NCBI RefSeq assembly: GCF_030373265.1
Contig: NZ_JAUCZC010000004.1
Location: forward strand, 1 to 64,000
DNA from: Blastomonas sp.
Lineage (GTDB): Bacteria > Pseudomonadota > Alphaproteobacteria > Sphingomonadales > Sphingomonadaceae
Length of the DNA: 64,000 nucleotides
Reading direction: 5' to 3'
The position numbers and the translations under genes are program-made. This document shows, piece by piece, positions 1 through 64,000 of the stretch. Below the pieces are notes generated by a model. It did no database searches and was not told the origin of the DNA. It saw nothing but the letters and a program-made list of their open reading frames with translations. How positions within the stretch are numbered: position 1 is the first letter of the stretch; every line of letters starts with the position of its first letter.

Positions 1-130
1 TCAGGTACAGCGTACCGATGTCCTTGTGGTTGGTCGACATGAACCAGCGCTGGAAGAACGCGGGCTTGTGGTCGTCATGCGCATGATCGTGGTCATGCAG
101 ATCGGCCGGGTTGGCTGCAATCGTGGTCAT
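1..130 (-). CDS. ctaD: Cytochrome c oxidase subunit I, N-terminal end (partial)
   Basis: This is the start of the haem-copper oxidase catalytic subunit, an inner-membrane protein that reduces O2 to water at the haem a3-CuB site. Only the first 43 codons lie in the window; the gene runs off the left edge. The start is the ATG at 130-128. The N-terminus is His/Asp-rich ([13 protein letters not shown]) and is followed by [15 protein letters not shown], the near-invariant lead into the first helix of subunit I. It lies 15 bp downstream of coxB on the same strand, as in many alphaproteobacterial cox operons. Identification is firm despite truncation. Confidence 0.95.
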
Positions 131-145
131 GGTGTTGCCCTGTCC

Positions 146-1207
146 TTACTGAGCGGCTGCCGGAGCGGTGGCGACTGCGCCTTCCGCTGCGGGAATATCG
201 GTTGCGGCTGCCGGAACTGCGGCAGGTGTTGCGGCGGCGACTTCATCACCCTGGACGGTGCCGCCCTGCGAACGAACCCAGGCATCGAACTTCGCGCGTG
301 GCAGAGCCTCGACCGCGATCGGCATGAAGCCGTGGCGCGCGCCGCACAGTTCGGAGCACTGGCCGTAATAGACGCCCGGCTCCTTGATGATCAGCATCTT
401 CTCGTTCGAACGGCCCGGAACCGAGTCCATCTTGAACCAGAGCGACGGCACCGCGAAGCTGTGGATCACGTCCGAAGCGGTGGTGATGATGCGGATCGGT
501 TCACCGGCGGGAACAACCATGCGGTTGTCGACGGCAAGCTGGTAAGGCTCACCGCGCTGGATCGCCTCTTCTTCCGGCAGCATGTTGGAAATGACTTCGA
601 AGTCGCCGTTATCGGGATAGTTGTAACCCCAATACCACTGGTAGCCCGTCACCTTGACGGTCACAGCGGATGCGGGCGCAGGCTTGTACTGCTTGGCGAG
701 CAGGTCGATCGAGGGAACCGCGACACCCACCAGGATGAGCACCGGAACCAGCGTCCAGATCACTTCGATGGTGGTGTTGTGGGTCACGCGCGATGCGACC
801 GGGTTTGCCGCCGCGCGATAGCGGATGACGATCCACAGCAGCAGACCCAGCACCAGCAGCGAGATCGCCACGATGATCGGCAGCAGCACGACGGTATCGA
901 GCCAATAGGCATATTCGCCCAGTTCCGAATACTGGTCCTGGAAATCGATTCCCTTGTCGACCGGCATGCCCTTGCCCGGGGTCGGTGCCATCGGGGTGTA
1001 GCTCGAATCGAGCGCTCCGGCTGCGGCTGCGTCTGCCGTGGCGGCGTCCGCAGGGGTCGCAGCAGCGGCGGCTTCAGGCGCAACCTGCGTGCTGGGGGCT
1101 GGTGCCGCAACCGGCGGAGCCGGCGGCGTCTGGGCCAAGGCCAGCGGCGCGGTTACGAGAACAAGGGCTGCGAAACCGATAGATTTCGTCCAAGATGCGA
1201 ACGCCAT
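146..1207 (-). CDS. coxB: Cytochrome c oxidase subunit II
   Basis: Subunit II takes electrons from cytochrome c through its binuclear CuA centre and passes them to subunit I. The 353-residue product has a signal-like N-terminus (to about residue 26), an Ala/Pro-rich linker, two membrane helices (about 104-129 and 146-170) and a periplasmic cupredoxin domain. The CuA ligands are visible as C284, E286, C288, H292 and M295 in QCSELCGARHGFM, with H249 upstream; the aromatic patch QWYWGYNYPD is at 190-199. A low-complexity Ala/Pro tail follows residue 325. I place the start at ATG 1207 (MAFASWTK) rather than 30 bases upstream because it gives a clean signal sequence. ctaD follows 15 bp downstream. 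Confidence 0.97.
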   Translation of the reverse strand: MAFASWTKSIGFAALVLVTAPLALAQTPPAPPVAAPAPSTQVAPEAAAAATPADAATADAAAAGALDSSYTPMAPTPGKGMPVDKGIDFQDQYSELGEYAYWLDTVVLLPIIVAISLLVLGLLLWIVIRYRAAANPVASRVTHNTTIEVIWTLVPVLILVGVAVPSIDLLAKQYKPAPASAVTVKVTGYQWYWGYNYPDNGDFEVISNMLPEEEAIQRGEPYQLAVDNRMVVPAGEPIRIITTASDVIHSFAVPSLWFKMDSVPGRSNEKMLIIKEPGVYYGQCSELCGARHGFMPIAVEALPRAKFDAWVRSQGGTVQGDEVAAATPAAVPAAATDIPAAEGAVATAPAAAQ

Positions 1208-1404
1208 TCGTAGAATGTCCCTGTATGGGCAGGGCATCCGTCCACGTCCCGTAGCGCCGGATCACTGCCGTGTTTGCGTCATAGCTAACCGTGCCTATAC
1301 GCAGGCTTGCCGCCAGTCTCAAGCCAATCTAGGGATATTTTTTGTGCACATGCGCATGCCCGTCCCCCAGGGCCGAAACGACGCTACGTAAAAGGCTTGA
1401 TACC

Positions 1405-1998
1405 ATGCAGGAAGAAGAGATTCTGGCAGAATTCCGCGCCAGCCAGGCGCTGCTGGAAGGGCATTTCATATTGTCGTCCGGTCTGCACAGTGCGCATTAC
1501 CTGCAATGCGCGCGCGTGTTGATGGACCCGATGCGTGCCTCGCGGCTAGCCAGTGCGCTCGCCAGCCGGATGCCGCGCGACGTGCGAGGCCAGATCGAGG
1601 TGGTCGTCTCGCCCGCGATGGGCGGACTGATCATAGGGCATGAAATGGGCCGCGCACTGGGCGTCGAGGCGATGTTCGTCGAACGCCCCACCGGCACCTT
1701 CGAGCTGCGCCGTGGCTTTGCGATCAAGCCCGGGCAGAAGGTGCTGCTGATGGAAGACGTCGTCACCACCGGCCTGTCTTCGCGCGAAGCGATCGCGGCG
1801 GTGAACGCCGCGGGCGGCGATGTCATCGCGGCAGGCGCGCTGGTCGACCGTTCAGCGGGCGAGGTTTCGCTGGGTGTTCCGTTCTACCCGCTGATCTCGC
1901 TCAATTTCCCGAGCTTCGCCGCAGATGCCCTGCCCCCCGAACTCGCCGCGACCCCAGCGATCAAACCTGGAAGCCGCAAGGAGCCCGAGGCGGCATGA
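1405..1998 (+). CDS. pyrE: Orotate phosphoribosyltransferase
   Basis: It converts orotate and PRPP to orotidine 5'-phosphate in de novo pyrimidine synthesis, in the cytosol. The 197-residue product has the type I PRTase fold: an N-terminal hood with FILSSGLHSAHYLQC (21-35) and the PRPP-binding loop VLLMEDVVTTG (113-123), where the paired acidic residues ED and TTG contact the ribose and pyrophosphate. The start at ATG 1405 (MQEEEILAEF) is preferred over an in-frame ATG at 1342, which would add an unlikely Cys/Pro-rich extension. The stop overlaps the pdxJ start (ATGA), so the two are probably translationally coupled at the head of pyrE-pdxJ-acpS-lepB. Confidence 0.95.
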   Translation: MQEEEILAEFRASQALLEGHFILSSGLHSAHYLQCARVLMDPMRASRLASALASRMPRDVRGQIEVVVSPAMGGLIIGHEMGRALGVEAMFVERPTGTFELRRGFAIKPGQKVLLMEDVVTTGLSSREAIAAVNAAGGDVIAAGALVDRSAGEVSLGVPFYPLISLNFPSFAADALPPELAATPAIKPGSRKEPEAA

Positions 1999-2735
1999 CT
2001 CAGCACCTGCGCCTAGGCGTCAATATCGACCACGTCGCTACCATCCGCAACGCGCGCGGCGGCGATCACCCCGATCCGATGCGGGCCGTCAAAATCGTGC
2101 AGGAAGCGGGCGGCGACGGCATCACGGTGCATCTGCGCGAGGACCGGCGGCACATCCGCGACAGCGATCTCGACACGATCATGGCGGGCGCCACCCTGCC
2201 GATCAATCTGGAGATGGCCGCGACCGAGGAAATGCTGCAGATCGCGCTGCGCCACAAACCGCACGCGGCGTGCATCGTGCCCGAAAAGCGCGAGGAACGC
2301 ACCACCGAGGGCGGGCTGGACGCGGCAGGACTGCACAACACCCTCACGCCGATCGTCGGTCGCCTTACCGATGCCGGTATCCGCGTCAGCCTGTTCATCG
2401 AGCCCGACGCCCGCCAGATCGACGCTGCGATGCGGCTGGGCGCACCGGTGGTCGAACTCCACACCGGGCGCTATGCGCATCTGTGGCTGGACAACGACAG
2501 TGCCGGGATCGAGGCTGAGCTCAAGCGCATCGCCGATGCCGCGGCGCTGGCCACCAAGAACGGCATCGAGCCGCATGCGGGCCACGGCCTGACCTTCGAC
2601 AACGTCCAGCCGATCGCCGCGATTCCCCAGCTCGCCGAGCTCAACATCGGGCATTACCTGATCGGCGAGGCGATCTTCGATGGCCTCGAGGCAAGCATCC
2701 GCCGGATGCGGCAATTGATGGATGAGGCGCGGTGA
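1995..2735 (+). CDS. pdxJ: Pyridoxine 5'-phosphate synthase
   Basis: PdxJ condenses 1-deoxyxylulose 5-phosphate with 3-amino-1-hydroxyacetone phosphate to give pyridoxine 5'-phosphate, the last ring-forming step of DXP-dependent vitamin B6 synthesis. The 246-residue protein is full length for the family. It opens with LGVNIDHVATIRNARGG, the substrate-binding N-terminus, then GGDGITVHLREDRRHIRD, ending with the C-terminal barrel signature HAGHGLTF and LNIGHYLIGEA. It starts inside the pyrE stop codon (ATGA overlap). A 150-bp gap filled by an inverted-repeat element separates it from acpS. Confidence 0.97.
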   Translation: MTQHLRLGVNIDHVATIRNARGGDHPDPMRAVKIVQEAGGDGITVHLREDRRHIRDSDLDTIMAGATLPINLEMAATEEMLQIALRHKPHAACIVPEKREERTTEGGLDAAGLHNTLTPIVGRLTDAGIRVSLFIEPDARQIDAAMRLGAPVVELHTGRYAHLWLDNDSAGIEAELKRIADAAALATKNGIEPHAGHGLTFDNVQPIAAIPQLAELNIGHYLIGEAIFDGLEASIRRMRQLMDEAR

Positions 2736-2768
2736 GTCTCGCAACGATGAAGACAGCCGCCCCCAATA

Positions 2769-2884
2769 GCCCTCTCCCCTTGAGGGGAGAGGGAAGAGCC
2801 GCGCAGCGGCGAAGGGAGAGGGGAAATCCGCCAATGCTGGCGCATGCCCCTCTCCCAACCCTCTCCCCTGAAGGGGAGAGGGCT
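2769..2884. repeat. Three-hairpin intergenic repeat element
   Basis: Almost the whole pdxJ-acpS gap is a palindromic element. A left hairpin has arms CCCTCTCCCC (2770-2779) and GGGGAGAGGG (2784-2793) around TTGA. A middle pair has GGGAGAGGGG (2814-2823) and CCCCTCTCCC (2847-2856) around a 23-nt loop. A right hairpin has CCCTCTCCCC (2859-2868) and GGGGAGAGGG (2873-2882) around TGAA. All stems are perfect 10-mers. It looks like a REP/MITE-type element inserted within the operon; whether it recurs in the genome cannot be seen here. Confidence 0.85.
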
Positions 2885-2886
2885 TC
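2859..2886 (+). promoter_or_regulatory. Hairpin sequestering the acpS ribosome-binding site
   Basis: A perfect 10-bp stem with a TGAA tetraloop (2859-2882) contains the only plausible Shine-Dalgarno for acpS in its 3' arm, 4 nt before the ATG at 2887. This is seen directly. That it lowers translation initiation is inference from general RNA structure rules; ribosomes arriving from pdxJ could also open it. Confidence 0.5.
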
Positions 2887-3291
2887 ATGATCATCGGCTT
2901 GGGCTCTGACCTGTGCAATATCGAGCGGATCCAGAAGTCGCTCGAGCGCTTTGGCGCGCGGTTCGAGAGCCGCGTGTTCACCGAAACCGAGCAGGCCAAG
3001 GCCGCGCGGCGTCCTTTCACCAAGGCGGGAACGCTCGCCAAACGCTTTGCCGCCAAGGAGGCATTTTCCAAGGCGGTGGGAACCGGGTTCAAGGCAGGCG
3101 TGTTCATGAAGGACATCGGCGTCGTCAATGCTCCGTCAGGCGCGCCGACCCTGAAACTCACCGGGGGAGCGAAGGCGCGGCTGGACAGCATGATTCCCGC
3201 GGGCCATAGCGCCTTCATTCATCTGACGCTCACCGATGATCATCCATGGGCTCAGGCATTCGTGATCATCGAGGCGCGGCCCATTGACTGA
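2887..3291 (+). CDS. acpS: Holo-[acyl-carrier-protein] synthase
   Basis: AcpS transfers the 4'-phosphopantetheine arm of CoA to a serine of apo-ACP, activating it for fatty-acid synthesis. The 134-residue protein shows both family motifs: [12 protein letters not shown] near the N-terminus (metal-binding Asp) and [16 protein letters not shown] (residues about 56-71, with the catalytic-site Glu). Length is normal. The Shine-Dalgarno sequence (gggag) lies wholly within the 3' arm of a perfect 10-bp hairpin ending 4 nt before the ATG, so translation may be restrained by that structure. The stop overlaps the lepB TTG start. Confidence 0.96.
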
Positions 3292-4207
3292 TACTCCCCC
3301 GCCCGGCCCGGACCCGAAAGACAGCTCTATGGCACCCGAAGCTTCCGACGCCGCGATTGAAGCGGATACTGCGCGCCACCGTCCGGCCGACGAAGAGCAC
3401 AAGCCGATCAACTGGTTCGAGGAAATCCGCGGGCTGTTCCTGTTGTTGCTCGCGGTGCTGGCTTTCCATTCGCTGGTCGCCAAGCCCTTTTATATACCGA
3501 CCATGTCGATGATGCCCAATCTGCTGGTCGGCGACCGGCTGGTGGTCAGCAAATATCCTTATGGCTGGTCATGGGTCTCGGTGTCGTTCCACCTGCTGCC
3601 CCCCATGAAGGGCCGGATCATGGGATCGACCCCGGAATATGGCGATATCGTCATCGCAACGCCCCAGGGCGCCAGCGCCGACTATATCAAGCGCGTCATC
3701 GGTCGCCCCGGCGACACCATCGAGGTGCGCTCGGGCCGAGTGATCCTGAATGGTGAGGAAGTCGTGCGCTCGGTGCAGCCCAACATGCTGCTGCCGGTGG
3801 ACATCAACTCGCCATGCAACGCCAGCGACTTTCCGATGCTCAAGATGCGCGGCGCGGATGGCAAGTTCTATTGCGAGCTGCCGATCATCCGCGAGACGCT
3901 GCCCAACGGCGTGTCGTACAACACGATCGACCTGGGTCCCGACTATCCGCTCGACAATTACGGGCCGTACACCGTGCCCGCTGGCCATATCTTCCTGATG
4001 GGCGACAACCGCGACCGCAGCGCCGACAGCCGCGCTACCCGCGAGGAACTGGGCCTGGGCGGCGCGGTGCCGCTCGAAAACATCGGCGGCCGCGCGGAGA
4101 TCGTTACGTTCTCGCTCGACGGCAGCACCAACTGGAACCCTGTCAGCTGGTGGGAGTCGCTTCGCGGAGAACGCGCCGGAACCAGCCTGCGCGCCGACAA
4201 GGACTGA
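3284..4207 (+). CDS. lepB: Signal peptidase I
   Basis: LepB is the inner-membrane serine protease that removes Sec and Tat signal peptides. One membrane helix (about residues 48-66, [20 protein letters not shown]) is followed by box [15 protein letters not shown] with the catalytic Ser75, box [12 protein letters not shown] with the general-base Lys136, and box [13 protein letters not shown] near residue 245. The long open frame starts at TTG 3284, which overlaps the acpS stop; the ATG at 3329 (MAPEASDA) is an alternative that removes a Pro-rich 15-residue leader. About 307 residues is typical. It closes the pyrE-pdxJ-acpS-lepB run. Confidence 0.94.
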
Positions 4208-4315
4208 TCCTTTACGGGAACCAGCCTGCACACCGAGCGTGATAGGGGCGCAAGGCGCGTTCTCGCGCGGCCTCGTGCCGACCAACGATTCCCGTTATCC
4301 TCATGCAGCTACAGG

Positions 4316-5458
4316 ATGCTCGCCATGGCCGACCCGTCTGCCAGCCCTTCCGAAATGCCCCCTGAAACTCCGGGCCCGGCAGAAATGCGCGACCCGATGG
4401 TACGCGCCGAGTTCAAACGTGCGCTGATCTGGGTATCGGTGGTGATCGGCGCGGCGCTGATCGCGCTGCTCGCTCAGCCCATCCTGCTGATCGTCGGCGG
4501 TGTGGTGGTGGCATGCATGCTCGATGGCGGCACGCGGCTGCTGGGGCGGGTGCTGCCGATCGCGCGCGGCTACCGCCTGACGCTGGTGCTGCTCGCGGTG
4601 GTTGCGTTCATCGGCTGGGTCGCGGCATTCGCAGGCTCCGAGATCGCCGAACAGGCCGCTCAGCTGCCCGCCGTGATCGAATTCCAGATCGACCGGATCA
4701 GCAACCTCGCCGCGCGCTACCAGATCACCGCAGGCGCCGACGACCTCAGCTCGCTCGCCGGTCAGGCAATGTCGAGCCTGGGCCAGGTCACCATGGCAGT
4801 GACCTCGGTGATCGGCGGGATCGCCAGCCTGGCGATGATCTGCGTGCTCGGCATCTTCATCGCCGCCGAGCCCCGGCTGTACGAGCGCGGCTTTGCCTGG
4901 ATGCTGCCGATGGCCGAGCGCGGCCATTTCTACGGCACGCTCGAAAAGATCGGCTGGACGCTGCGCCGCCTGCTGGCGGGGCGGCTGCTCGGAATGTTCA
5001 TCGAGGGCGTCGGCACCTGGGCGCTACTCGCGATCGGTGGCGTACCGATGGCGGCGCTGCTCGGACTGCTGACCGGGATACTGGCGTTTCTGCCGAATAT
5101 CGGCGCGATCATCTCGGGCGTTCTGATCGTCTCGGTCGGCTTTGCATCGGGCACCGGCACCGGGATCTTCGCGCTGTTCGTCTATCTCGCAGTGCAGGCG
5201 ATCGACGGCTATGTCATCGTTCCGATGGTCGCCAAAAAGGCGGTCGACCTTGCCCCCGCATTGGTGCTGGGCGCACAGATCATCATGGGCGCGCTGTTCG
5301 GCATCCTCGGGCTGGCGCTGGCCGACCCGATCGTCGCGATGATCAAGGTCGCGCTCGAACGCCGGTCGGCGCGCACCGCGCAAAAAGCGGCGGCTGGCGC
5401 CACCCCGGGGCTGTTGCTGGGATCGAGCAGCGCAGCGACTGCCCCGCCAACTCGGTAA
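4316..5458 (+). CDS. AI-2E family transporter (PerM-type permease)
   Basis: A polytopic inner-membrane protein of the AI-2E/UPF0118 family. Members include TqsA-type exporters and Na+/H+ antiporters, so the substrate cannot be named from sequence. Two or three N-terminal helices (about residues 40-115), a soluble middle region, and a C-terminal bundle (about 220-345) with the family signature GILAFLPNIGAIISG. The C-terminus ends in a Ser/Ala-rich tail. A second start (MADPS, ATG 4325) is nearly as good as the first ATG at 4316. It sits 108 bp after lepB on the same strand and could be co-transcribed or have its own promoter. Confidence 0.85.
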   Translation: MLAMADPSASPSEMPPETPGPAEMRDPMVRAEFKRALIWVSVVIGAALIALLAQPILLIVGGVVVACMLDGGTRLLGRVLPIARGYRLTLVLLAVVAFIGWVAAFAGSEIAEQAAQLPAVIEFQIDRISNLAARYQITAGADDLSSLAGQAMSSLGQVTMAVTSVIGGIASLAMICVLGIFIAAEPRLYERGFAWMLPMAERGHFYGTLEKIGWTLRRLLAGRLLGMFIEGVGTWALLAIGGVPMAALLGLLTGILAFLPNIGAIISGVLIVSVGFASGTGTGIFALFVYLAVQAIDGYVIVPMVAKKAVDLAPALVLGAQIIMGALFGILGLALADPIVAMIKVALERRSARTAQKAAAGATPGLLLGSSSAATAPPTR

Positions 5459-5467
5459 CTGCGGTGC

Positions 5468-6261
5468 CTAAAGCTTGCGCTTGGCGAGCAGCATCTCGGC
5501 GATCTTGTAGGTGCGCTCGTTGTCGACATCGACAGCATACGCGCCTTCGGTCAGCACAAACGCGCGAACCTTGACCTTGAACCGGCGAGAGATCGCCGTC
5601 ATGGCGCCGTTGACGGTCGACCAGCCCAGCCGGAAGCGGATCAGGTTCCACACCCCGAACGCGCTGGCGATGCGACCGACGTTCTTCATGAATTGCCCGC
5701 CTTGGCGAAACGCCTCGGCGGCCCGGAACGATGCGGCATCGCGCAGCCAATACGTGTTGCAGTTGGCGATGGCCATGTCGCTGAACTCGTAGAAGTTGCG
5801 CTGCGCTTCGGGATGTTCGGCAAGGATCGACGATTTCTCGGCGATGGCGAGCACGGCACCCGCCCCATCGCGCATGCCGAAGTCATGGATGCTGCGGATT
5901 TGCTCGGCGGTGACCAGCACATTGTCGCCGGTGGTGATCAGCATGGGGAAAGGATTGCCCGCCTGCTCGATCACCGCCTCGATGCTCTCGACGATGCCGT
6001 CGCGTGACACGCACATGTGCAACCGCCCGGCAGCGGTCAGTTCGGCGACCGCGGGGATATCCGCGATAACGCAGGATCGTGGATCGATACCCAGATAGCA
6101 CTTTCGGGCCATGCATCCCGAACCCCCTCGAGCACCCACTGCAGCAAAGGCTTGCCCTGTATCGGAACATTGCACTTGTGCGTGACGCCCGCGGCCTTGG
6201 CCAAGGGATCGAGCTTGCCATCGCGCTTGCCTGCAAGAATGAGAATGGTGGGCGATGCCAT
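5468..6261 (-). pseudogene. MobA-like nucleotidyltransferase, interrupted by a frameshift
   Basis: Two frames together encode one NTP-transferase. From ATG 6261 the N-terminal frame reads MASPTILILAGKRDGK, then VTHKCNVPIQGKPLLQWVLEG, the nucleotide-binding start of the MobA/GT-A fold, and continues to ESAIWVSIHDP before running into a stop at 6037. The continuation is in another frame: VIADIPAVAELTAAGRL, then MLITTGDNVLVTAEQI (metal-binding region) to the natural end at 5468. The switch must fall near 6070-6095, in the quasi-repeat ggatcgtggatcgat. A repaired product would be about 264 residues, normal for the family. Either a real one-base indel or a sequence error. It lies convergent with the permease and divergent from hom. 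Confidence 0.75.
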
Positions 6262-6399
6262 GCGGCGAACCTTTCGTGCGACCTTGGTGTGCGCGCGCCT
6301 ATAGAGCGGGTTCGTGACGGCAACAACCCGCCTCCCTCTTCCCTTTGACGCACCACACGCTAAGGACTGGCAGAGATTGCAACGCTGGGGGACGTCTTG

Positions 6400-7704
6400 A
6401 TGGGTGAAACGCTGAACATCGCGCTGGTCGGTCTGGGGACTGTCGGCGCAGGCGTGGTCCGGCTGCTTGAAGAGAATGCGGCGCTGATCGCGCGGCGCGC
6501 AGGCAAACCGATTCGCGTTGCCGCGATCACCGCGCGCGACCGGTCCAAGGATCGCGGCGTCGACCTCTCGGCCTATGAGTGGGTCGACGACATGGGCGAA
6601 TTCGCCACCCGTCCCGACATCGACGTGGTGGTGGAACTCATCGGCGGCGCGGACGGCCCGGCGCTGACGCTGGCCAAGGAAAGCATCGCGGGCGGCAAGG
6701 CGTTCGTCACCGCCAACAAGGCAATGGTCGCGCATCACGGCCTGGATCTCGCCCAGCGCGCCGAGACCGCCGGGCTGGCGTTCAAATACGAAGCCGCGGT
6801 CGCCGGCGGCATCCCGGTGATCAAGGGGCTGCGCGAAGGCGCGGCGGCCAACCGGCTTGAGCGGGTCTATGGCATTCTCAACGGAACCTGCAATTTCATC
6901 CTGTCCGCGATGGAAAAGACCGGGCAGGATTTTGCCGACGTGCTCGCCGAAGCGCAGGCGCGCGGCTTTGCTGAAGCCGACCCCAGCTTCGACATCGATG
7001 GCGTCGATGCCGCACACAAGCTCTCGATCCTCGCCGCGCTCGCTTTTGGCACCCAGCTCGATTTCGAGGGGATCGAGCGCAGCGGCATCCGCAAGATCCT
7101 GTCCGCCGACATCGCCCAGGCTGACACATTGGGCTATCGCATCCGGCTGATCGGCATGGCCGAGATCGACGGCAGCAATGGTGACGCCCGGTTGTTCCAG
7201 CGCGTCCACCCCTATCTGGTGCCCAAGAATCATCCGCTGGCGCATGTCGATGGGTCCACCAACGCGGTGGTGGCCGAGGGCAACTTCTCCGGCAGGCTGC
7301 TGTTCCAGGGCGCAGGTGCCGGCGATGGCCCGACCGCCAGCGCGGTGGTTGCCGATCTGATCGACATCGCCCGCGGCGAAATCGGCCCCGCCTTCTCGAT
7401 GCCGGTGCGCGAGCTCGAACAGATGAACCGCGCCGAAACCGGACACCGGATCGGCAAATGCTATCTGCGCTTCGAGGTCGCCGACCGGCCCGGCGTGCTC
7501 GCCGAGATCACCGCCGCGATGCGCGATGCCGGGGTGTCGATCGAGAGCCTGATCCAGAAGGGCCGCAGCCCCAATGGCAGCGTGCTGGTCGCCATGGTCA
7601 CGCATGAGGGACCCGAAAGCGCGGTTGCTGCAACCATTTCGGCGCTCAACGGTTCCCCCAGCCTGCACGCGGAGCCCCTCGTGATCCACATTTTGGGAGA
7701 CTGA
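6400..7704 (+). CDS. hom: Homoserine dehydrogenase
   Basis: It reduces aspartate semialdehyde to homoserine with NAD(P)H, the branch point to threonine and methionine. The 434-residue protein has an N-terminal Rossmann motif (VGLGTVGAGVVRLL), a catalytic domain with EAAVAGGIPVIK and GILNGTCNFILSAM, and a C-terminal ACT regulatory domain (YLRFEVADRPGVLAEI, about residues 350-430), which usually mediates threonine feedback. I start at ATG 6400 (MGETLNIAL), with gggggac 8 nt upstream, rather than the TTG one codon earlier. DUF808 follows 4 bp later. Confidence 0.96.
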   Translation: MGETLNIALVGLGTVGAGVVRLLEENAALIARRAGKPIRVAAITARDRSKDRGVDLSAYEWVDDMGEFATRPDIDVVVELIGGADGPALTLAKESIAGGKAFVTANKAMVAHHGLDLAQRAETAGLAFKYEAAVAGGIPVIKGLREGAAANRLERVYGILNGTCNFILSAMEKTGQDFADVLAEAQARGFAEADPSFDIDGVDAAHKLSILAALAFGTQLDFEGIERSGIRKILSADIAQADTLGYRIRLIGMAEIDGSNGDARLFQRVHPYLVPKNHPLAHVDGSTNAVVAEGNFSGRLLFQGAGAGDGPTASAVVADLIDIARGEIGPAFSMPVRELEQMNRAETGHRIGKCYLRFEVADRPGVLAEITAAMRDAGVSIESLIQKGRSPNGSVLVAMVTHEGPESAVAATISALNGSPSLHAEPLVIHILGD

Positions 7705-7708
7705 CCCC

Positions 7709-8644
7709 ATGCCATCCGGCCTTGCCGCCCTCCTGGACGATGTTGCGGCGCTGACGCGGCTGGCGGCCGTATCGCTCGACGATGTTGGCGCTGCCTCCGC
7801 CAAGGCTGGTAGCAAGGCGATGGGCGTGGTGGTCGATGACGCTGCGGTCACCCCGCAATATGTCACCGATTTCAAGCCCGAGCGCGAACTGCCGGTGATC
7901 TGGCGGATCGCGAAAGGTTCGCTGTTCAACAAGTTCGTCATTCTGCTGCCCATCGGCCTGCTGCTCAGCGCCTTTCTGCCCTGGGCGATCACGCCGATCC
8001 TGATGCTGGGCGGGCTCTACCTGTGCTTCGAGGGTGCCGAGAAAGTCATCCACGCCTTCGGCAACTCCCACGAAGTTGCCGAGGACGTCGCGCAGGTGCA
8101 GGACATGTTCGCGCTGGAGAACGAGCGGGTGAGCGGCGCGGTGCGCACCGACCTGATCCTGTCGGCCGAGATCATGGCGATTGCCTTGTCAGAAGTTGCG
8201 ACACGTCCGATCGCGATTCAGGCGGTGGTTCTGGCAATTGTCGGGCTTGTGATCACCATCGGCGTCTATGGTGCGGTGGCGCTGATCGTTAAGATGGACG
8301 ATTTCGGCCTGCACCTGGCACAGCGCCCCTCGGCGGCGCTGCAGGGCTTCGGCCGCGGCCTGGTCAAGGCGATGCCGGTTGTCATGTCGGCGCTGTCGAT
8401 CATCGGCACGGCTGCGATGATCTGGGTCGGCGGGCAGATCATCATCCATGGCCTAGCGGTGTTCGGCATCGCCGGCCCCGAGCACCTTATCCACGATATC
8501 GCGGTGGCTGCAGGCGCAGCCGTCCCGGCTGTCAGCGGCTTGGTCACGTGGCTGGTCGGCGCGATCGGCGCGGGCATTGTCGGATTGATCCTGGGCAGCA
8601 TCATCGCGCTGGTGGTCAAGGCGCTGCCAGGCAAGGCGCACTGA
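7709..8644 (+). CDS. DUF808 family inner-membrane protein (YedI-like)
   Basis: A 311-residue membrane protein of the DUF808 family; function unknown. The hallmark N-terminus SGLAALLDDVAALTRLAAVS is followed by KAMGVVVDDAAVTPQYV, then several hydrophobic helices: about 75-110 (FVILLPIGLLLSAFLPW), 170-195, 225-250 and 265-305. A short charged block between the first and second groups (about 110-140) is probably cytosolic. It starts 4 bp after hom with gggag upstream of the ATG, so the two are probably one transcript, though no functional link is known. It converges with the GNAT gene downstream. Confidence 0.88.
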   Translation: MPSGLAALLDDVAALTRLAAVSLDDVGAASAKAGSKAMGVVVDDAAVTPQYVTDFKPERELPVIWRIAKGSLFNKFVILLPIGLLLSAFLPWAITPILMLGGLYLCFEGAEKVIHAFGNSHEVAEDVAQVQDMFALENERVSGAVRTDLILSAEIMAIALSEVATRPIAIQAVVLAIVGLVITIGVYGAVALIVKMDDFGLHLAQRPSAALQGFGRGLVKAMPVVMSALSIIGTAAMIWVGGQIIIHGLAVFGIAGPEHLIHDIAVAAGAAVPAVSGLVTWLVGAIGAGIVGLILGSIIALVVKALPGKAH

Positions 8645-8653
8645 CGGGGCTGG

Positions 8654-9184
8654 TCAGTCCATCGCCCGGGGCCGCGCATAGACGTTGACCGGGTGCTCGG
8701 CATGTTCGCCCTGCCCGATCCTTATAAAGCCGAGCTTGGCCGCGACATGTTCCGATGCCAGATGGCCCGGATCGATGATGCACCGTACGACCGGTGCATG
8801 TAGAACCTGGTCACTCCATTGCAGCACCGCCTGCATGGCCTCGGTCACCAGACCCTGGCCCCAGACATCGGGCGCCACCGCCCAGCCCGCTTCCGGCATG
8901 CCCTCCAGATAGGGAAGCCCACGCTCGAAATTGGCCAGTCCCCCCACCCCGACCAGCGCATCGGTCTGCCGGTCGGCGAACAACCAGTAGCCATAGCCGC
9001 ACAGCGCCCAAAGCCCGTGCATTCCTATGAAACGCGCCCAGCTTTCATTTCGGGTCCGTGGTTTCCCACCGATAAACGCCGTGACGCGTTCGTCAGCCCA
9101 CATCTGTGCGTACGCCTCAAAGTCGCCCATGACCGGCGCGCGCAACCGCAATCTTTCGGTCTCGATCACCGGTATCGTCGTCAC
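8654..9184 (-). CDS. GNAT family N-acetyltransferase (RimJ/RimL type)
   Basis: A 176-residue acetyltransferase of the Acetyltransf_3 subgroup, whose members acetylate small molecules or protein N-termini; substrate unknown. It opens with IETERLRLRAPVMGDFEAY, typical of RimJ-like enzymes, has the acetyl-CoA-binding region around AVAPDVWGQGLVTEAMQAVL (Q/R-x-x-G-x-G/A equivalent) and the late beta-strand HLASEHVAAKLGF. I choose the GTG start at 9184, which overlaps the upstream stop as GTGA, because the family motif begins six residues later; longer in-frame extension would read through the upstream gene. Probably co-translated with the secreted protein gene before it. Confidence 0.9.
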   Translation of the reverse strand: MTTIPVIETERLRLRAPVMGDFEAYAQMWADERVTAFIGGKPRTRNESWARFIGMHGLWALCGYGYWLFADRQTDALVGVGGLANFERGLPYLEGMPEAGWAVAPDVWGQGLVTEAMQAVLQWSDQVLHAPVVRCIIDPGHLASEHVAAKLGFIRIGQGEHAEHPVNVYARPRAMD

Positions 9185-9702
9185 TGTGGCCCCCCACTGC
9201 TGTTGCTCGTCTCGCGCAGGCGCTCGGCAGCCTCGGCCGCGCGCGCCCTCTTGAGATATTCCTCGTCCACCTCGGGCAACTTGGAGAAATCGATTAGATA
9301 GGCAGGCGGCGGCGGACAGGGCGGGATCATGCAGCCGCTGAAGGTCGCCTTGCCCTTGAAGATGCCATCGCCCGCCACGTCGGGCGCAGGCGGCGGGCCG
9401 CCGGTGGCAAGCCGCCCCTCGGTGTCCGGCGGCACGCGGAACTTCGCGCTCGGATCGGTCTCGCCGCACACCACGATGGCGTCGCCGCCCGATCCGGGCT
9501 GGCAGCGCTTGGCGCGCGCTTCCTTCCCGGTCCATTCGTCGGCCTTGCGGATGAGCTGCTTGACCTTTGCGTCAACCTGATCGGCATCGCGCTGCTCGGG
9601 CTCGGGCAACTGCGTGTCATCCTGCGCATCCTGAGCGGTTGCAGGCGGGACCAAAAGTGCGGAAAAGGCCGTCAGGGCAGCCGCGAACAGCATTCTCGAC
9701 AA
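9181..9702 (-). CDS. Hypothetical secreted protein, Pro-rich
   Basis: About 173 residues with a signal peptide ending near PATAQDA (residue 25), an acidic and Gln-rich stretch, the segment GGDAIVVCGETD around residue 75 and a Pro-rich segment with a Cys pair (GCMIPPCPPPPAYL). The IVVCG motif occurs in many small sphingomonad exported proteins that I recognise only as unnamed. The frame opens at TTG 9702, which has gggag about 10 nt upstream; ATG 9693 is possible but lies about 19 nt from that site. It overlaps the GNAT gene by 4 nt. No function can be assigned. Confidence 0.7.
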   Translation of the reverse strand: MSRMLFAAALTAFSALLVPPATAQDAQDDTQLPEPEQRDADQVDAKVKQLIRKADEWTGKEARAKRCQPGSGGDAIVVCGETDPSAKFRVPPDTEGRLATGGPPPAPDVAGDGIFKGKATFSGCMIPPCPPPPAYLIDFSKLPEVDEEYLKRARAAEAAERLRETSNSSGGPQ

Positions 9703-9790
9703 TGCAATAATGCTCCCTTATGGACCGGGCACAATGCACCGGGCCTGGAACGCGACTGGTGCCCCATAATAGAAGGATGACCCGCCTGCC

Positions 9791-10792
9791 ATGTCCAGCG
9801 CAAGCCTGAAAGCGACGCCCCCTGCAGAAACCCCGCAACTCGATCGCGTGCTGGTGCTCGAGATGGTCCGGGTGACCGAAGCAGCCGCCATCGCTGCCTC
9901 GAAAATGATCGGGCGAGGCGATGAAAAGGCAGCCGATGCCGCCGCAGTGGAAGCGATGCGGGCCGCGCTCAACGGCCTCGATATCGACGGCACCGTGGTG
10001 ATCGGCGAAGGCGAGCGCGACGAGGCGCCGATGCTGTATATCGGCGAGAAGGTAGGGCTGGGCAACGAAGGCGCACCGCGAATCGATATTGCGCTCGATC
10101 CGCTCGAAGGCACCACCATCACCGCCAAGGCCGGGCCCAATGCGCTCGCCGTGCTGGCGATTGCCGAAAACGGCTGCCTGCTCAACGCGCCTGATGTCTA
10201 TATGGACAAGATCGCAGTCGGACCGGGCTATCCCGACGGCGTGATCGACCTCAACAAGTCGCCGACCGAAAACGTGCAGGCCGTGGCCGCTGCCAAGGGC
10301 GTCAAGCCCGGCGATATCATCGTGTGCGTGCTCGACCGCCCCCGCCATGCCGACATGATCGAGGAACTGCGCGGCCTGGGTTGCGGCATCATGCTGATCC
10401 CCGATGGCGATGTCGCAGGCGTGATTGCCACCACCGATCCCGACACCACCATCGATATCTATATGGGCTCTGGCGGCGCGCCCGAAGGCGTGCTGGCTGC
10501 TGCTGCGCTGCGCTGCGTCGGGGGCCAGTTCAAGGGCCGGCTGCTGTTCCGCAACGACGATGAGCGTGCCCGCGCGCGCAAATGGGGCATCGAAGACCTG
10601 AACGCGATCTATGACCTCACCGATCTCGCCAAGGGTGACTGCATCTTTGCCGCTACCGGCGTGACCGATGGCTCGCTGCTCGAAGGCGTGAAGCGGCGCC
10701 GCGATGGCGTAATGACCACCGAAACCGTGGTGATGCGCTCGTCGAGCGGCACCGTGCGCTGGGTCAAGGGCGAGCACCGCATCGCCGAATAA
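9791..10792 (+). CDS. glpX: Class II fructose-1,6-bisphosphatase
   Basis: It hydrolyses fructose 1,6-bisphosphate to fructose 6-phosphate in gluconeogenesis. The 333-residue length fits GlpX. Visible motifs are the metal-binding GDEKAADAAAVEAMR, GTVVIGEGERDEAPML, the catalytic DPLEGTT (residues about 103-109, inositol-phosphatase signature), and the substrate-site YMGSGGAPEG. Many alphaproteobacterial GlpX enzymes also hydrolyse sedoheptulose 1,7-bisphosphate; that cannot be read here. An AAGGA site lies 12 nt before the ATG. nadC follows 57 bp downstream in the same direction. Confidence 0.96.
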   Translation: MSSASLKATPPAETPQLDRVLVLEMVRVTEAAAIAASKMIGRGDEKAADAAAVEAMRAALNGLDIDGTVVIGEGERDEAPMLYIGEKVGLGNEGAPRIDIALDPLEGTTITAKAGPNALAVLAIAENGCLLNAPDVYMDKIAVGPGYPDGVIDLNKSPTENVQAVAAAKGVKPGDIIVCVLDRPRHADMIEELRGLGCGIMLIPDGDVAGVIATTDPDTTIDIYMGSGGAPEGVLAAAALRCVGGQFKGRLLFRNDDERARARKWGIEDLNAIYDLTDLAKGDCIFAATGVTDGSLLEGVKRRRDGVMTTETVVMRSSSGTVRWVKGEHRIAE

Positions 10793-10849
10793 GCATGGTC
10801 GCTGGCACCGGATGTGCGCGATGTGCCGTCCGGCGGGGGAAAACATAGT

Positions 10850-11698
10850 ATGGCCTTTTCGATTTATGGCTTCGACCTGCAGCGCTTTGTCGCCGCAACG
10901 CTGGCCGAAGACCTGGGGCCTGACGGCGTCGATGTGACGTCACAGAACGTGATCCCCGCCGATGCCCGCTTCGCCGGTGTGATGGATGCTCGGCACGCCA
11001 TGGTGGTCGCCGGGCTGCCGATCGCCGAGGCCTTTTTTCGGGCCCTCGACCCGGAATGCGAAGTCGAACTGCTGGTCGAAGAAGGCGCGCAAGTGTGCGC
11101 CGGGACCGATCTGTTGCGCGTATCGGGCAAGGCGCGCGCACTGCTCACCGCCGAACGCTCGGCACTCAATACCGTCCAGCATCTCAGCGGCGTCGCCAGC
11201 CTCACCCGCGAGTATGTCGACGCCATCGTCGGCACCGGCGCGGTCTTGCTCGATACCCGCAAGACGATTCCAGGCCTTCGCCTGCTCGAGAAATACGCCA
11301 CGCGGCAGGGCGGCGCGCAGAACCACCGGATGGGGCTTTGGGATGCGGCGATGATCAAGGACAACCACGTCGCGGTGGCAGGCGATATCGGCGAGGCCGT
11401 GCGGCGCGCGGTGGCCGCGGGGATCGAGCGGATCATCGTCGAGGTCGATCACGTCGACCAGATCGAGCCCGCACTGGCGGCAGGTGCCACCCATCTGCTG
11501 CTCGACAACATGGCACCGGCGACGCTGCGCGGCGCGGTGACCCTGGTCGGCGGCCGGGTCCCATGCGAAGCCTCGGGCGGGGTCACGCTCCACACCATCC
11601 GCGCGATCGCGGAGGCCGGCGTCGACTTTATCTCTGTCGGCCGGCTCACCCAGTCGGCACCCGCAGCCGATGTCGGCCTGGACTTTTCGGCAACCTGA
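10850..11698 (+). CDS. nadC: Nicotinate-nucleotide pyrophosphorylase (carboxylating)
   Basis: NadC (quinolinate phosphoribosyltransferase) makes nicotinate mononucleotide from quinolinate and PRPP, releasing CO2, in de novo NAD synthesis. The 282-residue protein shows the N-terminal AEDLGPDGVDVTS, the helix ALNTVQHLSGVASLT, the active-site DTRKTIPGLRLLEKYA, NHRMGLWDAAMIKDNHV and C-terminal ASGGVTLHTI with VDFISVGRLT. I use ATG 10850 with ggcgggg upstream; an in-frame ATG at 10814 would add 12 residues not seen in the family. The RNase T2 gene starts on the base after the stop codon, so they are likely coupled. Confidence 0.95.
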   Translation: MAFSIYGFDLQRFVAATLAEDLGPDGVDVTSQNVIPADARFAGVMDARHAMVVAGLPIAEAFFRALDPECEVELLVEEGAQVCAGTDLLRVSGKARALLTAERSALNTVQHLSGVASLTREYVDAIVGTGAVLLDTRKTIPGLRLLEKYATRQGGAQNHRMGLWDAAMIKDNHVAVAGDIGEAVRRAVAAGIERIIVEVDHVDQIEPALAAGATHLLLDNMAPATLRGAVTLVGGRVPCEASGGVTLHTIRAIAEAGVDFISVGRLTQSAPAADVGLDFSAT

Positions 11699-12421
11699 AT
11701 GCGGATGCTGGCTGCCCTTGCCCTTGTTGCGGCAACGGGCGCGGCGCTGCCTCAGCAGGCGCAGGCGCAGGCCTATCAGTGCCGGATGCCCGAGCGGCTT
11801 GCTCCGCTCGCCTCGCCCAAACGCCGATCGAGCGACGTGCGGCGGATCACGCCCATCGCCGGCTATACGCTCGCGCTGAGCTGGTCGCCCGAATACTGCA
11901 AGAGCCGCGAGGACCGTCCCGGCGACGCACTGCAATGCAGCCGCAGGCACGGCGAATTCGGCTTTGTGTTGCATGGCCTGTGGCCCGAGGGCAAGACCGC
12001 GGCCCATCCGCAATATTGCGCGCGCACCCCGGTTCAGGTTCCGCTGTCGGTGGCCCGCACCGCGCTTTGCGCGATGCCGTCACAGCGGCTGATCGCACAC
12101 CAATGGGACAAGCACGGCAGCTGCATGTCACGCGATCCGCAAAGCTATTTCCGGACCGCAACAAGGGTTTACCGCGCAATACAGCTTCCCGACATGGAAC
12201 GCTTGTCGCGCCGGGCGCTCACGCACGGGATGCTCCGCCGCGAACTGGCGCGGGTGAACCCTGGCATGCCGCCGCAGAGCATCGCGATTCGCAGCAACGC
12301 GCGCGGCTGGCTCCAGGAAGTGCGCATCTGCCTGGGGATGACCTATCGTCCCCGCGCCTGCCCGGCCTACGTCCGGCAGCCGCGCGGCGATACAGCCTTG
12401 CGGATCTGGCGCGGGCTTTAG
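11699..12421 (+). CDS. Ribonuclease T2 family protein
   Basis: An exported endoribonuclease of 240 residues. The signal peptide ends near AQAQA (residue 24). Both T2 active-site blocks are intact: CAS-1 GFVLHGLWPEG (catalytic His) and CAS-2 HQWDKHGSCM (His, Glu-equivalent Asp position and Lys). Cysteines around both blocks fit the family disulfides. In CAS-2 the usual HEW.KHG Glu is replaced by Gln (HQWDKHG), as in some bacterial members; activity would need testing. It begins at the base after the nadC stop. Periplasmic RNase I-like enzymes scavenge RNA, which is the likely role. Confidence 0.88.
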   Translation: MRMLAALALVAATGAALPQQAQAQAYQCRMPERLAPLASPKRRSSDVRRITPIAGYTLALSWSPEYCKSREDRPGDALQCSRRHGEFGFVLHGLWPEGKTAAHPQYCARTPVQVPLSVARTALCAMPSQRLIAHQWDKHGSCMSRDPQSYFRTATRVYRAIQLPDMERLSRRALTHGMLRRELARVNPGMPPQSIAIRSNARGWLQEVRICLGMTYRPRACPAYVRQPRGDTALRIWRGL

Positions 12422-12434
12422 CTGCCTTGCAGCT

Positions 12435-13781
12435 TCAGCGAACAAGCACTTCGTCGCGCTGCAGCGCCGTGCGCCCCCAGATCAGGACGAACACGCACAG
12501 GGCGATGATGATCCCGAACGATTCGAGCGGAGCGATATTGTACAGCCACACCCCGATCGCAGGCGCGACGATATAGGCCGCGCCGTTGATCGAGGCGACG
12601 ATACCCGCCACTTGCCCCTGCTCGGCGCGGGTCACCGCCAACGAAGCGCCTGCGGTGAAACCGGGGCGGAACAGGCCGAACCCCAGCGAGGCGAGGGCAA
12701 AGCCCAGCGCGATCGCATTGAGACTGCCGGAGAACGCCACCATCGTGCAGCCTGCCGCTGCGAGCGCCATGCCCCACAGCGTCGATGTCCGCGGCCCCAT
12801 TTTCAGATACGGGATCAACCCCCATTGCGCGAGCAGGGTGGCAAAGGCCCCCGCCATCAGCACCAGGCCCGTGGGACCGGCCGCCAGCTCTGGCGTGGCG
12901 CGCAGGTCGAGCCGGTCGAGCAGCATGAACCCCACCAGTCCCAGGATCATCGCATTGGCGTGGCCGCCGACCAGTCCGGTGATCAGCCAGGGCCGCAGCC
13001 GCGCATCGCGCCAGGACAGCCGCTGTTGGGTGGCGCCCTCCGGCTCGGACGGCGCACTGTCATGTTCATCAGCGTCATAGACTTCTCCCGCCGCCCCTGA
13101 GCTCATCGGCTCCGATACCAGCCGTCCGCGGACCGCAAAGCTGGGGGTATCGTCGGGCAGCCGCAGCTTGAGCGTCACCAGCACCAACAGGCCGAAGGCG
13201 GCGAACACGAAGAACGGGCTGGGCAGTCCCAGGAAAGGCAGGATGATCAAGGGTGCCAGTGCCGGGCCGATCACGGTGCCGAGCCCGAAGGACGAGGAGA
13301 TCATCGAGAGCGACTGGGTGCGCTCCTGCCGGCTGGTCCGCGCGGCAACATAGGCTTGCACCGCCGGGGGACCCGCCGATCCCAGACCCCCGTAAAGGCT
13401 GCGGAACATCGCGAAGATCAGCATTGTCCACAGCGCCGACAAATAACCATGCAACCCGGCCAGCAGCGTCAGCCCGCAAAACGCAAAAGACGAGATGAAG
13501 CCGACCAGCCCCAAATTCATCAATGCCTTGCGTCCGCGCCGGTCCGACAGGCGGGCCCAGCGGGGCGCAAAGATCATCCACAACAGCGCCGACCAGCTAT
13601 AGGCGAGGCTCACCCAGACGTCGGCAACGCCCATCCGCGTGCCGATGGCCGGCATCACCGACTGCATCGCGGTGTTGCCCGCAGCCGTCACCAGCATCAC
13701 CATGAACAGCAACGCCATGCGGTCGGTGGGCAGCTTCTGCCCGTCCGGCGGACCTTCGTGCTGCGCGGGCATATCGCTCAT
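12435..13781 (-). CDS. MFS transporter
   Basis: A 448-residue major facilitator transporter. Twelve hydrophobic segments can be traced, with the loop 2-3 signature RWARLSDRRGRKALMNLG near residues 75-92 (the G-x-x-x-D-R-x-G-R-R equivalent), and a charged, acidic central loop (EVYDADEHDSAPSEPEG, about 225) dividing the halves. The segment GFGLFRPGFTAGASLAV near the end resembles drug/H+ antiporters such as TetA, but the substrate is unknown. The ATG at 13781 overlaps the stop of the upstream monooxygenase-like gene (ATGA), so the two are co-translated. It converges with RNase T2. Confidence 0.88.
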   Translation of the reverse strand: MSDMPAQHEGPPDGQKLPTDRMALLFMVMLVTAAGNTAMQSVMPAIGTRMGVADVWVSLAYSWSALLWMIFAPRWARLSDRRGRKALMNLGLVGFISSFAFCGLTLLAGLHGYLSALWTMLIFAMFRSLYGGLGSAGPPAVQAYVAARTSRQERTQSLSMISSSFGLGTVIGPALAPLIILPFLGLPSPFFVFAAFGLLVLVTLKLRLPDDTPSFAVRGRLVSEPMSSGAAGEVYDADEHDSAPSEPEGATQQRLSWRDARLRPWLITGLVGGHANAMILGLVGFMLLDRLDLRATPELAAGPTGLVLMAGAFATLLAQWGLIPYLKMGPRTSTLWGMALAAAGCTMVAFSGSLNAIALGFALASLGFGLFRPGFTAGASLAVTRAEQGQVAGIVASINGAAYIVAPAIGVWLYNIAPLESFGIIIALCVFVLIWGRTALQRDEVLVR

Positions 13782-14113
13782 GGCCAGGCATAGCCTCTCT
13801 CGATCCGGGCAACGTGGATCGTGTAATGCGTGTACCAGCGGTCCCGCCCCGCCTCGCGCGCGGCGCGATGCTCGGGGTTGTCGCGCCAGGCCTTGGCGCT
13901 GGCATCGTCCGCCCAATAGCTGACCGTGATGCCGAAGCCGTCGGCGCCGCCCGCGTGATCCATCCCGAGATAACCCGGTTGCTGCGCGGCAAGCGCGTCC
14001 ATCGCCGATGCCGCGACGGCATAGCCTTGTGCATCCTGCCCGCTGTGCTGCGCTGCAAAGATCACCGCGATGGCTCCGGTCGCATGGATGCGGGAATCTG
14101 TGGACGCATGCAT
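13778..14113 (-). CDS. Antibiotic biosynthesis monooxygenase-like (ABM) protein
   Basis: A 111-residue dimeric alpha/beta barrel-type protein. The N-terminal strand IAVIFAAQHSG, the central GYLGMDHAGGADGFGITVSYWADDASAKAWRDN and the C-terminal WYTHYTIHVARIERG match the ABM family, which includes heme-degrading and quinol monooxygenases as well as proteins of unknown role. The ATG at 14113 is the only start that gives a family-sized product. It overlaps the MFS gene by 4 nt, so it may modify or sense the compound that transporter moves, which is inference only. Divergent from the methyltransferase gene. Confidence 0.82.
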   Translation of the reverse strand: MHASTDSRIHATGAIAVIFAAQHSGQDAQGYAVAASAMDALAAQQPGYLGMDHAGGADGFGITVSYWADDASAKAWRDNPEHRAAREAGRDRWYTHYTIHVARIERGYAWP

Positions 14114-14242
14114 GGCAAATGCTCTACGCGCTGGCTTCTGCGTTGCAAAGCGTATCGATGGCCGCCCGACGCACACGATTGCTTTGCCGGCCCCAATCTG
14201 CAATTGTGGCAGGCTGTTGACAGATATTCTGAGAGGTTCTTC

Positions 14243-14896
14243 ATGCAATCCAACGACCTGGCCCAGCTGCCCGCGCGGCAGCGGATCAAGGCGCGCGCCG
14301 AGCGATTTTTCGGGGCCTGGGGCGTATTTTTCAAGGGGTTTTTGAAACACCCCGTGATGGTCGGCTCGATCGTTCCATCCTCGGACCGCACCATCCGCAA
14401 GATGCTGGCACCTGTCCCCTGGCAGAACGTGCAGCTGTTCGTGGAATACGGACCAGGGGTTGGCACATTTTGTCGCCCGGTGCTCGACAAGCTGCCCCGC
14501 AACGCGACTTACATCGCGATCGACACCAATCCGGATTTCATCCGCTATCTGCGCAAGACCATCCCCGACAGCCGCTTCATCGCGGTCCACGGCTCTGCCG
14601 CCGATGTCGAGGATATCGTCGCGAGCCATGGCTTTGCCCATGCCGATTTCGTGCTCTCGGGCCTGCCGTTGTCGACCTTGCCTGGTACGGTCGCCGACGA
14701 CATCGCACAGGCCACCCATCGTGCCCTGCGCCCGGGCGGCGCGTTCCTGATCTATCAGTTCAACACCTTTGCGCTGCAGCTGATCCGCCCGTATTTCGAC
14801 CGAGTCGATCGCGGCTTCGAAGCGTGGAACGTCCTGCCCTGCCAGCTGTTCTGGGGCTGGAAGTCCACGGATAAGGGCGCCGAAGAGAACGCCTGA
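14243..14896 (+). CDS. PmtA-like SAM-dependent phospholipid N-methyltransferase
   Basis: A 217-residue class I methyltransferase. The N-terminal amphipathic segment FFGAWGVFFKGFLKHPVMVG and the phrase GSIVPSSDRTIRKML are shared with bacterial phospholipid N-methyltransferases, and SAM motif I is VEYGPGVGTF (about residues 68-77), with motif II IAIDTNPDFI. The family converts phosphatidylethanolamine to its methylated forms at the membrane surface. Related proteins of other specificity exist, so pmtA is not assigned. A gagagg site lies 7 nt before ATG 14243. The gene is divergent from the ABM gene across 129 bp and precedes rpoZ by 72 bp. Confidence 0.82.
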   Translation: MQSNDLAQLPARQRIKARAERFFGAWGVFFKGFLKHPVMVGSIVPSSDRTIRKMLAPVPWQNVQLFVEYGPGVGTFCRPVLDKLPRNATYIAIDTNPDFIRYLRKTIPDSRFIAVHGSAADVEDIVASHGFAHADFVLSGLPLSTLPGTVADDIAQATHRALRPGGAFLIYQFNTFALQLIRPYFDRVDRGFEAWNVLPCQLFWGWKSTDKGAEENA

Positions 14897-14968
14897 CGTT
14901 GACTTTACGCGGGCCAGCGACTAAGGCCCGCCTTTCCCTGATATTCTGACAGAGTCTGGAGCCCGTTC

Positions 14969-15313
14969 ATGGCGCGCGTTACCGTTGAAGATTGCATCGA
15001 CAAGGTCACCAACCGGTTCGATCTCGTTCTGCTCGCTGCCCAGCGCGCACGCGAGATCAGCGGCGGTGCCGAACTGACCATCGATCGCGATCGCGACAAG
15101 AACCCGGTTGTGGCGTTGCGCGAAATCGCCGACGAAACCGTGTTCCCCGATGAACTCAAGGAAGGCCTGATCGTTTCGCTGCAGAAGGTGCAGGTTGACG
15201 ACGACGACATGCCCGACGAAATCGGATCGCTCAGCCTGTCGGCAGAAGCGCTGCGCCTCACCGCCTCGGCCCCTGCCCGCACCAGCAACGTGGGCAGCGA
15301 TTTCGAAGGCTGA
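14969..15313 (+). CDS. rpoZ: DNA-directed RNA polymerase omega subunit
   Basis: The omega subunit helps assemble and stabilise RNA polymerase by clamping the beta' C-terminus and forms part of one ppGpp site. The 114-residue protein begins with [20 protein letters not shown] and continues [15 protein letters not shown], then [15 protein letters not shown], the canonical omega pattern. The last 35 residues are a variable acidic tail common in alphaproteobacteria. A strong intrinsic terminator follows about 25 bp after the stop, so rpoZ ends its transcript. Neighbouring spoT (rel), a frequent partner elsewhere, is not present here. Confidence 0.96.
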
Positions 15314-15338
15314 TTCTCCGAATTACAGTTCAACGAAG

Positions 15339-15372
15339 AGGCCGCGCTCCCGAGGGGACCGCGGCCTTTTTC
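15339..15372 (+). terminator. Intrinsic terminator after rpoZ
   Basis: Stem AGGCCGCG (15339-15346) pairs with CGCGGCCT (15360-15367) around a 13-nt loop and runs into TTTTTC. This is a standard rho-independent terminator 25 nt after the rpoZ stop. Confidence 0.88.
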
Positions 15373-15407
15373 GTGTGTGGCGGACGGCACTGGCTGCCCA
15401 CCTCTTC

Positions 15408-15487
15408 GTCACCCCTGCGAACGCGGGGGTCCCGCTTCTGCGGCTAAAAACGAAGAAAGCGGGGTTCCCGCGTTCGCGGGAATGACG
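15408..15487. repeat. Dispersed inverted-repeat element, copy 1
   Basis: About 80 bp with imperfect inverted arms: the left arm begins gtcacccctgcgaacgcggg and the right arm ends cccgcgttcgcgggaatgac. Close relatives occur at 37023-37103 and 38959-39039, always between genes. The arrangement fits a REP/MITE-type element. It lies between the rpoZ terminator and the end of the leftward secreted-protein gene. Confidence 0.8.
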
Positions 15488-15509
15488 ATTGAGATGAAAC
15501 TGGACGGCC

Positions 15510-15887
15510 CTATTTGCAGGGATACTTCTGCTTCATGAAGTCATACAGCGCGGTGCGGAAGGGCTGCTTCTGCTTCGCAGCGGGAAGCTTGGTAAGATAG
15601 TTCTTGAGCTCCTCGCCCTTCATCTTGCCCTCGCCCTTGGGCGGGGGGCAGCTGTGCCGTGGTCCGCCAGCCTTCGCCTGCTTGGCAATGTCTGAGCGGT
15701 AGAGCGTCAATACCCTGTCACTTTCGGCACGCAGCGCGCGCACGTCCGATGACATCAGCGCTGCTGGCCCAAGGCTTTCGGCCTTGTTCATCGCCGCCAG
15801 AAACTGCGCAGCGGTCATTTCCGATGTCGCGCCCGTGCTCAGAATTGCCACTGTAGCCAGCATTGCCGACCGAACTGCCCCATTCAT
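15510..15887 (-). CDS. Small secreted protein, Rap1a/Tai-like C-terminal pattern
   Basis: A 125-residue exported protein whose function is not established. The signal peptide is MNGAVRSAMLATVAILSTGA. The mature part has a helix-rich N-half and a C-half with the order HSCPPPKGE, then YLTKLP, then ALYDFMKQKYPCK. A Cys-Pro followed about 45 residues later by Ala-rich helix and a terminal PC resembles the Rap1a/Tai domain, where the two cysteines are disulfide bonded; this is a pattern judgement, not a search. The ATG at 15887 has ggggga upstream. A diverged paralogue lies 61 bp upstream in the same direction. Confidence 0.65.
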   Translation of the reverse strand: MNGAVRSAMLATVAILSTGATSEMTAAQFLAAMNKAESLGPAALMSSDVRALRAESDRVLTLYRSDIAKQAKAGGPRHSCPPPKGEGKMKGEELKNYLTKLPAAKQKQPFRTALYDFMKQKYPCK

Positions 15888-15948
15888 CGTCCATATCTCC
15901 CCCAACTGTGCCGCCGCTGTAACACAGCTCGATGAACCGTACATGACG

Positions 15949-16380
15949 CTATTTCGGCTTGCCCGCGCACGGAAAGCGCAGCGTCATCACCAGCGCAAAC
16001 GCGGTTTCGAGCGGCATAGGCCGATTGGCTGGAGGAAAGGCGCGGAAATCGGCCGCGATGTCGCCCAGCGAGAGCTGGGCCTGGCCGGGCGGCGGCGGGC
16101 AGCTGGCAGGCGGCGCACCGCGTTGTTCTGCTTCGGCAAGGCTGGCACGATAGGCCGTTGCGGCCTGCTGGATCGCAATGCGGATAGCATCGGCCTCAGG
16201 CGATGACGCCGATGCCTCGTCGCCGATCCTAACCAACGCATCAGCCTGTTCGAGAAACTGCTCGACGGTCTCCGGCACGGGCGCGGCCTGCGCCGGCGCC
16301 GGAACCGGAACGGCAACCGGCGCTGCGGCCAAGGTGGCCAGCAGCGCCGGAAACAGGAGCATCAGTGTCGCCACGGACAA
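15949..16380 (-). CDS. Small secreted protein, paralogue of the downstream gene
   Basis: About 143 residues in the longest reading. It has a hydrophobic export signal (LMLLFPALLATLAAAPVAV), a Pro/Ala-rich linker, then SCPPPPGQ, FPPAN and ALVMTLRFPCAGK, the same Cys-Pro ... Phe-Pro-Cys layout as its neighbour, so the two look like an old tandem duplication. The start is uncertain: TTG 16380, GTG 16374 and ATG 16362 are all in frame and none has a clear ribosome-binding site. It follows ftsH by 11 bp at most and may be read through from it. Function unknown. Confidence 0.62.
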   Translation of the reverse strand: MSVATLMLLFPALLATLAAAPVAVPVPAPAQAAPVPETVEQFLEQADALVRIGDEASASSPEADAIRIAIQQAATAYRASLAEAEQRGAPPASCPPPPGQAQLSLGDIAADFRAFPPANRPMPLETAFALVMTLRFPCAGKPK

Positions 16381-16391
16381 GCCCGGCGGGC

Positions 16392-18347
<1,956 letters not shown>

Positions 18348-18439
18348 CACAGTGCCTTTGCGGAAATAAACTACGTTCAAGATAGGCCGCTAATCCTGAA
18401 TGACAATATAATCTGCCCGCCATTTGGCTCGGGAGAAGA

Positions 18440-19408
18440 TTATTCGGTCCCGCATCCTCCTGTAGACCCGTTGCGGCGGGCAGGTGCGGGTGCGAAATGC
18501 CACGAGCCGCCGCCGCGGCACAGCACCTCTCCGATCATCCCCTGCCCTCCCGCCTGCAAGGTCGCGATAAGTCGGTCGAGCGCGTCGCCACGCGGTGCGA
18601 TGCCCGGCTGAATTTGGCACAGGCAGCGCAGCACAAGCCTTCTGAGCAGCGCGGGGGGATAATCCGAACACATCAGCGTGATGCTGCCCGACTCGCTGTG
18701 AACGACCCAGTCCGCCTCGCGCTCGGTGATCCAATCCAGCGCCTCGACCGCATCCGCGAGCGCCGCGGCTGATCGAACCGCCTGCAGCGGATCGATCCGG
18801 TCAAAGTGCTGCAGCGCGTTGCGCATCTGCACCCTGTCAAAATCGGTGTTGGCATTGCTCGGATCGGTGACGAACGCAATCGCATGCTGGTTGCAATAGC
18901 GCGCCAGCTCTGCCTTGGCGAAGCCCAGCATCGGTCGGATCACCTGACCATTGCGGGCGCGAACCCCGGCAAGGCCGTCTACCCCACTCCCGCGCGCGAG
19001 CCGCATCAGCAGGGTTTCCAACTGATCATCGGCATGATGCGCGGTGAGGATGAAGTCCGCGCGGACGCGGGTAGCCTCGATAGCCAGCAAACGATAGCGC
19101 ACCGCGCGTGCAGCAGCCTGCACGCTGCCGGTGATCGGCGCATCCGGGTGGAGGGTGGCGTGCGGCACGCCGACAGCGGCGCAATACCGCGCGACCATCG
19201 CCGCCTCGTCTGCACTTTCGGGACGCAATCCGTGGTCGACCGTCGCGGCGGACACGGCGCCTGCCCAGCCCTGCCTGACCATGTCGAGCATGGCCATGCT
19301 GTCCGGCCCGCCCGATACAGCGACCAGCAGTGCGGCGCTTTCGCCGCCGGTCAGCGCGGCAAGCGCGCCAGCGACACGGTGGAAAGCCTCGTTATTTGCA
19401 TCCGGCAT
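18440..19408 (-). CDS. tilS: tRNA(Ile)-lysidine synthetase
   Basis: TilS adds lysine to C34 of tRNA-Ile(CAU), switching it from Met to Ile identity, an essential step. The N-type ATP-pyrophosphatase motif SGGPDS is at about residues 31-36, followed by VDHGLRPESADEA and the tRNA-contact region TAHHADDQLETLLMRLARGSG. At 322 residues it has the catalytic core but only a shortened C-terminal region compared with the E. coli enzyme, as is common in alphaproteobacteria. Its start lies within the end of the cpoB-like gene (17-nt overlap), so translation is coupled. Confidence 0.95.
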   Translation of the reverse strand: MPDANNEAFHRVAGALAALTGGESAALLVAVSGGPDSMAMLDMVRQGWAGAVSAATVDHGLRPESADEAAMVARYCAAVGVPHATLHPDAPITGSVQAAARAVRYRLLAIEATRVRADFILTAHHADDQLETLLMRLARGSGVDGLAGVRARNGQVIRPMLGFAKAELARYCNQHAIAFVTDPSNANTDFDRVQMRNALQHFDRIDPLQAVRSAAALADAVEALDWITEREADWVVHSESGSITLMCSDYPPALLRRLVLRCLCQIQPGIAPRGDALDRLIATLQAGGQGMIGEVLCRGGGSWHFAPAPARRNGSTGGCGTE

Positions 19409-20369
19409 TGCGGCGCCCGGCGGTCAGCCGGTCCGACAGACGGCCCGACGCGACATCGGGATAGACCTCGGCGAGTTCGGCGAAAGCGATGCATGCCTTG
19501 GGCTTCTCGTTGAGCTTGACCAGCGATTCCCCCAGGAAATACAGGCTCTCGGGGGCGCGCTCGCCCCTGGGTTCCTTTTCGTAGTTCTCGGCGAACATCT
19601 TGGCGGCCGCGCTGGGCTTGCCGTCGTCCAGATACGCGCGGCCGAGCAGATTGCGGGTATAGCTGGTCCGCTTGTGCTTGGGATGCTTCTCCAGCGCGAA
19701 ACGCAGTTGCGCCTGCGCCTCGGGAAGGAATTTCGCTTCCCACAAACGATAGCCATAGAGATAGGCATCCTCGCCGGCATCGGAAGTCTGCGGCTTTTCG
19801 ATGCGAGACACCGCAGCGATCCGTTCCGCGCTGGGCGCGGCGGCCGCGGTCGTGGCGACAGAGGCCAAAGGCCCTGCTGCAGCGCCTGCGCCTGTTCCTG
19901 CGCCTGCTCCGGCGGACGTGCCCCCCAGGACCGGAGCCGGGATTGCAGCGGCCGCCGCGGCCTGAGCCGCCTTGTCTTCAAGTGTCGCCAGCCGCTTTTC
20001 CAGCTGACCCATCTTGAAGCCGTTTTCTTCGGTCTGCGCGGTCAGCCGGGTGATCTGGTTTTCCAGCGTGTCGACCCGCTGCAGCAGATCGGTGATCGGT
20101 GCGCTGGCAAGCGTCCCCGTGGTGTTGGGCGCAGCCGCAGGCGCGGATATCTCCGGCTCGAAGAACCGGTCCGAGCCGCCGGGAAAAACCTTGCGCTGCA
20201 CCGCGCGCATCTCGGTCTCCAGCTTCTTCACCCGCGGCTCGATCGAGGCGGCCTGGGCTGCAGCCGGGGTAGCCGACGCCATCAACGCTGCGATCAGGCT
20301 ACCGGCCAGCATGCGGCCTGCCTGGCTGGCGGGTCGTGCAAAGAGCGGGGAAAAACGGCGGGTGGACAT
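19392..20369 (-). CDS. cpoB: Tol-Pal system protein CpoB (YbgF)
   Basis: A periplasmic coordinator of peptidoglycan synthesis and outer-membrane constriction, acting with the Tol-Pal system. The 325-residue protein has a signal peptide (cleavage near AAAQA, about 38), an N-terminal coiled coil with heptads from about 45 to 60 and 88-125 (VDTLENQITRLTAQTEENG), a Pro/Ala/Gly linker, and three C-terminal TPRs (about 215-315; EDAYLYGYRLWEAKFLPEAQ, RNLLGRAYLDDGKPSAAA). This matches YbgF layout. No tol or pal gene is in the window; the partners here are tilS and ftsH, an order seen in other alphaproteobacteria. Confidence 0.88.
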   Translation of the reverse strand: MSTRRFSPLFARPASQAGRMLAGSLIAALMASATPAAAQAASIEPRVKKLETEMRAVQRKVFPGGSDRFFEPEISAPAAAPNTTGTLASAPITDLLQRVDTLENQITRLTAQTEENGFKMGQLEKRLATLEDKAAQAAAAAAIPAPVLGGTSAGAGAGTGAGAAAGPLASVATTAAAAPSAERIAAVSRIEKPQTSDAGEDAYLYGYRLWEAKFLPEAQAQLRFALEKHPKHKRTSYTRNLLGRAYLDDGKPSAAAKMFAENYEKEPRGERAPESLYFLGESLVKLNEKPKACIAFAELAEVYPDVASGRLSDRLTAGRRNAGCK

Positions 20370-20502
20370 GTCGGGCTCCAGCTCAGGATAAAATGTTCGC
20401 GGCGAATCTATACGGCTCGCGCAGCTTTCGTCAAAGCCGAGCGGTCACAAAATTGATGTCATGGAGATGCTGAACCTGTGTTGACCGCATGTTCAGCAGC
20501 AT

Positions 20503-21393
20503 TCAGCCCGCCTGATCGTTACCGATCTGCGCTTCGGTAGATTGCTGCGAGGCGTCAGCAGGTCGCGCCAGCAATGCCGTGGCGGTCACCGGCACATCCT
20601 TTACGGCGACCTCTGCCGTCCCGAGCGGAGCGACGGTGCGTCCGCCCACGGTGATTTCGAACGCATCGGGCCGTCCGGTCCACACCTGCGGACCAACCGC
20701 ATCGCCTGGCACGGTGTATTGTTCGCCAAGCGCCATCTGCTTCTGCATCAGCTGCTTGCCGTCGCCGTCGTAGAACTTGATCCAGATATTGTCCTCCGTC
20801 GCGGTGAACACCACCTCGGCCTTGGGGTCGACGGCAGGCTGGGCAGCCTGGGACCGCGCTGTCGCGCCCGGCCGGGCAACAGGGGCCGTGCCCGATTCAG
20901 CATCTGCGGCTTGCGCCAGTTCCTCAACATTTGCCCCGGGGAAGAAATATGTCCGCCATATCCCGAAACCGGCGATCAAGATCACCGCGCCCACGGCTGC
21001 GGCGAGCCAGGCGATGCGCGCCGAAGGCACCTTGCTCGGTTCGTCGAGATCGAATTGCGTTGCCTCGCGGGACGGAGCGGCCGCCGCGCCGCCCAGAGCC
21101 TCGCGAATATCCTGCGCGATTTCCTCTTCGGGCAGATCGACTGCGCGGGCATAGGCCCGGCCAAAGCCGATGGCATATGTGCGCCCCGGCAGGCCCGCGA
21201 AATCGCCCGTCTCAAGCGATTCCAGATGTCTGATCGGAATGCGGGTCCGCGAGGCGATGTCCTCAAGCGTCATCTTGCGGGACATGCGGGCGTCGCGCAA
21301 ACGTTCTCCGGCATGGGCGGGAGGGAATAATGTCCCTGTCTCCGCACCATCCACGGATGGTTCGCGTTGTGGTTCGTCTGGCGTCTTGGCCAC
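20503..21393 (-). CDS. RodZ-like helix-turn-helix membrane protein
   Basis: A 296-residue protein with a cytosolic HTH_25 domain (GERLRDARMSRKMTLEDIAS ... RIPIRHLESLETGDF ... GRTYAIGFGRAYAR, residues 29-90), a single membrane helix (about 131-148, IAWLAAAVGAVILIAGFGIW) and a periplasmic DUF4115 beta domain (about 195-280) containing DNIWIKFYDGDGKQLMQK. This is the RodZ arrangement, in which the HTH binds MreB and supports the elongasome. The start is GTG 21393 with gggag 8 nt upstream. The mre genes are not here. rodZ is likely but the name is withheld because other HTH_25 proteins share this layout. Confidence 0.83.
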   Translation of the reverse strand: MAKTPDEPQREPSVDGAETGTLFPPAHAGERLRDARMSRKMTLEDIASRTRIPIRHLESLETGDFAGLPGRTYAIGFGRAYARAVDLPEEEIAQDIREALGGAAAAPSREATQFDLDEPSKVPSARIAWLAAAVGAVILIAGFGIWRTYFFPGANVEELAQAADAESGTAPVARPGATARSQAAQPAVDPKAEVVFTATEDNIWIKFYDGDGKQLMQKQMALGEQYTVPGDAVGPQVWTGRPDAFEITVGGRTVAPLGTAEVAVKDVPVTATALLARPADASQQSTEAQIGNDQAG

Positions 21394-21561
21394 GTGTGCG
21401 CTCCCGACCCGGGTTTACCCGGTTGTAGTATTGCCCCTGAGCATCAGAAACTACGGACGGCCATTAAAGTCAACGTTTTTGGCCGGTTCAGCCGGGCAAT
21501 CGATGAAAACTGGTGTAACAGAATTCACCGTGAAACCCAGCTTGCAATCGCTTGCACGCGA

Positions 21562-23844
21562 TCAGGCGAGTTCCACGCCCTGGGCCTGCGCCCAGGCGAG
21601 CAGCTCGGCGCGCATATCGGCCGGTGGATGGGCAAGCATCTCGTCCATTTTCGCGGTTGCCGCGCCGATGTCGAGCGAACGCACCATCGCCTTGATGGGG
21701 CCTACTGCAGCAGGCGTGATCGACAGTCGCCGCATCCCGATGCCGAGCAGCGCCAGCGCCTCGAGCTGGCGTCCACCCATTTCGCCGCACACCGTGACAT
21801 CGATAGGAAACGGCGCGACATCGCGCACGACCCGGCGCAGAAAGCGGAGGATCGAAGCGGATATCCAGTCATAACGCTGCGCCAATTTGGGGTGCGCACG
21901 GTCGGCTGCGAGCAGGAACTGGGTGAGATCGTTGGTGCCGATCGACAGGAAATCGAGCTTGGGCCCCAGGATATCGAGTGTTTCAGCGAGCGCCGGCACC
22001 TCGAGCATCGCGCCATAGCGGATCTTGTCGGGCAGGATCTTCTTGCGCGCCTTGAGAAACGCAAGCTGCTCCTCGAACACCTGGCGCGCGGCATCGAACT
22101 CCCAGGGTTCTGCGACCATCGGGAACATCACGTTGAGCGTCCGCCCCGCCGCCGCCTCGATCAGCGCGCGCGCCTGAACCTTGAGCAGACCGTCACGCTC
22201 GAGCGCCAGCCGCAGCGCGCGCCAGCCCATCGCGGGGTTCTCTTCTCCCGGGCCGTCCTCGCGCAGATAGGGGAGCGACTTGTCGCCGCCGATGTCCAGC
22301 GTCCGGAAGATGACCGGCTTTCCGCCCGCCGCATCGAGCACATCGCGATAGAGGCGGAGCTGCCGCTCGCGCTGCGGCAGGGTCGCCGAAACCAGAAACT
22401 GGAACTCGGTGCGAAACAGCCCGACACCGTCTGCCCCCGTGATCGCGAGATGGGCGATGTCATCGCGCAACCCGGCGTTGATCAGCACGCCGATGCGGGT
22501 GCCATCCTTGCTCACCGGCTCGACATCGCGCAGCGCGGCATACGCCGCCATCTTTTCGCGGCTGCGCAGGAACTTCTGCTCGAAGGCGTCGATCACCTGC
22601 GGCGCGGGGCGGATCAGAACCGAATTTTCGTTGGTGTCGATCAGCAGATGATCATCCTGCCGAACCTGATGACGGATGTTGCGCATCCGCCCCATCACCG
22701 GGATGCCCATGGCGCGCGCGACGATCGTAACGTGCGCGGTCAGCGACCCTTCTTCGAGGATCACGCCTTTCAGCCGCCGCCGGTCGTATTCGAGCAGTTC
22801 GGCCGGACCCAGATTGCGCGCAATCAGGATGGTGTCCTGCCGCAGCCCCATCTGCGCAGCAGTACCGATCTGGCCCGAGACGATGCGCAGCAGCCGGTTG
22901 GAGAGATCCTCCAGATCGTGCATCCGGTCGGCGAGCAGCGGATCGTCGATCTGCCGCATCCGCATGCGGGTGCGCTGCTGGACGCGCTCGATCGCGGCCT
23001 CCGCCGTCAGCCCGCTGTCGATCGCCTCGTTGATCCGCCGCGACCAGCCTTCGTCATAGGCGAACATCTTGTAGGTCTCGAGAACCTCGTCGTGCTCGCC
23101 ACCGGTGCCGAATTCGGCCTGGCTCGACATCTTGTCGATCTGCTCGCGCATCTTGATGAAAGCGGAATACACCCGCTGGCGCTCGGCCTCGACATCCTCG
23201 GCGACGACATGCTCGATGGTGATCCGCGGCTGGTGGAACACCGCCTTGCCGCTCGCCAGGCCTGCGACCAGCGGAAAACCGATTTCGTGCTGCGCATGGG
23301 TCAGATCCGCCGGGCTGTCGATATTGCCGTGCCCGTCGACCATTTCGGCATTGGCGATCAACTCGGACAGCACCATCGCCACCGTCTGCATCGCCTCGAT
23401 CTCGACCTCGAGATAGCGGCGCGGTTCGACATGCTGGATGCACAGCACCCCGATCGCGCGCTCCATGCGGACGATCGGCACGCCGGCAAAGCTGTGGAAC
23501 TTTTCCTCGCCGGTTTCGGGGCGGTACTGGAAGTCGGGATGCGCGGTCGCCTCGGCGAGGTTCAGCGTCTCGACGTTCTGAGCGATCGTGCCCGTCAGCC
23601 CCTGCCCCAAGGCAAGCTTGGTGACGTGCACCGCCTCCTGGTTCAAACCGCGCGTCGCGAACAGTTCGAGCACGCCTTCGCGCAGCAGATAGATCGAGCA
23701 CACCTCGCTGTTGAGCGAATCGCCGATGATGTCGACCACCTGGTTGAGCTTGGCCTGCGCATTGGAGCGCGCGGCCATAACGTCGTGCAGACGGGTCAGG
23801 ATGTTGCGGGCGGCAAGGGTGGCGTTGATCTGGGCTTCCGACAT
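21562..23844 (-). CDS. ptsP: Phosphoenolpyruvate-protein phosphotransferase, nitrogen type (EI-Ntr)
   Basis: EI-Ntr is the first enzyme of the regulatory PTS-Ntr chain, passing phosphate from PEP to NPr and EIIA-Ntr. The 760-residue protein has an N-terminal GAF domain (about 15-155, SEVCSIYLLREGVLELFATRG, VPIVRMERAIGVLCIQ), the HPr-binding EIN domain (from about 170), the swivelling phosphohistidine segment LTAHVTIVARAMGIPVMG, and the PEP-utiliser C-terminal barrel with GVGLFRTEFQFL, GADGVG and VCGEMGG. I start at ATG 23844 (MSEAQINAT). Sugar-transport EI lacks the GAF domain, so PtsP is secure. npr and ptsN are not in the window. Confidence 0.95.
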   Translation of the reverse strand: MSEAQINATLAARNILTRLHDVMAARSNAQAKLNQVVDIIGDSLNSEVCSIYLLREGVLELFATRGLNQEAVHVTKLALGQGLTGTIAQNVETLNLAEATAHPDFQYRPETGEEKFHSFAGVPIVRMERAIGVLCIQHVEPRRYLEVEIEAMQTVAMVLSELIANAEMVDGHGNIDSPADLTHAQHEIGFPLVAGLASGKAVFHQPRITIEHVVAEDVEAERQRVYSAFIKMREQIDKMSSQAEFGTGGEHDEVLETYKMFAYDEGWSRRINEAIDSGLTAEAAIERVQQRTRMRMRQIDDPLLADRMHDLEDLSNRLLRIVSGQIGTAAQMGLRQDTILIARNLGPAELLEYDRRRLKGVILEEGSLTAHVTIVARAMGIPVMGRMRNIRHQVRQDDHLLIDTNENSVLIRPAPQVIDAFEQKFLRSREKMAAYAALRDVEPVSKDGTRIGVLINAGLRDDIAHLAITGADGVGLFRTEFQFLVSATLPQRERQLRLYRDVLDAAGGKPVIFRTLDIGGDKSLPYLREDGPGEENPAMGWRALRLALERDGLLKVQARALIEAAAGRTLNVMFPMVAEPWEFDAARQVFEEQLAFLKARKKILPDKIRYGAMLEVPALAETLDILGPKLDFLSIGTNDLTQFLLAADRAHPKLAQRYDWISASILRFLRRVVRDVAPFPIDVTVCGEMGGRQLEALALLGIGMRRLSITPAAVGPIKAMVRSLDIGAATAKMDEMLAHPPADMRAELLAWAQAQGVELA

Positions 23845-24124
23845 GAGTGGAGGTCTAGCACGCACTTTGGTGCAGCGCTATCGACGCTTGCCGCCAGATT
23901 GGGGGATTGGTGGCAATGGCGATGCGGACGGTTGGGCTGATGTCATCAAGCCGTCTCCCCCTGCGCTGCGACGACCGTGTCGAATTCGTGCGTATGGCGC
24001 GCCACCGCCATGCTAACAGCCACTGGTCGGGGCAATGTTCGGCAATGCCGATCATATCTGCTCCACACAGGAAATGCCAACAAGGCCGCAACGTGCGGTC
24101 CGGGCGACCGGGAAGGTTTGCCAC

Positions 24125-25195
24125 ATGGCTGCCGATCAACCATCGATCAATCTGGGGCGCACGCTGGGGCTGGCGGTTGTCCTTGCATCCAACGCGCCGC
24201 TGCTGCTGCTTGACGACAAGCTGACCATCGTCGCGGCAAGCGCGAGCTTCTGCGACGCATTCGGGATCGATCCCGCAACGGTCACCGGTCAGACGATTTA
24301 CGATCTGGATGATCGCCACTGGGATCTGCCGCGGCTGCATTCGCTGATCGACGCGACGCTTTCGGGCGCGGCAGACATCGATGCCTATGAGATGGAGATC
24401 ACGACCAGTGCCGGCGCGACGCGCTGCGTGGTGATCAAGGCGCAATTGCTCGTCTATGGCGACACCGACAATGCCCGGATGCTGGTGACGGTCATCGACG
24501 TGACCCAGACGCGCAAGGACGACAAGCGCCAGCAAGAGCTGATCCAGACGAATGCCGCGCTGCTGCACGAGATGCAGCACCGCGTGGCCAACAGCCTCCA
24601 GATCATCGCCAGCATCCTGATGCAGAGCGCGCGCAAGGTGCAGTCCGAAGAGGCCCGCGGCCATCTCAGCGACGCGCATCAACGCGTCATGTCGATCGCG
24701 ACGCTGCAGCGCCAATTGGCGCAGTCGGATGGCGGCGCGGTCGAGCTTGCGCCGTATCTGACGCAGTTGTGCGCCAGTATCGGCGCCTCGATGATCCACG
24801 ATCGCGAGCGGTTGACGCTGACGACCCGCGTCGATCCCGTTTCGGTCGATGGCGACCTGTCGGTCAGCATGGGGCTGGTGGTGACCGAACTCGTGATCAA
24901 TGCCCTCAAACATGCTTTCCCCGACGGCCGCACAGGCCATGTCGTCGTCGGCTATGTCGCCAGCGGAGAAGACTGGACGCTCTCGGTTTCAGATGACGGC
25001 ATCGGCATGGCCGACACTCTGGAAGCCTCGACCGCCGGGCTGGGCACGCGCATTATCCAGGCGCTCGCCAAGCAGCTGGGCGCCGAAATTTCGGTTGAGG
25101 ACACAGCACCAGGGACACGTGTTTCGCTGATCCACACCACCCAGATCGGGCGACAGATCGCTGCCAACGATCAGGCGGAGAGCGTTGCGGTCTAG
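24125..25195 (+). CDS. Sensor histidine kinase, HisKA_2 type with PAS-like sensor
   Basis: A 356-residue soluble kinase. A PAS-like domain spans about 15-140 (NAPLLLLDDKLTIVAASASF, MLVTVIDVTQTR), followed by the HisKA_2 dimerisation domain with the phosphoacceptor in LLHEMQHRVANSLQIIASIL, and a HATPase domain with N-box TELVINALKHAFPD, G1 SDDGIGM and G2 GLGTRI. HisKA_2/HWE kinases in alphaproteobacteria often feed the PhyR general stress response, but no response regulator, nepR or ecf gene is adjacent, so the pathway is open. Start ATG 24125 has ggaagg upstream; an in-frame ATG at 24035 is less likely. Confidence 0.88.
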   Translation: MAADQPSINLGRTLGLAVVLASNAPLLLLDDKLTIVAASASFCDAFGIDPATVTGQTIYDLDDRHWDLPRLHSLIDATLSGAADIDAYEMEITTSAGATRCVVIKAQLLVYGDTDNARMLVTVIDVTQTRKDDKRQQELIQTNAALLHEMQHRVANSLQIIASILMQSARKVQSEEARGHLSDAHQRVMSIATLQRQLAQSDGGAVELAPYLTQLCASIGASMIHDRERLTLTTRVDPVSVDGDLSVSMGLVVTELVINALKHAFPDGRTGHVVVGYVASGEDWTLSVSDDGIGMADTLEASTAGLGTRIIQALAKQLGAEISVEDTAPGTRVSLIHTTQIGRQIAANDQAESVAV

Positions 25196-25321
25196 GGGGC
25201 CACCCGTTAAGTCCTGCGTCGCTTTTCAACCCCTGCAACAGCAGGCTCAAGGCCAGCGATCGCCAGAAATCGGGGCCAGCCGTGTGCGCCGAACCGCGGC
25301 GCATCGGGTCCGGATGCCCCC

Positions 25322-26443
25322 CTAGCGCAGGACCGCACCGACGTCCGCCAGATGGACGTCGTGCATCTGGTTCAGATACGCATCGTAATAGCCCTTGTGC
25401 GATGCACCGACGATGGTCAGCATACGCGTGCCCGGATAGCGACCGATCACATCGCGCATATTGGCGACCATCCGCAGATTGCGCGTTTCCCAATAGCCGA
25501 CATATTTCCTGCCAAAGCGCTGCGGTGACGGCTCGGCCAAGGCCGCCCCGAAATCCGACCGGTACACCAGCATGGACGCATCGGGTGCGTTATAGGCGCG
25601 GTAGAGGTTGAGCAGCCCATCGGGCTGCGCCAGCCTTGCGTTGAGCTGCTCGCTTTCTGCCCGACGCTGGCGCGATGCCGGGTTGTCCCACGCCTTCATA
25701 ATTGCGGCTTCATTTGCCTTGAGCTCTTCAGGGATTGCTGGCTCGGGCGAATCCGCCGAGTGATCGTCAACGCTCCACAGCCGCTCGAGACCCAGCCGTG
25801 CGGCGAGAACGGCGGCAACCAGATAGGTCTCGTTGCGCCGCGTTCGCGCCTTCTCGAGCGTGTCGACAAGCGCGTCGGTCAAGCCGTCGCCCGCTCGGCG
25901 ATCCTCGGCCGGCAGCCTGAGCCACTGGACCAGCGCCGACCCGCGTTCGCCTGCGGCGAGGAAGATCGCTGCCAGATGCCGACGCTGTGCGGGAGCGGGG
26001 GTCTCCGGCCACGCCGCGAGCAGACGCTCCGCCTCGGCATTGGCTGCGGGCACCTCTAGCCCGGTGACCTGCCCCGCCGGCGCCGGGTCGAAGCAATAGC
26101 TTTTCACCGTCTCAGTGTATCGTGAAGGATAGCGGCGCAGGCTGTCGCACTGCAGACCAGACAGATCCTCGGTCGCGATCGCGGTGGGGCGCCACGCGGC
26201 AAGCCGGTCGAGGAGCGGCGCCAGCATGTCCGGGGTGAAGCTGTCGGGAAGCCCGGACAGGTGCGGTGTGCCGAGGACCAGCACCTCATTGGGCGTGCTG
26301 CCTGCCGGCAGTTTCAGTGCGCTGGGGTCGAAGCTGGGGCGATTAGACTGTGCGGATACAGGCAGCGCGCAAAGTGCCATCCCCAGGCCCAGCAATGTCC
26401 GCGTCTTGAAAAAGCCGAATACCGTCTGGCAGCCCGAACGCAT
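25322..26443 (-). CDS. Exported DUF5694-type protein
   Basis: A 373-residue exported protein of unknown function. The signal peptide is followed by a conserved block VLVLGTPHLSGLPDSFTPDML, then PTAIATEDLSGLQCDSLRRYP, and near the C-terminus a paired set RNLRMVANMRDVI, GTRMLTIVGASHKGYYD. The arrangement (GTPHL early, late GASHK) resembles the TIKI/ChaN/PrgY-like superfamily, in which paired GxxH motifs bind metal; in several sphingomonads such proteins are annotated DUF5694. That assignment is from memory. A free-standing leftward gene; the next gene upstream (YdcH) is 295 bp away. Confidence 0.68.
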   Translation of the reverse strand: MRSGCQTVFGFFKTRTLLGLGMALCALPVSAQSNRPSFDPSALKLPAGSTPNEVLVLGTPHLSGLPDSFTPDMLAPLLDRLAAWRPTAIATEDLSGLQCDSLRRYPSRYTETVKSYCFDPAPAGQVTGLEVPAANAEAERLLAAWPETPAPAQRRHLAAIFLAAGERGSALVQWLRLPAEDRRAGDGLTDALVDTLEKARTRRNETYLVAAVLAARLGLERLWSVDDHSADSPEPAIPEELKANEAAIMKAWDNPASRQRRAESEQLNARLAQPDGLLNLYRAYNAPDASMLVYRSDFGAALAEPSPQRFGRKYVGYWETRNLRMVANMRDVIGRYPGTRMLTIVGASHKGYYDAYLNQMHDVHLADVGAVLR

Positions 26444-26738
26444 AATTCCCCCGTCTAGGTGTGTGTTGCCGTATTAGTACGCCATGTCTGCTCGGCTGTC
26501 CATGGCCGCATCGCTGTTCCAAACGGGGTTAACCCTGGATGGCGAGAGTCGTAGTGGCCCGCACGGGGTTCTTGCGCGGGTGACAGAAGTGAAAATACCA
26601 GCGAGCAAGCTCAAGCCGGTCCGGAGCGTTTCGCCCCTGCCCGTCGCCCGGCGCGCGATCTGACCCCTCGTCAGACGCGCCGGGCTGGGATTTGCAGCCG
26701 GGGGGTTTGCCCGGTCCGCAGAAGCTCAGATCAGCCGG
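26444..26738. other. 295-bp non-coding gap with a strong hairpin
   Basis: No convincing gene lies here. A long hairpin at 26647-26684 has outer arms CCCGGCGCG / CGCGCCGGG (9 bp), a 3-nt bulge, inner arms TCTGAC / GTCAGA and a 5-nt loop. Neither strand has a U-run after it, so it is not a classical terminator; it may stop ydcH transcription with Rho or form part of an RNA. A further palindrome GGGTTAACCC lies near 26526-26535. Confidence 0.55.
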
Positions 26739-26897
26739 TCAATGCAGGCTGATCTCTTCCTTGATGCGCAGTTTCTGCTTTTTGAGCTTGGCGATCCGCG
26801 CGGTGTCGGGCGCGGGCCTGCTTTCTTCGTCGTGGATCATTCGTTCAATACCGGCATGCTTGGCCTTGAGGGCTTGCGTATGACTGTCTTGCAACAT
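26739..26897 (-). CDS. YdcH family (DUF465) small protein
   Basis: A 52-residue protein below most ORF cut-offs, found by reading the minus strand. It begins MLQDSHTQALKAKHAGIERM, continues IHDEESRPAPDTARIAKLKK and ends QKLRIKEEISLH, a near-exact fit to the DUF465/YdcH pattern: an N-terminal helix, a Pro-containing turn and a KKKKL(R)IKEEI helix, forming a small coiled-coil hairpin. AAGGAGA lies 8 nt before the ATG at 26897. A second family member is encoded divergently at 27106. The biochemical role of the family is unknown; pairs like this are common in alphaproteobacteria. Confidence 0.9.
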   Translation of the reverse strand: MLQDSHTQALKAKHAGIERMIHDEESRPAPDTARIAKLKKQKLRIKEEISLH

Positions 26898-27105
26898 CTA
26901 TGTCTCCTTCGACTCGTTGACCCTTCTCATCTTGGGAGCGTGATCTAAACATAAAATTTATGGGCTGTCTGTGGTGTTATGCACAGGTGCGCTTGCAATG
27001 CGGCGAAACATTCCATAACCGCGACAGTCGGCAGGCGTCCGGCCTGCACAAAAGCAATCGCGGGCCGAGTTCACGGCCCGGTCCCGGTCTGGAAAGGCGT
27101 CGCGC

Positions 27106-27303
27106 GTGACTGAGGAAGAAGTCCGGCAGAAGCTGGCCCTGCTGCGCATCGAACATCGTGATCTCGATCATGCCATCGGCTCGCTGAGCAATGGCGGCAC
27201 CGCCGACATGCTGCAGCTTGCCCGGCTGAAGAAGCGCAAGCTGCTGCTGCGCGACCAGATTGCGATGCTCGAAGATTACCTGATCCCCGACATCATCGCC
27301 TGA
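27106..27303 (+). CDS. YdcH family (DUF465) small protein, second copy
   Basis: A 65-residue coiled-coil hairpin protein: EEVRQKLALLRIEHRDLDHA, a Gly-containing turn (SNGGTADM), then QLARLKKRKLLLRDQIAMLE. The LKK(R/K)KL core marks the DUF465 family. The start is GTG 27106 with ggaaagg 9 nt upstream. It is divergent from the first YdcH gene and sits 130 bp before the DUF1465 gene, an arrangement I recognise from other alphaproteobacteria but without a known function. A small hairpin (gggcc / ggccc, about 27063-27080) lies in the leader. Confidence 0.88.
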   Translation: MTEEEVRQKLALLRIEHRDLDHAIGSLSNGGTADMLQLARLKKRKLLLRDQIAMLEDYLIPDIIA

Positions 27304-27433
27304 TCGGGTGCAGCCCGCGGGGTGGTTCACACACCGGTGCGCATCTGTTCCGCCCTGATACAAATGCGCCCGTCGCCCGCTTAACCATAGGTTGCCGCTG
27401 GGCAGCGTTCCGGGTTTTTGGCAAGGATGGCGC

Positions 27434-27913
27434 ATGTCCAGCCACCAGTTCCCTTTCACCGCCAAATTGGTCGAGTCGCTGTATGTCGAGGCCATGGTGC
27501 TGGCCGACGAGGCACGGTCCTATTTCGAGCTCAGCCCGGAAGCCCAAGGTCTGGACCGGCACGACGAGATTCGCATCGACATGTCGTGTGAATCGCTGCG
27601 CGTGACCACCCGGCTGATGCATTCGATCGCCTGGTTACTCAACCAGAAGGCGTATCTGGCCGGAGAGCTATCCGCGCACCAGTTGCACAGCCGCAGCCGA
27701 TCGCTGGGCAAATGTACATCGAGCGATCCGTTCGTGGTCGCCCGGCTGCCGCACGCGGCGCAGAAGCTGGTGCACGAGACCCAGCATCTGCTCGACCGGC
27801 TGGTGCGGCTGGAAAAGTCGCTTGAGGCCGAGCGCCTCGGCTTTGTCGAAGAAAGCGCGCTCCGCCCCGCCGTGCTGCAGATGCAGGCGCGGCTGGCCAG
27901 CGAAATCGCCTGA
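27434..27913 (+). CDS. DUF1465 family protein
   Basis: A 159-residue, mainly helical cytosolic protein of the DUF1465 family, restricted to alphaproteobacteria. It has the family start FTAKLVESLYVEAMVLADEA, the middle CESLRVTTRLMHSIAWLLNQKA and a Leu/Arg-rich C-terminal helix (LVHETQHLLDRLVRLEKSLE). The start at ATG 27434, with AAGGA upstream, removes a spurious 14-residue extension. Members have been linked in the literature to regulation of cell-cycle genes, but I cannot confirm that for this one. The preceding YdcH gene is likely part of the same transcript. Confidence 0.85.
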   Translation: MSSHQFPFTAKLVESLYVEAMVLADEARSYFELSPEAQGLDRHDEIRIDMSCESLRVTTRLMHSIAWLLNQKAYLAGELSAHQLHSRSRSLGKCTSSDPFVVARLPHAAQKLVHETQHLLDRLVRLEKSLEAERLGFVEESALRPAVLQMQARLASEIA

Positions 27914-27963
27914 CATCTTCCGTCCGCATCCTCGCGCAACTGAGCGATTGCAATCCTTCGCGG

Positions 27964-27989
27964 CTGGTTTAATCATACGATTAAACCAG
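27964..27989. promoter_or_regulatory. Perfect 11-bp inverted repeat upstream of the phosphotransferase operon
   Basis: CTGGTTTAATC (27964-27974), ATAC, GATTAAACCAG (27979-27989). It ends 32 bp before ATG 28022. The right half recurs exactly, as CGATTAAACCAGG, before the P450 gene (35558-35570). The form suits a dimeric TetR- or LacI-type repressor; the protein is not identified. Confidence 0.7.
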
Positions 27990-28021
27990 GACCGGAACGG
28001 ATCCGGCGGAGAGGACGGGGC

Positions 28022-29128
28022 ATGGCGGCGTTTCCGACGCGGGCAGAAGATATCGACCGTGCCTGGCTGCAGGCGCGGCTGGACGCGGCCAACGTGCTCG
28101 ATGGCGCGCACGTCACCGATTTCACCACCACATCGATCGGCACAGGACAGGTGGGCGATACCGTCCGCATCGCGCTGGCCTATGACCGCGCTGCGCCCAA
28201 GGCACCCGCATCCATCGCAGCCAAACTGCCATCGCGCGACGCCACCAGCCGCTCGACCGCGGCGCATTTCCGGCTGTATCTGCGCGAGGTGAACTTCTAC
28301 GCGCGCGTCGCTCCGCTGGTCGCGATGCGCGTTCCCAAGGTTTATGCCGCGCTGATCGATGCGACCGGATGCGATTTCATCCTGCTCTTCGAGGATCTGG
28401 GCCCGGCCAAGGTCGGCGATCAGCTTGCCTCGTGCACCCTCGAGCAAGCCCGGCTGGCAGTTTGCCAGGCGGCATCCTTGCATGCGTCGACCGACAACCT
28501 CCCGGTGCTGGACGAGGACTGGCTTTTGCCCGATCCTGCGGCGCGCGACTGGATCATCCAGGCCTATCCCGGCGCACAAGCGGTGTTTCGCGAGCGCTAT
28601 GCCGGGCAGATCGAGCCCGAACATCTCGCCATCTGCGAGGCCTTGGCCGAAGCAGCCCCACATTGGTTCTCCTGGCAGGCCGGCACCCGCTGCCTGACCC
28701 ATGGCGATTACAGGCTGGACAACATGCTGTTCGATATCCGCGGGGGTGCCGAGCCGATGGCGGTGGTCGACTGGCAGACCTGTGTCACCGGCGCAGGCAC
28801 CACCGACCTTGGCTATCTGCTTGGCACCGGCATCGGCACCGATCTGCGGCGACTGCACGAGGACGACCTGATCGATCTGTATTGCAGCGAGATGACCCGC
28901 CATGGCGTGCCGCGCGATCGCGAGGCGATCTGGGACGATGTCCGCATCGGTGCGCTGTCCGGGCTTTCGACCGCCGTGTTCAGCGCCGCGTTTGTCGAAC
29001 GCACCGAGCGCGGCGATGCCAACTTTCTGTCGATGGCGCGTGGCGCATGCAGCCTGGCCCTCGACCATGACAGCATCGGCGCGCTGTTGCGCCATGCCAA
29101 CCATCGGGCGGAAACAACGACATGCTGA
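28022..29128 (+). CDS. Phosphotransferase (aminoglycoside-phosphotransferase / choline-kinase fold)
   Basis: A 368-residue kinase-fold protein. The N-lobe shows TGQVGDTVRIALAYD and the Lys-bearing strand SIAAKLPS; the C-lobe shows the catalytic loop LTHGDYRLDNMLFD (Brenner motif HGDxxxxN, about residue 225) and the metal-binding Asp in VVDWQ. Such APH/ecdysteroid-kinase-like enzymes phosphorylate hydroxyl groups on small molecules; an antibiotic-resistance role is not implied. Its final 7 nt overlap the next gene, so both are one translational unit. The operon is preceded by a perfect palindrome shared in half with the P450 promoter, suggesting a role in metabolising a hydroxylated substrate. 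Confidence 0.85.
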   Translation: MAAFPTRAEDIDRAWLQARLDAANVLDGAHVTDFTTTSIGTGQVGDTVRIALAYDRAAPKAPASIAAKLPSRDATSRSTAAHFRLYLREVNFYARVAPLVAMRVPKVYAALIDATGCDFILLFEDLGPAKVGDQLASCTLEQARLAVCQAASLHASTDNLPVLDEDWLLPDPAARDWIIQAYPGAQAVFRERYAGQIEPEHLAICEALAEAAPHWFSWQAGTRCLTHGDYRLDNMLFDIRGGAEPMAVVDWQTCVTGAGTTDLGYLLGTGIGTDLRRLHEDDLIDLYCSEMTRHGVPRDREAIWDDVRIGALSGLSTAVFSAAFVERTERGDANFLSMARGACSLALDHDSIGALLRHANHRAETTTC

Positions 29129-30222
29129 CCAAAGGGGACGACTTTCCGCTGCACCAGACTGCCGAGCCGATCGCCTATGCAGGCACCGATCGCAATTTTT
29201 ACGACCGCTATTTCTTCAACGGCTACAATCGGGATGGCTCGGGCTTTTTCGCGCTCGCTTTCGGCGTGTACCCGCATCTTGACATTGCGGACGCCGGCTT
29301 TTCTTTCATTACCAACGGGATACAGCACAATCTGCACGCATCGCGCGAGCTTGGCATGGAGCGGATGGACATGGCCGTCGGCCCGATCCGGATCGAGGTG
29401 ATCGAGCCGCTCGCCCGCTTGCGCATTCGGGTCGATGGCGAAGGCATCCGGGCTGACATCACCTTCACCGGCCGCGCCTTCCCCATCGAGGAGCCGCGAT
29501 TCACCTTCCGCAATGGGCCGCGAACCTTCATGGATTACACGCGGATGACCCAGAACGGGCACTATGTCGGCTGGATCGAGGTTGACGGCGAGCGCACGGA
29601 GCTTGCCCCCGGCTGCGCGGGCACCCGCGATCGCAGCTGGGGCGTTCGCCCGATCGGCGCGCCCGATGCCCAACCCCATGCGGGCAGCGCGCAGCCTGCC
29701 TTTTTCTGGCAATGGACCCCGGTCAATCTTGAACGCCGCAGCCTGTTCTTCCACCTCAACGCCCATCGTTCGGGCACCGCGTGGAACACCCGCGCGGTGA
29801 TCGCGCCCGATGGTGCTGCGCATGACGGATTTTTCGAAACACCCGCCGCGCAACTGGAGCCGAAAATCGAGCCCGGCACGCGCTGGCCTGCAGGCGGCAC
29901 GCTGACGATCCAGACCGGCAACAGGCCGCTCGAGGTGACGTTCGAGCCGATCCAGCGCTTCCAGATGCGCGGGCTGGGGTATACCTGCCCCAGATGGGGC
30001 CATGGCCGTTATCATGGTCCGTTGGTGGTCGAGCGCGACCGGATCGACCTGGCCGCAGTCGATCCATTGGCGCCCAGCATGGAAAACCTGCACGTGCAGA
30101 TCCTCTCGCGCATCACCACCAGCGATGGCGAGCAGGGACTGGGCACGTTCGAGCAACTGGTGCTCGGGCCGTACGATCCATGGGGTCTGACCGGCTATGC
30201 CGATGTACCCGCCATCCGATAA
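29122..30222 (+). CDS. CrtC/DUF7064-like beta-sandwich protein
   Basis: A 366-residue protein with no signal peptide, made mostly of predicted beta strands. Conserved-looking blocks include NFYDRYFFNGYNRDGSGFFA, a strand-rich middle with FTGRAFPIEEPRFTF, the catalytic-looking RDRSWGVRP (Asp and Trp), and FFWQWTPVNLERRSLFFH. The RDxSWGxR motif and lipocalin-like layout recall hydroxyneurosporene synthase (CrtC) and the AttH/DUF7064-7065 proteins, which are hydratases or of unknown role. Related genes are often found near steroid and terpenoid catabolism genes, but that is family memory. It overlaps the phosphotransferase by 7 nt. The exact reaction is unknown. Confidence 0.68.
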   Translation: MLTKGDDFPLHQTAEPIAYAGTDRNFYDRYFFNGYNRDGSGFFALAFGVYPHLDIADAGFSFITNGIQHNLHASRELGMERMDMAVGPIRIEVIEPLARLRIRVDGEGIRADITFTGRAFPIEEPRFTFRNGPRTFMDYTRMTQNGHYVGWIEVDGERTELAPGCAGTRDRSWGVRPIGAPDAQPHAGSAQPAFFWQWTPVNLERRSLFFHLNAHRSGTAWNTRAVIAPDGAAHDGFFETPAAQLEPKIEPGTRWPAGGTLTIQTGNRPLEVTFEPIQRFQMRGLGYTCPRWGHGRYHGPLVVERDRIDLAAVDPLAPSMENLHVQILSRITTSDGEQGLGTFEQLVLGPYDPWGLTGYADVPAIR

Positions 30223-30228
30223 CCGCTG

Positions 30229-31569
30229 CTATTTGCGGTAAACCCGCACGTTCTTGCTAGCCCGCACCTGGGGGCGTTGCGCCACGGGCGCTGCCTGGCT
30301 GGCGACCACCGGTTCGGTACAGCTCGCTGGCGTGATCGTCACCGTGGTGAGGATCGGCGGCGGGTAGTAATAATAATATCCAGGCGGCGGAGGCGGATAG
30401 CCGCCAGGCTGGCCAGGAGGTGGCGGATTGCCCGCGCCATACTGGGCCAGCAGGCGCCGGCAGCGCTCGCGATCCTCGGCCTTGTCGATGACCATACCAG
30501 CAATCGCCCCCACGCCCGCGCCGATCAGCGTGCCGCCGGTGCGGTTGCCGCGCCCGGCGATGCGGTTGCCCGCAAGGCCGCCGATGCCGGCCCCGATGGC
30601 CGCGCCGCCGAGGCCCGTTTCGCGGCGGCAGGCCTCGAGAAACGCAGGGTCATAATCGCCGGCATAGGCCGGCGGCGGAGGAGCCATCGGCGGAGCGACA
30701 TAGCTGGTTCCATACCTTGCGTCGTACCCGTCCTGCGCCTCGCGTGCGAGCAGCCGCTTGCAGCGCTCGCGGTCTTCGGCCCTGTCGATCACCATCCCGG
30801 CGACCGCTCCTACCCCCGCGCCGATCAATGTGCCGCCAGTCCGGTTGCCGCGGCCGGCGATGCGATTGCCTGCCAAGCCGCCCGCAGCCGCGCCGATCGC
30901 GGCCCCCCCCAGACCGCTGTCGCGGCGGCAGGCTTCCAGAAACGCCGGGTCGTCATAGCGGTCATATTGCGCCACGGGCGGAGGCGGTGCGGGGACAAAG
31001 TCGTCGTCATAATCCATGCGCGGTGTTGCCTGGTCGGCAGTGCGCGCCCAATGCGTGCCGTGCACCACGGCGTCATTGCCCAGCAGCAGATCGCCATCGT
31101 AGTTGTACGGATCGTAATCGGGCGAATAGGTCTGGCTCACCACCGCCTGACCTGCTTGCGCCGCTTGCCAGTCAACCCCCTGAACGCTGTCATAGACCCG
31201 GCCATTGCGGTCGGTCAGCACGGCATCGTCAAAGTAGCGCGACCAGCCATAGCCCTGGGCCGGCCGTGGCAGACCATAGCCTTGCCAGTTGGCGATGTAA
31301 TAGGTCGGCGCTACCCATACGCGCGGCAGCAGGAAGCCGCGAAACGGGCGGACATAAGCCTGCGCCCCCACAGGAAGGCGCGCACCATAGACCGGCCCGG
31401 CTGCGGATCCGCGGTTGAGAGCGCTGCTGGTCTGGAGATCGATTTTGCCTGGATACGCGCGCACCAGCCCCGATTCGGCAGCGGATGCGGGCAAAGCTGC
31501 CACCAAGCCGCCAGCGAGACAGGCCGCAATGCCAGTATCACGCACAAAAGAAAAAGCGCGGCTCTTCAT
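30229..31569 (-). CDS. Exported protein with duplicated glycine-zipper modules
   Basis: A 446-residue envelope protein. It has a signal peptide (to about residue 30), a RcnB-like segment with TYYIANWQGYGLPRP and GYGWSRYFDDAVL, and a run of Asp/Tyr. Then come two glycine-zipper modules 100 residues apart, each containing FLEACRR, GLGGAAIGA, LAGNRIAGRGNRTGGTLIG and AGMVID.AEDRERC. A Pro/Tyr-rich tail follows. Glycine-zipper segments form tightly packed membrane helices. The modules are a recent duplication with an exact 300-bp period. Start ATG 31569 has ggggag upstream. Function unknown; convergent with the CrtC-like gene. Confidence 0.8.
   Translation of the reverse strand: MKSRAFSFVRDTGIAACLAGGLVAALPASAAESGLVRAYPGKIDLQTSSALNRGSAAGPVYGARLPVGAQAYVRPFRGFLLPRVWVAPTYYIANWQGYGLPRPAQGYGWSRYFDDAVLTDRNGRVYDSVQGVDWQAAQAGQAVVSQTYSPDYDPYNYDGDLLLGNDAVVHGTHWARTADQATPRMDYDDDFVPAPPPPVAQYDRYDDPAFLEACRRDSGLGGAAIGAAAGGLAGNRIAGRGNRTGGTLIGAGVGAVAGMVIDRAEDRERCKRLLAREAQDGYDARYGTSYVAPPMAPPPPAYAGDYDPAFLEACRRETGLGGAAIGAGIGGLAGNRIAGRGNRTGGTLIGAGVGAIAGMVIDKAEDRERCRRLLAQYGAGNPPPPGQPGGYPPPPPGYYYYYPPPILTTVTITPASCTEPVVASQAAPVAQRPQVRASKNVRVYRK
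30440..30950 (-). repeat. Two 300-bp-spaced glycine-zipper coding modules
   Basis: The two modules share near-identical DNA: ggcctcgaga at 30631 and ggcttccaga at 30931 are equivalent points, exactly 300 bp apart. Differences are mostly synonymous or conservative (e.g. RDSGLGG versus RETGLGG), so the duplication is kept in frame by selection or is young. Confidence 0.8.
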
Positions 31570-31644
31570 GGTTAACTCCCCTCGGACAATCGGGCTCGCC
31601 TTTTGGGCCGGGCGCCTAGATGCCCCCACGACCTTCCGGCTTGG

Positions 31645-31659
31645 TTAAGCGATTGTTAG
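31645..31659. promoter_or_regulatory. CtrA-box-like site upstream of the glycine-zipper gene
   Basis: TTAA-GCGATTG-TTAG (31645-31659) matches seven of eight bases of the alphaproteobacterial CtrA consensus TTAA-N7-TTAA, 76 bp upstream of ATG 31569. Only a sequence match; a one-off site of this quality can arise by chance. Confidence 0.3.
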
Positions 31660-31762
31660 CATCGGCGAGCCGATTGCACCATTGCACCGATGTAAAACCG
31701 GGCGCATCGCGCGGGGATGTTTCAATTTGGGGCAAAGCGCCGATAAGGGGTGAACGATCGGC

Positions 31763-32245
31763 TCAGATGCGTCCCGCTAGAGTTTTTGCCAACCGCTCGA
31801 TACCGGCGCGATCGTCGGAATCGAACCGAGCCAGATGCGGGCTATCCAGGTCGATGACGTGTGTCACCTGCCCTTCGTGGACCACTGGCACCACCAGTTC
31901 GGACTGGCTGGCGGCATCGCAGGCAATATGTCCCGGAAAGGCGTGAACGTCGTCGACGAGCTGCGTTTCGCCCGACGCGGCCGCAGCGCCGCACACACCG
32001 CTGCCCAAGGCGATGCGGATACAGGCAGGCTTGCCCACAAACGGGCCCAGAACCAGTTCACCGCCAACCATGCGATAGAAGCCCGCCCAATTGAGGCCGG
32101 GAACAAACTGACCAATCAGCGCTGCGACATTGGCCATGTTGGCAACGCCGTCGGCTTCCCCATCAACCAACGCGAGCGCGGCCGAATGAAGGTCATCATA
32201 CAGCTCAGCCTTGGGAATATTTTGATCAATTTCAAAGGTATACAT
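31763..32245 (-). CDS. msrC: Free methionine-(R)-sulfoxide reductase
   Basis: A GAF-domain enzyme (fRMsr) that reduces free Met-R-sulfoxide, restoring methionine after oxidative damage. The 160-residue protein has GLNWAGFYRMVGGELVLGPF and three cysteines at 75, 85 and 109, with spacing identical to C84, C94 and C118 of the E. coli enzyme. Asp and Glu for substrate binding (SELVVPVV, VIDLDSP) are also present. The start is ATG 32245, which removes a basic 49-residue extension that is not part of the family. It follows arfB by 25 bp on the same strand and ends the leftward group. Confidence 0.93.
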   Translation of the reverse strand: MYTFEIDQNIPKAELYDDLHSAALALVDGEADGVANMANVAALIGQFVPGLNWAGFYRMVGGELVLGPFVGKPACIRIALGSGVCGAAAASGETQLVDDVHAFPGHIACDAASQSELVVPVVHEGQVTHVIDLDSPHLARFDSDDRAGIERLAKTLAGRI

Positions 32246-32270
32246 TGCAGGACTTTCAGATGATGCGAGA

Positions 32271-32678
32271 TCAGTCGAAGGCGACGCGGCCGCGGTTCTT
32301 CTTGACCGTCGAACGGTTCTTCTTGCCCGCAAGCCGTTCGGTCTTGCCCACCCGGTTGAGCCGAGAGCGCGCGCGGGTGGCAGGCAGATCATAGGCTTCG
32401 GCCAGCATCGCCGAGATGCGTTCGCGCGCGAGCTTGCGATTGGCTTCCTGCGTGCGATGGTTGCGCGCCAGGATAACCAGTTCGCCGTCCTGGTTGATCT
32501 TGCTTCCAGCCAAGGATTTCAATCGATTATAAACCAATGGTGGCAAACCCAAGGCGAAGATGTTGACGTGCAACTGGACCGCGGTGGCGACCTTGTTGAC
32601 GTTCTGCCCGCCCGGACCCGACGCGGTGATGAACTTTTCCGAAACGATGGCGTGATCGGGAATGGCGATTTCAGGCAT
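32271..32678 (-). CDS. arfB: Alternative ribosome-rescue factor ArfB (YaeJ)
   Basis: ArfB is a codon-independent peptidyl-tRNA hydrolase that frees ribosomes stalled on non-stop mRNAs. The 135-residue protein has the RF-type catalytic loop TASGPGGQNVNK (GGQ at residues 23-25) and the basic C-terminal tail (LAGKKNRSTVKKNRGR) that enters the empty mRNA channel. Domain order and length match ArfB rather than RF1/RF2. The start ATG 32678 overlaps the stop of the RluA-type gene by 8 nt, so the two are translationally coupled. Confidence 0.95.
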   Translation of the reverse strand: MPEIAIPDHAIVSEKFITASGPGGQNVNKVATAVQLHVNIFALGLPPLVYNRLKSLAGSKINQDGELVILARNHRTQEANRKLARERISAMLAEAYDLPATRARSRLNRVGKTERLAGKKNRSTVKKNRGRVAFD

Positions 32679-33363
32679 CCGCCGCCTCCCCTGCCGCAAA
32701 TCCCAGATCGGCAAACCGCTTGGGCATCGGCGCGCGTGCCACGATGGGCGGCTTGTCGCCACGCGGCAGCGTCAGCGCCGCAGCGTGGAGCATCAGGCCG
32801 GATGGGTACGTCCTGCCATAGAAAGGATCGCCCAGCAGCGGCTTGCCCAGACCGTGCAGCGCGTGAACGCGGATCTGGTGGGTGCGGCCGGTTTCGGGGC
32901 GGAATTCGACAAGTGTCAGGCCGTTTGCTGTGGCCACCTGCCGCCAATGGGTGACTGCGCGCTTGCCGCTGGCATCGGGAACGATCCGCCAACCCTCCTC
33001 GGCGGTGCTGGTCTTGCCCAGTGCGATATCGATGGTGCCGCTGTCGTCGGCGAGGTCGCCCTCGACGATGCCGAGATAGGTCTTCTCGGCGGTCCCCGCC
33101 TCGAACGCCGCGCCATAGCGCTTGTGCGCCTTGGCATGCCGCGCGAGCAGCAGGCACCCGGACGTATCCTGGTCGAGCCGGTGCACCGCCAACGGCGAAC
33201 GCTGGAAGCCGAAGCGCAATTGCGTGAGATAGTCATCCAGACTGCGCCCACCCTTGCGCGGCTGGGTGACGGGCAGGCCCGCAGGCTTGTCGATGACGAT
33301 CGCCTCGCCATCGATGAAGGGCAGCGTCCCGGCGACGCAAAACGCTGGTGTGTGAAAACCCAT
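32671..33363 (-). CDS. RluA-family pseudouridine synthase
   Basis: A 230-residue uridine isomerase acting on rRNA or tRNA. The catalytic motif HRLDQDTSGCLLLAR holds the nucleophilic Asp; GRTHQIRVHALHGLGKPLLGD is the downstream family block. It lacks an N-terminal S4 domain, as in RluA and TruC, so the target could be 23S U746, tRNA U32 or U65. The start at ATG 33363 (MGFHTPAFCVAGTLP) gives family-like alignment. It starts 5 bp after the LLM oxidoreductase stop and overlaps arfB, forming an LLM-rlu-arfB-msrC run. Confidence 0.92.
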   Translation of the reverse strand: MGFHTPAFCVAGTLPFIDGEAIVIDKPAGLPVTQPRKGGRSLDDYLTQLRFGFQRSPLAVHRLDQDTSGCLLLARHAKAHKRYGAAFEAGTAEKTYLGIVEGDLADDSGTIDIALGKTSTAEEGWRIVPDASGKRAVTHWRQVATANGLTLVEFRPETGRTHQIRVHALHGLGKPLLGDPFYGRTYPSGLMLHAAALTLPRGDKPPIVARAPMPKRFADLGFAAGEAADA

Positions 33364-33368
33364 GATCG

Positions 33369-34361
33369 TCAGGCTGCCTCGGCAAACGCAAAGCTGCGTG
33401 CGACAAGCTCGATCGCGCGCAGCCGGTCGGTGTGATGATAGGCGTTGCACGAGATCATGACTTCGTCTGCGCCAAAGGCTTCGACCAGCGTCTCGACCTT
33501 GTCGCGGACCACATCGGGCGTTCCGAAGGCGGCGATCCGCGCCTGTGCGCCGACGATCATAGCTTCACGCTCAGTGAACCCCATGTCCCGGCTCTCTTCG
33601 GGCGAAACCGCGGGCTGCTGCCCGCCCCCGAGCAGACGCGCGATATTGAGGAAATAATTCTTGCGCAGCATTTCGGCCTGATCGGCATCGTCGCAGGCAA
33701 AGGCGGTGGTCGCCAGCAAGACGTAAGGCTTGTCGAGCGTTGCGCTGGGGCGGAAATTGTGGCGGTAAAGCTCGGTCAGCCCCGGCGTCGCCTGCGGGTT
33801 GATGAACAAGGCCAGCGCGTAAGGCAGGCCGAGTTGCGCAGCGAGGATCGCGCTGTCCGGACTGGTGCCAAGGATCCACACCGGCACCTCGCCTTCGACT
33901 TCGGGGCTGAGCCGCGGATCGTTGAGCTCGCCGGTCATGTAGCCGACCAGATCGGCAACCTGTTGCGGGAAATCGCGAAAGCTCGGCGGGTGCGGGGCAG
34001 ACAGCGCCGCCGCGACGCGCATTTCGCCACCCGGCGCCCGGCCGACGCCCAGATCGACCCTGCCTGGATAAAGATTGCTCAGCACCGCGAACTGCTCGGC
34101 GACCTTGTAGGCGCTGTAATGCGGCAGCATGACCCCGCCCGAGCCCAGCCGGATGCGCCGCGTCCGCGCGCCCATGGCGGCGATCAGGATTTCAGGCGCG
34201 CTGCCGCACAGGAAGCGGCTGGCATGGTGTTCAGAGACCCAAAGCCGATTATAGCCCAGCGTATCCGCCAATTCGGCCGCCTCGAGCGTTCCGGCGAGTG
34301 CCTCTGCGGCGGAGACATCGGCAAAGCGCACCGACTGATCGAGAAGCGAAATTTGTACCAT
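33369..34361 (-). CDS. LLM class flavin-dependent oxidoreductase
   Basis: A 330-residue TIM-barrel enzyme of the luciferase-like monooxygenase group, resembling the MsnO8-like subfamily. Visible blocks: SLLDQSVRFADVSAAEAL, RLWVSEHHASRFLCG, IRLGSGGVMLPHYSAYKVAE, PGRVDLGVGRAPGG and PVWILGTSPDSAILAAQLGLPYALALF. Such proteins use FMN or F420 and aldehydes or other small substrates; this one's substrate is unknown. Start ATG 34361 follows a plausible site; the longer frame adds 14 residues with no family support. It is the first gene of the leftward run to msrC. Confidence 0.9.
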   Translation of the reverse strand: MVQISLLDQSVRFADVSAAEALAGTLEAAELADTLGYNRLWVSEHHASRFLCGSAPEILIAAMGARTRRIRLGSGGVMLPHYSAYKVAEQFAVLSNLYPGRVDLGVGRAPGGEMRVAAALSAPHPPSFRDFPQQVADLVGYMTGELNDPRLSPEVEGEVPVWILGTSPDSAILAAQLGLPYALALFINPQATPGLTELYRHNFRPSATLDKPYVLLATTAFACDDADQAEMLRKNYFLNIARLLGGGQQPAVSPEESRDMGFTEREAMIVGAQARIAAFGTPDVVRDKVETLVEAFGADEVMISCNAYHHTDRLRAIELVARSFAFAEAA

Positions 34362-34472
34362 GCCCTCAATGATAGGGCTTTTGGGGCCGGTCACAAGCCC
34401 CACCCGTTGCGGCTCGAGGGCCTGGCCGCCCGAGGGTGACGCCCCGCGACGGTGCGCGGGGCGTTTGAGCGA

Positions 34473-35402
34473 TCAGTTATTTTGGTTGTCTTGCGGACGC
34501 AGCCCAGACATATCCATGCCTCCGCGGGGCGCAGACCCTGGGGACCTTTCGATCCGCTGCTGGCGCTGGGGCCGTGGCGCGCGCTCGACACGCGGCGGAG
34601 CAGTTCCTGGCTGCGCCTGCGGCGAAGGCCGGCGCATCGACGGACGCTCGCGCCCTTCAGCGCCCCTGCCCTGCCGACCGGTCACACCCTGCCCGGGACT
34701 GCCCTGGCGGTTGCCCTGCCAGTTGCGACGCCCTTCGCGCTGCGCTCCGGGCCGCTCTGCTCCGGGCTGACCGATGGCCTGCTGCTGGCGCTGCTGCCAG
34801 CGTTCCATCCGCTGCTGGCGATCTTCGGGCGTCAGGCCACCCATCCGCTCGCGTTCACCGCGCCGGGTGCGGGGAACCTCGCCAGTATTGCCACGCCGCT
34901 CCTGCCGCCAGTCGCGCCGGTCGTCCAGCGTCTCGCGCCGATTGTCGCGGCGGAAATCACGGCGATCTTCACGCCGGTCCTGCCGGATATCCTGCCGATT
35001 GCCACGCCGCTGCTGCTGATACTGCCAGCGCTGCTGGCCCCAATATTGCCGCTGACGGTCCTGCATCGCAAACCGCCGTCCGCCGGGGCGGTCGTACAGC
35101 CAGGTGCCGTGACCGGGGTAATAGAAATTGTCGTAATAGCCGCCGCCAAAGCCGATCTGGCCGAAGCCGAGGCCGGCATCGCAACCGTAAAAGCTGTCCC
35201 AGGCCGAATAGCCGTCGCAATAGGGATCGTAGCCGCCGGCATAGCCACCGCCGCCGACACCGACACCGATGCCGCCATAGCCGCCATAGTTGCCACCGCC
35301 ATACGCGCAGGCAGACAGAGAAACCGCGCCCAGTGCGATGGCGGCGATGCGGATAACCTTGCGGCCATTGTTCTGAAGGAATGAAAATCGGGTCAAAGCC
35401 AT
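34473..35402 (-). CDS. Arg/Gln-rich putative lipoprotein
   Basis: A 309-residue exported protein with an N-terminal signal ending in LSAC (Cys about 32), a plausible lipobox, so likely outer-membrane anchored. The mature part starts with a Gly/Tyr-rich region (GGGNYGGYGGIGVGVGGGGY, then four Cys/Tyr-containing turns), followed by about 180 residues made almost entirely of Arg, Gln, Asp and Glu (DRREDRRDFRRDNRRETLDD, QRMERWQQRQQQ), ending Pro/Arg-rich. No family is recognised. The basic tail could bind nucleic acid or surface polymers, but that is speculation. Start ATG 35402 has no strong ribosome-binding site. Confidence 0.72.
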   Translation of the reverse strand: MALTRFSFLQNNGRKVIRIAAIALGAVSLSACAYGGGNYGGYGGIGVGVGGGGYAGGYDPYCDGYSAWDSFYGCDAGLGFGQIGFGGGYYDNFYYPGHGTWLYDRPGGRRFAMQDRQRQYWGQQRWQYQQQRRGNRQDIRQDRREDRRDFRRDNRRETLDDRRDWRQERRGNTGEVPRTRRGERERMGGLTPEDRQQRMERWQQRQQQAIGQPGAERPGAQREGRRNWQGNRQGSPGQGVTGRQGRGAEGRERPSMRRPSPQAQPGTAPPRVERAPRPQRQQRIERSPGSAPRGGMDMSGLRPQDNQNN

Positions 35403-35541
35403 GGTATCCTGTCTCGCCGCATGATCTGGCGCGGCGGGCCGGCGGAGCGGGGCTCCGATGTTTCGTTCATATAACTGCCAAGTTGAATTAACGATGAATA
35501 GCCATCGGTTCGCAGACAGTGCTTGCTAACATTGGTGTCAG

Positions 35542-35570
35542 TTGGTATTTAATGGATCGATTAAACCAGG
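35542..35570 (+). promoter_or_regulatory. Operator-like site before the P450 gene
   Basis: The 13-bp CGATTAAACCAGG (35558-35570) is identical to 27978-27990, the right half of the palindrome before the phosphotransferase operon. A weaker left half, TTGGTATTTAAT (35542-35553), supplies the second arm with two insertions relative to the perfect site. The site ends 15 bp before ATG 35585. Confidence 0.6.
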
Positions 35571-35584
35571 GCAGAGGAATTTCC

Positions 35585-37006
35585 ATGGCCACCGTGCTTG
35601 CTCCCGACACACACGCACCCCAGCGCGAAATGTTCCCCGACCACACCATCCAGCGCGACAGCGGCAACCCGCACTGGACGCGGCTGTCGAGCAGCAGCGC
35701 GCTCGATCACATCCCGGGGGAGGATGGCCTGCCGGTCGTCGGCGTGACTTTCCGGATGCTGGCCGATCCCGAAAAGTTCGGCAGGGAGATGCGCGACAAA
35801 TACGGCCCGGTCTATCGCACCAACGCCTTTGGGCGGCGGCAGGTCGCGCTGTTCGGCGCGGATGCCAACGAACTGGTGCTGTTCGACCGTGACAAGGTGT
35901 TCTCGTCCGAACAAGGCTGGGGCCCGGTGCTCAACCTGCTGTTCCCGCGCGGGCTGATGCTGATGGATTTCGACCATCACCGCGCCGACCGCCGCGCGCT
36001 GTCGATCGCGTTCAAGCCGGCGCCGATGCGCCATTATGCCGAAGCGCTCAACGAGGGCATCGGCGTGCGGGTGCTCGAATGGTCGAACAAGGACATCAGC
36101 TTCTATACCGAAATCAAGAAGCTGACGCTCGATCTGGCGGCAACCTCGTTCCTGGGAATTCCCTGGGGTCCGGAAGCCGACAAGATCAACACCGCGTTCG
36201 TCGACATGGTGCAGGCCTCGATCGGGGTGGTCCGGCGTCCGTTGCCGTTCACCAAGATGGGCAAGGGCGTGGCGGGCCGCAAATTCCTGGTCGATTATTT
36301 TACGCCAGAGGTGAAGAAGCGGCGCGAGCAGCAGGGGCCGGACATGTTCAGCCAGTTCTGCCGCGCCACCCGCGACGATGGCAGCCTGCTGACCACCGAC
36401 GAGGTGGTCGATCACATGAACTTCCTGATGATGGCGGCGCACGACACGATCACGTCGTCTGCGAGTTCGCTGATCTGGCTGCTGGCCAAGAACCCCGAAT
36501 GGCAGGACAAGATCCGCGCCGAACTGCTCGAGCATGCCCCCGCCGGGGCGCCGATGCCCTATGATGCGCTGCCCAATCTCGAACTGACCGAAATGGCGTT
36601 CAAGGAAGCGCTGCGGTTGATCCCGCCTGTCCCCTCGACCCCTCGCCGCGCGCTCAAGGCGTTCGAGTTCGGCGGCTATCGCATTCCTGCGGGCACGCCG
36701 GTCAGCATCAGCTCGTCCTACACCCACAAGCAGGAGGAGCACTGGCCCGATCCGCTGCGCTTCGATCCGATGCGCTTCACCCCCGAAGCGACGCGCAACC
36801 GCCACAAATACGCCTGGGTGCCGTTTGGCGGCGGCGCGCATATGTGCCTCGGGCTGCACTTTGCGTACATGCAGATCAAGGTGCTGCTGCACCACATCCT
36901 CAGCCAGCACCGCATCGTCATCGAGCCCGGCTATAACCCCGCCTGGCAGGCCTGGCCGATCCCGCAGCCCAAGGATGGCCTGAAGGTGCGGTTCGAGAAG
37001 ATTTAA
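35585..37006 (+). CDS. Cytochrome P450
   Basis: A 473-residue haem monooxygenase without a membrane anchor. The I-helix oxygen-activation motif AAHDT (284-288), the EALR K-helix (341-344, ExxR), the RFDPMRF region and the haem loop FGGGAHMCLG (414-423, axial Cys421) are all in place, so the enzyme should be active. The pattern GGHxxT near the haem loop is more like bacterial sterol/retinoid-type P450s than CYP101, but the substrate cannot be told. No ferredoxin or reductase gene lies beside it. A half-site identical to the phosphotransferase-operon operator precedes it, so the two may share a regulator. Confidence 0.93.
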   Translation: MATVLAPDTHAPQREMFPDHTIQRDSGNPHWTRLSSSSALDHIPGEDGLPVVGVTFRMLADPEKFGREMRDKYGPVYRTNAFGRRQVALFGADANELVLFDRDKVFSSEQGWGPVLNLLFPRGLMLMDFDHHRADRRALSIAFKPAPMRHYAEALNEGIGVRVLEWSNKDISFYTEIKKLTLDLAATSFLGIPWGPEADKINTAFVDMVQASIGVVRRPLPFTKMGKGVAGRKFLVDYFTPEVKKRREQQGPDMFSQFCRATRDDGSLLTTDEVVDHMNFLMMAAHDTITSSASSLIWLLAKNPEWQDKIRAELLEHAPAGAPMPYDALPNLELTEMAFKEALRLIPPVPSTPRRALKAFEFGGYRIPAGTPVSISSSYTHKQEEHWPDPLRFDPMRFTPEATRNRHKYAWVPFGGGAHMCLGLHFAYMQIKVLLHHILSQHRIVIEPGYNPAWQAWPIPQPKDGLKVRFEKI

Positions 37007-37022
37007 CCCGCCCGCCCTGCCC

Positions 37023-37103
37023 GTCACCCCCGCGAACGCGGGGGTCCCGCTTTCTGGTCCACCCCGGCGCAAACGCGGGATTCCCGCGTTCGCGGGAATG
37101 ACG
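37023..37103. repeat. Dispersed inverted-repeat element, copy 2
   Basis: Same family as 15408-15487: left arm gtcacccccgcgaacgcggg, right arm ending cccgcgttcgcgggaatgac. It fills the gap between the P450 gene and gpmA and can fold as a long imperfect hairpin. Confidence 0.8.
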
Positions 37104-37175
37104 GCCGGAAAACGGGTTTGCTTGGGCAGTACGGGACGCTAAAGCGCCTCGCAGCACACAGCAGGAGACGCCCAG

Positions 37176-37862
37176 ATGCCGCAACTCGTCCTCATCCGCC
37201 ACGGCCAGTCGCAATGGAACCTGGAAAACCGGTTCACCGGCTGGTGGGATGTCGATGTGACCGAAAAGGGTGCCGAGGAAGCGCGCGCGGCGGGGCGGTT
37301 GATGCGCGACAAGGGGCTCGATTTCGACATCGCCTTCACCTCGCTGCAAACGCGGGCGATCAAGACGCTCAACCTGGCGCTCGAGGAAATGACCCGGCTG
37401 TGGCTTCCGGTCGAGAAGAACTGGCAGTTGAACGAGCGCCATTATGGCGGCCTCACCGGGCTCGACAAGGCGCAGACCGCGGCCAAGCATGGCGACGAGC
37501 AGGTGCACATCTGGCGCCGCAGCTTCGACATCCCGCCCCCGCCGATGGACGCAGGCTCGGAATTCGACCTGTCGAAGGACCGCCGCTACGAGGGGATCGC
37601 GATCCCCAACACCGAAAGCCTCAAGGATACCATCGACCGCGTGCTGCCCTATTGGGAAAGCCGCATCGCGCCCGAACTCAAGGCCGGCAAGCGCGTGATC
37701 ATCTCCGCGCATGGCAACTCGCTGCGCGCGCTGGTCAAGCACCTCTCGGGCATCGCCGACGATGAAATCACGTCGCTCGAAATCCCGACCGGCCAGCCGA
37801 TCGTTTACCAGCTCGACGGCAATCTCGCGGAAGTGGAGCGCTATTACCTCAGCGAGCGCTGA
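37176..37862 (+). CDS. gpmA: 2,3-bisphosphoglycerate-dependent phosphoglycerate mutase
   Basis: It interconverts 3- and 2-phosphoglycerate in glycolysis and gluconeogenesis via a phosphohistidine. The catalytic His lies in [20 protein letters not shown], the second active-site block is [20 protein letters not shown], and [16 protein letters not shown] holds the second His. 228 residues is normal for the dPGM. AGGAGA precedes ATG 37176 by 9 nt. It is transcribed from the gap that contains repeat copy 2 and ends convergent with the deaminase gene 15 bp away. Confidence 0.96.
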
Positions 37863-37877
37863 GCGCCTGGAGCCCGA

Positions 37878-39039
<1,162 letters not shown>

Positions 39040-39055
39040 CAGGAGGGGCAGCCCC

Positions 39056-39613
39056 CTATTCCCCCAATATGATGCTCGCCCCCGGCTTGTGCGCGCGGAT
39101 TTCCTCCACCGTCAGCCCGGTGATCTCATGCGGGAAGACCAGCCACTGCTCGGTCTCGTGGACGCAGTAGTCGGGGGTCAGATCGGTCAGGTTGCGCGAG
39201 GGCTTGTAATAGACCGTGGCGATCCGCCAGTCGTGCGGCATGTTGTAGCGGCACTTGGCGGCGAGCTCGTGGATAAAGGCGCGGATCGACCGGCCGCTGT
39301 CGAACACATCGTCAACCACCAGCAGCCGATCCTCGGGGCTCAACGTGTCGATCAGATAGCCCAAAGCATAGACGCGCACGTCCTTGCTCTGCTGGTCGAT
39401 GCCGTAATAGCTCGCGGTACGGATCGCGATGTGGTCGGCGTTGATGCCGTGATATTCCATCAGCTCCTGCACCGCGATTCCCACCGGCGCGCCGCCGCGC
39501 CAGATACCGACGATGTGCGTGGGCCGGTAGCCGCTGTCGATCACCTGCATCGCCAGCCGATAGCTGTCCTCGAGCAGGCTGTTGGCGCTGATATAGAGCT
39601 TTTCGGTGGTCAT
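39056..39613 (-). CDS. Purine phosphoribosyltransferase (HPRT-type)
   Basis: A 185-residue type I PRTase. The PRPP loop LLVVDDVFDSGRSIRAF (Asp-Asp then GRS) and the pyrophosphate loop IWRGGAPVG are present, with the base-binding end WLVFPHE. In this layout such enzymes convert hypoxanthine or guanine to nucleotides; xanthine preference is possible. It sits upstream of the adenine-deaminase-like gene on the same strand, so adenine could be deaminated to hypoxanthine and then salvaged to IMP by this product. The start ATG 39613 follows the usual family start (MTTEKLYISANS). Confidence 0.85.
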   Translation of the reverse strand: MTTEKLYISANSLLEDSYRLAMQVIDSGYRPTHIVGIWRGGAPVGIAVQELMEYHGINADHIAIRTASYYGIDQQSKDVRVYALGYLIDTLSPEDRLLVVDDVFDSGRSIRAFIHELAAKCRYNMPHDWRIATVYYKPSRNLTDLTPDYCVHETEQWLVFPHEITGLTVEEIRAHKPGASIILGE

Positions 39614-39686
39614 GATCTGGGCGGCCCTGCTGGCAAATGGTTTGGGTCTTCATGCCAGCCCGGCAGTCTCGGTCAAGCCCACACCG

Positions 39687-40097
39687 TCAAGATCGGCCCG
39701 CCCGGCTGATCACCACAGCAGCAATCGCCAGCAACAGGATCGCGCCCGCCTCGAACAGGATCTTGTCGGGCGCCATGTCCTTGCCCTGCAGGACGATCAG
39801 CCGCGCCAGCGCGGTGATGGCGATGAAGATCGGATAGACGAACGGCGATCCGCGACCGGTATAGAACACCGCGATCATGCCGATGACCTCGGTGTAGAGG
39901 AACATCAGCAGGATGTCGGCCAGCGAGATCGTCCGTGCAGCCACGATATTGGCGATCTCTATGCCTGCCGCACCCAGCGTCATCAGCGCCACCAGGACCA
40001 GCAGCACATGTTCGATCAGACGAAAGCCACGCACGGCCAAAGCATCGTCTGCCAGAGGAGGCGCTGCATCGGTGATCGGATCGACCGGGTTTGCCAT
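39687..40097 (-). CDS. PsiE family phosphate-starvation-inducible membrane protein
   Basis: A 136-residue inner-membrane protein of the PsiE family. Four hydrophobic helices can be traced: about 26-46 (HVLLVLVALMTLGAAGIEI), 55-75, 78-98 (ISLADILLMFLYTEVIGMIA, VYPIFIAITALARLIVLQG) and the final helix. The DxxLMFLYTEV and YPIFIAITALAR blocks are family marks. Function unknown; E. coli PsiE responds to phosphate starvation. Start ATG 40097 trims a short leader. It follows the DUF2474 gene by about 30 bp on the same strand and may be part of the cyd operon. Confidence 0.85.
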   Translation of the reverse strand: MANPVDPITDAAPPLADDALAVRGFRLIEHVLLVLVALMTLGAAGIEIANIVAARTISLADILLMFLYTEVIGMIAVFYTGRGSPFVYPIFIAITALARLIVLQGKDMAPDKILFEAGAILLLAIAAVVISRAGRS

Positions 40098-40127
40098 GCC
40101 CGAGGATAACACGCCGACCTCGCCGCG

Positions 40128-40274
40128 TCAGGCGTTAATCCACCAGCGGATGGCATAGGCGACTGCGCCAATGGCCCCGACCGATATCAGCCAGATCGCG
40201 GCCATCCAGCCCAGTTTCTGCGCCAGCGGGCGCGCATCGCCGCGATCGGGGTCATCGGCATCCGGCAACGGCAT
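40128..40274 (-). CDS. DUF2474 small membrane protein of the cytochrome bd operon
   Basis: A 48-residue protein below ORF cut-offs, found by reading the strand. It begins MPLPDADDPDRGDARPLAQK and continues LGWMAAIWLISVGAIGAVAY then AIRWWIN, a single membrane helix with Trp-rich borders. DUF2474 genes sit directly after cydB in many CIO-type operons and are thought to be the CydX-like third subunit. Its ATG overlaps the cydB stop by one base (TGATG), which fits co-translation. The C-terminal tail is Trp/Ile/Asn. Confidence 0.85.
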   Translation of the reverse strand: MPLPDADDPDRGDARPLAQKLGWMAAIWLISVGAIGAVAYAIRWWINA

Positions 40275-41275
40275 CAATGATAGCCCTCGTCACCCACCTT
40301 GCCGCGGAAAACCCAGTAGGCCCAGGCGGTGTAGCCGATGATCAGCGGCACGATGAACAATGTGCCGACCAGCATGAACATCTGGCTGCTCGGGTGGGTT
40401 GCCGCATCCCAGATCGTCACCTCGTCGGGCACGACATACGGGAACATCGAGATCCCCAGCCCGATCATGCCGAGCAGGAACAAGGCCAGCGTCAGCAGGA
40501 ACGGCGCGTAATCGCGACGCTTCTTGAGCGCGCGGTAGAGCAACCCGGTGATCAGCGCGACCAGCACCGGGACCTGCGCCGAGAACAGCACATTGGGGAA
40601 GGTAAACCAGCGGTTCCAGTATTCGGCTTCCAGGAAGGGAGTGTAGAGGCTGACCGCACCCAAGGCGAGCAGCGTCGCGGGAAACAGCTTCCAGCTCATC
40701 CGGAAGGCGTGCTCCTGTACCCGGCCTTCGGTCTTCATGATCAGCCAGGTCGATCCCAGCAGCCCATAACCGATCACCGTTCCGATCCCGGTGAGCACCG
40801 AATAGGCGCTGAGCCAGTCGAGCCAGCCGCCCGCATAAGCGCGGCCCTCGACTTCGACCCCCTGCAGCAGCGCGCCCAATGTCACGCCTTGCGCAAAAGC
40901 AGCGATGAAGGAGCCTGCGGTGAACGCAAAATCCCAGAACGGCTGGTGATTGGGGTCGCGCCAGCGTCCCTCGAACGCAACGCCGCGCAGCACGAGCCCC
41001 AGCAGCATCGCGATGATCGGCGGATAGATCGCCGGCAGGATGATCGCATAGGCCAGCGGAAACGCCGCAAACAGCCCTCCCCCGCCCAGCACCAGCCAGG
41101 TCTCGTTGCCATCCCAAACGGGCGCCACCGAATTCATCGCCTTGTCACGCTCGGCCCCGCGCCCCAGCGCCGGGAAGATGATACCAATCCCTAAATCGAA
41201 CCCGTCCATCACCACATAGGCGAACACGGCAAAGGCGATGATGAACGCCCATACGATGGTCAGATCGATGTTCAT
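40274..41275 (-). CDS. cydB: Cytochrome bd ubiquinol oxidase subunit II
   Basis: Subunit II of the bd-type quinol oxidase; it forms the heterodimer with CydA and supports electron transfer to O2 at the inner membrane. The 333-residue protein has the family start DLTIVWAFIIAFAVFAYVVM, DGFDLGIGIIFPALGRG, then VAPVWDGNETWLVLGGGGLF and nine helices in total. The ATG at 41275 overlaps the cydA stop (ATGA) and the stop overlaps DUF2474, so the three form one translation unit. The long antisense-facing extension of the frame is not part of the protein. Confidence 0.96.
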   Translation of the reverse strand: MNIDLTIVWAFIIAFAVFAYVVMDGFDLGIGIIFPALGRGAERDKAMNSVAPVWDGNETWLVLGGGGLFAAFPLAYAIILPAIYPPIIAMLLGLVLRGVAFEGRWRDPNHQPFWDFAFTAGSFIAAFAQGVTLGALLQGVEVEGRAYAGGWLDWLSAYSVLTGIGTVIGYGLLGSTWLIMKTEGRVQEHAFRMSWKLFPATLLALGAVSLYTPFLEAEYWNRWFTFPNVLFSAQVPVLVALITGLLYRALKKRRDYAPFLLTLALFLLGMIGLGISMFPYVVPDEVTIWDAATHPSSQMFMLVGTLFIVPLIIGYTAWAYWVFRGKVGDEGYH

Positions 41276-42705
41276 GCGCCCTCCTCCCGCATGGTGCCGC
41301 TCTGGCCGCGGCGCGTGCTGTCGGCCGATGCAGGCGTGATCCCTGCCGTGCGCAGCGGACCGGAGGCTGCTGCCTCCTCGTGTCCGGTGGGCGGCTTGCT
41401 CATCAGCTTGAGGATATACAGCGTGCCGGCGCCAAACATGATGAAGTAGGTGATCACGAAAGCCAGCAATGATGCACCCACCGCAGGCGCCGCGAGCGGC
41501 GAGACGCTCTCTGCCGTCGTCAGCAGGCCATAGACCGTGTAGGGCTGGCGGCCGACCTCGGTCGTCACCCAGCCGGCGATCACCGCGACGAAGCCCGAGG
41601 GGCCCATCACCATCGCCGCGCGGTGCAACCACGGCCAGTCGAACAGACGGCCGCGCACCCTGGCAAGCAGGCTGAACAACCCGATCCCCAGCATCGCAAA
41701 ACCGATGCCCACCATGATGCGGAACGACCAGAACACCACACCCACCGGGGGCTGCTCATCTTCAGGAATGGTATCAAGTCCGGCCAGCGGCGCATTAAGA
41801 TCATGTTTAAGGATCAGCGAGGAAGCCTTTGGAATTTCGATGGAATAATCCACACGCTTCTCGGCGCTGTTGGGGATTCCGAACAGGATCAAGGGCGCAC
41901 CATCGGGGTGACTGTCGTAATGGCCTTCCATCGCCATGACCTTGGCGGGCTGGTGCTCGAGCGTGTTCAGACCGTGCATATCGCCCGCGAAAATCTGCAG
42001 CGGCGCGACCAGGGCCGCCATCCACATCGCCATCGAGAACATCCGCCGCGCGCGCACATCGGTCTTGTTGTTGAGCAGGTGATAGGCGCCGACGGCACCG
42101 ACGACGAACGCGGTCGTCAGATAGGCCGCCATCACGGTGTGGACCAGCCGATAGGGAAAGCTGGGATTGAAGATAATGTCGAGCCAGCTTCCGGCGGGCA
42201 CGAACTGGCCATTGGCAGCGATCTCATAGCCGGTCGGCGTCTGCATCCAGCTGTTGACGCTGAGGATCCAGAAGGCTGAAATGAAGGTGCCGATCGCGAC
42301 CATCAAGGTCGCGGTGAAGTGCAGCTTGCGCCCCACCTTGTCCATGCCGAACAGCATGACCCCCAGGAACCCGGCCTCGAGGAAAAACGCGGTCAGCACC
42401 TCATAGGCCATCAGCGGGCCGAGGATCGGTCCGGTTCTGTCCGAATAGACAGACCAGTTGGTGCCGAACTGGTACGACATCACGATCCCCGAAACGACGC
42501 CCATGGCAAAGGCGATCGCGAAGATCTTGCGCCAGTATTTGAACAGATCGAGATAGGTGTCGTCGTTGGTCTTGAGCCACAGCCCTTCCAGAACGGCCAG
42601 GTAGCTCGCCAGACCGATCGAAAACGCTGGGAAGATGAAGTGGAAGCTCACCGTGAAGGCGAACTGGATCCGCGCCAGCATCAGTGCATCGAAACCATCG
42701 AACAT
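41272..42705 (-). CDS. cydA: Cytochrome bd ubiquinol oxidase subunit I (CIO type)
   Basis: The quinol-oxidising, haem-bearing subunit of the bd oxidase, used under low O2 or when the cytochrome c path is inhibited. Family blocks: LARIQFAFTVSFHFIFPAFS, haem-ligand area GTNWSVYSDRTGPILGPLMA, EAGFLGVMLFG, and the Q-loop NTLEHQPAKVMAMEGHY. The Q-loop is short and the later block GRQPYTVYGLLTTAESVSP has PYTVYG, typical of the cyanide-insensitive (CIO) branch lacking haem d in some species. 477 residues. Start ATG 42705; an inverted repeat lies 32 bp upstream. Confidence 0.96.
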   Translation of the reverse strand: MFDGFDALMLARIQFAFTVSFHFIFPAFSIGLASYLAVLEGLWLKTNDDTYLDLFKYWRKIFAIAFAMGVVSGIVMSYQFGTNWSVYSDRTGPILGPLMAYEVLTAFFLEAGFLGVMLFGMDKVGRKLHFTATLMVAIGTFISAFWILSVNSWMQTPTGYEIAANGQFVPAGSWLDIIFNPSFPYRLVHTVMAAYLTTAFVVGAVGAYHLLNNKTDVRARRMFSMAMWMAALVAPLQIFAGDMHGLNTLEHQPAKVMAMEGHYDSHPDGAPLILFGIPNSAEKRVDYSIEIPKASSLILKHDLNAPLAGLDTIPEDEQPPVGVVFWSFRIMVGIGFAMLGIGLFSLLARVRGRLFDWPWLHRAAMVMGPSGFVAVIAGWVTTEVGRQPYTVYGLLTTAESVSPLAAPAVGASLLAFVITYFIMFGAGTLYILKLMSKPPTGHEEAAASGPLRTAGITPASADSTRRGQSGTMREEGA

Positions 42706-42736
42706 CAGGGCGACCTTCCGCTAACGGCTGGCAGCA

Positions 42737-42765
42737 ATTGGGCATTGCGGGTTCGCATGCCCAAT
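42737..42765. promoter_or_regulatory. 9-bp perfect inverted repeat upstream of cydA
   Basis: ATTGGGCAT (42737-42745), 11-nt spacer TGCGGGTTCGC, ATGCCCAAT (42757-42765), 32 bp before ATG 42705. It could be an operator or a leader hairpin; without a T-run it is not a terminator. No FNR (TTGAT-N4-ATCAA) site was seen here. Confidence 0.45.
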
Positions 42766-42878
42766 CCCCGCAAGTTGTATCGGGTATAAGACCGCACGCC
42801 GGTTACGGCAACGTGACATAATGTCCGGGTGCGGTCGCCTGTTGCGCGCGAGACCGACCAAAGCCTCGATACACCCAT

Positions 42879-42892
42879 GGACCGATCGGTCT
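42879..42892. promoter_or_regulatory. TetR-type operator copy at the end of the DLH gene
   Basis: GGACCGATCGGTCT, one base off the perfect AGACCGATCGGTCT found upstream. It overlaps the stop codon of the DLH gene (42891-42893), so its role, if any, is unclear. Confidence 0.4.
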
Positions 42893-43802
42893 AGGTGCGC
42901 AGGTGGCTTTCGAAAAACGCCAGCGTCCGGTCCCATGCCAGCTTTGCTGCCGGTTCGTCATATCGCGGCGTGGTATCGTTGTGGAAGCCATGCGACGTAC
43001 CCGGATAGAAGTGGGCTGCATACGGCTTGGCGTTCGCCTTGAGGGCGGCCTCATAGGCAGGCCACGTCGCATTTACCCGCTCGTCGTTCTCGGCAAAATG
43101 GATCAATAGTGGCGCCCTGATGCTGGGCACCTCCTCCGCTCGCGCCTGCCGCCCGTAAAACGGGGCGGCGGCGGCAAGATCGGGATAGGCGACCGCCAGG
43201 GCATGGCACACGCCGCCGCCATAGCAGAAGCCTGTGACGCCAACCTTGCCGGTCGAACCATCATGATCGCGCAGGAATTCGAACCCGGCGAAGAAATCCT
43301 CCATCAGCTTGGCTGGATCGAGCGAGGCCTGCATCGTGCGGCCCTCGTCATCGGTACCCGGATAACCGCCCAGTGACGTTAGACCGTCCGGTCCAAGCGC
43401 CAGATACCCCGCTTTTGCGAGCCGGCGCACGACATCCTCGATGTACGGATTGAGCCCGCGGTTCTCGTGCACCACCAGAACAGCCGGCAATTTGCCCTTC
43501 GCCCCCTTGGGCCGCGCCATCAGGCCTCGCACCGTGCCGTGGCCCTCAGGACTGGGGTATTCGACCCGCATCGTCTCGATTCCCGGATCGTCGGGTGCCA
43601 CCTGCTGCGCCAGCGCGTAGTCGGGACGCAGCTGGTTGTAGATCATTAGGCCAGTCACCCCCGCCGCCGCATAGCGCCCTGCCTGCCGGATAAACTCGCG
43701 TTTGCTGAGCTTCCCGTGCACATACCCATCGAAAATCTCGAGGATATGGGGGTGAAAATCGCTGGCCCGCATCCTTTGGCGCGTTGGGACGGTGTCGGTC
43801 AT
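42891..43802 (-). CDS. Dienelactone-hydrolase family protein
   Basis: A 303-residue alpha/beta hydrolase. The N-terminal 60 residues are a basic twin-Arg-like export or anchor segment (KLSKREFIRQAGRYAAAGVT), which is typical of YghX-like exported DLH proteins. The nucleophile elbow GFCYGGGVCHALA carries a Cys (DLH type) in GxCxGG, with Asp and His expected later (AENDERVNATWP; SHGFHND). Substrate unknown. Start ATG 43802. A perfect 14-bp TetR-type operator lies 126 bp upstream, and a further half matches its stop region (42879-42892). It follows the tetR gene in the same direction. Confidence 0.85.
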   Translation of the reverse strand: MTDTVPTRQRMRASDFHPHILEIFDGYVHGKLSKREFIRQAGRYAAAGVTGLMIYNQLRPDYALAQQVAPDDPGIETMRVEYPSPEGHGTVRGLMARPKGAKGKLPAVLVVHENRGLNPYIEDVVRRLAKAGYLALGPDGLTSLGGYPGTDDEGRTMQASLDPAKLMEDFFAGFEFLRDHDGSTGKVGVTGFCYGGGVCHALAVAYPDLAAAAPFYGRQARAEEVPSIRAPLLIHFAENDERVNATWPAYEAALKANAKPYAAHFYPGTSHGFHNDTTPRYDEPAAKLAWDRTLAFFESHLRT

Positions 43803-43927
43803 TATACTGTTCCCCGAGTTGACTGCTGCCTTTGTGCTGCAACCGGCATCAACATGCCCGGTGCGCACAAGGCTGCAAGCGATAATATCGGCGAATGTTC
43901 CGCGCGATGGACCGATCCGTGGACATC

Positions 43928-43941
43928 AGACCGATCGGTCT
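43928..43941. promoter_or_regulatory. Perfect TetR-type operator upstream of the DLH gene
   Basis: AGACCGATCGGTCT, a perfect 14-bp palindrome, 126 bp upstream of ATG 43802 and immediately beyond the end of tetR (43955). A half-site GGACCGATC lies at 43909-43917. The clear symmetry and the nearby TetR gene support a repressor site. Confidence 0.75.
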
Positions 43942-43954
43942 GGCGCTAAACCAC

Positions 43955-44611
43955 TCAGTCGGCTGGTGCACCAATCGATCCGCGATCGACCATCGCACAC
44001 AGCATATCGGTGACCAAAGCGACGGGCGTGGTATCCCGGCGGCAGCGGGCGAGCAGCATGGCGCCCTCGTGCGAGGCAATGATGGTGGCGGCGATATCGC
44101 GTGCGCGTGCCACCGCGACACCCTCCAGCATCAACCATTTGGCCAGCCGCATTTCGATCCGCTGGTAGGCAATGCGCACCGCATCGGCCAAAGCGCTGTC
44201 ATCGCCGCCCTGCTCTTGACCGATCACCGCCAGCAGGGAGCCGTCGCGCCAGTCAGTCCGCTCCAACCAAGCCGAGGACTCCTCGCCCAACTGGCGCAAG
44301 AACCCAATGATATCAGTGCCTTTGGCAGATGCCTCATCGAGCGCGGCCAGCGTGCTCGCGGCGATGCGCGTGATACAAGCCTCGGCGAGTTCAGGCTTCC
44401 CACCCGGAAAGTGATGGTACAGCGAGCCTTTCGGCGTCTCGGACAATGCCAGGATTTCGGCGAGGCCGACCGCATGATACCCACGCTGCTGGAACAGGCG
44501 GGTCGCCACCTGCAGCAATCGCAGCCGGGTTGGATGGATATCGAGCGCGGCCTTGGGGTCTGCGGCGCCGGCGGAACGCACAACGCCATCGTTGGAGACA
44601 AAAAGCATCAT
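43955..44611 (-). CDS. TetR/AcrR family transcriptional regulator
   Basis: A 218-residue repressor. The DNA-binding domain is about 28-75 (TRLRLLQVATRLFQQRGYHA, VGLAEILALSETPKGSLYHHF), the standard TetR HTH, followed by a TetR_C_33-like ligand domain. It begins at ATG 44611 or the adjacent ATG 44608. An imperfect palindrome matching the operator family covers its start region (44612-44625), so autoregulation is likely. Other copies lie before the DLH gene and before the thioesterase gene, so the regulator probably controls all three. Its inducer is probably an acyl or ring-derived compound, which is inference. Confidence 0.92.
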   Translation of the reverse strand: MMLFVSNDGVVRSAGAADPKAALDIHPTRLRLLQVATRLFQQRGYHAVGLAEILALSETPKGSLYHHFPGGKPELAEACITRIAASTLAALDEASAKGTDIIGFLRQLGEESSAWLERTDWRDGSLLAVIGQEQGGDDSALADAVRIAYQRIEMRLAKWLMLEGVAVARARDIAATIIASHEGAMLLARCRRDTTPVALVTDMLCAMVDRGSIGAPAD

Positions 44612-44625
44612 AGACCAATCAGTCT
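44612..44625. promoter_or_regulatory. TetR-type operator over the regulator's own start
   Basis: AGACCAATCAGTCT, a slightly imperfect palindrome immediately before ATG 44611. Eleven or twelve of 14 positions match the perfect site at 43928-43941; it fits autorepression. Confidence 0.6.
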
Positions 44626-44644
44626 AACAGCTGCACTCTCGACG

Positions 44645-45124
44645 TCAAGCATGCGTGGTCCGTGATGCCACGCGCGTCGCAGCGGAAGTGGAAGCGGGTG
44701 CAGGGACCACAGCGATCAAGGCCAAGGCTGTGGCGACACGGCGCTCAAACCCGCCGGAATCCACGGAGTAAACCTGTCCCTCGACGGAAACATTGCGACG
44801 GCCCTGCTTGATGACATTGGCACGAGCACGCAGCAGCGCCGATGTCGCGGGGGCGTGAAACTGGATGGTGTAGCTTGCCGTAACGACATCCCCCGCCAGG
44901 GTTGCTGCCGCCCAGGAACAGGCGGTATCCGCGAGCGCACCGACAATCCCGCCGTGAACAAAGCCGTGATGCTGGGTCAGATCCTCGCGCACATCAATCT
45001 CGAGGCACACTTGGCCGCCCCCTGCGGCCAGCAAGCGCATCCCGCTCCAGCGGTTGAAGCCAGACGATGCCGCCGAGTTTCTCAGCGCCCGCTCGATCGC
45101 GGCATTCGAGTAAGACAGATCCAT
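44645..45124 (-). CDS. PaaI-like thioesterase (hotdog fold)
   Basis: A 159-residue hotdog thioesterase. The signature HHGFVHGGIVGALADTACSWAAA carries the catalytic-region Asp and Gly turn, and strands SYTIQFHAPATSALLRARAN and RRNVSVEGQVYSV complete the fold. PaaI-type enzymes hydrolyse acyl- or phenylacetyl-CoA esters, useful as safety valves in aromatic or fatty acid catabolism. The C-terminal 15 residues are a Ser/Thr/Ala/Arg tail. Start ATG 45124. Two operator-like sites of the adjacent TetR lie 36-75 bp upstream (45160-45197), so it probably belongs to that regulon. Confidence 0.9.
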   Translation of the reverse strand: MDLSYSNAAIERALRNSAASSGFNRWSGMRLLAAGGGQVCLEIDVREDLTQHHGFVHGGIVGALADTACSWAAATLAGDVVTASYTIQFHAPATSALLRARANVIKQGRRNVSVEGQVYSVDSGGFERRVATALALIAVVPAPASTSAATRVASRTTHA

Positions 45125-45159
45125 CTGGGCCCTCGCATGACGAAGTGGGGTATTAATCC

Positions 45160-45197
45160 GACCGGTCGGTCAACCACCTCAATAAACCGACTGGTCT
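45160..45197. promoter_or_regulatory. Pair of TetR-type operator-like sites before the thioesterase
   Basis: GACCGGTCGGTC (45160-45171) and AAACCGACTGGTCT (45184-45197; 11 of 14 identical to AGACCGATCGGTCT). They lie between the thioesterase start (45124) and the divergent DUF418 gene (45406), so they may regulate either promoter. Confidence 0.55.
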
Positions 45198-45405
45198 GTT
45201 TGTCAATCCCGAGCCCCTGTCGCATTTAGCGTAATCGCGGGCAAGTTGGCTGCATATAAGGCGGCAGCGCCATGCCAGAAGGTGACGGGCGCCTGCGCCC
45301 GCGGCGGGAACCGCTGGCATTCCCGCTGCAACTATGCTGTTTCGGGTCGGATCATGGTCCTTGAACGCCGATATGGTTGCAGGGGCCGTCGCGGGGGCAC
45401 GTGTG

Positions 45406-46644
45406 ATGCAGAATGCCGACAGACACCTTTCACTCGATGCCATGCGCGGCTTCGGCGTGATGGGCATACTCCTGCTCAACATCATCGGGTTTTCGATGCC
45501 GGGAGCCGCGTATGTCAACCCGGCCGCATGGGGCGGAACCGCCCCCTTCAACATCGGCGTATGGGCGTCCAATTTCGTGCTGTTCGATGGCAAGATGCGC
45601 GGACTGTTCAGCGTCCTGTTCGGCGCGAGCATGCTGCTGGTCATTCAGCGCGCCGACGCTTCGGGCCAGAACGGCAGATCGGTCCACCTCAACCGCATGG
45701 CGTGGCTATTCGTGATCGGGGCCGCGCATTACATCATCCTTTGGTGGGGCGACATTCTGGTCCCCTATGCAATCAGCGGGACGTTGGCACTGTATTTTGT
45801 CCAGAAGGATATCCGGCAGCTTGTCCGTTGGGCGATCATCCTGTTCTCGCTTTATTTCCTGATTGCATGCCTCATGGTCGCAGGAAGCTGGTGGCAGTCG
45901 GTCCAGGGACTGGCAGCGGGCGCAGACGCGGCCACGATCGAGAGCACGCGCAAGATGCTCGCCAGCTTCGGCAAGCCGGGGTCGTCGGACATCGCTCGTG
46001 ACCTGGCATTGTACAAGGGCGGCTGGTCCGCGATTTTCGCGGACAACCTGTCGACCTTCCCCTCCTCGCTGGTCAATGCGCTGCTGCTGTTCACGCTCGA
46101 CACGCTGGGCATGATGGTGCTGGGCATGGCGATGCTGAAGAGCGGCTTCATCCTCGGGCTATGGGCGCCTGAAATGTACGCCAGGATTGCACGCCGTGCC
46201 TTTGCCATCGGGATCGGCCCCATGATCGCGCTGGCCGCCTGGGTGATCGTCAGCGATTTCGATACCATGATCGCCTTTGGCGCGTTCTTCGCCTTCTCCT
46301 TCCCTTTCCGGGTTGTGCTCACCGTCGGCTGGGCTGCAGCCTTGCTGTGGCTGATCGTGCGCAACCAGGACAGCGCATTGATCGTCCGGGTCGCTGCAAC
46401 CGGGCGCGCGGCCTTCAGCAACTATCTCGGCACGACCCTTGTCATGACCTTCATTTTCTATGGTTGGGGCCTTGGGCTGTTCGGCCAAATCGACAGGGTA
46501 ACCGCGATGGTGTTTGTTCTTGGCGCGTGGGGAATCATGCTGCTGTGGTCCAAGCCCTGGCTAGAACGGTTTCGCTTCGGGCCTGCCGAATGGCTGTGGC
46601 GTTCGCTCGCCCGGCGAAAGGTGCAACCGATGCGGTTGCGATAA
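45406..46644 (+). CDS. DUF418 domain membrane protein
   Basis: A 412-residue polytopic inner-membrane protein. An N-terminal acyltransferase-like block SLDAMRGFGVMGILLLNIIG leads nine or ten helices, and the C-terminal half is the DUF418 region with NYLGTTLVMTFIFYGWGLGL. These proteins resemble acyltransferase-3 membrane enzymes in topology; no substrate is known. Start: ATG 45406 (MQNADRHL); the upstream ATG 45373 and GTG 45403 are possible. It faces away from the thioesterase and shares the intergenic region with operator sites of the TetR, so it may also be controlled. Confidence 0.78.
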   Translation: MQNADRHLSLDAMRGFGVMGILLLNIIGFSMPGAAYVNPAAWGGTAPFNIGVWASNFVLFDGKMRGLFSVLFGASMLLVIQRADASGQNGRSVHLNRMAWLFVIGAAHYIILWWGDILVPYAISGTLALYFVQKDIRQLVRWAIILFSLYFLIACLMVAGSWWQSVQGLAAGADAATIESTRKMLASFGKPGSSDIARDLALYKGGWSAIFADNLSTFPSSLVNALLLFTLDTLGMMVLGMAMLKSGFILGLWAPEMYARIARRAFAIGIGPMIALAAWVIVSDFDTMIAFGAFFAFSFPFRVVLTVGWAAALLWLIVRNQDSALIVRVAATGRAAFSNYLGTTLVMTFIFYGWGLGLFGQIDRVTAMVFVLGAWGIMLLWSKPWLERFRFGPAEWLWRSLARRKVQPMRLR

Positions 46645-46661
46645 ATTCGCAAAAAGTCTGT

Positions 46662-46684
46662 TGCGATGCGTTCTCATTATCGCT
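46662..46684 (+). promoter_or_regulatory. Possible Fur-type box upstream of bfd
   Basis: TGCGATGCGTTCTCATTATCGC includes outer inverted halves GCGAT (46663-46667) and ATCGC (46679-46683) plus the Fur-like TTCTCATTATC core. It lies about 26 bp before ATG 46710. Control by iron is likely in view of the gene, but is inference; Irr or RirA could also act here. Confidence 0.35.
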
Positions 46685-46709
46685 ATTCCTGCTTCAACAG
46701 GAGAGACGC

Positions 46710-46880
46710 ATGGTTGTTTGCATCTGCAACGCGATTCGCGAACAGGATCTGAAAGACGCATTGCGCGATGGCGCGGGCCGTCCTTCAGAGGTTTACGCCC
46801 GCCTTGGTCGGCGTCCCAAGTGCGGCCAGTGCCTTTCGTTTGCGCAAAGCATTATCACTCGGGAAACTGCGACCGCCTAG
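46710..46880 (+). CDS. bfd: Bacterioferritin-associated ferredoxin
   Basis: A 56-residue [2Fe-2S] protein that reduces and mobilises iron from bacterioferritin. The four cysteines are visible in VCICNAIREQDL and RPKCGQCL (C4, C6, C38, C41 by counting from the ATG), the CxCx(31-32)CxxC layout of BFD-like domains. GGAGA lies 8 nt before ATG 46710. It is 144 bp upstream of bfr in the same direction, which strongly supports the assignment. A Fur-like site lies in the upstream gap. Confidence 0.93.
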   Translation: MVVCICNAIREQDLKDALRDGAGRPSEVYARLGRRPKCGQCLSFAQSIITRETATA

Positions 46881-47024
46881 CAGTAGCCTGCAAAAATCTC
46901 TTTAAAAATCAAATATTTCCCGCACTGCACCGCTTTCCATTTGGCGGTTTAGTTGGTATGATACGCGCCTGATTTAAACGCACCCGGTCCCGTGAAGCGG
47001 GCCAGGTGAACCAGGAGCATCATC

Positions 47025-47504
47025 ATGAAGGGCGACCCCAAGGTCATCGAATTTCTCAACGACGCGCTCAAGAACGAGCTGACCGCGATCAACCAGTATT
47101 TCCTGCACGCCAAGATGCTGCAGAGCTGGGGCATCAAGAAGCTCGCCAAGTTCGAGTACGAAGAATCCATCGACGAGATGAAGCACGCCGACAAACTGGC
47201 GGACCGCATCCTGTTCCTCGATGGCCTGCCCAATTTCCAGCTGCTCGGTCGGCTCAAGATCGGCGAGACGGTCGAGGAGATCCTCAAGGCCGATCTCGCG
47301 CTGGAGAACGAGGCCATTCCCATGCTCAAGGAAGCGATCGCCTATTGCGAAAGCGTCCGCGATTTCGGCAGCCGCGACCTGCTCGCCTATATCCTCAACA
47401 GCGAGGAAGAGCATGTCGACACGCTCGAGGCGCAGTTCGACCTGATCGCGCGGATGGGCATCGAAAACTACGTCCAGCTGCAGTCGAGCCCTGCCGAAGA
47501 TTGA
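47025..47504 (+). CDS. bfr: Bacterioferritin
   Basis: A 24-mer iron store with haem between dimers. The 159-residue protein has the haem ligand Met52 and the ferroxidase ligands Glu18, Glu51 and His54 in the expected places ([30 protein letters not shown]), with Glu94 and the EEEH block [18 protein letters not shown] downstream. Length and end match the family. AGGAG lies 7 nt before ATG 47025. bfd is 144 bp upstream. No degradation of key residues is seen, so it is a functional copy. Confidence 0.97.
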
Positions 47505-47606
47505 TCCTGCGCGCGCACGCGGTGACGCCACGTCATCCCGTGCGCGCCCTCGACATGCGAAAGGCTACCGCGCTCCGTCGCGTGAACCCATGCGCTATCG
47601 CGCGGC

Positions 47607-47852
47607 CTACCCGCCGTCGACCACCAGCTCCGAACCTGCAACCTGACTCGCGTCTTCGCTGGCGCGGCAAAAGATCGCGCCGGCAATATCTTCAGGCCGG
47701 GCGAGTCTCCCGATCGGGGTCGCGGCATTCATCGCGGTGACCAGATCGTCGGTTTTCTCTACAAAACCCTTGTCGACCCAGCGCTGAGACCCGGCGTTGC
47801 GCAACCGCGGCTCGACACAGCCGGCATGCACCGATTTGGTGCGGATCGGCAT
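47607..47852 (-). pseudogene. C-terminal remnant of a short-chain dehydrogenase/reductase
   Basis: An 81-codon fragment matching the last third of an SDR: IRTKSVHAGCVEP replaces the usual R(V/C)N(S/A)VHPG, then ATPIGRLARPEDIAGAI and the family end GSELVVDGG. The Rossmann, NSYN and YxxxK parts are absent; upstream DNA belongs to the divergent hydrolase promoter. The natural stop (47607) is kept, but Pro to Ala in VHAG and the junk in PRLRNAGSQR suggest decay. Type is a decayed gene. It lies between bfr and the HSL hydrolase. Confidence 0.7.
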
Positions 47853-47898
47853 GCGCTTATCCCGCGAATTTTGGCGATGGACCGGTTGCACCCGAGGC

Positions 47899-47917
47899 GT
47901 TAACCTCCCGGTTAAAC
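47899..47917. promoter_or_regulatory. Palindrome before the alpha/beta hydrolase
   Basis: TTAACC (47900-47905), TCCC, GGTTAA (47910-47915), about 24 bp before ATG 47939. It resembles a small operator; it is not a CtrA box, since the spacer between the TTAA blocks is 8, not 7. Confidence 0.35.
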
Positions 47918-47938
47918 ACACCAGAGAGGATGATACCG

Positions 47939-48916
47939 ATGAGCGACACCATCGAACTGCAGCGCGATGCCGACGCACCGACAGGCCCGTTCGTTCGGCC
48001 CGACGTCGCGATGCTGCTGGCCATGCTGTCCGCATCGGGCACTCCGCCGATGAACGAGCTGAGCCCGGCCGATGCACGCGAAGCCTATCGCATGATGCGT
48101 TTTCTCGCCGATGCCGAGCCCACCGACCTTGCGATCGTGCGCGACCTGACCTGCCCGGGCCCCGCTGGCGATATCGGCCTGCGCTATTATGACGCGCGCG
48201 AAAGCCGCGAGCCGGGCCCTGCGATCATGTTCTTCCACGGCGGTGGCTTCGTCATCGGCGATCTGGATACGCATCACCCCTATTGCACCGAGTTAGCGGC
48301 GAAGATGGATCTGCCGGTGGTGGCGGTGGATTATCGCCTTGCGCCCGAACACCCCTTCCCTGCAGCAACGGACGATTGCGAGGCCGCAGCACGCTGGCTG
48401 GCGGATAACGGCGAGGCCCTGGGCCTCGACATCACCGGGCTGGTTTTCACCGGCGACAGCGCGGGCGGCAACCTTGCGATCGTCACCACCCAGGCGTTGA
48501 TCGCCAAGCCCGCCGCGGTTCCGGTAATTGCCCAGGCTCCGCTGTATCCCGTGGTCGATTCGACACAAACCAGCGGCTCGTTCACCGAATTTGCCGAGGG
48601 TTATCTCCTCACTGCCGATACGATGAACTGGTTCGGCGAACGGTATGCCGGCGTTCCCGGTGATCTGCGGAACGACTGCATCAACGGCGATCTTTCCAGC
48701 CTGCCACCCACGCTGCTGGTCACCGCAGGACTCGATCCGCTGCGCGATCAGGGCCGCGATTTCGCAGCACGCGCGATCCAGGCGGGGGTCGATGTTACCT
48801 TTATGGAGATGCGCGGCACGATCCACGGCTTCATCTGCCTGCGCAAGGGCATCCCCTCGGCGCAGGACGATTGCGATGCGATCTTCCGCGGGATGAAAGC
48901 GATGCTGGCGCTGTGA
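47939..48916 (+). CDS. Alpha/beta hydrolase of the hormone-sensitive lipase family
   Basis: A 325-residue carboxylesterase. The HSL oxyanion motif HGGGFVIGD (about residues 101-109) and the nucleophile elbow GDSAGGNLA (about 176-184, Ser) are intact. The catalytic Asp and His are expected in TAGLDPLRDQG and HGFICLRKG. Class IV (HSL) bacterial esterases hydrolyse short acyl esters. Start ATG 47939 has gagagg 9 nt upstream; an in-frame ATG at 47930 is less well placed. Its stop (TGA) overlaps the next start as GTGA, so the downstream frameshifted gene was co-translated. Confidence 0.93.
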   Translation: MSDTIELQRDADAPTGPFVRPDVAMLLAMLSASGTPPMNELSPADAREAYRMMRFLADAEPTDLAIVRDLTCPGPAGDIGLRYYDARESREPGPAIMFFHGGGFVIGDLDTHHPYCTELAAKMDLPVVAVDYRLAPEHPFPAATDDCEAAARWLADNGEALGLDITGLVFTGDSAGGNLAIVTTQALIAKPAAVPVIAQAPLYPVVDSTQTSGSFTEFAEGYLLTADTMNWFGERYAGVPGDLRNDCINGDLSSLPPTLLVTAGLDPLRDQGRDFAARAIQAGVDVTFMEMRGTIHGFICLRKGIPSAQDDCDAIFRGMKAMLAL

Positions 48917-49654
48917 GCGCACGCGGTTTCGGGAAGGCCCTGTCGGCTGGATTGCTGCTCACGCTGGCGCTGCCGACTGCGCCGCTGGCCGCGCAATCTG
49001 AGCCCAAGGTTCGCGAGAAGGCAGATTTTGCCGGTATCGCGGGGGAGTATCGTCAGAAGCGCGCAACAGATCCAGAAGCGTTGCTGTCGCTTTGCCGCGC
49101 CCGTGTTCGACCGCACGCTTTCCTTCTGGCTGTTCGGGACGTTCGAGCCTGTCTACGAGGCGCAGAACGAGCGGCAGAAAATCCTGGAGTTCGTGCCTGA
49201 AGGCGCGACGGTGGAGAACTGGGCGCAGATGATCACGCTGTCGGCGTTCAGTGGCGCTGGCGCGGCCCCCCTGTCCACCGCAGAGATGCAGGCGCGATTC
49301 TTCAACTCGAGCCAGGGATGCCAGACCACCAATTTTTCCCGCGTGATCGACAGTGGCCGGATGGCAGACGGCACCGAATACAATCTGTCCTCGAACGGAT
49401 GCGGGTCAACCGCCGTCAGCGGCTATCCGGGCGCTGTGTCCGGCCGGGGTGAGCAGTTTCTGGCGTTGCTGCTGCGGGATGCGCAAAATGTCGTCGTGCT
49501 GCAATATGCGGAGCTCGGCGAAGGCTTTGCCCCGGGCGGCGAACCGATCAGCGATGATGCGGCCAAAGTGGTGATGAGTCGGTTTCGCTCCATCGCGTTT
49601 TGCCGCACGCAAGCTGCTGGTGGCGATTGTTCAATTGCCTTTGATGCCCGCTGA
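48913..49654 (+). pseudogene. Exported protein gene interrupted by a frameshift
   Basis: From GTG 48913 the first frame gives an export signal, SARGFGKALSAGLLLTLALP then TAPLAAQSEP, and reads to a stop at 49200. The rest of the protein is in the next frame from about 49100: APVFDRTLSFWLFGTFEPV to FRSIAFCRTQAAGGDC at 49654. Two domains in phase with each other only if one base is changed near 49090-49110. Protein of unknown family with two Cys. Start is GTGA-overlapping the hydrolase. Either sequence error or real pseudogene. Confidence in the two halves belonging together is high because neither has a start or end of its own. Confidence 0.68.
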
Positions 49655-49671
49655 CCGCTAAGGCGGGCGGC

Positions 49672-50148
49672 ATGAGCGAATTTGACAGTCTTCCCTATCG
49701 TCCCTGCGCGGGCATCATGCTGGTCAACAATGACGGCAAGGTTTTCGTTGGCCAGCGGCTCGATAACAGCGCCGATGCCTGGCAGATGCCGCAGGGCGGG
49801 ATCGACCCCGGCGAAGAGCCCGAACAGGCCGCCTATCGCGAACTGGGAGAAGAAACCGGCATTGCGCCACATCTGGTCGAGGTCATCGCGCGTTCGCGCG
49901 AAGAGCATCTGTATGATCTGCCCGCGGATCTGATGGGCCGGATGTGGGGCGGCCGATACCGCGGCCAGCGTCAGTTCTGGTTCCTGATGCGCTTCATGGG
50001 GACCGACGACGATATCAACATCGAGACCGATCATCAGGAGTTCCGCGCCTGGCGCTGGACCGCGGCCGAGACGCTGGAGGGACTGATCGTGCCATTCAAG
50101 CGACGGTTGTACCGCGCGGTGGTGGAAGAGTTTCGCCCACTGATCTAG
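49672..50148 (+). CDS. rppH: RNA pyrophosphohydrolase
   Basis: A Nudix enzyme that removes pyrophosphate from mRNA 5' ends, which starts RNase E-dependent decay. The 158-residue protein has the N-terminal PYRPCAGIMLVNNDGKVFVG, and the Nudix box GGIDPGEEPEQAAYRELGEE followed by TGI, with all the acidic residues (R-E-L-G-E-E-T-G). FWFLMRFMG and EFRAWRW are downstream substrate-specificity blocks of RppH. Its start lies 17 bp after the frameshifted gene, with gcggg upstream. Confidence 0.95.
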   Translation: MSEFDSLPYRPCAGIMLVNNDGKVFVGQRLDNSADAWQMPQGGIDPGEEPEQAAYRELGEETGIAPHLVEVIARSREEHLYDLPADLMGRMWGGRYRGQRQFWFLMRFMGTDDDINIETDHQEFRAWRWTAAETLEGLIVPFKRRLYRAVVEEFRPLI

Positions 50149-50171
50149 TGTAAGTCCTTGTTTCCATCCGA

Positions 50172-51164
50172 TTGGGGAGGCCAGACCTGACCGCAAGCCG
50201 TGCCTTGCCCGGTGCATTCGTCGCCATGCTGCTCGTCGCTCAGCCCGCATTTGCGCAGGTCCCCGATGGCGTGAGCAAGCTGATCGATACCGCGTTGCGC
50301 TCCGGAGACAGAGCAGGGCTGGATGCCGTGTTGCGCTATGCCAAGCAGGCGCATCCGCAATCTGCCGAAGCCATCGATGCACAGGTTGCTGCCTTTCGCA
50401 CCGATTCGTCGAGCCAGCAGGCAACGGCGATTCCGCCGCCGGCTCCGGTCCCGGTTCCGGTCGTTGTCGCGCAGGCGGCCGTGCCCGCCCCTCCCGCCGC
50501 CGCTGAAGAACCTGCAGCGGCGGATGTCAAATGGAGCGGCGAAGGCGAACTCGGTGCCTTCACCAGCACGGGCAATGCGCCTGGAATGGGGCTGGCCGCG
50601 GGGCTCAAGCTCACGGCCGAAGGCGAGGACTGGCGCGTCGGCCTGCTCGGCCGCGCGGACTATCAGGAAACCAACGATGTCGTGGTGCGAGAGCAATACC
50701 GCTTCAGCGCCGAGCCCAACTACAAGTTCAACGAGCGCGGCTATGTCTATGGCCTGGGCCAATTCGAGCAAGACCGATTCCAGGGCTTCCATTCGCGCTA
50801 CAGCGTCTCGGGCGGTGTAGGCTACAGCATCCTCACCGGCGAAAATGCCAAGCTCAGCGTCAAGGCCGGTCCCGCCTGGCGTTTCACCCAGCTCGTGACG
50901 GGGATGGACGAATCGGTTGTTGCCGGTCTCGCCTCGGTCGATATCAAGCTCAGGATCACCCCGACAATCCAGCTCAGCGAAGCCGCCAGCGCCTATGTCG
51001 ATGAGCAGCGCAGCACGCTGTTCTCTGTCGCGGCGCTCGACAGCCAGTTGATCGGCAAACTGAAGGCGCGGCTGTCCTATACCGTGCAATATGAATCAAC
51101 CCCGGCGCTGGGGCGTGCACCGACCGATACGACCAGCCGATTGACCCTGGTGTACGGTTTCTAG
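50172..51164 (+). CDS. DUF481 outer-membrane beta-barrel protein
   Basis: A 330-residue exported protein. The signal region (ALPGAFVAMLLVAQPAFAQ) is followed by a short helical part, a Pro/Ala/Val linker (about 80-115) and a C-terminal barrel of DUF481 type: WSGEGELGAFTSTGNAPGMG, RFSAEPNYKFNERGYVYGLG, with a final strand ending in F (VYGF), the outer-membrane assembly signal. The frame starts at TTG 50172, but the strong ggggagg site (50174-50180) lies inside it, so the start is probably the CTG at 50187 (or the TTG at 50205). Function unknown; some relatives are salt-inducible. Confidence 0.83.
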   Translation: MGRPDLTASRALPGAFVAMLLVAQPAFAQVPDGVSKLIDTALRSGDRAGLDAVLRYAKQAHPQSAEAIDAQVAAFRTDSSSQQATAIPPPAPVPVPVVVAQAAVPAPPAAAEEPAAADVKWSGEGELGAFTSTGNAPGMGLAAGLKLTAEGEDWRVGLLGRADYQETNDVVVREQYRFSAEPNYKFNERGYVYGLGQFEQDRFQGFHSRYSVSGGVGYSILTGENAKLSVKAGPAWRFTQLVTGMDESVVAGLASVDIKLRITPTIQLSEAASAYVDEQRSTLFSVAALDSQLIGKLKARLSYTVQYESTPALGRAPTDTTSRLTLVYGF

Positions 51165-51274
51165 AGCCCGAGCGCGGTGTTGACACGATGTCGGCCTGCC
51201 CGTTAGCCGTTCGAGGCTAATCCTGCGGCCACGCCAATCGCCGCGACCACACATCAAGGCAGAGGATCGACGCC

Positions 51275-52933
51275 ATGACCATCCCATCCCCCCGCACCGG
51301 CGGACGCGTTTTGGTCGATCAGCTGGTGGCGCAGGGCTGCGACCGGATCTTCACGGTGCCGGGCGAAAGCTTTCTCGCGGTGCTCGATGCGCTGCACGAT
51401 GTCCCCGAAATCGAAACCGTGGTGTGCCGTCAGGAAGGCGGGGTCGCGTTCATGGCGTGCGCCGATGGCACGATGACCGGGCGGCCCGGCGTCGCCTTCG
51501 TCACCCGCGGCCCCGGCGCGACCAACGCCAGCATCGGGGTGCATGTGGCGATGCAGGACAGCAAGCCGATGATCCTGTTCATCGGCGATGTCGACCGCGG
51601 GATGCGCGACCGCGAGGGCTTTCAGGAGGTCGACTTCCAGGCGATGTTCGCGCCCCTGTGCAAATGGGTGGCGCGGATCGACGATGCCGCGCGCATCCCC
51701 GAATATGTCGCGCGCGCCTGGTCGGTCTCGATCTCGGGCCGTCCCGGCCCGGTGGTGCTCGCTTTGCCCGAAGACATGCTCACGGACATGGTCGAGGTCG
51801 CCGATCGCCCCCGCGTCACCCGCCCCGTCCAGCCGGTGTGCCACAACGGCTTTGCGGTGCTGATGGAGATGCTCGAGGGGGCGAGCACCCCGATCGCGAT
51901 CATCGGCGGTGCCGACTGGAGCCCGGCCTCGCGCGCCAACTTCCAGGAGTTTGCCGAGCGGATCGGGCTGCCGGTCGCCTGCGCTTTCCGCCAGCAGGAT
52001 GCATTCGACAATGGCTCGCCGGTGTGGGCGGGCAACCTGGGCTATGGGCCGAACCCGAAACTGGTGGCGCGCGTCAAGTCCGCCGACCTGATCCTCGCGG
52101 TCGGCGCGCGGCTGGGCGAGGCGACCACCGACGGCTACACGCTGATCACCCCCGAGCATCCCGGCCAGCTGCTGGTCCATGTCCACCCCGACCCCAATGA
52201 GCTGGGCCGCGTCTACCGCACCGACCTGCCATTGTGCGCCGATATGGACGAGTTCGCCGAGGCCGCGGCGTTGTGGGACGAGGACGCGGTGCGGTTCGAG
52301 ACGGGGGCGCAGGCGCACGCCGAATGGCTGGCGTGGTCCGATCCTCAGCCAACCGGCGTGACGCTCGACCTCGGCCAGTGCGTACGCGCGATGCGCGAGG
52401 CCATGCCCGCCGATACCGTAATCTGCAACGGCGCGGGCAACTTTTCGGGCTGGTGGCATCGCTATTGGCATTATGGTGCCAAGCCCTCGCAGCTCGCCCC
52501 GACTGCGGGCGCGATGGGCTATGGCGTGCCTGCCGCGGTCGCTGCCGCGCTGCGCCTCAAGGACCGCAAGGTCGTGGCGATTGCGGGCGATGGCGACTTT
52601 CTGATGAACGGGCAGGAGCTGGCGACCGCAGTGCAGTATGACGCCGACCTGCTGGTGATCGTGATCGACAACGGCGCGTACGGCACCATCCGCATGCACC
52701 AGGAGCGCGAATATCCCGCGCGGTTGTCCGCGACGACGTTGAAGAACCCGGACTTCGCCGCGCTCGCTCGGGCTTATGGGGGCTGGGCGGCGACGGTCGA
52801 ACGCACCGAGGGCTTCGCGCCCGCGCTGGCGCAAGCACTTGAGCAGCCTGGGCTCAAGCTGCTGCATCTGAAGACCGAGATCGAGAACATCGCCGCCAGC
52901 GGCGCGACGGTGAGCGGATTGCGGGGGAAGTAG
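51275..52933 (+). CDS. Thiamine-diphosphate-dependent enzyme (acetolactate-synthase-like)
   Basis: A 552-residue enzyme with three domains: Pyr (GCDRIFTVPGESFLAVLDAL; catalytic Glu in VVCRQEGGVAFMACADG), central (PIAIIGGADWSPASRANFQE) and PP (GDGDFLMNGQELATAVQYD, the TPP-binding GDG ... N motif). It resembles acetolactate synthase large subunits, but no small subunit is adjacent and the FAD-site residues are not clear, so a glyoxylate carboligase, oxalyl-CoA decarboxylase or benzoylformate-decarboxylase-like role is equally possible. A monocistronic gene between DUF481 and the repeat. Start ATG 51275 with aggca upstream. Confidence 0.82.
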   Translation: MTIPSPRTGGRVLVDQLVAQGCDRIFTVPGESFLAVLDALHDVPEIETVVCRQEGGVAFMACADGTMTGRPGVAFVTRGPGATNASIGVHVAMQDSKPMILFIGDVDRGMRDREGFQEVDFQAMFAPLCKWVARIDDAARIPEYVARAWSVSISGRPGPVVLALPEDMLTDMVEVADRPRVTRPVQPVCHNGFAVLMEMLEGASTPIAIIGGADWSPASRANFQEFAERIGLPVACAFRQQDAFDNGSPVWAGNLGYGPNPKLVARVKSADLILAVGARLGEATTDGYTLITPEHPGQLLVHVHPDPNELGRVYRTDLPLCADMDEFAEAAALWDEDAVRFETGAQAHAEWLAWSDPQPTGVTLDLGQCVRAMREAMPADTVICNGAGNFSGWWHRYWHYGAKPSQLAPTAGAMGYGVPAAVAAALRLKDRKVVAIAGDGDFLMNGQELATAVQYDADLLVIVIDNGAYGTIRMHQEREYPARLSATTLKNPDFAALARAYGGWAATVERTEGFAPALAQALEQPGLKLLHLKTEIENIAASGATVSGLRGK

Positions 52934-52946
52934 ATTCCCCGGCTAG

Positions 52947-53038
52947 CATGGTCCCCTGCGCAGGCAGGGGCCCATCTTCTGACCGTTGGACCGGGTGCTC
53001 GCTCGGGAGATGGACCCCCGCCTTCGCGGGGGAACATG
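52947..53038. repeat. Inverted-repeat element, diverged family member
   Basis: Left arm 52947-52977 (begins catggtcccctgcgcaggca) pairs with right arm 53008-53038 (ends ccttcgcgggggaacatg) around a 30-nt spacer. It resembles copies 1-3 in having cgcgggg-type arms, but has its own outer ends (catg ... catg). It lies between the TPP enzyme and the bidirectional terminator. Confidence 0.7.
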
Positions 53039-53062
53039 AAAGGAGCCCTTTGGTCAGCACAC

Positions 53063-53103
53063 AAAAAAACCGGCCCTCCTGCTAGCGAAGAGGGCCGGTT
53101 TTT
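53063..53103. terminator. Bidirectional intrinsic terminator
   Basis: Stem AACCGGCCCT (53068-53077) with AGGGCCGGTT (53091-53100), a 13-nt loop, A-run before (53063-53069) and T-run after (to 53103). It can end the TPP gene from the left and the CsbD gene from the right. Confidence 0.88.
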
Positions 53104-53131
53104 CGTTTGATCAGTTCAGATCAGGAAGCAA

Positions 53132-53314
53132 TCAGGCCTTGTCGCCCAACGCACCCTTCACGTCACCCTTGAGGTTCTGCGCATCGCCCTTGAGCTGCTG
53201 CGCCTTGCCTTCGGCTTCCAGGCTGTGGTTATCGGTGGCTGCACCGATGCCTTCCTTGATCTTGCCAGCAAGGTTGTTACCGGCGCCTTTGGCTTTGTCC
53301 TGAAATTCACCCAT
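53132..53314 (-). CDS. CsbD family stress protein
   Basis: A 60-residue, charged, disordered or helical protein of the CsbD family (KAKGAGNNLAGKIKEGIGAA, then LEAEGKAQQLKGDAQNLKGD). Such proteins are induced by stress, often under the general stress regulator in other bacteria. The repeat-like Gln/Lys/Gly/Asp pattern is typical. AGGAGA lies 7 nt before ATG 53314. Its terminator (53063-53103) is 29 bp after the stop. The role at molecular level is unknown. Confidence 0.9.
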   Translation of the reverse strand: MGEFQDKAKGAGNNLAGKIKEGIGAATDNHSLEAEGKAQQLKGDAQNLKGDVKGALGDKA

Positions 53315-53366
53315 AATGTGTCTCCTTGAAATGTCTGCGGGGGCTCATCCCCGGCTTCAAGGCAAA

Positions 53367-53795
53367 TTACGCAGGCGCCGCTGATCCGTTCCCTGCCATC
53401 TTCAGGATTTCTCCCCAGTCGTCCGCGCTCAGCTCTGCGACCGACAGCCGTGACTGGCGCAGCATCGCCATGTCGGCAAGCGCAGGACGTGCCTTCATCG
53501 CTTTCAGCGACACCCGCTTCTTGAGCGGGTGCACCGGCCTGACCTTGACCGCGACCCAGCGCCCGGTTTCATCCTTGGGGTCAGGGAACGCGGCGGCGCT
53601 GATCTCCATCACCCCCACCGCCTCGAGCCCGGTTCGCGAATGATAGAACAGCGCCAGATCTCCGACCTGCATCGCCTTAAGGTTGTTCGATGCCTGCGCG
53701 TTGCGCACCCCATCCCAAGTGCCCTCGCCCGCCTTGACCAGATCGTTCCAGCCATATTCGTCGGGCTCCGACTTCATCAGCCAATATTGGGTCAT
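53367..53795 (-). CDS. EVE domain protein
   Basis: A 142-residue EVE (PUA-like) protein: WLMKSEPDEYGWNDLVKAGE, WDGVRNAQASNNLKAMQVGD, LALFYHSRTGLEAVGVMEIS, and the C-terminal LSVAELSADDWGEILKMAG. EVE domains resemble YTH and ASCH readers of modified bases in RNA or DNA. The substrate is not known; housekeeping EVE proteins such as this are widespread and are not by themselves a defence system. Divergent from the 2OG-oxygenase gene 68 bp away. Start ATG 53795 fits the family start exactly. Confidence 0.93.
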   Translation of the reverse strand: MTQYWLMKSEPDEYGWNDLVKAGEGTWDGVRNAQASNNLKAMQVGDLALFYHSRTGLEAVGVMEISAAAFPDPKDETGRWVAVKVRPVHPLKKRVSLKAMKARPALADMAMLRQSRLSVAELSADDWGEILKMAGNGSAAPA

Positions 53796-53863
53796 GATTT
53801 TTCCCGTTCGTGCGCCTACATGAGGCGGATATTCTCCCAGACTCAGCTATTGCGGACCGCACC

Positions 53864-54802
53864 ATGATACAACTGCCCATTCTCTCGCTCACCGATGAAC
53901 CCGCCGCGCTGGCGCAAAAGCTGGGCGACAGCTTTTCGACCTATGGCTTTGCGATGATCAAGGATCACGGGCTCGATCCCGCGCTGGTCCGCAGGGGCTG
54001 GGAGCAGACTGAAGCGTTCTTTGCGCTGCCGACCGAAGAAAAGCGCCGTTATTACAACGCCGAGGCCGGTGGCCAGCGCGGCTATACCCCGTTTGGCACC
54101 GAGATCGCCAAGGACGCCAAGGCGCACGATCTCAAGGAATTCTGGCATGTCGGGCGCGAGGTCGATCCCGCCAGCCCGATTGCGCACACCATGCCGCACA
54201 ATGTCTGGCCCGATCGGCCAGAAGGCTTCCGCCAAACCTTCGAGCCGCTGTTCGCCGAGTTCGACCGGGTGGGCAACATCATCCTGTCGCGAATCGCGGT
54301 ATATCTCGGGCTCGATGCCGACTGGTTCCTGCCCGCGGTGCACGAGGGCAACTCGATCCTGCGGCTGCTGCATTACCCGCCGATGGACGCTGCCCAAGGC
54401 GCTGAAGGCGCGATTCGCGCGGGCGCCCACGAGGACATCAACCTGATCACGCTGTTACTGGGCGCGGAAGAAGGCGGGCTCGAGGTGCTGGCGCGCGATG
54501 GATCGTGGATCGACATGCGTCCACCCGAAGGCGCTCTGGTGGTCAATGTCGGCGACATGCTGCAGCGGCTGACCAATCATGCGCTGCCCTCGACCACGCA
54601 CCGCGTGCGCAACCCGGCGGGCGATCGCGCGAAATACAGCCGCTATTCGATGCCGTTCTTCCTCCACCTTCGCTCGGACTTCCCGATCCGCACGCTCGAA
54701 GGCTGCATCAGCGCCGAGCAACCCAATCGCTATCCAGAGGCGATCCTCGCAGACGATTATCTGCACGAACGTCTGGTGGAAATCGGACTGGTGAAGGCTT
54801 GA
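53864..54802 (+). CDS. Isopenicillin-N-synthase-like Fe(II)/2-oxoglutarate oxygenase
   Basis: A 312-residue oxygenase. The N-terminal DIOX_N domain (LPILSLTDEPAALAQKLGDS, FSTYGFAMIKDHGLD) precedes the jelly-roll: iron ligands H and D in AHEDINLITLL and the second His in STTHRVRNPAG, with Arg in KYSRYSMPFF for the 2OG carboxylate (RxS). All three metal ligands are there. The substrate is unknown; sphingomonad members are often annotated simply as isopenicillin N synthase family. Start ATG 53864; the longer frame adds an unlikely leader. Divergent from the EVE gene. Confidence 0.9.
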   Translation: MIQLPILSLTDEPAALAQKLGDSFSTYGFAMIKDHGLDPALVRRGWEQTEAFFALPTEEKRRYYNAEAGGQRGYTPFGTEIAKDAKAHDLKEFWHVGREVDPASPIAHTMPHNVWPDRPEGFRQTFEPLFAEFDRVGNIILSRIAVYLGLDADWFLPAVHEGNSILRLLHYPPMDAAQGAEGAIRAGAHEDINLITLLLGAEEGGLEVLARDGSWIDMRPPEGALVVNVGDMLQRLTNHALPSTTHRVRNPAGDRAKYSRYSMPFFLHLRSDFPIRTLEGCISAEQPNRYPEAILADDYLHERLVEIGLVKA

Positions 54803-54873
54803 GCGTCCAACGCTTCTGCGTTTGACACCCTTCGCTCAGGCTGGGCGGAGTTCCGCGATTCGCGATATCGCCG

Positions 54874-56325
54874 TCAGCGACGAGCGGCGATCTGAGTGCC
54901 GCTCGGCTTGGACGGAGCGGAGCGCGCAATGATGCACTCGCCGCCGGCAGCGCGAACCTTGGCGCACATCGATCGCGCGCTCGCTTCGTCGCCAAAGCCG
55001 TTGGCGGTCAGCCGGTGAAGTACACGGCCGCCGACGGTGGTGGACACCGCCGCTTTTGAGAACGTCGCGAGATCCTTGTGCCGGGTGCTGTACGTGGCCC
55101 ACGCCCGGTTGGCATTTTCAGGGTTCGAGAACACGCCGAGCTGCACGGCATAGGTGCCGCCGCTGACCGGAGCGAAGCTCGCTTTCTGGAACACGGCTGG
55201 TGCGGCCGTCTGGCGCGGCGCCGCGGCCTGCCGGGGCGCGGCAGCCTTTTTCAAGGCTCCAACCCCTTCGCGCTCGACGATCGGTTGGCGCGATGCGACC
55301 TGGACCGGCCGCGTCTTGCGCACCGGCTTGGCATGATAGTTCCCCGGCAGCGGCTGCACGATTTCGCGCACCACCATCAGCGGAGCCAGCATGGCCCGCG
55401 GCTGCTCGGCAGCGGGGACAGCGGCAACAGGCGCCGCCTCGGCATAGACCGGTGCTGGCGATGCTTCGATCCCGGCGAGCTCCATCGGCGCGTCCTGCAC
55501 TGCAGGAAGTTCGATCGGGCCGGCAACGGGCGAGACAGCCGCAGCCATCGCCTGCTGGCCGATCTGCGTGGCGGTTTCTGCCATCGAAGGCGAGTTGACC
55601 AGTGCCAGCCGGACGGGTTGGCCGGGATCAAAGTCCACGGGGCTCACGCCGAGCACGGATGCGACGCGCTGCACATGCGCCTGCGGATGCGCGATCCGCG
55701 CCCATTCGGCGATGCGGTCCTGCGCGATCTGAGGATCGAGGTCCTGCCCGACCATCACCTGCGCCTCTCGCCAGCGCCCGTCGAGCGCATAGGCGAAGGC
55801 CAGATTCTGACGGACCTTGGCGGAATTCTCGCCGCTCCGGACCTGATCGACCAGCACATCGACACCCAGTTTCGTGTCACCGGCCAAGGCCATCGCCAGG
55901 CCGTAGTCGCCAGCGGGAATGATTTCGCGGTTGTCGCGCAACAGCGCCTGTGCCGCCTGGCCGCGACCTTCGGCGACATGCATCAATGCAAGGCTGATCA
56001 CGGTGCGCGCGCTCTGGTCGCCCAGCGCCAGCGCGTCATCGAGGCTCTGCCGGGCAGAGGCGAAACGACCGTTGGCGAGATAGGCATGCGCGAGCGTGCG
56101 GCGCAGATCGGGATTGCGAGGGTTGAGAACAACGGCGGCTTCCGCTTGCGCCAGCGCCTTTTCGGGCTTGCCAGTGTCGAGCGCCTTTTGCGCGTTGCTG
56201 GACAGGGTCTGCGGTCGCCCGCCCCCGGAGCTGGCCGAGCAACTCACCAGCACGCTGCCGACCAATATGGTCGACGCTGCCAGCTTCAACATCAGTGCCC
56301 TGTTCATCTTCGCTCCGCTCGTCAT
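54874..56325 (-). CDS. Lipoprotein with TPRs and a SPOR domain
   Basis: A 483-residue protein. The start MTSGAKMNRALMLKLAASTI leads into LVGSVLVSCSAS, a lipobox (Cys about 29). Then tetratricopeptide-like repeats (about 50-200; NPRNPDLRRTLAHAYLANGR, VRQNLAFAYALDGRWREAQV) with an adjacent Pro/Ala/Val/Lys linker, and a C-terminal SPOR domain (about 395-470; YAVQLGVFSNPENANRAW, VLHRLTANGFGDEASARS). SPOR domains bind denuded glycan strands at septa. It resembles Flp/Tad-adjacent TPR-SPOR proteins. The upstream neighbours are the RHH protein and ParA genes, all on the same strand. Start ATG 56325 has agggga 6 nt upstream. Confidence 0.8.
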   Translation of the reverse strand: MTSGAKMNRALMLKLAASTILVGSVLVSCSASSGGGRPQTLSSNAQKALDTGKPEKALAQAEAAVVLNPRNPDLRRTLAHAYLANGRFASARQSLDDALALGDQSARTVISLALMHVAEGRGQAAQALLRDNREIIPAGDYGLAMALAGDTKLGVDVLVDQVRSGENSAKVRQNLAFAYALDGRWREAQVMVGQDLDPQIAQDRIAEWARIAHPQAHVQRVASVLGVSPVDFDPGQPVRLALVNSPSMAETATQIGQQAMAAAVSPVAGPIELPAVQDAPMELAGIEASPAPVYAEAAPVAAVPAAEQPRAMLAPLMVVREIVQPLPGNYHAKPVRKTRPVQVASRQPIVEREGVGALKKAAAPRQAAAPRQTAAPAVFQKASFAPVSGGTYAVQLGVFSNPENANRAWATYSTRHKDLATFSKAAVSTTVGGRVLHRLTANGFGDEASARSMCAKVRAAGGECIIARSAPSKPSGTQIAARR

Positions 56326-56365
56326 AGCCATTCCCCTCATTGCCCGGCCCGATCCGCTCAACGTT

Positions 56366-57040
56366 TCAACGCTCTGCCGACCGCGGTACGCGACCAGCCA
56401 GGTCCTCTATTTCGGGTATTTTGGTTAACAATTCGTCAAGTGCCGCCGTCACCAGGGCTTGCGCCGACTGGCCGGTGACCGCGCTCGCCAGTCGCAGCTT
56501 GAGATGCCGCTCGCTATCAAGCCGCAGCGTGAAGGCTGCGCGCCGCCCCTGCGGAACCGCCACCACCGGCATATCGGCAGGCATGGCGACAGGAGCGACG
56601 ACCTTGCGCTTGCGCACCGGGACGGGTTCTTCGTCCACGACCGCAGGCGGTTCGGGTTCCGGGCTGGGCTTTGCCACCGGTTCTGCATATGGCTCTGCCA
56701 TCCGCTCGGCGATCTCGGCCTGCTGCCGCACCACATCGGGCACCACCGGCTCTGGCGCTGGATCGGCTGCGACAGCCTTGCTCTCGGTCGGCAAGGCATC
56801 GGGTATGGCGCCCGCCAGCAGGTTGCCATAATCGGGCGCATGCTCGTCATGTGCGGGATCGACGTCGTAGCCCATGTCGTTCCAGCCCAGATCATCCTGA
56901 GCGATGAACTCGCCTTCGGGCATCGGATGCGACATCATGCCGCCCATGCCCAGTCCCTGGCGCCGCATGGCGGGACGCGCCGCGCCCTTGCGTGCCAGCA
57001 GTCCTGACGAAAGCGATGCGATTGGTTTGGGTTCGGCCAT
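56366..57040 (-). CDS. ParA partner with C-terminal ribbon-helix-helix-like domain
   Basis: A 224-residue protein. The N-terminal 30 residues are Arg/Met/Gly-rich (LARKGAARPAMRRQGLGMGG), followed by an acidic, Pro-rich disordered region (about 45-145, Glu/Pro/Val) and a basic patch PVRKRKVVAP. A C-terminal domain (about 166-205) reads FTLRLDSERHLKLRLASAVT, then GQSAQALVTAALDELL, a strand-helix-helix pattern like CopG/ParG-type ribbon-helix-helix. Start ATG 57040 has AAGGA 9 nt upstream; ATG 57049 is possible. It is 26 bp after parA, so it is probably the ATPase's DNA- or cargo-linking partner, like McdB or PpfA partners, which is inference. Confidence 0.72.
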   Translation of the reverse strand: MAEPKPIASLSSGLLARKGAARPAMRRQGLGMGGMMSHPMPEGEFIAQDDLGWNDMGYDVDPAHDEHAPDYGNLLAGAIPDALPTESKAVAADPAPEPVVPDVVRQQAEIAERMAEPYAEPVAKPSPEPEPPAVVDEEPVPVRKRKVVAPVAMPADMPVVAVPQGRRAAFTLRLDSERHLKLRLASAVTGQSAQALVTAALDELLTKIPEIEDLAGRVPRSAER

Positions 57041-57066
57041 AAAGCTCATCCTTGCCCTCGCTACGC

Positions 57067-57783
57067 CTACGATCCAGCCACGCGGCGACCGAAGCCGCCC
57101 ATCGGGCGGATCGAGCCGGGGATCACGGGCGCGTTGGGTACGGCGAACACCGTGCGTCGGAAGTTCTTTTCGAGCCTGTCGGAAATGTAGGTCCACAGCG
57201 CGCGGACTTCGCCTGCGGATTTGCCGTTGGGGTCGACCTCCATCACGGTACGGCCATCGATCATCGAAGCGGCAAAGTCGGTGCGGTGATGCAGCGTCGT
57301 CGGCGCGACGGTGCCGTGCTGCGACAATGCCACCGCGGCTTCCGAGGTGATCCTTGCTTTGGGCGTGGCGGCGTTGACGACAAAGATCAGCGGCTTGCCT
57401 GCGCGTTCGCACAGATCGACCGTCGCGCCCACGGCGCGCAGATCGTGCGGGCTGGGCCGGGTCGGCACCACGATCAGTTCTGCGACCGAAATCACCGACT
57501 GGATCGCCATGGTGATGGCAGGCGGCGTATCGATCACCGCCAGCTTGAAGCCCTGCTGGCGCAGGATCGAAAGGTCTGCCGGCAGCCGGGCGACGGTGGT
57601 CTGTGCAAACGCCGGATATTCCGGCTCGCGCTCGTTCCACCAATCGGCGAGCGAACCCTGTGGATCGATGTCGATCAGCACGACCGGGCCGTCGCCTGCA
57701 AGCTGCGCCTGCACGGCGAGATGACCCGAAAGGGTTGTCTTGCCGGATCCTCCTTTTTGAGATGCCAAAGCGAGTACGCGCAC
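57067..57783 (-). CDS. ParA family ATPase (orphan, MinD/ParA superfamily)
   Basis: A 238-residue ParA-like ATPase. The deviant Walker A KGGSGKTT is at residues 10-17, switch I/II appear as VLIDIDPQGSLADWW and AVIDTPPAI, and RPSPHDLRAV follows, so the core fold is intact. It lacks an N-terminal HTH, as in small ParA proteins that position cargos. It is not beside a parB gene or replication genes, so it is not a chromosome- or plasmid-segregation ParA; the partner is the RHH-like gene 26 bp downstream. A CtrA-like box lies 48 bp upstream. Start ATG 57783. Confidence 0.9.
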   Translation of the reverse strand: MRVLALASQKGGSGKTTLSGHLAVQAQLAGDGPVVLIDIDPQGSLADWWNEREPEYPAFAQTTVARLPADLSILRQQGFKLAVIDTPPAITMAIQSVISVAELIVVPTRPSPHDLRAVGATVDLCERAGKPLIFVVNAATPKARITSEAAVALSQHGTVAPTTLHHRTDFAASMIDGRTVMEVDPNGKSAGEVRALWTYISDRLEKNFRRTVFAVPNAPVIPGSIRPMGGFGRRVAGS

Positions 57784-57835
57784 TCAAACCCCCTGTTCGG
57801 TCCAATCGATCGGGTGGAAAATGCGCTCAAGCAGG

Positions 57836-57851
57836 CTAATTTTGGGTTAAC
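57836..57851. promoter_or_regulatory. CtrA-box-like site between parA and the SPOR/Sel1 gene
   Basis: CTAA-TTTTGGG-TTAA-C (57836-57851) matches seven of eight bases of TTAA-N7-TTAA plus the common trailing C. It lies 52 bp upstream of parA (ATG 57783) in the divergent region. A sequence match only. Confidence 0.35.
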
Positions 57852-58049
57852 GCTGCACTGTGCCGGATATGGACAGCCGCGCTGGCTAGCGCTCTGCATG
57901 CATATTGATTGCGGCATCAACGCTTTGCTAACGTGTCGTTAGCTATAGCGATTTACGCATGTAATTACCGGCAGGACCTGCCTGCCGCGCAGACCCGGCC
58001 AGACATGGCCGGACCCAGGCTTTACCATATGCGATGGAGAAAGACCCGC

Positions 58050-59294
58050 ATGGCACATTCGACAAAATTTTCGCGCAGCCGTCTGATGATGGCAGCCGGG
58101 CTGATCGCGATGGGCATGGCCTCGCCGGCCCTGGCGGACGTCAAGGCAGGGGTGGACGCGTGGGAGCGCGGCGAGTTTGACCGCGCGGTCGCCGAATGGC
58201 GCGATCCTGCCGCCGGTGGCGATGCCGATGCCCAGTTCAACCTTGGCCAGGCCTACAAGCTGGGCCGGGGTGTGCCGATGGATCTGAAGCTGGCGGAAAG
58301 CTGGTACAAGAAGGCGGCCGACAAGGGCCATGTCCAGGCGGCAGACAATTACGGACTGGTGCTGTTCCAGGACAACCGCCGCGACGAGGCGATGCCCTAT
58401 ATCCGCGCATCGTCCGTACGGGGCGAACCGCGCGCGCAGTACGTGTTGGGCACGGCGATGTTCAACGGCGACATCGCGGAGAAGGACTGGGTGCGTGCCT
58501 ATGCGCTGATGACCCGCGCCTCTGCCCAGGGCCTGCCTCAGGCATCGCGCAGCCTGGCAACGATGGACAAATACATTCCGCTGGCCGACCGGACCAAGGG
58601 CACGCAGCTGGCCGCAGAGCTGGAACGCGAAGCAACGTCCGAGCGTCGGCGCCTGGCAAGTGTCGCCGGTGGTCTGGTGGGTGATTCTGCCACCGGCGCA
58701 ACCTCGAGTGCCGCAACCAAAACCGCCGCGAATGCAGGCGCCAAGGCCCCACCCCTGGCTGCGGCCCCGCGTGTTTCGGGTTCGGCATCGACATCGGCAC
58801 CGCCGTCGACGATTCAGACGACCAGCCTGCCGCCTTCGAATGCCACCGGCTTGGCGAATCCGCCCGTAGCATCCAGCCCGACGAGCACCGCCGCAAGCGC
58901 GGGCGTCGATTTTGCCACGATGGGAACACCATCGGCGCCAACGTCGGTGCCAACGGCGCCAACGACTGCCTCGCCACCGCCGCCGGCCGCGCCTGCCCAG
59001 CGTGCTCCGGCACCGGCACCCACCATGGCTGCTGCCAGCATCGCACCTGCGGCGGCCGCAAGCGGCGACTGGCGCATTCAGCTCGGCGCTTTCAGTGAGG
59101 AAGGCCGCGCACGGACCTTATGGTCGGGGCTAGAGCGCCAGAATGCGGCGCTGACCGGCCTGCAACCCTATCTGGTCAAGGCCGGCACGATCACGAAATT
59201 GCAGGTGGGCCCTTTCGCCAGCCAGACAGACGCCAAAAAGGCCTGCGACAGCGTCGCTCGGTCCGGACAGGCCTGCTTCGTTCTGAAGAAATAA
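58050..59294 (+). CDS. Exported Sel1-repeat/SPOR protein
   Basis: A 414-residue periplasmic protein. A signal peptide ends near PALAD. Sel1-type repeats follow (about 32-190; ADAQFNLGQAYKLGRGVPMD, AESWYKKAADKGHVQAADNY, RAQYVLGTAMFNGDIAEKDW), then a long Thr/Ala/Ser/Pro linker (about 215-335), and a SPOR domain at the C-terminus (WRIQLGAFSEEGRARTLWSG, KLQVGPFASQTDAKKAC). It is the divergent neighbour of parA and the second SPOR protein here. ggaga lies 15 nt before ATG 58050. In Sphingomonads, such proteins are likely cell-division or cell-wall factors. Confidence 0.82.
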   Translation: MAHSTKFSRSRLMMAAGLIAMGMASPALADVKAGVDAWERGEFDRAVAEWRDPAAGGDADAQFNLGQAYKLGRGVPMDLKLAESWYKKAADKGHVQAADNYGLVLFQDNRRDEAMPYIRASSVRGEPRAQYVLGTAMFNGDIAEKDWVRAYALMTRASAQGLPQASRSLATMDKYIPLADRTKGTQLAAELEREATSERRRLASVAGGLVGDSATGATSSAATKTAANAGAKAPPLAAAPRVSGSASTSAPPSTIQTTSLPPSNATGLANPPVASSPTSTAASAGVDFATMGTPSAPTSVPTAPTTASPPPPAAPAQRAPAPAPTMAAASIAPAAAASGDWRIQLGAFSEEGRARTLWSGLERQNAALTGLQPYLVKAGTITKLQVGPFASQTDAKKACDSVARSGQACFVLKK

Positions 59295-59303
59295 GGGATC
59301 ATG

Positions 59304-59331
59304 TCTCCCCTCCTGCTTGCGGGAGGGGAGA
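59304..59331. terminator. Convergent hairpin (likely terminator)
   Basis: TCTCCCCTCC (59304-59313) pairs with GGAGGGGAGA (59322-59331), an 8-nt loop. It lies between the ends of the SPOR/Sel1 gene (59294) and the GNAT gene (59342) and is followed by a short T-rich stretch (cggtttctc). Confidence 0.6.
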
Positions 59332-59341
59332 GATCGGTTTC

Positions 59342-59881
59342 TCAAGCCGCAAGCGGTCGCTCGACGTCCACCATATCGCTTTCCAGCGTGTACTCCTGCG
59401 CCATCGCTTCGGAGCCGCGACCGGCGCTGAACCGTGGGCGGATGACGCCAGTGGGTTTGAATCCCAGCCGCCGCAACACTGCGCCCGATGCGGGATTGTC
59501 GATATAGTGGCTGCCGATCAGCTTGCGGTGGCCGAGCATCCAGGCGTTGGCGATCACCGCCCGAGCCGCCTCGGTGGCAAAGCCCTTCCCCCAGTGCTCG
59601 CGCGCGATCCAGTAGCCAAGCTCGGCTTCGCCATCGTGATTGCCAAGGCCGCAGCTGCCGACAAGCGTCTGCCCGGCGTCGCCCGGCAGTGTCAGCAGAA
59701 AGTGGGGATAGAGCGGATCCTGGGCCCGGGCGGCGAACGCATGCGCATCATCGCGCGAATAGGGCCAGGGAGCGCGAGCGAGGTTGCAGACGATGCCCTG
59801 ATCATTCAGCGCCGAGAACAGATTTTCGGCATCCTCCGGCCAGACCGGCCGCAGCAACAATCTTTGCGTCCTTGCGAACAT
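59342..59881 (-). CDS. GNAT family N-acetyltransferase
   Basis: A 179-residue RimJ/RimL-type acetyltransferase: RTQRLLLRPVWPEDAENLFS, GNHDGEAELGYWIAREHWGK then GFATEAARAVIANAW (acetyl-CoA loop, Q/R-x-x-G-x-A variant GKGFAT), and IDNPASGAVLRRLGFKPTG (the Asn-x-x-S motif before the last helix). Substrate unknown. It is downstream of rpmA on the same strand but separated by a strong terminator, so it probably has its own promoter. Start ATG 59881. Confidence 0.9.
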   Translation of the reverse strand: MFARTQRLLLRPVWPEDAENLFSALNDQGIVCNLARAPWPYSRDDAHAFAARAQDPLYPHFLLTLPGDAGQTLVGSCGLGNHDGEAELGYWIAREHWGKGFATEAARAVIANAWMLGHRKLIGSHYIDNPASGAVLRRLGFKPTGVIRPRFSAGRGSEAMAQEYTLESDMVDVERPLAA

Positions 59882-59956
59882 TATATCTCTCCTGTGATAC
59901 CAAATGCTTTGCCAGCTAAACGTGACAGAGCAGAGTCAGTGCCGTGACAGGGAAAC

Positions 59957-59990
59957 AAAAAAAGGGAGATGGGACGGACCCCATCTCCCT
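59957..59990 (-). terminator. Terminator after rpmA
   Basis: On the minus strand, AGGGAGATGGG pairs with CCCATCTCCCT (59963-59973 and 59980-59990) around a 6-nt loop, followed by a run of seven T. It ends the rplU-rpmA transcript. Confidence 0.88.
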
Positions 59991-60061
59991 GTCATTTCTG
60001 CCGGTTTTCAGGCCGGCGATGGGGTGTCCCTTGAGGAGGACGACCCGTCATCGATCGTCCG

Positions 60062-60337
60062 TTATTCGGCCGCTTCGGCCATCGCCGGGGCGACTACCGA
60101 TACATATTTGCGGCCAAGGCGGCCGGCGTGAAACTTCACCTGGCCTTCGGTCAACGCAAACAGCGTGTGGTCCTTGCCCATGCCGACATTGGCACCGGCA
60201 TAGACCTTGGTTCCGCGCTGACGGATAATGATGTTTCCACCAATCACCGGCTCGCCGCCGAACTTCTTCACGCCAAGACGGCGACCTGCGGAATCACGAC
60301 CGTTGCGCGACGAACCGCCAGCTTTCTTATGTGCCAT
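60062..60337 (-). CDS. rpmA: 50S ribosomal protein L27
   Basis: L27 sits at the peptidyl-transferase centre, its N-terminus contacting the tRNA 3' ends. The 91-residue protein shows [20 protein letters not shown], then [20 protein letters not shown] and [20 protein letters not shown], a full match to the family, with a 5-7 residue Ala/Glu tail. It starts directly with the mature sequence, so no cleaved extension as in Firmicutes is present. Downstream of rplU (28 bp gap) and upstream of a strong terminator. Confidence 0.98.
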
Positions 60338-60364
60338 TTTTCAAAACTCCTTGTGCGCGCGCTA

Positions 60365-60844
60365 TCAGGCGTTGTCGGCCGACGAATCGGCTTCGGGCTT
60401 GGCGGCGGCCTTCTTCGGTGCTGCCTTCTTGGCCGGAGCCTTCTTGGGAGCAGCCTCTGCGGCGGGTGCGTCTGCGACCGGGGCAGCAGCGGCTTCCACC
60501 GGTGCTTCGGTCTTCGCGGCGGCCTTCTTCGGCGCAGCCTTTACAGCCTCGCCCACGCCCAGGATGCGCAGGATCGTGTGCTGCTGGCGATGGCCGATCT
60601 TGCGGCGATAGTTGTGGCGACGCTTCTTCTTGAAGACCACGACCTTGTCGGCCTTGGCCTGCGCGATGATCTCGGCAGAAACGACCACACCGGCCAGATC
60701 CTTCGATTCGCCACCGTCACCGGCGAGCAGAATGTCACTCAGCGCGATGACGTCGCCAGCCTCTCCGGCCAGCTTTTCCACTGCGATTTTATCTCCGGCT
60801 GCAACGCGATACTGCTTGCCGCCTGTGCGCACGATAGCGAACAT
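60365..60844 (-). CDS. rplU: 50S ribosomal protein L21 with Lys/Ala-rich tail
   Basis: L21 binds 23S rRNA. The first about 103 residues are the L21 core ([53 protein letters not shown]). After it comes a 55-residue tail rich in Ala, Lys, Pro and Glu ([20 protein letters not shown]), making the protein 159 residues instead of about 103. The tail resembles histone H1-like and AlgP repeats. Similar tails occur in other alphaproteobacteria. ATG 60844 excludes a 48-residue leader. A good promoter lies 150 bp upstream. rpmA follows 28 bp downstream. Confidence 0.97.
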
Positions 60845-61144
60845 GGGTTGTCTCGTTTCTGTTTGCTTCAATCGGTTCCGGGCACGCAAATTGCGAAATC
60901 CAAGCCTTTGACCCGTCTGTTGCCAGAACCGAATCAGCAGAGTGAAAAACGCTGCCCTGCGACGGGATGTCCCGCGCCGGAAAGCCATGCCCGTTAGGTG
61001 AAACTGCCGGGGCTGTCAACCGTGACCGCGGCTTTTTTGGCCGTTTCACACCAGACAATTCCCGCCCGCTCGCCCTTCAGCCCGTCTGAAGAACCGGGCC
61101 ATAAGCATTGCGAGAGGCCCTAGCCTACCGTAGAGCCTTGCAAC
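60845..61144. other. Intergenic region upstream of rplU
   Basis: A 300-bp gap between rplU (leftward) and the lipoprotein gene (rightward). It holds a good promoter for rplU (60991-61019) and a short palindrome TTCAG-cccgt-CTGAA near 61077-61091. The 150-nt leader of rplU could bind a regulatory protein; no further gene was found. Confidence 0.6.
60991..61019 (-). promoter_or_regulatory. Predicted rplU-rpmA promoter
   Basis: On the minus strand, -35 TTGACA (61019-61014), a 17-nt spacer, and -10 TAACGG (60996-60991), starting about 147 bp before ATG 60844. The -35 is consensus and the spacing ideal, though the -10 is poor. Confidence 0.55.
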
Positions 61145-61684
61145 ATGAAAAACTTCGCTTCGGCTTCACTTTATTCCATGGCTTTGGCTTTGACGGCTTT
61201 GCTGGGGGGGTGCCTTGAACCAATGGAGGGCCGCCCGTCGCTGGCACGCCGTGATGTCGAGCTGCGCGACCGGCAGGCGGAAGCGAAGGCGCCGCCGCCA
61301 GCGATCGAATCCATCACCGACCCGGCACTGGCGCGTGACCTGACTGCGCTTCTGGCGCGCGCCGACAAGGCCGAAGCCGATTTCGCCGTGGCCCGCTCGG
61401 CGGCACAACAGGCAACCGAAGCTGCCAAAGGCGCGGTGGTGGGCAGCGAAGCCTGGTCGGTGGCACAGACCCGTATCAGTGCGCTTGACGCGCCGCGCCG
61501 CGAATTGAGCCAGCTGCTTGGCGATCTGGAGGTCATGTATGTCTCCCGTCTCCAGAGGGAGGCAGCGGGCGACGTCAAACCCGGCGGCTCGGCGCAGATC
61601 GACCAGACCCGCAGCCATGTTCTTGCGCTGGTCACCTCGCAGGATGCCGTCATTGACAGGCTGAAGGCCGGTCTCGCCGGCTGA
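61145..61684 (+). CDS. Putative lipoprotein, coiled-coil
   Basis: A 179-residue envelope protein of unknown family. The signal (MKNFASASLYSMALALTAL) ends with LLGGC (Cys 23), a lipobox. The rest is helical and charged: LARDLTALLARADKAEADFA, QQATEAAKGAVVGSEAW, then LGDLEVMYVSRLQREAAG and a final SQDAVIDRLKAGLAG. Heptad spacing suggests coiled coil. It is likely an outer-membrane or inner-membrane anchored rod-like protein. Start ATG 61145; no strong ribosome-binding site. Next gene follows 87 bp later on the same strand. Confidence 0.72.
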   Translation: MKNFASASLYSMALALTALLGGCLEPMEGRPSLARRDVELRDRQAEAKAPPPAIESITDPALARDLTALLARADKAEADFAVARSAAQQATEAAKGAVVGSEAWSVAQTRISALDAPRRELSQLLGDLEVMYVSRLQREAAGDVKPGGSAQIDQTRSHVLALVTSQDAVIDRLKAGLAG

Positions 61685-61771
61685 AATCTGGCTGCAGCCC
61701 GCCTCGCCGTCACCGCAACCCTTTCGGTTGGTCGCACGTAATGCGTCAGTTAACCGATAAGGATTGCCCAG

Positions 61772-62674
61772 ATGAAGTCATTTTACACCGCTACTGCCGC
61801 TGCTGCCTTGATGCTCTCCGGCACGACTGCGATCGCGCAGACCAACACGACCAATGACCAGCAGCCATCGCGCCAGCAGGACCGGTTGAACTCCATCTTT
61901 GGCGCACTGTTTGGCGATCGCACGGGAGCGACCGGATCGCTCGAGGCGCAATGGTCTCTCGGCCGGACCCCGCTCGCCACCCAGCGCGCGCAGTTCGAAA
62001 GCCGGATCGATACCGATGTCCGTTCGGGCGCTATCGACCAGCGCACCGGCGCGCAGCTCAAGTCCGAATATTACGAGCTCGTGCAGCTGGAAGCACGCTA
62101 TGGCGCCGATCGTCGTTTCACCACGCAGGAACGCGCGGATCTCGCTGACCGCTATGGCCAGTTGACCCAGATCATCGCCGACGGCGGGTATGACGGTGGC
62201 GCGAACAACGATCTGGGGATTTCGATCGTCGACGGTCAGAGCGAGTTCAACCAGCGGGTTGACGCCTCTGTCTCGTCACGCCGTATCACCCGGGTCGCCG
62301 GGGCGCGGTTGAAGACCGATTATGCAGCGCTGGTCCGCACCGAAGCCGGCTATCTGCGGGACGGCCGCCTGACCGATCAGGAGCGCGATGACCTCTATAC
62401 CCGTCTCGAAGCGCTCGACGCCCGGGTCGGCGACATGGCGAGCACCGGTGGCGGCAGCACCACGCAAACACCGCGCGCGCGTCTCGACGCCATCGCCCGC
62501 GCACTGCCCTCCAGCGGTCTTTCCGCCACCGCCCAGGCGCAATTGCGGGTCGAGCACGAGGACATTTCGCGTCTGGAAGCCGCGTATGCACGGATGAACG
62601 CGAGCACCGACGAGCGCGCTTATGTCGAGCGTCGCTTGACCGATCTGGAAACGCGGGCCCGCATCCGCCGCTGA
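61772..62674 (+). CDS. Secreted protein with three tandem ~60-residue repeats
   Basis: A 300-residue exported protein. The signal ends near AIAQT (residue 24). Three repeats occur at about 72-131, 156-215 and 235-293, each starting with a hydrophobic/Arg helix (FESRIDTDVRSGAIDQRTGA; FNQRVDASVSSRRITRVAGA; ARLDAIARALPSSGLSATAQ) and then (Q/A)(L)K.(E/D)Y..LV+LEA.Y..(D).R.T.QER.DL..R. No known family recognised. Likely a helical periplasmic protein. Start ATG 61772 has aagga 10 nt upstream. Confidence 0.75.
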   Translation: MKSFYTATAAAALMLSGTTAIAQTNTTNDQQPSRQQDRLNSIFGALFGDRTGATGSLEAQWSLGRTPLATQRAQFESRIDTDVRSGAIDQRTGAQLKSEYYELVQLEARYGADRRFTTQERADLADRYGQLTQIIADGGYDGGANNDLGISIVDGQSEFNQRVDASVSSRRITRVAGARLKTDYAALVRTEAGYLRDGRLTDQERDDLYTRLEALDARVGDMASTGGGSTTQTPRARLDAIARALPSSGLSATAQAQLRVEHEDISRLEAAYARMNASTDERAYVERRLTDLETRARIRR

Positions 62675-62820
62675 TCGACCTAATATCCGCAAGTTCGCTT
62701 AGGGTTGTCCGCGTTCGCGCGGGCAACCCGATTGCGTGTCTGGCCGATTTTACATCTTCCATTGCTCCCCGGATATATCGGGTATAGCCTCCCGGTCACC
62801 ACGACAGCGGGAGGGCGCTT

Positions 62821-63771
62821 ATGGGTGTTATCGACGAGTCGCTTTGGGCGGCGATCGCAGCGATGCGGATCGAGCCTGAGGGCGCGACACTCACCTTCAC
62901 CCGGCGGCTGGCACGTGAAAATGGGTGGTCGCGGGCCTATGCTGCGAAGGTCGTCGAAGAATATCGGCGCTTCCTGTATCTCGCCGCCACCGACACCAAT
63001 TCCGTCACCCCTTCCGAGCAGGTCGATCAGGCCTGGCATCTGCATCTGGCCTATACCCGGCATTATTGGGAGGAGCTTTGTGCGCGGATCATCGGCAGAC
63101 CGCTGCACCACGGCCCGACCGCGGGCGGCGTGGCCGAGGGACGCCGATATCGCAGCATCTACGCCTCGACGCTGCAGCGGTATCGGGACACGTTCGGCGC
63201 CGAACCGCCCTCGGACATCTGGCCGCCGCACGATGTCCGGTTTGCCGTGCGCTATCAGTGGGTAGACCGCTCACGCTACTTCGTCCTGCCGCGCCGGTCG
63301 GTGTCGATCGCGGGCATTGCCGGTGGCGCGGTGCTGTTGGCAGCGTGCACCGCGCTGGCGGCGGACTCCGCAGGCGCGGCCAGCCCGCCGATGGTCAGAC
63401 AGTTTGCTGACATGCTGTTCGGCACCGACGCCGGCTTGATCGGGTTCGTCATCGTCGGCACCCTGGCGCTGTTCATCATCGCGATGCTCATCGACCGTGT
63501 GCGCGGTCGAGGCGGGCGACGCAGCCGGCAGGCCGATGGCAAGACGCAGCGCAACCGTAAACTGCGCGCCAGCCGCGACAGCAGCGGCGGTCTGGATGTT
63601 GCATCGGATGGCTGGTCGGGCAGCGCAACGGGCACCGCAGCGGCGGCAGGCGGCGCGGCGTTCATGGGAGCAGGCGGAGAGTTCAGCGGCAGCGGCGCCG
63701 ATGGCGACTGGGACAGCGGCGCAGGATCGGACGGCGCAGACAGTGGATGCAGCGGGTGTGGCGGCGACTAG
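62821..63771 (+). CDS. TIGR04222-type/glycine-rich membrane protein
   Basis: A 316-residue protein. An N-terminal domain (about 1-135) has VTPSEQVDQAWHLHLAYTRH, the (D)xxWHxHxxxx(Y) motif of the glycine-rich-domain (DUF1399-like) family, then two membrane helices (about 160-183 and 200-224), a basic stretch and a Ser/Gly/Asp/Cys-rich tail ending in SGCSGCGGD. The tail resembles those of TIGR04222 proteins (GGGCGG-like). Function unknown; perhaps metal or peptidoglycan related. Start ATG 62821 with gagggcg upstream. It points toward the partial gene at the right edge. Confidence 0.7.
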   Translation: MGVIDESLWAAIAAMRIEPEGATLTFTRRLARENGWSRAYAAKVVEEYRRFLYLAATDTNSVTPSEQVDQAWHLHLAYTRHYWEELCARIIGRPLHHGPTAGGVAEGRRYRSIYASTLQRYRDTFGAEPPSDIWPPHDVRFAVRYQWVDRSRYFVLPRRSVSIAGIAGGAVLLAACTALAADSAGAASPPMVRQFADMLFGTDAGLIGFVIVGTLALFIIAMLIDRVRGRGGRRSRQADGKTQRNRKLRASRDSSGGLDVASDGWSGSATGTAAAAGGAAFMGAGGEFSGSGADGDWDSGAGSDGADSGCSGCGGD

Positions 63772-63774
63772 CGC

Positions 63775-64000
63775 TTAATCCTCAACCATGGTGGCAGGCA
63801 CGCGTCCGTCACCCTGCGTAATCACGACGATCAGGTCGCCGGCACACAGGCAGGTGCTTTCCTCATCCCAGAAACCGTACGGTTTGCCGTTGCGATAGAC
63901 GCGCACGCCGACACCATCGGCGATGTCCTTCAACGGAATGCCGACTTCCTCCGGTCGCACCATCCGCTCGATCAGCACCACGCGCCCGCTCGCCGACGCG
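63775..64000 (-). CDS. C-terminal end of a TrkA-C/RCK_C-domain protein (partial)
   Basis: Seventy-five codons remain, reading in from the right edge. VVLIERMVRPEEVGIPLKDI, ADGVGVRVYRNGKPYGFWD, and ESTCLCAGDLIVVITQGDGR match the TrkA_C/RCK_C beta-alpha regulatory fold found at the end of potassium channels and Trk-type transporters. The product is therefore probably a K+ channel or antiporter, but the pore and nucleotide domains are outside the window. Convergent with the glycine-rich gene, separated by only 3 bp. Confidence 0.72.
   Translation of the reverse strand, partial: ASASGRVVLIERMVRPEEVGIPLKDIADGVGVRVYRNGKPYGFWDEESTCLCAGDLIVVITQGDGRVPATMVED

Follow-up and report, generated by a model that had tools for sequence, protein, structure and literature searches.

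Two palindromic sequences, lying before a putative kinase-lyase operon and a cytochrome P450 gene in a 64,000-nucleotide stretch of a Blastomonas genome (the window; Table 1), belong to a rare motif that is kept upstream of the same genes throughout the nine Blastomonas genomes examined. Considering the motif, its target genes, a co-occurring regulator gene and the homology of the lyase together, on balance we favour a model in which one autoregulated TetR repressor acts on both palindromes and controls an isoprenoid or terpenoid catabolic regulon that includes alcohol removal by the kinase and lyase.

Table 1. Features of the window, with the candidate regulator gene elsewhere in the same genome.
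Feature	Position	Strand	Remarks
Possible -35 element TTGCAA, kinase-lyase operon	27948-27953	+	GATTGC invariant in 8 aligned Blastomonas promoters, suggesting a promoter role
Operator 1 (putative), perfect 11-bp inverted repeat with 4-bp spacer, core 27968-27985	27964-27989	.	Kept before the orthologous gene in 9/9 genomes
Kinase gene (EcKL/APH fold); proposed tertiary-alcohol kinase	28022-29128	+	HGDYRLDN and DWQ motifs; predicted activity
Rv3169-family gene, 25-phosphosteroid lyase homologue	29122-30222	+	7-base overlap with kinase gene; predicted activity
Possible P450-gene promoter TTGCTA-N17-TATTTA	35523-35551	+	-10 overlaps operator 2; all 8 aligned promoters keep CTTGCTAACAT and TATTTAATGG unchanged, suggesting a promoter role
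Operator 2 (putative), imperfect palindrome TTTAATGGATCGATTAAA	35548-35565	.	Kept before the P450 gene in 9/9 genomes
Cytochrome P450	35585-37006	+	PDB-nearest: CYP120, then CYP51 types
Weaker candidate operator, one mismatch	47899-47916	.	Ends 13 bp 5' of the 47930 ORF; assessed in the own genome
HSL-type esterase, possible further regulon member	47930-48916	+	LipP1 295 bits, under its 350 cut-off
Candidate TetR gene (outside window)	G000:C9:92925-93572	-	TetR_C_9 type; close relative of 2QTQ/2RHA

Putative operators in the window and across the genus

The perfect palindrome first noted before the operon was borne out: operator 1 reads CTGGTTTAATC-ATAC-GATTAAACCAG and ends 32 bp 5' of the ATG at 28022. 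The preliminary description also reported that its right half recurs, at 13 of 13 positions, before the P450 gene. GATTAAACCAG(G) is indeed found again at 35559-35569, ending 15 bp 5' of the ATG at 35585, but '13 of 13' overstates the true motif because, across the genus, the CCAG flank common to both sites shows little conservation (0.06-0.29 bits at each of the four flanking positions). Nor is the P450 site a lone half-site, as had been supposed, since TTTAATGGA and TCGATTAAA form an imperfect inverted repeat with 89% complementarity.

The 11-mer GATTAAACCAG has three matches on the two strands of the whole genome taken together (3,658,526 bases in 58 contigs, 95.83% complete), all at the two window sites; for the genome, base composition predicts approximately 0.46, and a backward-read control contains none. 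Within the window alone, sites with up to two mismatches are unremarkable (9 matches versus a shuffle mean of 5.45, with 9 of 100 shuffles reaching 9), and these near-expected counts would suit a chance origin for the shared 13-mer. Against this, the whole-genome rarity and the retention of both genes' sites in 9/9 genomes, with a control count of zero, make coincidence a negligible explanation, in agreement with the initial judgement.

The core pattern TTTAAYNRNNYNRTTAAA was refined on the own genome and then tried on the other eight Blastomonas genomes. Its exact form occurs 74 times in the nine genomes (7-10 each) and never in the backward control. All eight exact sites of the own genome lie just upstream of metabolic genes, as they do in other Blastomonas. 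The outcome set beforehand as contrary to the regulon, a common motif lacking promoter association, thus did not arise. These counts are independent of our weight matrix, which was built from 12 own-genome sites including both of those in the window; matrix scores at the window sites therefore hold by construction. Six units carry a site in 9/9 Blastomonas genomes: the kinase operon, the window P450, two thiolase genes, a ligase-CYP108-aldehyde dehydrogenase operon and an ACAD-ACAD-hydratase operon. This supports the earlier proposal of one predicted regulon for the phosphotransferase, its operon partner and the P450. Both window loci fall within it, but further loci belong too, and the regulon is larger than was proposed.

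At two mismatches the motif is not enriched in the own genome (41 versus 76 in the control), so only exact or one-mismatch sites were used. Six one-mismatch sites were found there, one of them at C17:791, and the other five were inspected. The sites upstream of an esterase (C4), an ACAD (C6) and a nitroreductase (C9) seem meaningful; the C30 site precedes an AraC gene, and no gene start was called within 450 bp of the C19 site. In other genera, we considered 40 stretches around part of the sites of genomes G030, G033, G067, G094, G114 and G117, while for G066, G075, G076 and G096 the TetR loci alone were fetched; G075 has 9 motif sites versus 6 in its control. Here and in the other genera, most targets are thiolases, ACADs, hydratases and ligases, and the VOC, nitroreductase and MoxR targets have no clear fit to a terpenoid path. 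The P450 orthologue is widespread, with a strong site close upstream in only 3/30 family loci (L068, L069 and L070); L083 has a weaker one. The PDB entries closest to ACAD1 of the ACAD pair are 4x28 and Tcur3483, which have a steroid side-chain role. Of the 66 exact sites in genomes other than the own one, 48 entered a promoter listing. Few target groups in it had in common a TTG at a constant upstream distance, and the suggested overlap of operator and promoter thus rests on the two window promoters.

A candidate TetR regulator

The best candidate for the regulator is a TetR-family protein related to PDB entry 2QTQ; the candidate's gene is the last in a thiolase - SDR - enoyl-CoA hydratase - TetR operon. 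The reading frames of this operon overlap and it has its own putative operator site; no motif site was found directly before the TetR gene itself. The protein scores 179.4 bits against TetR_C_9 (cut-off 25.3), and 24.8 bits against TetR_N in the genome search (cut-off 24), falling to 21.9, below the cut-off, for a shorter form. Orthologues with at least 56% identity occur in 13/119 family genomes. All 13 contain the motif, versus 3/106 genomes without the orthologue (one site each), a contrast that is partly phylogenetic and is inflated by shared ancestry. A second TetR of the own genome, taken as a control, occurs at 55% identity or more in eight genomes, seven of them motif-bearing. Among the own TetRs only the candidate has relatives that recur in site loci. 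The GLNSALVKYYFGNK of the candidate's DNA-binding domain is unchanged across 2QTQ and 12 aligned orthologues and different in three relatives at 40% identity; this alignment was made without L278 (the G075 match, which has an in-frame stop) and some more distant matches. The window's own TetR (43955-44611) was rejected as the regulator: it is LmrA/YxaF-like, and none of the site loci retrieved from other genomes held a close relative of it.

One of the closest parallels is Rv3167c, a TetR of Mycobacterium tuberculosis that represses the phosphotransferase and Rv3169 operon Rv3168-Rv3169, binds an upstream palindrome and has a regulon reaching lipid genes (PMC5340868). The window would share the arrangement of a phosphotransferase and Rv3169-family operon behind a palindrome. 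However, the Rv3167c gene is described there as adjacent and divergent, whereas the candidate gene here is unlinked and lies in a thiolase operon. The actinobacterial cholesterol regulons of KstR and KstR2 likewise combine TetR repressors and palindromic operators with scattered side-chain genes (PMC3068626), much as we propose here, but the KstR2 operator AnCAAGnnCTTGnT is unrelated to TTTAAYCGNNCGRTTAAA. Neither KstR nor KstR2 appears by name among 27 PDB matches of the candidate. The palindromes named in a Caenibius bile-salt study also differ (PMC12882949).

The putative kinase-lyase operon

The second gene of the operon, first described as 'CrtC-like', encodes a protein with no Pfam match at E 0.1, on which ground CrtC membership was rejected; its fold bears only a remote resemblance to that of AttH 2ich (E 8e-9). 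It is instead an Rv3169-family homologue of 25-phosphosteroid lyase. It scores 399.4 bits against the Rv3169 family (NF053593, cut-off 150), its profile match to 25-phosphosteroid lyase has an E of 7.8e-54, and the best five Foldseek matches are all that enzyme (TM about 0.8, E about 1e-26 to 1e-27), far above any other PDB fold. The lyase alignment comprised 32 rows, leaving out L154 (stop codon), L165, L186 and L221.

The kinase was assigned to its class by APH/EcKL membership and motifs. Among its closest PDB sequences is the ACAD11 kinase domain (E 3.4e-8 across some 60 residues), and it shows only weak similarity to 3ats, which we take to be Rv3168 (E 0.22). The kinase is present in 77/80 named loci, and 16 of 73 rows, window included, were aligned. 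Upstream regions were scanned for 75 of the 77 kinase-bearing loci, the other two having less than 110 nt upstream. A sequence of the TCCATTCGAGCGGTCCGTTCATG kind recurs 5' of the kinase in several Erythrobacteraceae loci. A separate P450 - Rv3169-like - APH cassette lies on contig C13.

In Sterolibacterium denitrificans, a 25-hydroxysteroid kinase (25-HSK) and 25-phosphosteroid lyase carry out ATP-dependent removal of a tertiary alcohol, and in 2021 its authors noted no candidate lyase close to the kinase gene (PMC8449060, PMC7411048, PMC11061730). By analogy, the window's kinase and homologous lyase probably dehydrate a tertiary alcohol with ATP, but in an aerobic, P450-linked setting and from adjacent genes. 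More broadly, we tentatively suggest, as an idea that may well prove wrong, that Rv3169-family proteins are phospho-lyases which, with neighbouring APH/EcKL kinases, dehydrate tertiary isoprenoid alcohols using ATP, and that this chemistry is widespread in aerobes and wired to P450s by a sphingomonad TetR regulon.

Proposed regulon, alternatives and significance

In our model, the two palindromes would be operators of one autoregulated TetR repressor encoded outside the window, whose dimer would bind TTTAAYCGNNCGRTTAAA and so occlude the start regions of eight or more transcription units, until an acyl-CoA-like or terpenoid effector freed the DNA. The regulon would then serve to oxidise the carbon skeleton of an isoprenoid or terpenoid. 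P450s would hydroxylate the substrate, and the aldehyde dehydrogenase and acyl-CoA ligase would convert it to a CoA ester. Breakdown of this ester would fall to ACADs, hydratases, thiolases and a CoA-transferase/racemase-like enzyme of family III. The window kinase would phosphorylate a tertiary hydroxyl and the lyase eliminate the phosphate to leave an alkene. Classical steroid-ring degradation was rejected, as KshA (PF19298) was not found in the own genome, where 95.83% completeness makes a missed gene possible; without KshA, a steroid substrate for the kinase-lyase pair is unlikely.

The prevalence of acyl-CoA enzymes among the targets would also suit a general beta-oxidation regulon of sphingomonads, an analogue of PsrA, FadR or FadP in which P450s and kinase-lyase are side members clearing hydroxylated or branched acyl chains. 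The available text on PsrA and FadP describes TetR regulators of large fatty-acid regulons, each a single protein over many acyl-CoA genes as proposed here, with FadP unique to betaproteobacteria within that study's set and no sphingomonad counterpart (PMC5343134). We nonetheless think this rather unlikely, given that the six units found in 9/9 genomes include two P450s, the ligase-CYP108-aldehyde dehydrogenase operon and the kinase-lyase operon, and given the affinities of the ACAD pair. Another protein might instead bind the motif, the TetR co-occurring through shared ancestry and operon membership. The regulator survey covered the TetR family, TetR binding is itself predicted, and the control TetR, too, follows part of the clade that bears the motif; this control is, however, missing from 5/12 genomes with two or more sites, and the candidate's own co-distribution and its joining to a target operon in all eight Blastomonas relatives and four genomes of other genera render a different binder improbable. 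The kinase and lyase could also act on some other phosphorylatable group, such as a primary alcohol or a 4-hydroxyacyl-CoA. The ACAD11 match points this way, as do reports that ACAD10/11 phosphorylate 4-hydroxyacyl-CoAs (PMC12440821, PMC11342911) and that 25-HSK also phosphorylates primary 26-hydroxysteroids (PMC8449060). We regard this as doubtful, since the closest match of the lyase is 25-phosphosteroid lyase, an enzyme that acts on a tertiary phosphoester.

The literature within reach of our search, outside which most subscription papers lie, contained no description of the motif or of such a use of the Rv3169 family, and nothing relevant on 2QTQ/2RHA, on a sphingomonad operator, TetR or fatty-acid study, or on CYP108D1 with a TetR. 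Our preferred model of a TetR-controlled isoprenoid or terpenoid regulon offers a testable function for three orphans: a TetR with a solved near relative, 2QTQ/2RHA, that lacks an assigned role; a sphingomonad regulon of dispersed genes that has a defined operator; and the Rv3169 family, in which expression of the M. tuberculosis member rises strongly on loss of Rv3167c. If true, it would connect P450 chemistry, which depends on oxygen, with the removal of tertiary alcohols by kinase and lyase, so far described in anaerobic sterol degradation, and the phospho-lyase reading would point to a possible function for Rv3168-Rv3169 in M. tuberculosis as well.

A proposed shared operator and its targets in Blastomonas

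Both sites that the preliminary description placed before the kinase-lyase operon and the P450 gene are present as stated. Operator 1 is a perfect inverted repeat whose 11-bp arms enclose a 4-bp spacer, and the P450 site is an imperfect palindrome (TTTAATGGA/TCGATTAAA). The genome-wide search that it proposed bore out their pairing: GATTAAACCAG occurs three times in 3,658,526 bases, always at these two sites, with no occurrence of the backward-read control and ~0.46 expected from composition. TTTAAT-N6-ATTAAA with at most one mismatch was found at 7 places (control 0) and exact TTTAAYNRNNYNRTTAAA at 8 (control 0); the two-mismatch motif is not enriched (41 versus 76 in the control).

Beyond the two window promoters, one exact site lies before a gene for a family III CoA-transferase, with the start of a TonB receptor gene ~245 bp off on the opposite side. 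The others precede a thiolase operon, an operon for a FadD4-like ligase, a CYP108 and an aldehyde dehydrogenase, a VOC gene adjoining a PQQ dehydrogenase gene, a second thiolase gene, and an operon for two acyl-CoA dehydrogenases (ACADs) and an EchA19-like protein. The best PDB matches of the ligase-operon P450 are P450-terp and 3tkt, and beyond these we presume it to be a CYP108. One-mismatch sites precede an HSL-type esterase gene in the window, an ACAD gene and a nitroreductase gene, with three more elsewhere.

Coordinates of the features discussed (window positions unless a fetched locus is named)
Feature	Position	Remark
Operator 1	27964-27989	before kinase-lyase operon
Kinase gene	28022	start
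Lyase gene	29122	start
Glycine-rich repeat protein	30229-31629 (-)	between lyase gene and other genes
Operator 2	35548-35565	before P450 gene
P450 gene	35585	start
Weaker operator and esterase gene	47899-48916	one mismatch
Second cassette	L292:7341-11074	contig C13, same genome
Motif, APH-DUF6285 kinase, ACAD	L247:412-3065	genome G033
Motif, APH-DUF6285 kinase, ACAD	L263:342-2995	genome G117

All nine Blastomonas genomes carry 7-10 exact sites, 74 in total, and no control site. Targets were assigned by tblastn for 67 of the 74, with target starts 4 to 93 bp away, and by gene calls for the remaining 7. Nine sites each belong to the kinase operon, window P450, thiolase-1, ligase-CYP108, thiolase-2 and ACAD-1, five each to the CoA-transferase, VOC/PQQ and nitroreductase targets, and two to ACAD-3, with three more before ACADs 31-32% identical to ACAD-3. 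Because the longest ORF of several genes starts upstream of the site (e.g. ACAD-1 in four genomes), a later start codon was assumed for these. The search pattern fixes TTTAA/TTAAA. Of the free positions, those in the flanks hold 0.06-0.29 bits, compared with about 1.15-1.29 for the inner C and G. In both window-promoter alignments (8 rows each), the conspicuous features are the palindrome and, upstream of it, a TTGC block. With TTGCTA-N17-TATTTA as the P450 promoter, the operator would overlie -10 and +1; as no more than two or three of the six target groups have a TTG at one fixed distance, we propose this overlap for the window promoters alone.

A candidate TetR repressor and the motif across the family

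Among the TetR genes of this genome, one, encoding a relative of PDB 2QTQ, has relatives that recur in site loci. The gene order is thiolase, SDR, enoyl-CoA hydratase, TetR, with the TetR start overlapping the hydratase end; as the last gene of an operator-bearing thiolase operon, the candidate would be autoregulated through that operator. Orthologues (at least 56% identity) occur in 13 of 119 family genomes, all 13 with the motif, against 3 motif-bearing genomes, each with a single site, among the 106 lacking one (Fisher p 7e-15 by genome and 6e-12 by genus, ignoring phylogeny). A control TetR from the same genome (at least 55%) is found in 8 genomes, of which 7 carry the motif; 5 of the 12 genomes with two or more sites lack it. 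Genome G075 is a poor case, with an in-frame stop in TetR and 9 sites versus 6 in the control. Within the DNA-binding domain, 12 aligned orthologues and 2QTQ share an unchanged GLNSALVKYYFGNK, from which three 40% relatives deviate. A hydratase gene is called beside TetR in 9 of 13 orthologue loci; in L281 the SDR gene directly precedes TetR, and L273, L274 and L278 have unclear gene calls.

At least one exact site is present in 16 of the 119 genomes and two or more in 12, with control sites in five (6 in G075; 1 each in G032, G044, G114 and G124). In six inspected genomes from five other genera, the genes neighbouring the sites include those for thiolases, ACADs, SDRs, GMC oxidoreductases (three genomes) and APH kinases (two genomes) as well as ligase-CYP108 operons, and 7 of 45 site rows have no gene called nearby. 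The motif also lies just upstream of a MoxR-type AAA ATPase gene in three genera (L231, L234 and L261; G067, G094 and G114). In G033 and G117 the motif precedes an APH-DUF6285 kinase gene with an ACAD gene next to it, a pair that resembles a split ACAD10/11.

The predicted kinase-lyase operon

The product of the first gene of the operon is an EcKL/APH kinase that carries the motifs HGDYRLDN and DWQ. The ACAD11 kinase domain is among its nearest PDB sequences, and excerpts of two reports describe phosphorylation of a hydroxyl before elimination in that family (PMC12440821, PMC11342911). The second gene, previously described as CrtC-like, encodes an Rv3169 family member. The first five structure matches of its AlphaFold model (mean pLDDT 80.9, pTM 0.84; most of residues 1-22 poor) are all 25-phosphosteroid lyase (9g4c, 9g2i, 9fzn; TM ~0.8), with Phm7, kievitone hydratase and AttH well behind, and this lyase is the sole PDB match of the sequence profile at E 0.01 (7.8e-54, 4.8e-53). 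The two genes overlap in the window. The kinase is present in 77 of 80 named loci, each of its two motifs in 76, and ends at most 127 nt from the lyase gene in 75 of the 77 (~460 nt in L188 and L192). Beyond the lyase gene, a predicted protein carries two near-identical glycine-rich repeats (GLGGAAIGA...GNRTGGTLIGAGVGA).

A palindrome scoring at least 14 against the matrix lies within 150 nt upstream of the operon in 40 of 75 named loci; for the 69 of these that are not Blastomonas the figure is 34. Of 1875 random stretches taken from the same loci, 13 reach this score. In the other genera the palindrome often drifts to TTTAARCG/CGCTTAAA or CGTTTAAA, and upstream of the kinase it stays below the threshold wherever the locus is titled Erythrobacter, Qipengyuania, Altererythrobacter or a close genus. 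A TCCATTCGAGCGGTCCGTTCATG-like sequence, perhaps another operator, recurs upstream of the kinase gene where the palindrome is absent (L183, L191, L209, L211, L217, L220, L224, L228).

In a second cassette, on contig C13, genes for a P450, a DUF7065/Rv3169-like protein and an APH kinase are immediate neighbours, and there are ligase and amidohydrolase-like genes in the vicinity; no operator was found there, and the Rv3169-like product shows weak likeness to the window lyase family (hhalign probability 84%).

Precedents and predicted function

In Sterolibacterium, a kinase and 25-phosphosteroid lyase dehydrate a tertiary alcohol using ATP; the lyase gene was not known in 2021, when no candidate was seen in the vicinity of the kinase gene, and was still termed 'putative' in 2024 (PMC8449060, PMC7411048, PMC11061730), whereas here the two genes overlap. 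The layout also resembles that of M. tuberculosis, where Rv3168-Rv3169 are reported to be repressed by Rv3167c, which binds a palindrome (PMC5340868), although that regulator is adjacent to its operon. TetR catabolic regulons are an already known kind; in the open-access literature searched, we found nothing on this operator or its regulator, on the P450 link or on a lyase assignment within the Rv3169 family.

The set of a TonB receptor, two P450s, PQQ and aldehyde dehydrogenases, CoA ligase, CoA-transferase, ACAD pair, hydratases, thiolases and kinase-lyase pair fits a pathway for breaking down a branched isoprenoid or terpenoid acid with a tertiary alcohol; the main rival to this reading is a broader fatty-acid regulon. 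Classical steroid-ring degradation is unlikely, because KshA was not found in the genome search. Since one regulon P450 matches P450-terp, whose substrate alpha-terpineol is a tertiary alcohol, a monoterpenoid is a plausible guess at the substrate of the pathway.
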